Below, piece after piece: positions 1 through 12,100 of a stretch of 12,100 nucleotides of DNA. Below the pieces are notes generated by a model, which was not told the origin of the DNA, ran no database searches, and saw only the letters and a list, made by a program, of their open reading frames with translations. Source of the stretch: Oscillospiraceae bacterium (GTDB lineage: Bacteria > Bacillota_A > Clostridia > Oscillospirales > Oscillospiraceae); NCBI GenBank assembly GCA_017516785.1, contig JAFXAV010000013.1, positions 1 through 12,100 on the forward strand, in the 5' to 3' direction. Position numbers and translations under genes: made by a program. Positions within the stretch are counted from its first letter, which is position 1; every line of letters begins with the position of its first letter.

Positions 1-140
1 CTCGCCGTAAGGCGAGACGGAGGGAGTGTCCTATCGACTTTACGACACTCCCCCAGTCAAAAATCAAAGATTTTTGCCAGCCCCCTCAGGGAGGGGGCCA
101 AGGGTGGCTTCGACACCAAACACCTCGACAAACTGCAATT
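1..140 (+). repeat. Left copy of a 140-bp multi-hairpin repeat (terminal inverted repeat)
   Basis: Every base from 1 to 140 matches the reverse complement of 12099 to 11960; identity stops at 141. Four hairpins lie in series: 1-6 with 11-16 (loop GTAA), 22-30 with 44-52 (stem GGGAGTGTC), 58-65 with 69-76 (stem CAAAAATC, loop AAA), and 80-87 with 91-98 (stem GCCCCCTC, loop AGG). Positions 99-140 show no strong hairpin. There is no open reading frame of note inside. It resembles the short dispersed intergenic repeats of gut Clostridia (inference). Because the window starts inside or at the edge of the element, its true outer boundary is unknown. Confidence 0.93.
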
Positions 141-181
141 TGTCTTGATCATTACCTTACACAGAATTCACATTTCCTTCA

Positions 182-209
182 TTGTGTTTTATTGGAAAGC
201 GGGTATAAT
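182..209 (+). promoter_or_regulatory. Probable sigma-A promoter of the HD-domain gene
   Basis: A perfect -10 box TATAAT lies at 204-209. The best -35 candidate is TTGTGT at 182-187, with a 16-bp spacer; it matches only the first three consensus bases, so the -35 is weak. The gene start lies about 34 bp downstream of the -10, with GGAGG at 230-234. The 141-242 interval is AT-rich and otherwise holds nothing recognisable. Confidence 0.6.
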
Positions 210-242
210 AAAGGAAATGACTGACAAGAGGAGGTACATGAT

Positions 243-899
243 ATGACCTATGAATATATTAAGAATCACCCGGAAGTGAAGGCACTGCTGGAAAAGGGAA
301 ACCGAAATCTGGGTGTCCTCGGCTTTACCGACCACTCCATGGCCCACACTGCCCTGGTTGCGGACCGGGCGGCCTATATCTTAAGAACGCTGGGTTATTC
401 CGAGCATGAGCAGGAACTGGCGAAGATTGCAGGTGTGATGCATGACATCGGCAATGCCATCAACCGTACCCATCACGCGGAGTGGGGCGCGATGCTGGCA
501 AACGACATTCTAAAGGCCACCGATATGTCCATTGAGGACCGGCTGACCATCGTCAGCGCCATCGGCAATCACGACGAATCCACCGGCGGAGCCAAGGATG
601 CGGTGTCCGCCGCCCTGATCCTTGCGGACAAGTCTGACGTGCGCCAGAACCGTGTCCGGGAGCGGGATAAGGAAAAGTTCGACATCCACGACCGGGTAAA
701 CTACGCCGTCACCGGCCACAGCCTGAAGGTGGATGCGGCGGAGAAAAAGATCGCCCTGAATCTGCAGGTCGATGAAAGCATCTGCACCATGTATGAGTAT
801 TTCGACATTTTCCTGGGCCGCATGATGATGTGCCGCGGGGCTGCGGAGATGCTGGGAGCCAAGTTCCGCCTCACCGTCAACGGCGGCAAGGTGCTGTAA
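243..899 (+). CDS. HD-domain metal-dependent phosphohydrolase
   Basis: This is a 218-residue cytoplasmic protein of the HD superfamily. The metal-binding pattern is visible: His35 in DHSMAHT, the His67-Asp68 doublet in VMHDIGN, His77-His78, His110 in GNHDES, and Asp129 in LADKSD. The order H...HD...H...H...D is that of phosphohydrolases acting on nucleotides or other phosphomonoesters; the substrate cannot be told from sequence. The C-terminal part (about 145-218) is a family-specific extension with no signal peptide or membrane segment. ATG 243 is chosen because GGAGG at 230-234 is correctly spaced; the nearer ATG at 238 is followed by a stop after one codon. It has its own promoter. The next gene's promoter begins five bases after the stop, so the two genes need not be co-regulated. 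The family assignment is firm; the role is unknown. Confidence 0.88.
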   Translation: MTYEYIKNHPEVKALLEKGNRNLGVLGFTDHSMAHTALVADRAAYILRTLGYSEHEQELAKIAGVMHDIGNAINRTHHAEWGAMLANDILKATDMSIEDRLTIVSAIGNHDESTGGAKDAVSAALILADKSDVRQNRVRERDKEKFDIHDRVNYAVTGHSLKVDAAEKKIALNLQVDESICTMYEYFDIFLGRMMMCRGAAEMLGAKFRLTVNGGKVL

Positions 900-903
900 T
901 GCC

Positions 904-932
904 TTGACTTTTTCCTGCGGGAATGATATGTT
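904..932 (+). promoter_or_regulatory. Sigma-A promoter of the trigger-factor-like gene
   Basis: TTGACT at 904-909 (five of six consensus) is followed by a 17-bp spacer and TATGTT at 927-932 (four of six). A TGA directly before the -10 at 924-926 gives an extended -10 TGn motif. It starts five bases after the stop of the HD gene and lies about 38 bp upstream of the start codon at 970. Confidence 0.7.
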
Positions 933-969
933 GAAGGGACTGAAAAATAGAAAACCAAGGAGAAATACC

Positions 970-1914
970 ATGAGCTTTACTTATCGGGGCTTGAAGGCCC
1001 TTCAGGATCGTCACATTGTGACCGCTGAGGAAATTGAACAGCAGATGGAGCGCCTGCAGCAGCAGACCCCCAAGATTACCGTCATCACCGACCGCCCCGC
1101 ACAGATGGGCGATGAAGTCGTTCTGGACTTCGCTGGCTTCTGCGACGGCGAGCAGTTTGCAGGCGGCACCGCTCAGAATCACACTCTGGTGCTGGGCAGC
1201 GGCATGTTCATCCCCGGCTTCGAAGAGCAGCTGGCAGGCAAGAATCTGGAAGAGGAAGTCATTGTCAAGGTGACCTTCCCTGAAAAGTACACTCCCGAGC
1301 TTGCCGGCAAGGACGCTGAGTTCCGTTGTGTGATGCACCAGATCCGCGTCAAGACTGCCTACGAACTGGACGACACCTTTGCACAGGAAGTGGGCGGCTG
1401 CGCAACCTATGTGGAAATGTGCGAGAAGATGGGCCAGAGCCTCCAGGCTTATGTGGACGAGCGGGGCGAGATGGACCTGCAGGACCGTCTGCTGCGCCAG
1501 GCTGCGGCATCTCTGGAGCTGGAGATCACCGAAGAGCAGCTGAAGGCAGGCGTGGAAGAGCAGATGCAGGTGCTGGAGGCGCAGCTGGCTCAGCAGGGCC
1601 TGAACCTGGATATGTACTGCAAGTTCATGAACATCACCCGGGAAGACATCCGGGAAGAGGCCGTTCCCGCTGCCCGGGATGCCATCCGCACCCAGGCTGC
1701 CGTGGACAAGATCGTGGAGCTGGAAGGCCTGAAGGCTGAGGAAAGCGATCTGCAGGAAGCCTATGCCGTCATCGCCCGCCAGAACGGTATCACCATGGAG
1801 CAGCTGAAGCCCCACATGGATGAGCAGTTCAAGGCTACCGTGGCCCGCAGCGTTCTGATGAGCAAGGTTATGCGCCTGATCCGGGACTCCGCTGAGATCA
1901 CGGAATCTGTCTGA
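970..1914 (+). CDS. Trigger-factor-like FKBP-type peptidyl-prolyl isomerase/chaperone lacking the ribosome-binding domain
   Basis: This 314-residue protein aligns by eye with the middle and C-terminal parts of trigger factor. Residues 5-45 resemble the linker before the PPIase domain (YRGLKAL, then DRPAQMGDEV). Residues 46-128 are an FKBP domain with GDEVVLDFAG, LGSGMFIPGFEEQL (75-88), VTFPEKY (101-107) and LAGKDAEF (111-118). Residues 130-305 are helical and match the chaperone arms (ELDDTFAQEV). The roughly 110-residue N-domain that docks on the ribosome in full-length trigger factor (about 430 residues) is absent. ATG 970 is preferred because AAGGAG at 957-962 is well spaced; a longer reading from TTG 904 would translate through the promoter. 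No signal peptide is seen, so it probably acts in the cytoplasm. It is probably a specialised paralogue rather than the housekeeping tig product. Confidence 0.85.
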   Translation: MSFTYRGLKALQDRHIVTAEEIEQQMERLQQQTPKITVITDRPAQMGDEVVLDFAGFCDGEQFAGGTAQNHTLVLGSGMFIPGFEEQLAGKNLEEEVIVKVTFPEKYTPELAGKDAEFRCVMHQIRVKTAYELDDTFAQEVGGCATYVEMCEKMGQSLQAYVDERGEMDLQDRLLRQAAASLELEITEEQLKAGVEEQMQVLEAQLAQQGLNLDMYCKFMNITREDIREEAVPAARDAIRTQAAVDKIVELEGLKAEESDLQEAYAVIARQNGITMEQLKPHMDEQFKATVARSVLMSKVMRLIRDSAEITESV

Positions 1915-1924
1915 TTATATCGAT

Positions 1925-1968
1925 AAAAAAGTCCGCAGCGTTTTTCTGCAGCTGCGGACTTTTTCTTT
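1925..1968 (+). terminator. Factor-independent terminator after the trigger-factor-like gene
   Basis: A 9-bp perfect GC-rich stem pairs GTCCGCAGC (1931-1939) with GCTGCGGAC (1951-1959) around an 11-base loop. It is preceded by six A (1925-1930) and followed by TTTTT at 1960-1964. The A and T tracts can extend the stem and would also allow termination from the opposite strand. Confidence 0.92.
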
Positions 1969-1998
1969 GTCAAAATCTGCTAAACGGCTTGTTTTGTG

Positions 1999-2027
1999 TT
2001 GACTTACAGTAGTTTTTCGGTTACAAT
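1999..2027 (+). promoter_or_regulatory. Sigma-A promoter of the fhs-fchA-folD operon
   Basis: TTGACT at 1999-2004 and TACAAT at 2022-2027 each match five of six consensus bases and are separated by exactly 17 bp. The predicted transcript start near 2034 leaves a leader of only about 45 nt before ATG 2079. That is too short for a tetrahydrofolate or ZTP riboswitch, so constitutive or repressor-type control is more likely (inference). Confidence 0.82.
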
Positions 2028-2078
2028 TTCTATGCTTTTATGCAACGCAATTTCCCTGAATCAGGAGGTACACTTACT

Positions 2079-3887
2079 ATGGCAATTGAGTTTGTTAATG
2101 GCAAGTATGAAGATAAAAACGGCCGGGTCGTATTGGACCCCACCGTCTATAAGGACTGGCAGATTGCCGAGGAAGCAGAGAAGAATCTGCCCCCTGTGGA
2201 CCACTTCCGTGAGAAGCTGGGTCTGCTGCCCGAAGAAATCATCCCCTACGGCAAGACCCCCAAAATTGACTTTATCAAGGTCATGAACCGCCTGAAGGAC
2301 AAGCCTGACGGCAAGTTCATTGAGGTCACTGCCATCACCCCCACCCCCTTCGGCGAGGGTAAGTCCACCGTTTCCCTGGGCCTGATTGAAGGCCTGGGCT
2401 ATATCGGCAAGAACGTCGGCGGCGCTCTGCGTCAGCCCTCCGGCGGCCCCACCATGAACGTCAAAGGTACCGCAGCAGGCGGCGGCAACGCCCTGCTGAT
2501 GCCCATGACCGAGTTCTCCCTGGGCCTCACCGGCGATATCAACGACATCATGAATGCCCACAATCTGGCCATGGTCGCCCTGACCTCCCGGATGCAGCAC
2601 GAGCGGAACAATTCTGACGAGTGGCTGGCAAGCCGCGGCCTGAAGCGTCTGGATATCGACCCCAAGCGCATCGAGATGGGATGGGTTATGGACTTCTGCG
2701 CTCAGAGCCTGAGAAACATCATCATCGGCATCGGCGGAAGACTGGACGGCTACATGATGGAAAGCAAGTTCGGCATCGCCGTCGGTTCTGAGCTGATGGC
2801 AATCCTGGCCGTTGCCAAGGATCTGAAGGATCTGAGAGAGCGCATCGGCAACATCGTGGTTGCCTACTCCCGTTCCGGCAAGCCTGTTACCTGTGAGGAC
2901 CTGGATGTGGCCGGCGCTATGGCTGCCTGGATGAGAAACACCATCAACCCCACCATCTGCTACAGCGTGGAGCATCAGCCTGTGCTGATCCATGCAGGTC
3001 CCTTTGCGAACATCGCCATCGGCCAGTCTTCCGTCATCGCCGACCGTCTGGGCCTGAAGCTCTTTGATTACCATGTCACCGAGTCCGGCTTTGCCGCTGA
3101 CATCGGCTTTGAGAAGTTCTGGAACGTCAAGACCCGCCTGTCCGGTCTGACCCCCAATGTTTCTGTTCTGGTTGCCACCGTTCGGGCCCTGAAGATGCAC
3201 GGCGGCGGCCCCAAGGTCACTCCCGGCGCACCTCTGCCCAAGGAATATACCGAGGAGAATCTGGAACTGCTGGAAAAGGGTACATGCAACCTGTTCCACC
3301 ATGTGAATACCATCAAGAAGTCCGGTATCAACCCTGTGGTCTGCATCAACCGGTTCTATACCGATACCGATGCGGAAGTTGCCCTCATCAAGAAGCTCTG
3401 CGCAGAGCGGGGTATCCGCTGCGCGGAAAGCAATCACTGGCGCTACGGCGGCGAAGGCGCTGAAGAGCTGGCAAGAGTGGTTGTGGAAGCCTGTGAGGAT
3501 CCCGTGGAGGTCAAGTTCCTCTATGATCTGGAAATGCCCCTGCGCCAGCGGGTGGAACTGATTGCAAAGGAAGTCTACGGCGCTGACGGCGTGGACTGGG
3601 CTCCTCTGGCGGTTGAGAAGGCAAAGCGCTTCGAGTCCGATCCCAAGTATGCTGACTACTGCACCATGATGGTTAAAACCCATCTGTCACTCAGCGACGA
3701 CCCCACCAAGAAGGGTGTGCCCTCTGGCTGGCGTCTGAGCGTCCGGGATATTCTGGAATACGGCGGCGCAAAGTTCCTGTGCCCCATGGCCGGCACCATC
3801 TCCATGATGCCCGGCACCGCCGCAAACCCCGCTTACCGCCGGGTGGATATCGATACCGAAACCGGTAAAGTTTCCGGTTTGTTCTGA
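2079..3887 (+). CDS. fhs: Formate-tetrahydrofolate ligase (10-formyl-THF synthetase)
   Basis: This 602-residue cytoplasmic enzyme joins formate to tetrahydrofolate with ATP, giving 10-formyl-THF. The P-loop is TPFGEGKST (89-97), where most family members have GEGKTT. Other family blocks are ALRQPSGGP (116-124), GTAAGGG (130-136), [14 protein letters not shown] (305-318), [14 protein letters not shown] (334-347) and the C-terminal MPGTA...SGLF. The RQPS and [11 protein letters not shown] variants differ from the commoner REPS and PFANIAHGCNS forms, which places it in a divergent FTHFS branch; at 602 residues it is also longer than the usual 555-560. ATG 2079 is chosen because AGGAGGT (2063-2069) lies at proper distance; an in-frame upstream ATG at 2040 has no ribosome site. 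It is the first gene of the operon and feeds fchA and folD. No acetyl-CoA pathway gene is present, so it may serve biosynthesis or formate assimilation. Confidence 0.96.
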
Positions 3888-3894
3888 TTTTTTG

Positions 3895-3920
3895 GGCACA
3901 GGCAGGTAACTGCCTGTGCC
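3895..3920 (+). other. Perfect 11-bp hairpin with GTAA loop between fhs and fchA
   Basis: GGCACAGGCAG (3895-3905) pairs perfectly with CTGCCTGTGCC (3910-3920) around GTAA, which would be a GNRA tetraloop in the + strand RNA. No T-run follows on either strand, so it is not a standard terminator. It begins 7 bases after the fhs stop and ends 28 bases before the fchA start. It could protect or process the mRNA to set the ratio of fhs to downstream products (inference). Confidence 0.8.
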
Positions 3921-3948
3921 AATTTACTTGTATAAAGGAGCAATTCCT

Positions 3949-4569
3949 ATGGATATGACAATGGAATCCTGCCGCACCTTTGTGGAGGTGCTGGCATCTT
4001 CCGCTCCCGCTCCCGGCGGCGGCGGAGCCGCTGCCCTGGTTGGTGCAATCGGCACCGCTCTGGGCAACATGGTGGGGTCTCTCACTGTTGGTAAGAAGAA
4101 GTATGCTGCAGTAGAGGAAGAGATTATCGCTCTGAAGGCAAAATGCGATTGCTTACAGACCGAGCTTCTGGACCAGGTGGAGGCGGATGAGGTGAATTTC
4201 CTGCCCCTTGCCAAGGCTTACGGTATCTCCAAGGATGACCCCGGCCGGGCACAGATTATGGAAGAGGCTACCGTTCTCGCCTGCGCCACTCCCATGCATA
4301 TTATGGAGCTGTGCTGCGAGTCAATCGAGGCAATTAAAGTTTTTGCCGAAAAGGGCAGCCGTCTGGCGGTTTCCGATGCCGGATGCGGCGCGGTGCTGTG
4401 CAAGGCAGCGCTCCAGGCAGCATCCCTGAATGTGTTCATCAACACCAAGACCCTTAAAAATAAGGAAGTGGCTAAGGAAATGAACGCCAAGGCGCTGGGT
4501 ATGATGGAAAAATACTGCCCCCTGGCGGATGAAATTTTCGCCAGTGTCCGGGACGGCTTCTTTATGTGA
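3949..4569 (+). CDS. fchA: Methenyltetrahydrofolate cyclohydrolase (cyclodeaminase/cyclohydrolase family)
   Basis: This 206-residue cytoplasmic protein is of the formiminotransferase-cyclodeaminase C-terminal (FTCD_C) family. Stand-alone members catalyse interconversion of 5,10-methenyl-THF and 10-formyl-THF. Family blocks are visible: APAPGGGGAAALVGAIG (19-35), MVGSLTVGKKKY (41-52), VEADEVNFLPLAKAYG (77-92) and SDAGCGAVL...LNVFINTKTLKN (142-171). ATG 3949 is chosen because AAAGGAG (3934-3940) is correctly spaced; a GTG at 3916 in the same frame lies inside the intergenic hairpin. It lies 61 bp after fhs and 17 bp before folD in one operon. The family also includes glutamate formiminotransferase-linked cyclodeaminases, but the neighbours, without any histidine-degradation gene, favour the cyclohydrolase role. 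The FolD encoded next appears to lack cyclohydrolase residues, which makes this the likely sole source of that activity in the cassette. Confidence 0.9.
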   Translation: MDMTMESCRTFVEVLASSAPAPGGGGAAALVGAIGTALGNMVGSLTVGKKKYAAVEEEIIALKAKCDCLQTELLDQVEADEVNFLPLAKAYGISKDDPGRAQIMEEATVLACATPMHIMELCCESIEAIKVFAEKGSRLAVSDAGCGAVLCKAALQAASLNVFINTKTLKNKEVAKEMNAKALGMMEKYCPLADEIFASVRDGFFM

Positions 4570-4586
4570 TTTTGGAGGAGAAGAAA

Positions 4587-5459
4587 ATGGCTAAACTGCT
4601 GCTGGGCAAGGAAGTTACCGATGCCCTGAACTTAAATCTGCAGGAGCGCACTGCTGCACTCCGTGAAAAGGGTGTTGTTCCCACTCTCGGCATCATTCGG
4701 GTAGGCGAGGACCCTTCCGACCTGAGCTATGAAAAAGGCGCCACCAAGCGGGCAGAGCTGGTGGGCGTGGAGATCAAGAAGTTCGAGCTGAGTGCTGAGG
4801 CAACCAAGGAAGAACTGCTGGCTGTGATTGATCAGGTCAACGCCGATGACAGTATCCATGGCGTGCTGCTGTTCCGGCCCCTGCCGGAGGCTCTGAGAGC
4901 TGACAGCAATGAAATCTGCAATCGCCTGGACCCCAAAAAGGATGTGGACTGCATGACCCATCTGAGTAACGCCGGTGTTTTCGAGGGGCTGGGACTGGGC
5001 TATGCTCCCTGTACTCCTGCGGCCTGCATGGAAATTCTCGACTACTACGGCATTGACTGCACCGGTAAGAATGCGGTCATTATTGGACGCAGTCTGGTGG
5101 TGGGTAAGCCCGCTGCCATGATGCTGATGGGCAAGAACGCAACCGTCACCGTCTGTCATACCAAGACGGTAAACACCGCTGAAATCTGCCGGAAGGCGGA
5201 CATCATCATTTCTGCTGCCGGTGTTCTGAATTCTCTGAATGCCGACTTCGTCCGGCCCGGTCAGGTGGTCATCGACGTTTCCATGAACTGGAATCCCGAA
5301 AAGATCACCGCCAAGGGCAAGGGCGGCATGTCCGGCGACGCAGCCTTCGAGGAAGTGGAGAAAATCGTGGATGCCATCACCCCCGTGCCCGGCGGCGTCG
5401 GCGCGGTGACAACCTCTGTGCTGATGAAGCACGTGGTGGAGGCTGCAGAGAAGGCCTGA
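4587..5459 (+). CDS. folD: FolD-family methylenetetrahydrofolate dehydrogenase, probably without cyclohydrolase activity
   Basis: This 290-residue FolD protein has the expected length. The N-terminal catalytic domain has Tyr48 and the KDVD motif (118-121, with catalytic Asp121). The NADP-binding domain has GRSLVVGKPAAMML (167-180), and the C-terminal signature is PGGVGAVT (268-275), a variant of PGGVGPMT. An ungapped alignment of GEDPSDLSY...LVGVE (40-62) with the classical motif places Ala52 where the catalytic Lys lies (human MTHFD1 Lys56, E. coli YxxxK). Phe96 in LLFRPLP replaces the Gln of VQLPLP. In human MTHFD1 these residues are needed for the cyclohydrolase step, so I infer a dehydrogenase-only enzyme partnered by FchA. 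ATG 4587 follows GGAGG (4574-4578); a TTG-type start further upstream would overlap fchA. Its stop overlaps the next ATG (ATGA), indicating translational coupling. Confidence 0.93.
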   Translation: MAKLLLGKEVTDALNLNLQERTAALREKGVVPTLGIIRVGEDPSDLSYEKGATKRAELVGVEIKKFELSAEATKEELLAVIDQVNADDSIHGVLLFRPLPEALRADSNEICNRLDPKKDVDCMTHLSNAGVFEGLGLGYAPCTPAACMEILDYYGIDCTGKNAVIIGRSLVVGKPAAMMLMGKNATVTVCHTKTVNTAEICRKADIIISAAGVLNSLNADFVRPGQVVIDVSMNWNPEKITAKGKGGMSGDAAFEEVEKIVDAITPVPGGVGAVTTSVLMKHVVEAAEKA

Positions 5460-6763
5460 TGAACAGATTTAAAAACCTCTCCGAATCCGCCTTTCTGAAG
5501 TTGTTTTTCGCCTTTCTGTCAGTCTGCTTTCTGGTTGCGGCGTTGTGCATGCCGGACCGGGGAAGCATGCTTTCGGGACTCTGGGCGATTCTCAGCAGCC
5601 CCGGAAAGATTTCCACCAACTATTTCGCTCTGGGCGGCTTTGCGGCCACTTTCCTGAATATGGGCCTCGTGGGACTGTGCTGCCTGCTGATTCTGGCGAA
5701 AGCAAAAGCAAACAATGTGTCAACCTTTGCGTTCATCCTGACGGTGGGTTTCAGCTCCTGGGGTATCAATATCATCAATATCTGGCCCACGGTGCTGGGC
5801 GTTGTGGTTTACTTCATGGTGAAAAAGGAGAAGTTCAGCGGGAATGCCAATGCGATGCTGTTTTCCACCGGCATTGCGCCGCTGATTTCCGACCTTCTGG
5901 TGCGGTATCCCCATACTGAGGTGGTAGGCTTCAATCTGCCGGGACTGGTTGTAACCCTGGTCGTGGGTGTGTTTATCGGATTTATGCTTCCGGCAGGTCT
6001 GACTCACGCGCCGAAGGTACATAAGGGTTTCGACCTCTATTCTGCAGCGGTTCCCGTGTGTTTGATGGCATTTTTCCTGAACGCCACGTTATACAAAACT
6101 CTGGGTGTGGAACTTCCTGCAGCTCCCGGCGCTGAGACCCTGCAGATTGCATCCCGCGAAGTTGTGAATCTGTTCTGCATCGCGGTTTTCGGCCTGTGCA
6201 TACTCTTTGCGCTGGCGCTGGGATGCAAGCCGAAGGATTATTGGCGATTACTAAATGCGAAAGAGCATGTGAGCAGTGTGACGGGTGCTTGCGGAAGGGG
6301 CGTATTCCTGATGAATGCGGGCGTTTTCGGCCTGTTCATTTTGTCCTACTACAATATCATCGGTGCCACTTTCAACGGCATTACTTTTGGCATCATCTTC
6401 TGCATGCTCTGCACCTGCAATTCCGGCTCCCATCCGGGCAATGTCTGGCCCATTATGGCGGGCTACGCCCTGACTTCTCTGGTTTTTGGATGGCTCAGCA
6501 ATCTAGCAGGCGGCAATTTTGTCATGGCTCTCAACGCCCAGGCAATCGCTGTGGGACTGTGCTTTGCCAACGGCCTCAGTCCTGTGGCAAGCAAGTACGG
6601 CTGGTTCTGGGGCATCGTGGCGGGTGGTATGCACTATCTGCTGGTGACTTCCGTCCCCAATCTGCACGGCGGCTTCTGCGTTTACAACGGCGGCTTTACT
6701 GCCGCGGTGATCTGCGTGATTCTGATTCCCGTGCTGGAACGTTTTTATAAAACAGAAGAATAA
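5459..6763 (+). CDS. Polytopic membrane protein, DUF1576-like, first of two paralogues
   Basis: This 434-residue protein is strongly hydrophobic, with about ten to twelve membrane segments. The clearest are 11-31, 55-80, 103-121, 160-180, 194-212, 234-255, 281-303, 329-347, 383-400 and 412-426. I assign it from memory, tentatively, to DUF1576, a Firmicutes membrane family without known function. Striking conserved blocks are NIWPTVLG (107-114), GSHPGNVWPIMAGY (323-336), NGLSPVASKYGW (371-382) and two HxGFxxY motifs (188-194 and 403-409). The halves appear related, as in many transporters with internal pseudo-symmetry. The ATG at 5459 shares bases with the folD stop, so the gene is translationally coupled to the folate operon; no separate ribosome site is obvious. 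A terminator overlaps its stop codon. A role in moving a small solute linked to one-carbon metabolism is a guess. Confidence 0.8.
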   Translation: MNRFKNLSESAFLKLFFAFLSVCFLVAALCMPDRGSMLSGLWAILSSPGKISTNYFALGGFAATFLNMGLVGLCCLLILAKAKANNVSTFAFILTVGFSSWGINIINIWPTVLGVVVYFMVKKEKFSGNANAMLFSTGIAPLISDLLVRYPHTEVVGFNLPGLVVTLVVGVFIGFMLPAGLTHAPKVHKGFDLYSAAVPVCLMAFFLNATLYKTLGVELPAAPGAETLQIASREVVNLFCIAVFGLCILFALALGCKPKDYWRLLNAKEHVSSVTGACGRGVFLMNAGVFGLFILSYYNIIGATFNGITFGIIFCMLCTCNSGSHPGNVWPIMAGYALTSLVFGWLSNLAGGNFVMALNAQAIAVGLCFANGLSPVASKYGWFWGIVAGGMHYLLVTSVPNLHGGFCVYNGGFTAAVICVILIPVLERFYKTEE

Positions 6764-6790
6764 AAAGACCGGCTCAGGCCGGTCTTTTTT
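6763..6790 (+). terminator. Terminator of the fhs-fchA-folD-membrane protein operon
   Basis: GACCGGC (6767-6773) pairs with GCCGGTC (6778-6784) around loop TCAG, followed by six T (6785-6790). The five A before the stem (6762-6766) pair with the T-run and overlap the TAA stop. It separates the two membrane paralogues transcriptionally. Confidence 0.93.
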
Positions 6791-6792
6791 AG

Positions 6793-6821
6793 TGGACAAG
6801 GGCGGGAAATTGTGGTTTAAT
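6793..6821 (+). promoter_or_regulatory. Promoter of the second membrane paralogue
   Basis: TGGACA (6793-6798) and TTTAAT (6816-6821) each match five of six consensus bases with a 17-bp spacer. It starts three bases after the T-run of the preceding terminator. An alternative -10, TATGAT, lies at 6823-6828 but would need a 24-bp spacer from this -35. Confidence 0.72.
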
Positions 6822-6850
6822 ATATGATAGTTAATTATTGGCAAAGACCC

Positions 6851-6866
6851 GGGAGGGGATATTTTG
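6851..6866 (+). promoter_or_regulatory. Ribosome binding site that decides a TTG start
   Basis: GGGAGGGG at 6851-6858 ends five bases before TTG 6864. The next in-frame ATG at 6891 has no Shine-Dalgarno sequence upstream (CAGAAGTATCAGAAGT precedes it). Protein alignment with the paralogue would tolerate either start. Confidence 0.7.
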
Positions 6867-8225
6867 AAAATCATCAGAAGTATCAGAAGTATGAAGGACC
6901 TGTCTGAAAAAGAATTTCTGACACTGTTTTTCACTGGCTTCAGCACCAGTTTCCTGGTGGCGGCATTGTTTATGCCTGACTGGCAGGATATTCTGCCGGG
7001 CCTGCTGAGAATTCTCAGCCAGCCGACGAAGGGTTCCACCAATTTCTTTTCCGTGGGCGGCTATGCGGCTACCTTCTTTAACATGGGCCTGGTGGGTCTG
7101 ATCTGCACCGCCATGTACATCATTCCCGGCGAAAAACCCAACCATGCGGCAACTCTGGTGACCATCCTGACCACCGGATTCGGCTCCTGGGGCATCCATA
7201 TCCTGAATATGTGGCCCACCATGCTGGGCGTGATGCTCCACGCGGTGGTGCGCCGGGAAAAGTTGGGCGACCACACCAACCAGATGCTGTTCTCCACGGG
7301 TCTTGCTCCCTTTATGTCCGAGCTGATGGTCCGCTATCCCAATCCGGAAGTGACCGGATTTTCTCTTCCCGGTGTGGCGATTGCCTTTGCGGTGGGTATC
7401 ACGGTGGGCTTTTTCCTGCCTGCGGGTCTTTCAAACTCCCCGACGGTTCACAAGGGTTTTGACCTCTACTCCGCAGCCCTGCCTGTTGGCATGACTGCAT
7501 TTCTCTTGCAGGGATTTTTGTACCGGGCATCGGGTATCCCTGTGCCGGATGCGGTGTCCGATTTGTCGGTATCCTCCTGGACCATAGCAAACACCTTCTG
7601 CATCATCCTGTTTTCCAGCTGCGTTATCATCGCCTTTATCATGGGTTGCGGCCCGAAGGAGTACTGGAAGCTAATGAGCGACCCGGAGCCGGTGGTGAAT
7701 TTCTCTGCTACCTACGGCAATGCCACCATGCTGATGAACGTGGGCCTTTACGGCTTCTTCATTCTGGCCTACTATAACATCATTGGTGCAGAGTTCAACG
7801 GCGTTACCTTCGGCGTCATGTTCTGTATGCTCTCCACCTGCAATGCAGGCTCCCATCCCGCCAACGTCTGGCCCATCACCCTGGGCTACGGCCTGGCATC
7901 CATGCTTTTCCAGTTGCTGGCTGTGTTCACCGGCGGCGAGTTTACCCAGTATCTGCACTCCCAGGCCATCATCGTTGGCCTGTGCTATGCCAATGGTCTC
8001 AGCCCCATCGGCGACAAGTACGGCTGGCGCTATGGCCTGGTGGCGGCTATGATGCATTTCTGCATGGTTACCACCGTGCCGGAGCTCCACGGCTCCATGT
8101 GCCTGTATAACGGCGGCTTCACAGCAGCCCTGGTTTGCCTGCTGATGATTCCGGGTCTGGAACGGAATTTCAAGACCAAGCTGGAACGCCGGGCAGCAAG
8201 AGCTCTGGCAAAAGAGAATAAATGA
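6864..8225 (+). CDS. Polytopic membrane protein, DUF1576-like, second paralogue
   Basis: This 453-residue protein is co-linear with the preceding membrane protein; about half of the residues appear identical by eye. Shared blocks are GGYAATFFNMGLVGL (65-79), FGSWGIHILNMWPTMLG (106-122), MLFSTGLAPFMSELMVRYP (141-159), HKGFDLYSAA (196-205), NAGSHPANVWPITLGYG (327-343), YANGLSPIGDKYGW (375-388) and LYNGGFTAA (414-422). It has the same ten to twelve predicted membrane segments, plus a short basic C-terminal tail (about 434-453, ERRAARALAKENK) absent from the paralogue. The start is TTG 6864, supported by GGGAGGGG. It has its own promoter and terminator, so it can be expressed separately from the folate operon. 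Function is unknown; tandem duplication suggests either a hetero-oligomer or different substrates. Confidence 0.8.
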   Translation: MKIIRSIRSMKDLSEKEFLTLFFTGFSTSFLVAALFMPDWQDILPGLLRILSQPTKGSTNFFSVGGYAATFFNMGLVGLICTAMYIIPGEKPNHAATLVTILTTGFGSWGIHILNMWPTMLGVMLHAVVRREKLGDHTNQMLFSTGLAPFMSELMVRYPNPEVTGFSLPGVAIAFAVGITVGFFLPAGLSNSPTVHKGFDLYSAALPVGMTAFLLQGFLYRASGIPVPDAVSDLSVSSWTIANTFCIILFSSCVIIAFIMGCGPKEYWKLMSDPEPVVNFSATYGNATMLMNVGLYGFFILAYYNIIGAEFNGVTFGVMFCMLSTCNAGSHPANVWPITLGYGLASMLFQLLAVFTGGEFTQYLHSQAIIVGLCYANGLSPIGDKYGWRYGLVAAMMHFCMVTTVPELHGSMCLYNGGFTAALVCLLMIPGLERNFKTKLERRAARALAKENK

Positions 8226-8231
8226 ACGAGT

Positions 8232-8268
8232 CCCCCGACGGTGAAAGCCGCTCGGGGGTCTTTCGTTT
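8232..8268 (+). terminator. First terminator after the second membrane paralogue
   Basis: CCCCCGA (8232-8238) pairs with TCGGGGG (8252-8258). An inner CGG (8239-8241) pairs with CCG (8248-8250), with one bulged C at 8251. A short interrupted T-rich tail TCTTTCGTTT follows. The structure starts six bases after the stop codon. Confidence 0.82.
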
Positions 8269-8272
8269 CTAC

Positions 8273-8300
8273 AGTTGCACCTTTGGGTGCAACTTTTTTT
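8273..8300 (+). terminator. Second tandem terminator, host/phage boundary
   Basis: GTTGCACC (8274-8281) pairs perfectly with GGTGCAAC (8286-8293) around TTTG, followed by seven T (8294-8300). It lies directly after the previous terminator and 34 bases before the first phage gene, so the phage genes are insulated from upstream transcription. No promoter is recognisable between here and 8335. Confidence 0.93.
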
Positions 8301-8334
8301 GTTTCCGGGGGTTCGGATGAAAAGGAGGAGAGCT

Positions 8335-8655
8335 ATGGACCGGAAAACGGGAGAGAAACAGCTGAAAGAACGAATCAAGACCGGGAAAATTTCCAGGTCG
8401 GATGTGACACGGCGGCTGGCTGAGCTGGCCTTCGGGAAGGCCAATGACTGCGTGCGGCTTGCTCTGGAGGATGAGCCGAATCTGGGACGGCTGGATTTGA
8501 GCCTGCTCAGCGAGGTCAAGCGCAACGACAAGGGGACAGTGGAAATCAAGCTCATCGACAGGCTGCGGGCCCTGGAGCAGCTGGCTCAGGTGGCAGGGGA
8601 AGAATCAGAGGATCTGGACCTGTTCCTGCGGGCTCTGGGCGGTGGGGAGGATTGA
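8335..8655 (+). CDS. Putative phage terminase small subunit
   Basis: This 106-residue, charged, soluble protein lies immediately upstream of the large terminase and overlaps it by four bases. Small terminase subunits recognise the packaging site on phage DNA and recruit the large subunit. The N-terminal half (RIKTGKISRSDVTRRLAELA, about 14-33) could form a DNA-binding helical region. The C-terminal part, EIKLIDRLRALEQLAQVAG (65-83), resembles the amphipathic oligomerisation helix common in these proteins. ATG 8335 is chosen because AAGGAGGAG (8322-8330) precedes it; an in-frame ATG at 8317 would place that site inside the gene. Sequence similarity is too weak by eye for a firm family call; position is the main evidence. 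Confidence 0.7.
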   Translation: MDRKTGEKQLKERIKTGKISRSDVTRRLAELAFGKANDCVRLALEDEPNLGRLDLSLLSEVKRNDKGTVEIKLIDRLRALEQLAQVAGEESEDLDLFLRALGGGED

Positions 8656-9920
8656 ACTACAGTAGATTTTCCCCGAAGCAGCGGACAGTACTGACCTGGT
8701 GGATACCGGGAAGCGAATATGAAGGGAAGGAAGCCATCGTCTGTGACGGTGCGGTACGGTCTGGGAAGACCCTCGCCATGGGGCTGTCCTTTTTTCTCTG
8801 GGCTATGCTCAGCTTCGACGGTCAGCGTTTTGGTGTCTGCGGCAAGACCATCGAGTCTCTGCGGCGAAATGTTTTGTCAGAGATTCTGCCGAAGCTGAAA
8901 AAGCTAGGGTTTCAGTGGAAGGAGAAGCGGTCGGAAAATTTGGTGACTATTCGTTTTCATGGCCGTGAAAATCGGTTCTACATCTTCGGCGGACGAGATG
9001 AAAGTTCTGCAAGTCTCATTCAGGGCATCACCTTTGCGGGGATTCTGCTGGATGAGGTGGCGCTGATGCCCCAGTCTTTTGTGGAGCAGGCCTGTGCCAG
9101 ATGTTCCGTAACCGGAAGTAGGCTCTGGTTCAACTGCAATCCCGCAGGGCCCACTCACTGGTTTTACAAGGCATGGATTCAGGAGGCACAGCAACGAAAC
9201 TGTCTGCGGCTTCACTTTACCATGGAGGACAATCCCTCTCTGTCACCTGCCATCCGTGAGCGGTACCAGCGGCTGTACACCGGCGTTTTCTACCGCAGGT
9301 TTATCCTTGGGGAGTGGGCCCAGGCGGAGGGCCGTGTCTACGACTTCTTTGGGCCGGAGATGGTGCAGCCGGTGCCGAAGGGGGACTTCGAAAAGTGGTA
9401 CGTTTCCTGCGACTACGGCACGGTGAATCCCACCTCCATGGGCCTCTGGGGACTGCAGAAGGGAATTTGGTACCGGGTGAAGGAGTTCTATTTCAGTTCC
9501 CGGACTGCTATGCGGCAGATGACCGATGAGGAATATGCGGGGGAGCTTCAGAAGCTGGCAGGGGAGCGGAGGCTCAGCGCCGTGATTGTGGACCCCTCGG
9601 CGGCAAGTTTTATTGAAGTGCTTCGCAGAAAGGGATTTCCTGTCCAGAAGGCGGAAAACGATGTGCTGTCCGGCATCCGGCTCACTTCCGATGCCCTGAA
9701 GGAGGGACGGATCGTTGTCTGCCAGGGATGCAGCGACTGCATCCGGGAGATGGATGAGTACGTCTGGGATTTAGGGAGCAGCGCCAGGGACCGGGTAAAA
9801 AAGGAGCATGACCACGCCATGGACGATATGCGCTATTTCGTGGCGACGGTGCTGGGGAAACGGGATACAGGCTTCACCGCCTGCACGGTGGAGCGAAGAA
9901 GAAAGGAGCGATTGAAATGA
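8652..9920 (+). CDS. terL: Phage terminase large subunit (PBSX/Terminase_3-like)
   Basis: This 422-residue ATPase-nuclease translocates and cuts phage DNA at the portal. Walker A is GAVRSGKT (33-40). Walker B is ILLDEVALM (131-139, Asp134-Glu135). The coupling motif is FNCNP (160-164). The nuclease domain begins near 250 with Asp254 in SCDYG, Asp314 in IVDPSAASF, and the final acidic cluster around 387-392 in DHAMDDMRY. Length is normal for the PBSX group. The start is taken as TTG 8652, overlapping the upstream TGA; FSPKQRTVL at 6-14 matches the usual N-terminal adenine-contact region, so little can be missing. GGGGAGG (8644-8650) is very close to this TTG, so initiation probably relies on coupling. 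The gene ends with an ATGA overlap into the portal gene. Assignment is firm. Confidence 0.93.
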   Translation: MNYSRFSPKQRTVLTWWIPGSEYEGKEAIVCDGAVRSGKTLAMGLSFFLWAMLSFDGQRFGVCGKTIESLRRNVLSEILPKLKKLGFQWKEKRSENLVTIRFHGRENRFYIFGGRDESSASLIQGITFAGILLDEVALMPQSFVEQACARCSVTGSRLWFNCNPAGPTHWFYKAWIQEAQQRNCLRLHFTMEDNPSLSPAIRERYQRLYTGVFYRRFILGEWAQAEGRVYDFFGPEMVQPVPKGDFEKWYVSCDYGTVNPTSMGLWGLQKGIWYRVKEFYFSSRTAMRQMTDEEYAGELQKLAGERRLSAVIVDPSAASFIEVLRRKGFPVQKAENDVLSGIRLTSDALKEGRIVVCQGCSDCIREMDEYVWDLGSSARDRVKKEHDHAMDDMRYFVATVLGKRDTGFTACTVERRRKERLK

Positions 9921-11056
9921 GATGGAAGAAGAAGGAAGCGGCGCCTGTGGCGGCTGTTTGTCAGCTCCGGGGCGGCAGAACCCATCCTTTCGGGGCGCTG
10001 CGGGGCTATGTACCCTTAAGCACCGGAGAGGAGCGGATGTACCGGGAGATGCGGGAGGCGATTCCGGTTCTCGATGCGGCGGTGGGCAAGCTGGTTCGGC
10101 TCAGTGGCGGTTTTCAGGCGGAATGCCAAAATCCGAAAGCCCAGGAAAAGCTGAATGAGTTTCTGCGGAGTGTCCCCTGTGGGAGAGGGCAGTTCGGCAT
10201 AAACAATTTTCTGGCGGGGTATTTAGACAGCCTTTTGACCTACGGCAGAGCCGTGGGGGAGATGGTTGTTGCAGGCGGCAAGCTTCGGGCGGTGTGCTGG
10301 GGGGATGTGACCGCACTGGAAATCGAAGAGGGGGATTCTCCTCTGGAAATGGTGATCTGGGGGCCTGATGACCACGGGATGCTGCGGCCCCTGCCCTATC
10401 AGCAGCTGCTGCTTTTCACCACCATGAATCCGGAGCCGGGCAGTCCCTACGGTGTCAGCATGTTCCGGGGGATGCCCTTCCTGGCGGATATTCTGATGAA
10501 AATCTACGAGACCGTCGGCACCAACTGGGAGCGGGCGGGAAATGTCCGCTACAGCGTCATCTGCAAGGGTGATGATCTGGATGCGGCCGTTGCCCAGGAG
10601 CGAACCAAAGCCATCGCTTCCGAGTGGTCCCGGGCCATGGAGGAAGGGAAAAACGGCACTGTCCGGGACTTTGTGGCTGTGGGCGATGTGGAGATCAAGG
10701 TTATCGGCGGGGAAAGTCCCATTCTGGATTCCGAAGTGCCGGTGCGGCAGATTCTGGAGCAGCTGGTGTCCAAGACCGGTCTGCCCCCGTTCCTGTTGGG
10801 CCTGAACTGGACCACCACGGAACGGATGAGCGCACAGCAGGCGGATATTCTGACCAGCGAACTCTGGGCCATTCGCCGGACGGTGCAGCCTGCCCTGGAG
10901 CGGGTGTGCAAACTCTATCTGGCGCTGGAGGGCCTTGACAACCGGGTGGAGATTATTTGGGATGACATCAGTCTGCAGGATATTACCGAGGAGGCCAGGG
11001 CAGATCTTTATCGTGCCCAGGCTGAAAAATACCGCAGGGAAGCACAGGGAGGTTAA
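9917..11056 (+). CDS. Phage portal protein
   Basis: This 379-residue protein would form the dodecameric ring at the capsid vertex through which DNA is packed. Recognisable portal features are the N-terminal REAIPVLDAAVGKLVRL (46-62), the NFLAGYLDSLLTYGRAVGEM region (97-116), FTTMNPEPGSPYGVSMFRG (167-185), the clip-side EILEQL-like segment and the SKTGLPPFLLGLNWTTTERMSAQQAD block (285-310), which matches the gLPP.LLG...t...n pattern of HK97-type portals. The C-terminal helix (about 360-377) is charged. ATG 9917 overlaps the terL stop and follows AAAGGAG (9902-9908). Length is in the normal range. Two bases separate it from the protease gene. Position after terL and before the protease makes the call firm; the exact portal subfamily is not certain. 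Confidence 0.9.
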   Translation: MRWKKKEAAPVAAVCQLRGGRTHPFGALRGYVPLSTGEERMYREMREAIPVLDAAVGKLVRLSGGFQAECQNPKAQEKLNEFLRSVPCGRGQFGINNFLAGYLDSLLTYGRAVGEMVVAGGKLRAVCWGDVTALEIEEGDSPLEMVIWGPDDHGMLRPLPYQQLLLFTTMNPEPGSPYGVSMFRGMPFLADILMKIYETVGTNWERAGNVRYSVICKGDDLDAAVAQERTKAIASEWSRAMEEGKNGTVRDFVAVGDVEIKVIGGESPILDSEVPVRQILEQLVSKTGLPPFLLGLNWTTTERMSAQQADILTSELWAIRRTVQPALERVCKLYLALEGLDNRVEIIWDDISLQDITEEARADLYRAQAEKYRREAQGG

Positions 11057-11058
11057 GT

Positions 11059-11955
11059 ATGGAAATCAAAAAAGCAACGGAAATCAAAACCGGCGGGGTG
11101 CCTACGGCAGCGCAGCTGGAAGCCATCAATGTCCACGCAAAGGCAAAACTCAGTGCAGAGCAGGTCTATGTCTTTTCTCTGAGACTCTGTGATGATTCTG
11201 TAGACCGGGACGGGGAGCGGTTTGACACCGCTGCGCTGCCGGTTCTTGCCAGACTCTTCATCGGCAAGACCGGCATTGTGGATCACCGGTGGAGCGCCGA
11301 GAATCAGGTGGCCCGGATTTTTGAGACTCAGGTGGTGCAGGAGGATCGGGTCAGCTATATCAAGGCCTGGGCCTATATCCGCCGTGGCGGCGCCAATGAG
11401 GAGATCATCGCGGATATCGAGGCAGGGATCAAGAAGGAAGTATCTGTCGGCTGCGCCATGGGGCGGGCAGTTTGCTCCGTCTGCGGCAGCGACTACGGCA
11501 CCTGCGGACATATGAAGGGCGAGCATTACGATGGGCAGCTTTGCTGCGCCATTCTGAAAGAGCCTATGGATGCCTACGAATTTTCTTTCGTGGCGGTGCC
11601 AGCCCAGCCCAATGCTGGGGTGCTGAAGGGTCTCGGCGGCGGGAAGCGGAGCCTGAAGGAGCTGGCTGACGAATTCGGCGCCCAGGGGGAATATCGGGCG
11701 CTTTTCAAGGATGCCCAGCTGGGGCGGCAGTATGCTTCCCAGATCCGGGATGATGTGGTGCGGCTGTGCCTGAGTCTGGAACTGGGGGCAGAGGAACCGG
11801 TTCTGCGTTCCATCGTGAATACTGCGGGGGCAGAGGATCTTCTGAAGCTGAAGGCGGCTCTTGAAAACCGTCTGGCAGAAAGCCTGCCCATGGTGACCCA
11901 GCTGAGCGGCAGCTTTACGAGGGGCGAAGCAATCGAAAGCGGGTTTATGATCTGA
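11059..11955 (+). CDS. Phage prohead maturation protease with a Cys-rich insert
   Basis: This 298-residue protein fits the herpesvirus/HK97-type prohead serine protease fold, which trims scaffold and capsid proteins before DNA packing. Likely catalytic residues are His76 (IVDHRWS), Ser129 (KKEVSVGCAM) and an acidic residue near Glu174 (YEFSFVAVPAQPNAGV). Between Ser129 and that block is an insert C139-x2-C142-x6-C149-x1-H151, followed by C162 and C163, which looks able to bind a metal. The C-terminal region (195-298) is helical and charged and may act as scaffold, as in fused protease-scaffold genes. GGGAGG (11047-11052) precedes ATG 11059. The frame is intact to TGA 11953-11955. Only four bases separate the stop from the right repeat, and no capsid gene follows in the window. 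Confidence 0.85.
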   Translation: MEIKKATEIKTGGVPTAAQLEAINVHAKAKLSAEQVYVFSLRLCDDSVDRDGERFDTAALPVLARLFIGKTGIVDHRWSAENQVARIFETQVVQEDRVSYIKAWAYIRRGGANEEIIADIEAGIKKEVSVGCAMGRAVCSVCGSDYGTCGHMKGEHYDGQLCCAILKEPMDAYEFSFVAVPAQPNAGVLKGLGGGKRSLKELADEFGAQGEYRALFKDAQLGRQYASQIRDDVVRLCLSLELGAEEPVLRSIVNTAGAEDLLKLKAALENRLAESLPMVTQLSGSFTRGEAIESGFMI

Positions 11956-11959
11956 GGGG

Positions 11960-12099
11960 AATTGCAGTTTGTCGAGGTGTTTGGTGTCGAAGCCACCCTT
12001 GGCCCCCTCCCTGAGGGGGCTGGCAAAAATCTTTGATTTTTGACTGGGGGAGTGTCGTAAAGTCGATAGGACACTCCCTCCGTCTCGCCTTACGGCGAG
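11960..12099 (-). repeat. Right copy of the 140-bp multi-hairpin repeat, inverted
   Basis: This is the exact reverse complement of 1-140, with all four hairpins preserved and no mismatch seen. It starts four bases after the prohead protease stop and runs to the last base but one of the window. The extra C at 12100 is one base beyond the left copy, so the element or its host context continues outside the window. Because both copies sit at the very ends, a break of the assembly at a repeat is as likely as a functional paired terminus. Confidence 0.93.
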
Positions 12100-12100
12100 C

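Follow-up and report, generated by a model that had tools for sequence, protein, structure and literature searches.

The gene that follows fhs, fchA and folD in an Oscillospiraceae bacterium, DUF1576-A, probably encodes a formate (formic acid) channel which feeds formate--tetrahydrofolate ligase (Fhs) and belongs to a family that has no sequence relationship with FocA/FNT. The observed support consisted of (i) gene order, (ii) riboswitch placement, (iii) exchange with FNT, (iv) the scarcity of FNT in the genomes concerned, and (v) a membrane-protein model; transport as such, formate as the substrate and import as the direction are what we infer. The proposal of a new formate-channel family arises because some related bacteria have a known formate-channel type at the same gene position. 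The window, i.e. the whole stretch of 12,100 nucleotides that was analysed, contained the following features:

about 1945-1958, hairpin before the fhs promoter-like site
1999..2027, + strand, promoter-like TTGACT-17-TACAAT 5' of fhs (consensus match only)
2079..3887, + strand, fhs, formate--tetrahydrofolate ligase (PF01268, E 1.6e-217; NF010032 above its cut-off)
3949..4569, + strand, fchA-like methenyl-THF cyclohydrolase, FTCD_C (PF04961, E 1.5e-56; NF045657 at 161 bits, short of the 275 required by its cut-off)
4587..5459, + strand, folD, methylene-THF dehydrogenase/cyclohydrolase (PF02882, E 2.4e-52; PF00763, E 9.6e-30)
5457..5461, + strand, TGATG, one base common to the folD stop and the DUF1576-A start (sequence)
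5459..6763, + strand, DUF1576-A, 434 aa, proposed formate channel (PF07613, E 3.9e-67)
6762..6789, + strand, intrinsic-terminator-like hairpin at the end of gene A, 12-pair stem and T run (-19 kcal/mol, z -5.2)
6793..6821, + strand, promoter-like TGGACA-17-TTTAAT 5' of gene B (read by eye; absent from the computed site list)
6864..8225, + strand, DUF1576-B, tandem paralogue, 453 aa, TTG start (PF07613, E 1.5e-65)
8273..8294, + strand, terminator-like hairpin 3' of gene B

The presence of two DUF1576 paralogues directly downstream of fhs-fchA-folD, as given in the preliminary description, was confirmed by PF07613 in both proteins and by the domain matches PF01268, FTCD_C and PF02882/PF00763, the three folate genes lying in this order on the same strand directly 5' of DUF1576-A. 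An overlap of folD and DUF1576-A was also found, as the single base in TGATG at 5457-5461 and not as the four-base ATGA described before. These four genes form one unit with DUF1576-A in the last position. It is not evident that the two paralogues belong to one operon, given the terminator-like hairpin at 6762-6789 between A and B; this hairpin is a near-palindrome which was also picked up on the - strand, with its T run on the + strand. Judged by its sequence surroundings, DUF1576-B is probably a separate transcription unit behind a strong terminator, and it may encode another channel, with a related or changed use. Downstream of gene A come gene B and then the terminase small subunit. A viral origin of DUF1576 was considered, as the right end of the window is phage-like, and was rejected because 71 viral-contig pattern matches encode no relative.

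The two window proteins scored 225.7 and 220.5 bits against PF07613 (gathering cut-off 25), carried the Pfam repeat twice each, and shared 54% identity. B copies formed a single branch (6 rows in the tree), a sub-clade separate from A. With regard to the twin-histidine pair in the pore of Amt/Mep/Rh proteins, H188, H392 and H403 were conserved at the sequence level. A Pfam scan of gene A up to E 1 returned PF07613 alone, with no PF01226 and no ammonium or urea transporter family, and none of the window proteins matched PF01226 (FNT). Sequence relatives in the PDB were found neither for DUF1576-A nor, up to E 10, for the A2 profile, and DUF1576, PF07613 and IPR011470 were not named in the literature searched. 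The predicted structure of DUF1576-A was a confident membrane-protein model (pLDDT 94.6), whereas an earlier model built from 14 close sequences (pLDDT 62.7) was left out of the fold search. The predicted fold was nearest to Amt/UT/RnfD, ammonium and urea transporters being the best structural matches; FocA was not among the matches listed by Foldseek and VIA-align, a result that is still compatible with an FNT fold. DUF1576-A differs from Amt/Mep/Rh proteins in its low identity (about 8-12% over the aligned part), the missing Pfam match and another gene context, and from urea transporters (UT, SLC14) likewise in the missing Pfam match, in TM values of 0.31-0.44 and in a folate rather than urea context.

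The suspected linkage of DUF1576 to folate genes recurred in other genomes: among loci from the best 80 of 182 relatives (L036 and L049 stem from one genome), 39 of 80 had folD no more than 700 bases 5' of DUF1576, and 68 of 80 had folD and/or a ZTP riboswitch close upstream. Oscillospiraceae or Faecousia was named for 52 of the 80 loci, and genes in GC-rich loci were called with a codon-score caller after the first calls had chosen antisense ORFs. The adjacency of folD and DUF1576 is not due to chance. Beyond one clade the linkage did not hold, as tblastn recovered fhs, fchA or folD in 0/34 DUF1576 regions of the remaining phylum and in 0/12 regions of other types within the family to which the window belongs; at a further locus of the other types, L253, folD was located about 0.9 kb away. 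The folate link is therefore conserved in one monophyletic clade of uncultured Clostridia only, and because of this monophyly the linkage counts are not independent.

ZTP riboswitches are described as turning genes on during folate stress, and the ZTP (pfl) regulon as described comprises purH, fhs, pfl, glyA, folD and other purine/THF enzymes, with zero mentions of DUF1576 in the main text of that source (PMC2864571). RF01750 was found with Rfam upstream of DUF1576 orthologues in 26 of 38 loci; 19 of these 38 had been picked for R1 hits from the 34 R1-positive loci without a prior Rfam scan. One ZTP leader at a DUF1576 locus is L051 2544-2627. ZTP hits were located directly upstream of DUF1576 even in loci without fhs, fchA or folD (L007-L010, L044, L053-L055), so that the link extends beyond gene position to regulation. 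The window itself contained no RF01750 at gathering, none at E up to 10 in positions 1800-8400, and a best R1 match of 14.5 bits over 15 bases. For the other DUF1576 types, no riboswitch was detected at gathering in 34 sources, and no ZTP riboswitch with R1 (E <0.01) in 34 rest-of-phylum regions or 12 other-type family regions. The orthologues thus resemble the ZTP regulon in the riboswitch upstream of many of them, whereas its described members are enzymes, a proposed channel is added here, and the window copy has no riboswitch.

In some related genomes the fhs-fchA-folD operon has an FNT-family gene after folD, in the position of DUF1576 (neighbourhoods were examined for 59 of the 65 FNT-bearing family genomes and for G376, the other six by contig coordinates only). 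FNT was rare where folate-type DUF1576 was present, with 1/15 family genomes and 0/33 relatives, together 1/46 with G001 and G450 belonging to both samples; G427 holds a folate-type DUF1576 fragment and FNT in one genome. The statistic applied to this exclusion was a Fisher test blind to phylogeny. These counts refer to a set corrected by sequence and synteny checks, in which G426, G503, G409 and G570 were taken out and G427 was taken in; G409 and G570 were intermediate and did not adjoin folD, and including either would add a genome without FNT. G001, G008 and G450 were typed by loci L001 and L062 and by folD adjacency, not by sequence comparison. Typing by the E-value of the second Pfam repeat (17/120 family genomes and 34/60 relatives; FNT in 0/49) was discarded, being wrong for G426 and G503 and having missed the G427 fragment. 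DUF1576-A thus shares with FNT/FocA (PF01226) the slot after folD and the expected movement of formate, and differs from it in the missing PF01226 match, its two repeats and its length (434 aa vs 268-285 aa in curated FocA models). FocA is described as a pentameric channel that conducts formate in both directions. The membrane partner for formyl-THF metabolism postulated in the preliminary description, with formate as a candidate, is supported in part, by the recurrent linkage, the ZTP riboswitches and the FNT gene in the same slot; it applies to one clade, B is probably transcribed apart, and formate is the presumed substrate.

Known routes of formate into folate metabolism are FocA-type channels or diffusion. 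DUF1576-A would be translated as the last product of the fhs-fchA-folD mRNA, its start codon sharing a base with the folD stop, and would admit formate as a substrate of Fhs, which would convert it to 10-formyl-THF, the product being interconverted by FchA and FolD. Since the gene carries its own ZTP riboswitch in many relatives, it would be expected to be induced once ZMP/ZTP indicates that 10-formyl-THF is running short. A full-strength match to pyruvate formate-lyase (PFL) was absent in 31 of the 33 relatives checked (8 of these 31 had weaker PFL-like matches), and outside formate would therefore be useful. If correct, this adds a second, unrelated formate channel family with many members under ZTP control, extends the formyl-THF regulon by transport, assigns a function to a family so far labelled as unknown, and suggests how bacteria mostly lacking a full-strength PFL match may supply purine synthesis from outside formate. 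Because FNT and DUF1576 exchange at one place in the operon, the substrate is open to a direct test.

Another small one-carbon or nitrogen solute (ammonium/ammonia, urea or formamide) is an unlikely alternative for the folate-clade channel, as it agrees with the best structural matches and with the FTCD_C family of fchA, named for formimino-THF cyclodeaminase, whose reaction releases ammonia; it leaves unexplained both FNT in the same position of related operons and the rarity of DUF1576 and FNT in one genome. We consider export of formate still less probable: Fhs, whose reaction is reversible, would run in reverse to gain ATP from 10-formyl-THF, and a channel passing formate both ways, as FocA does, could remove the formate, but riboswitches switched on under folate stress fit import, and most relatives have no full-strength PFL match. 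A membrane subunit of the RnfD/NqrB kind, linked to redox or sodium and not a solute channel, is a very improbable role for DUF1576, since the ten window proteins scanned carried no Rnf/Nqr domain and the FNT exchange would be left unexplained. It is equally improbable that the gene is a mere operon passenger of one lineage without metabolic link, which the monophyly would allow and the ZTP riboswitches at loci lacking the folate genes speak against.

Returning to the formate channel, a wider reading of the family can be offered only tentatively: DUF1576 may be a family of Amt/UT-fold small-solute channels, many branches of which would be gated by a stand-alone GHKL-ATPase-like subunit as GlnK gates AmtB, while one branch would have lost this partner, joined the ZTP/folate regulon and become a formate importer replacing FocA. 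This is suggested by a small GHKL-ATPase-like gene paired with DUF1576 in 21/34 rest-of-phylum regions and by full-length GHKL matches in 21/398 genomes (11 candidates being scored per genome where more existed), every one at a DUF1576 locus; its absence from the remaining 13/34 and, within the family of the window, from 12/12 regions of other types counts against it. The partner is GHKL-like and not PII, unlike in Amt/Mep/Rh systems, and 8 of 20 aligned subunits seem, judged by eye, to be without ATP-binding boxes. No small GHKL gene was present directly downstream of gene A in the window, and 11 window-clade genomes gave no full-length match; three partial matches in window-clade genomes (E 1.8e-4 to 7.0e-4) were inside ORFs of 629-662 aa.

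The folate genes and the first of the two tandem DUF1576 (PF07613) membrane protein genes likely share one transcript. The features concerned are as follows (forward-strand numbering of the window):

243-899, HD-domain gene
about 970-1914, trigger-factor-like gene, N-terminal part of the family model absent
1999-2027, promoter-like site 5' of fhs
2079-3887, fhs
3949-4569, fchA-like gene
4587-5459, folD
5459-6763, DUF1576-A (gene A)
6762-6789, hairpin of 12 pairs with a T run, at the end of gene A
6864-8225, DUF1576-B (gene B), followed by phage genes

Since a promoter-like site precedes fhs and the hairpin (-19.0 kcal/mol vs. -7.3 in shuffles) with its T run ends gene A, the transcription unit is likely fhs-fchA-folD-DUF1576A, with gene B probably transcribed separately. 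The overlap of folD and DUF1576-A recorded in the preliminary description exists, not as ATGA but as TGATG, with a single base common to the folD stop and the DUF1576-A start. DUF1576-B is 54% identical to DUF1576-A and falls into its own sub-clade of tandem copies, which has members in further loci from other genomes (L002, L005, L006, L015, L051). The trigger-factor-like gene aligned to the tig model at positions 110-409 only and therefore seems to be without the ribosome-binding N-terminal part; similar genes (called at 314-398 aa) were located 5' of fhs in some relatives, and in five relatives the one before fhs sits behind a ZTP riboswitch match.

Linkage to folate metabolism was determined in the best 80 of 182 relatives from the genome collection, using a model (R1) of the ZTP riboswitch (also named pfl; RF01750 in Rfam), built from eight matches that Rfam reported above its own gathering score. 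Among these 80 loci, folD was found at most 700 bases upstream of DUF1576 on the same strand in 39, the riboswitch at most 600 bases upstream in 42, both in 13, and one or both in 68. The 12 loci with neither signal comprised L019, L026, L048 and L075, which offer less than 500 bases of upstream sequence, L030, L034, L041 (other strand), L042, L062 and L063, which nevertheless contain fhs and/or folD, and L046 and L066, with neither gene anywhere in the locus. When Rfam was run directly, the riboswitch was present 5' of DUF1576 in 26 of the 38 loci scanned (8/19 picked without regard to R1; 8/9 and 10/10 picked for R1 matches), L020 (R1 41.5 bits) being the sole R1-chosen locus without confirmation. 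R1 matches also preceded the trigger-factor/fhs operon in L024, L028, L073, L074 and L076, with an additional match ahead of DUF1576 in L024 and L076, and in L044, L053, L054, L055 and L057 purE (assigned by gene cluster, Pfam-checked in L057) and DUF1576 are divergent, each with its own match. No ZTP riboswitch was found in the window by the Rfam and R1 scans. This RNA has been described upstream of the purine and formyl-THF synthesis genes purH, fhs, pfl, glyA and folD in a paper whose main text does not mention DUF1576 (PMC2864571), and binding of ZMP/ZTP under folate stress turns expression on (PMC7337938).

Some further features of these loci were observed. The FTHFS RNA (RF02981) lies directly 5' of fhs in two folate-clade loci (L025 6194-6308, L063 987-1086). 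Two kinds of fhs, 88-95% and 42-44% identical to that of the window, occupy the same operon position (L012, L018, L023, L025, L029 and others) while fchA and folD remain closer, which suggests replacement of fhs within the operon. A gene of one cluster, whose L013 member is an Na_H_Exchanger by Pfam, is located directly 5' of DUF1576 in 14 and directly 3' in three of the 80 loci (L007, L009, L010, L013, L033, L036, L076 and others).

The place of DUF1576 can be taken by a channel of the formate/nitrite family (FNT, PF01226). Genome G523 has the order fhs-fchA-folD-FNT and no DUF1576 match, its FNT (L175 6420-7244, 7.3e-66) occupying the DUF1576 place of its kin. A set of 61 FNT loci was drawn from 59 of the 65 family genomes that carry FNT (two of the loci being from G427) and from G376. 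In nine of them (L175, L203, L205, L216, L217, L219, L238, L240, L249) the gene directly 3' of folD, and of the same orientation, is FNT; in two (L245, L246) FNT directly follows fchA in this way. By contig coordinates, folD is matched in 116 of the 120 family-sample genomes; the gene after it is FNT in nine genomes and DUF1576 in 14, and in G427 it is a DUF1576 fragment. In a folD + fchA tree of 61 rows, three FNT operons have a DUF1576 operon as their sister (G523 with L029, support 89/94, not starred; G492 with L186, 100/84; G495 with L184, 99/97), and the starred branches require at least four label changes; the exact number is unsure, because the remaining seven FNT rows form long branches placed apart. 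Ten of the FNTs are closer to FocA than to NirC among curated models but score below the cut-offs, so that nitrite or hydrosulphide is a less likely yet conceivable substrate for them. In a survey of the genes that neighbour FNT, those named are pfl, nirBD, fdh and asr, and the main text contains neither folate nor fhs (PMC5525234). A THF riboswitch (RF01831) was observed near FNT, or near folD in L245, in six of 12 FNT-type loci scanned (L203, L205, L238, L245, L246, L249).

FNT is also rare in genomes that have the folate-type DUF1576. In the family sample it was present in 65 of 120 genomes, in 1/15 with DUF1576 directly after folD (G427, whose DUF1576 there is a fragment) vs. 64/105 without (Fisher 1.1e-4, a test blind to phylogeny). 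No clear exclusion was seen in genomes with only other-type DUF1576 (13/24, vs. 51/81 without DUF1576). In a second sample of 60 relatives of genome G001, FNT occurred in none of the 33 with folate-type DUF1576; the remaining 27 included 11 with FNT above cut-off and one with a fragment.

Conservation of the operon, the riboswitch, recurrent exchange with FNT and the scarcity of FNT in genomes with folate-type DUF1576 all point to this protein as a candidate for formate passage serving 10-formyl-THF synthesis, a role that we consider reasonably probable. That DUF1576 carries another small solute is the main rival and seems unlikely. Export of formate by DUF1576 ranks after this and appears rather improbable: at our chosen threshold (E below 1e-195), full-strength pyruvate formate-lyase matches were found in 2/33 folate-type genomes vs. 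13/27 others among the G001 relatives (10/33 vs. 18/27 when PFL-like matches of every strength, also to other glycyl-radical enzymes, are counted), and therefore, judged by this enzyme alone, most of these cells probably take up the formate used by Fhs from their surroundings. We found no paper naming DUF1576, PF07613 or IPR011470 in a search that covered a minority of the subscription journals.

The case for formate passage is made for the folate branch. Across the phylum sample, PF07613 was matched (E 0.001 or better) in 38 of 398 genomes, in full in 34, and 34 regions of 3.7 to 17 kb (L137-L170) were drawn from 33 of them. Their DUF1576 proteins are 24-37% identical to the window protein, and tblastn found fhs, fchA, folD or FNT in none of the 34; the recurrent folate linkage for which the preliminary description proposed a survey holds in one clade and not phylum-wide. 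The folate clade is a single branch (SH-aLRT 100) in a DUF1576 tree of 95 rows and differs from the rest at matched positions (K103 to I, K324 to S, N195 to S, N407 to C), which argues for a selectivity of its own and against transferring its function to the whole family. A stand-alone GHKL-ATPase-like gene of about 115 aa lies downstream of DUF1576 in 21 of the 34 regions; full-length matches (E 3.3e-29 or better) occurred in 21/398 genomes, all adjoining DUF1576, in none of 11 window-clade genomes, and no match was found within the window's own family in 12 regions with other DUF1576 types. When six such proteins were scanned, HATPase_c and HATPase_c_3 were recognised in two (best 5e-12), the remaining four having no match to any HATPase model. 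The ATP-binding boxes, kept in 12 and absent in eight of 20 proteins aligned and judged by eye, seem to have been lost in some copies, and the consensus PRRDELEEYYGxLAG is recognisable in most of the 20.

In another DUF1576 branch, DUF1576 ends a nusA-infB-rbfA-truB-ribF row (Pfam-checked in L178), and L179-L182 have gene rows of similar sizes. In L253 (5087-8245; genome G504, not of the folate clade), about 0.9 kb separates a folD, 38% identical to that of the window, from the other-type DUF1576 upstream of it. In the window, gene B is closely trailed by genes for the small and large terminase subunits, for a portal protein and for a member of another phage family (8275-12100), and hence a prophage or its remnant adjoins the locus. 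Matches to parts of this stretch came from nine phage records, of which the eight listed share 64-72% identity, seven of them originating from human faecal samples.
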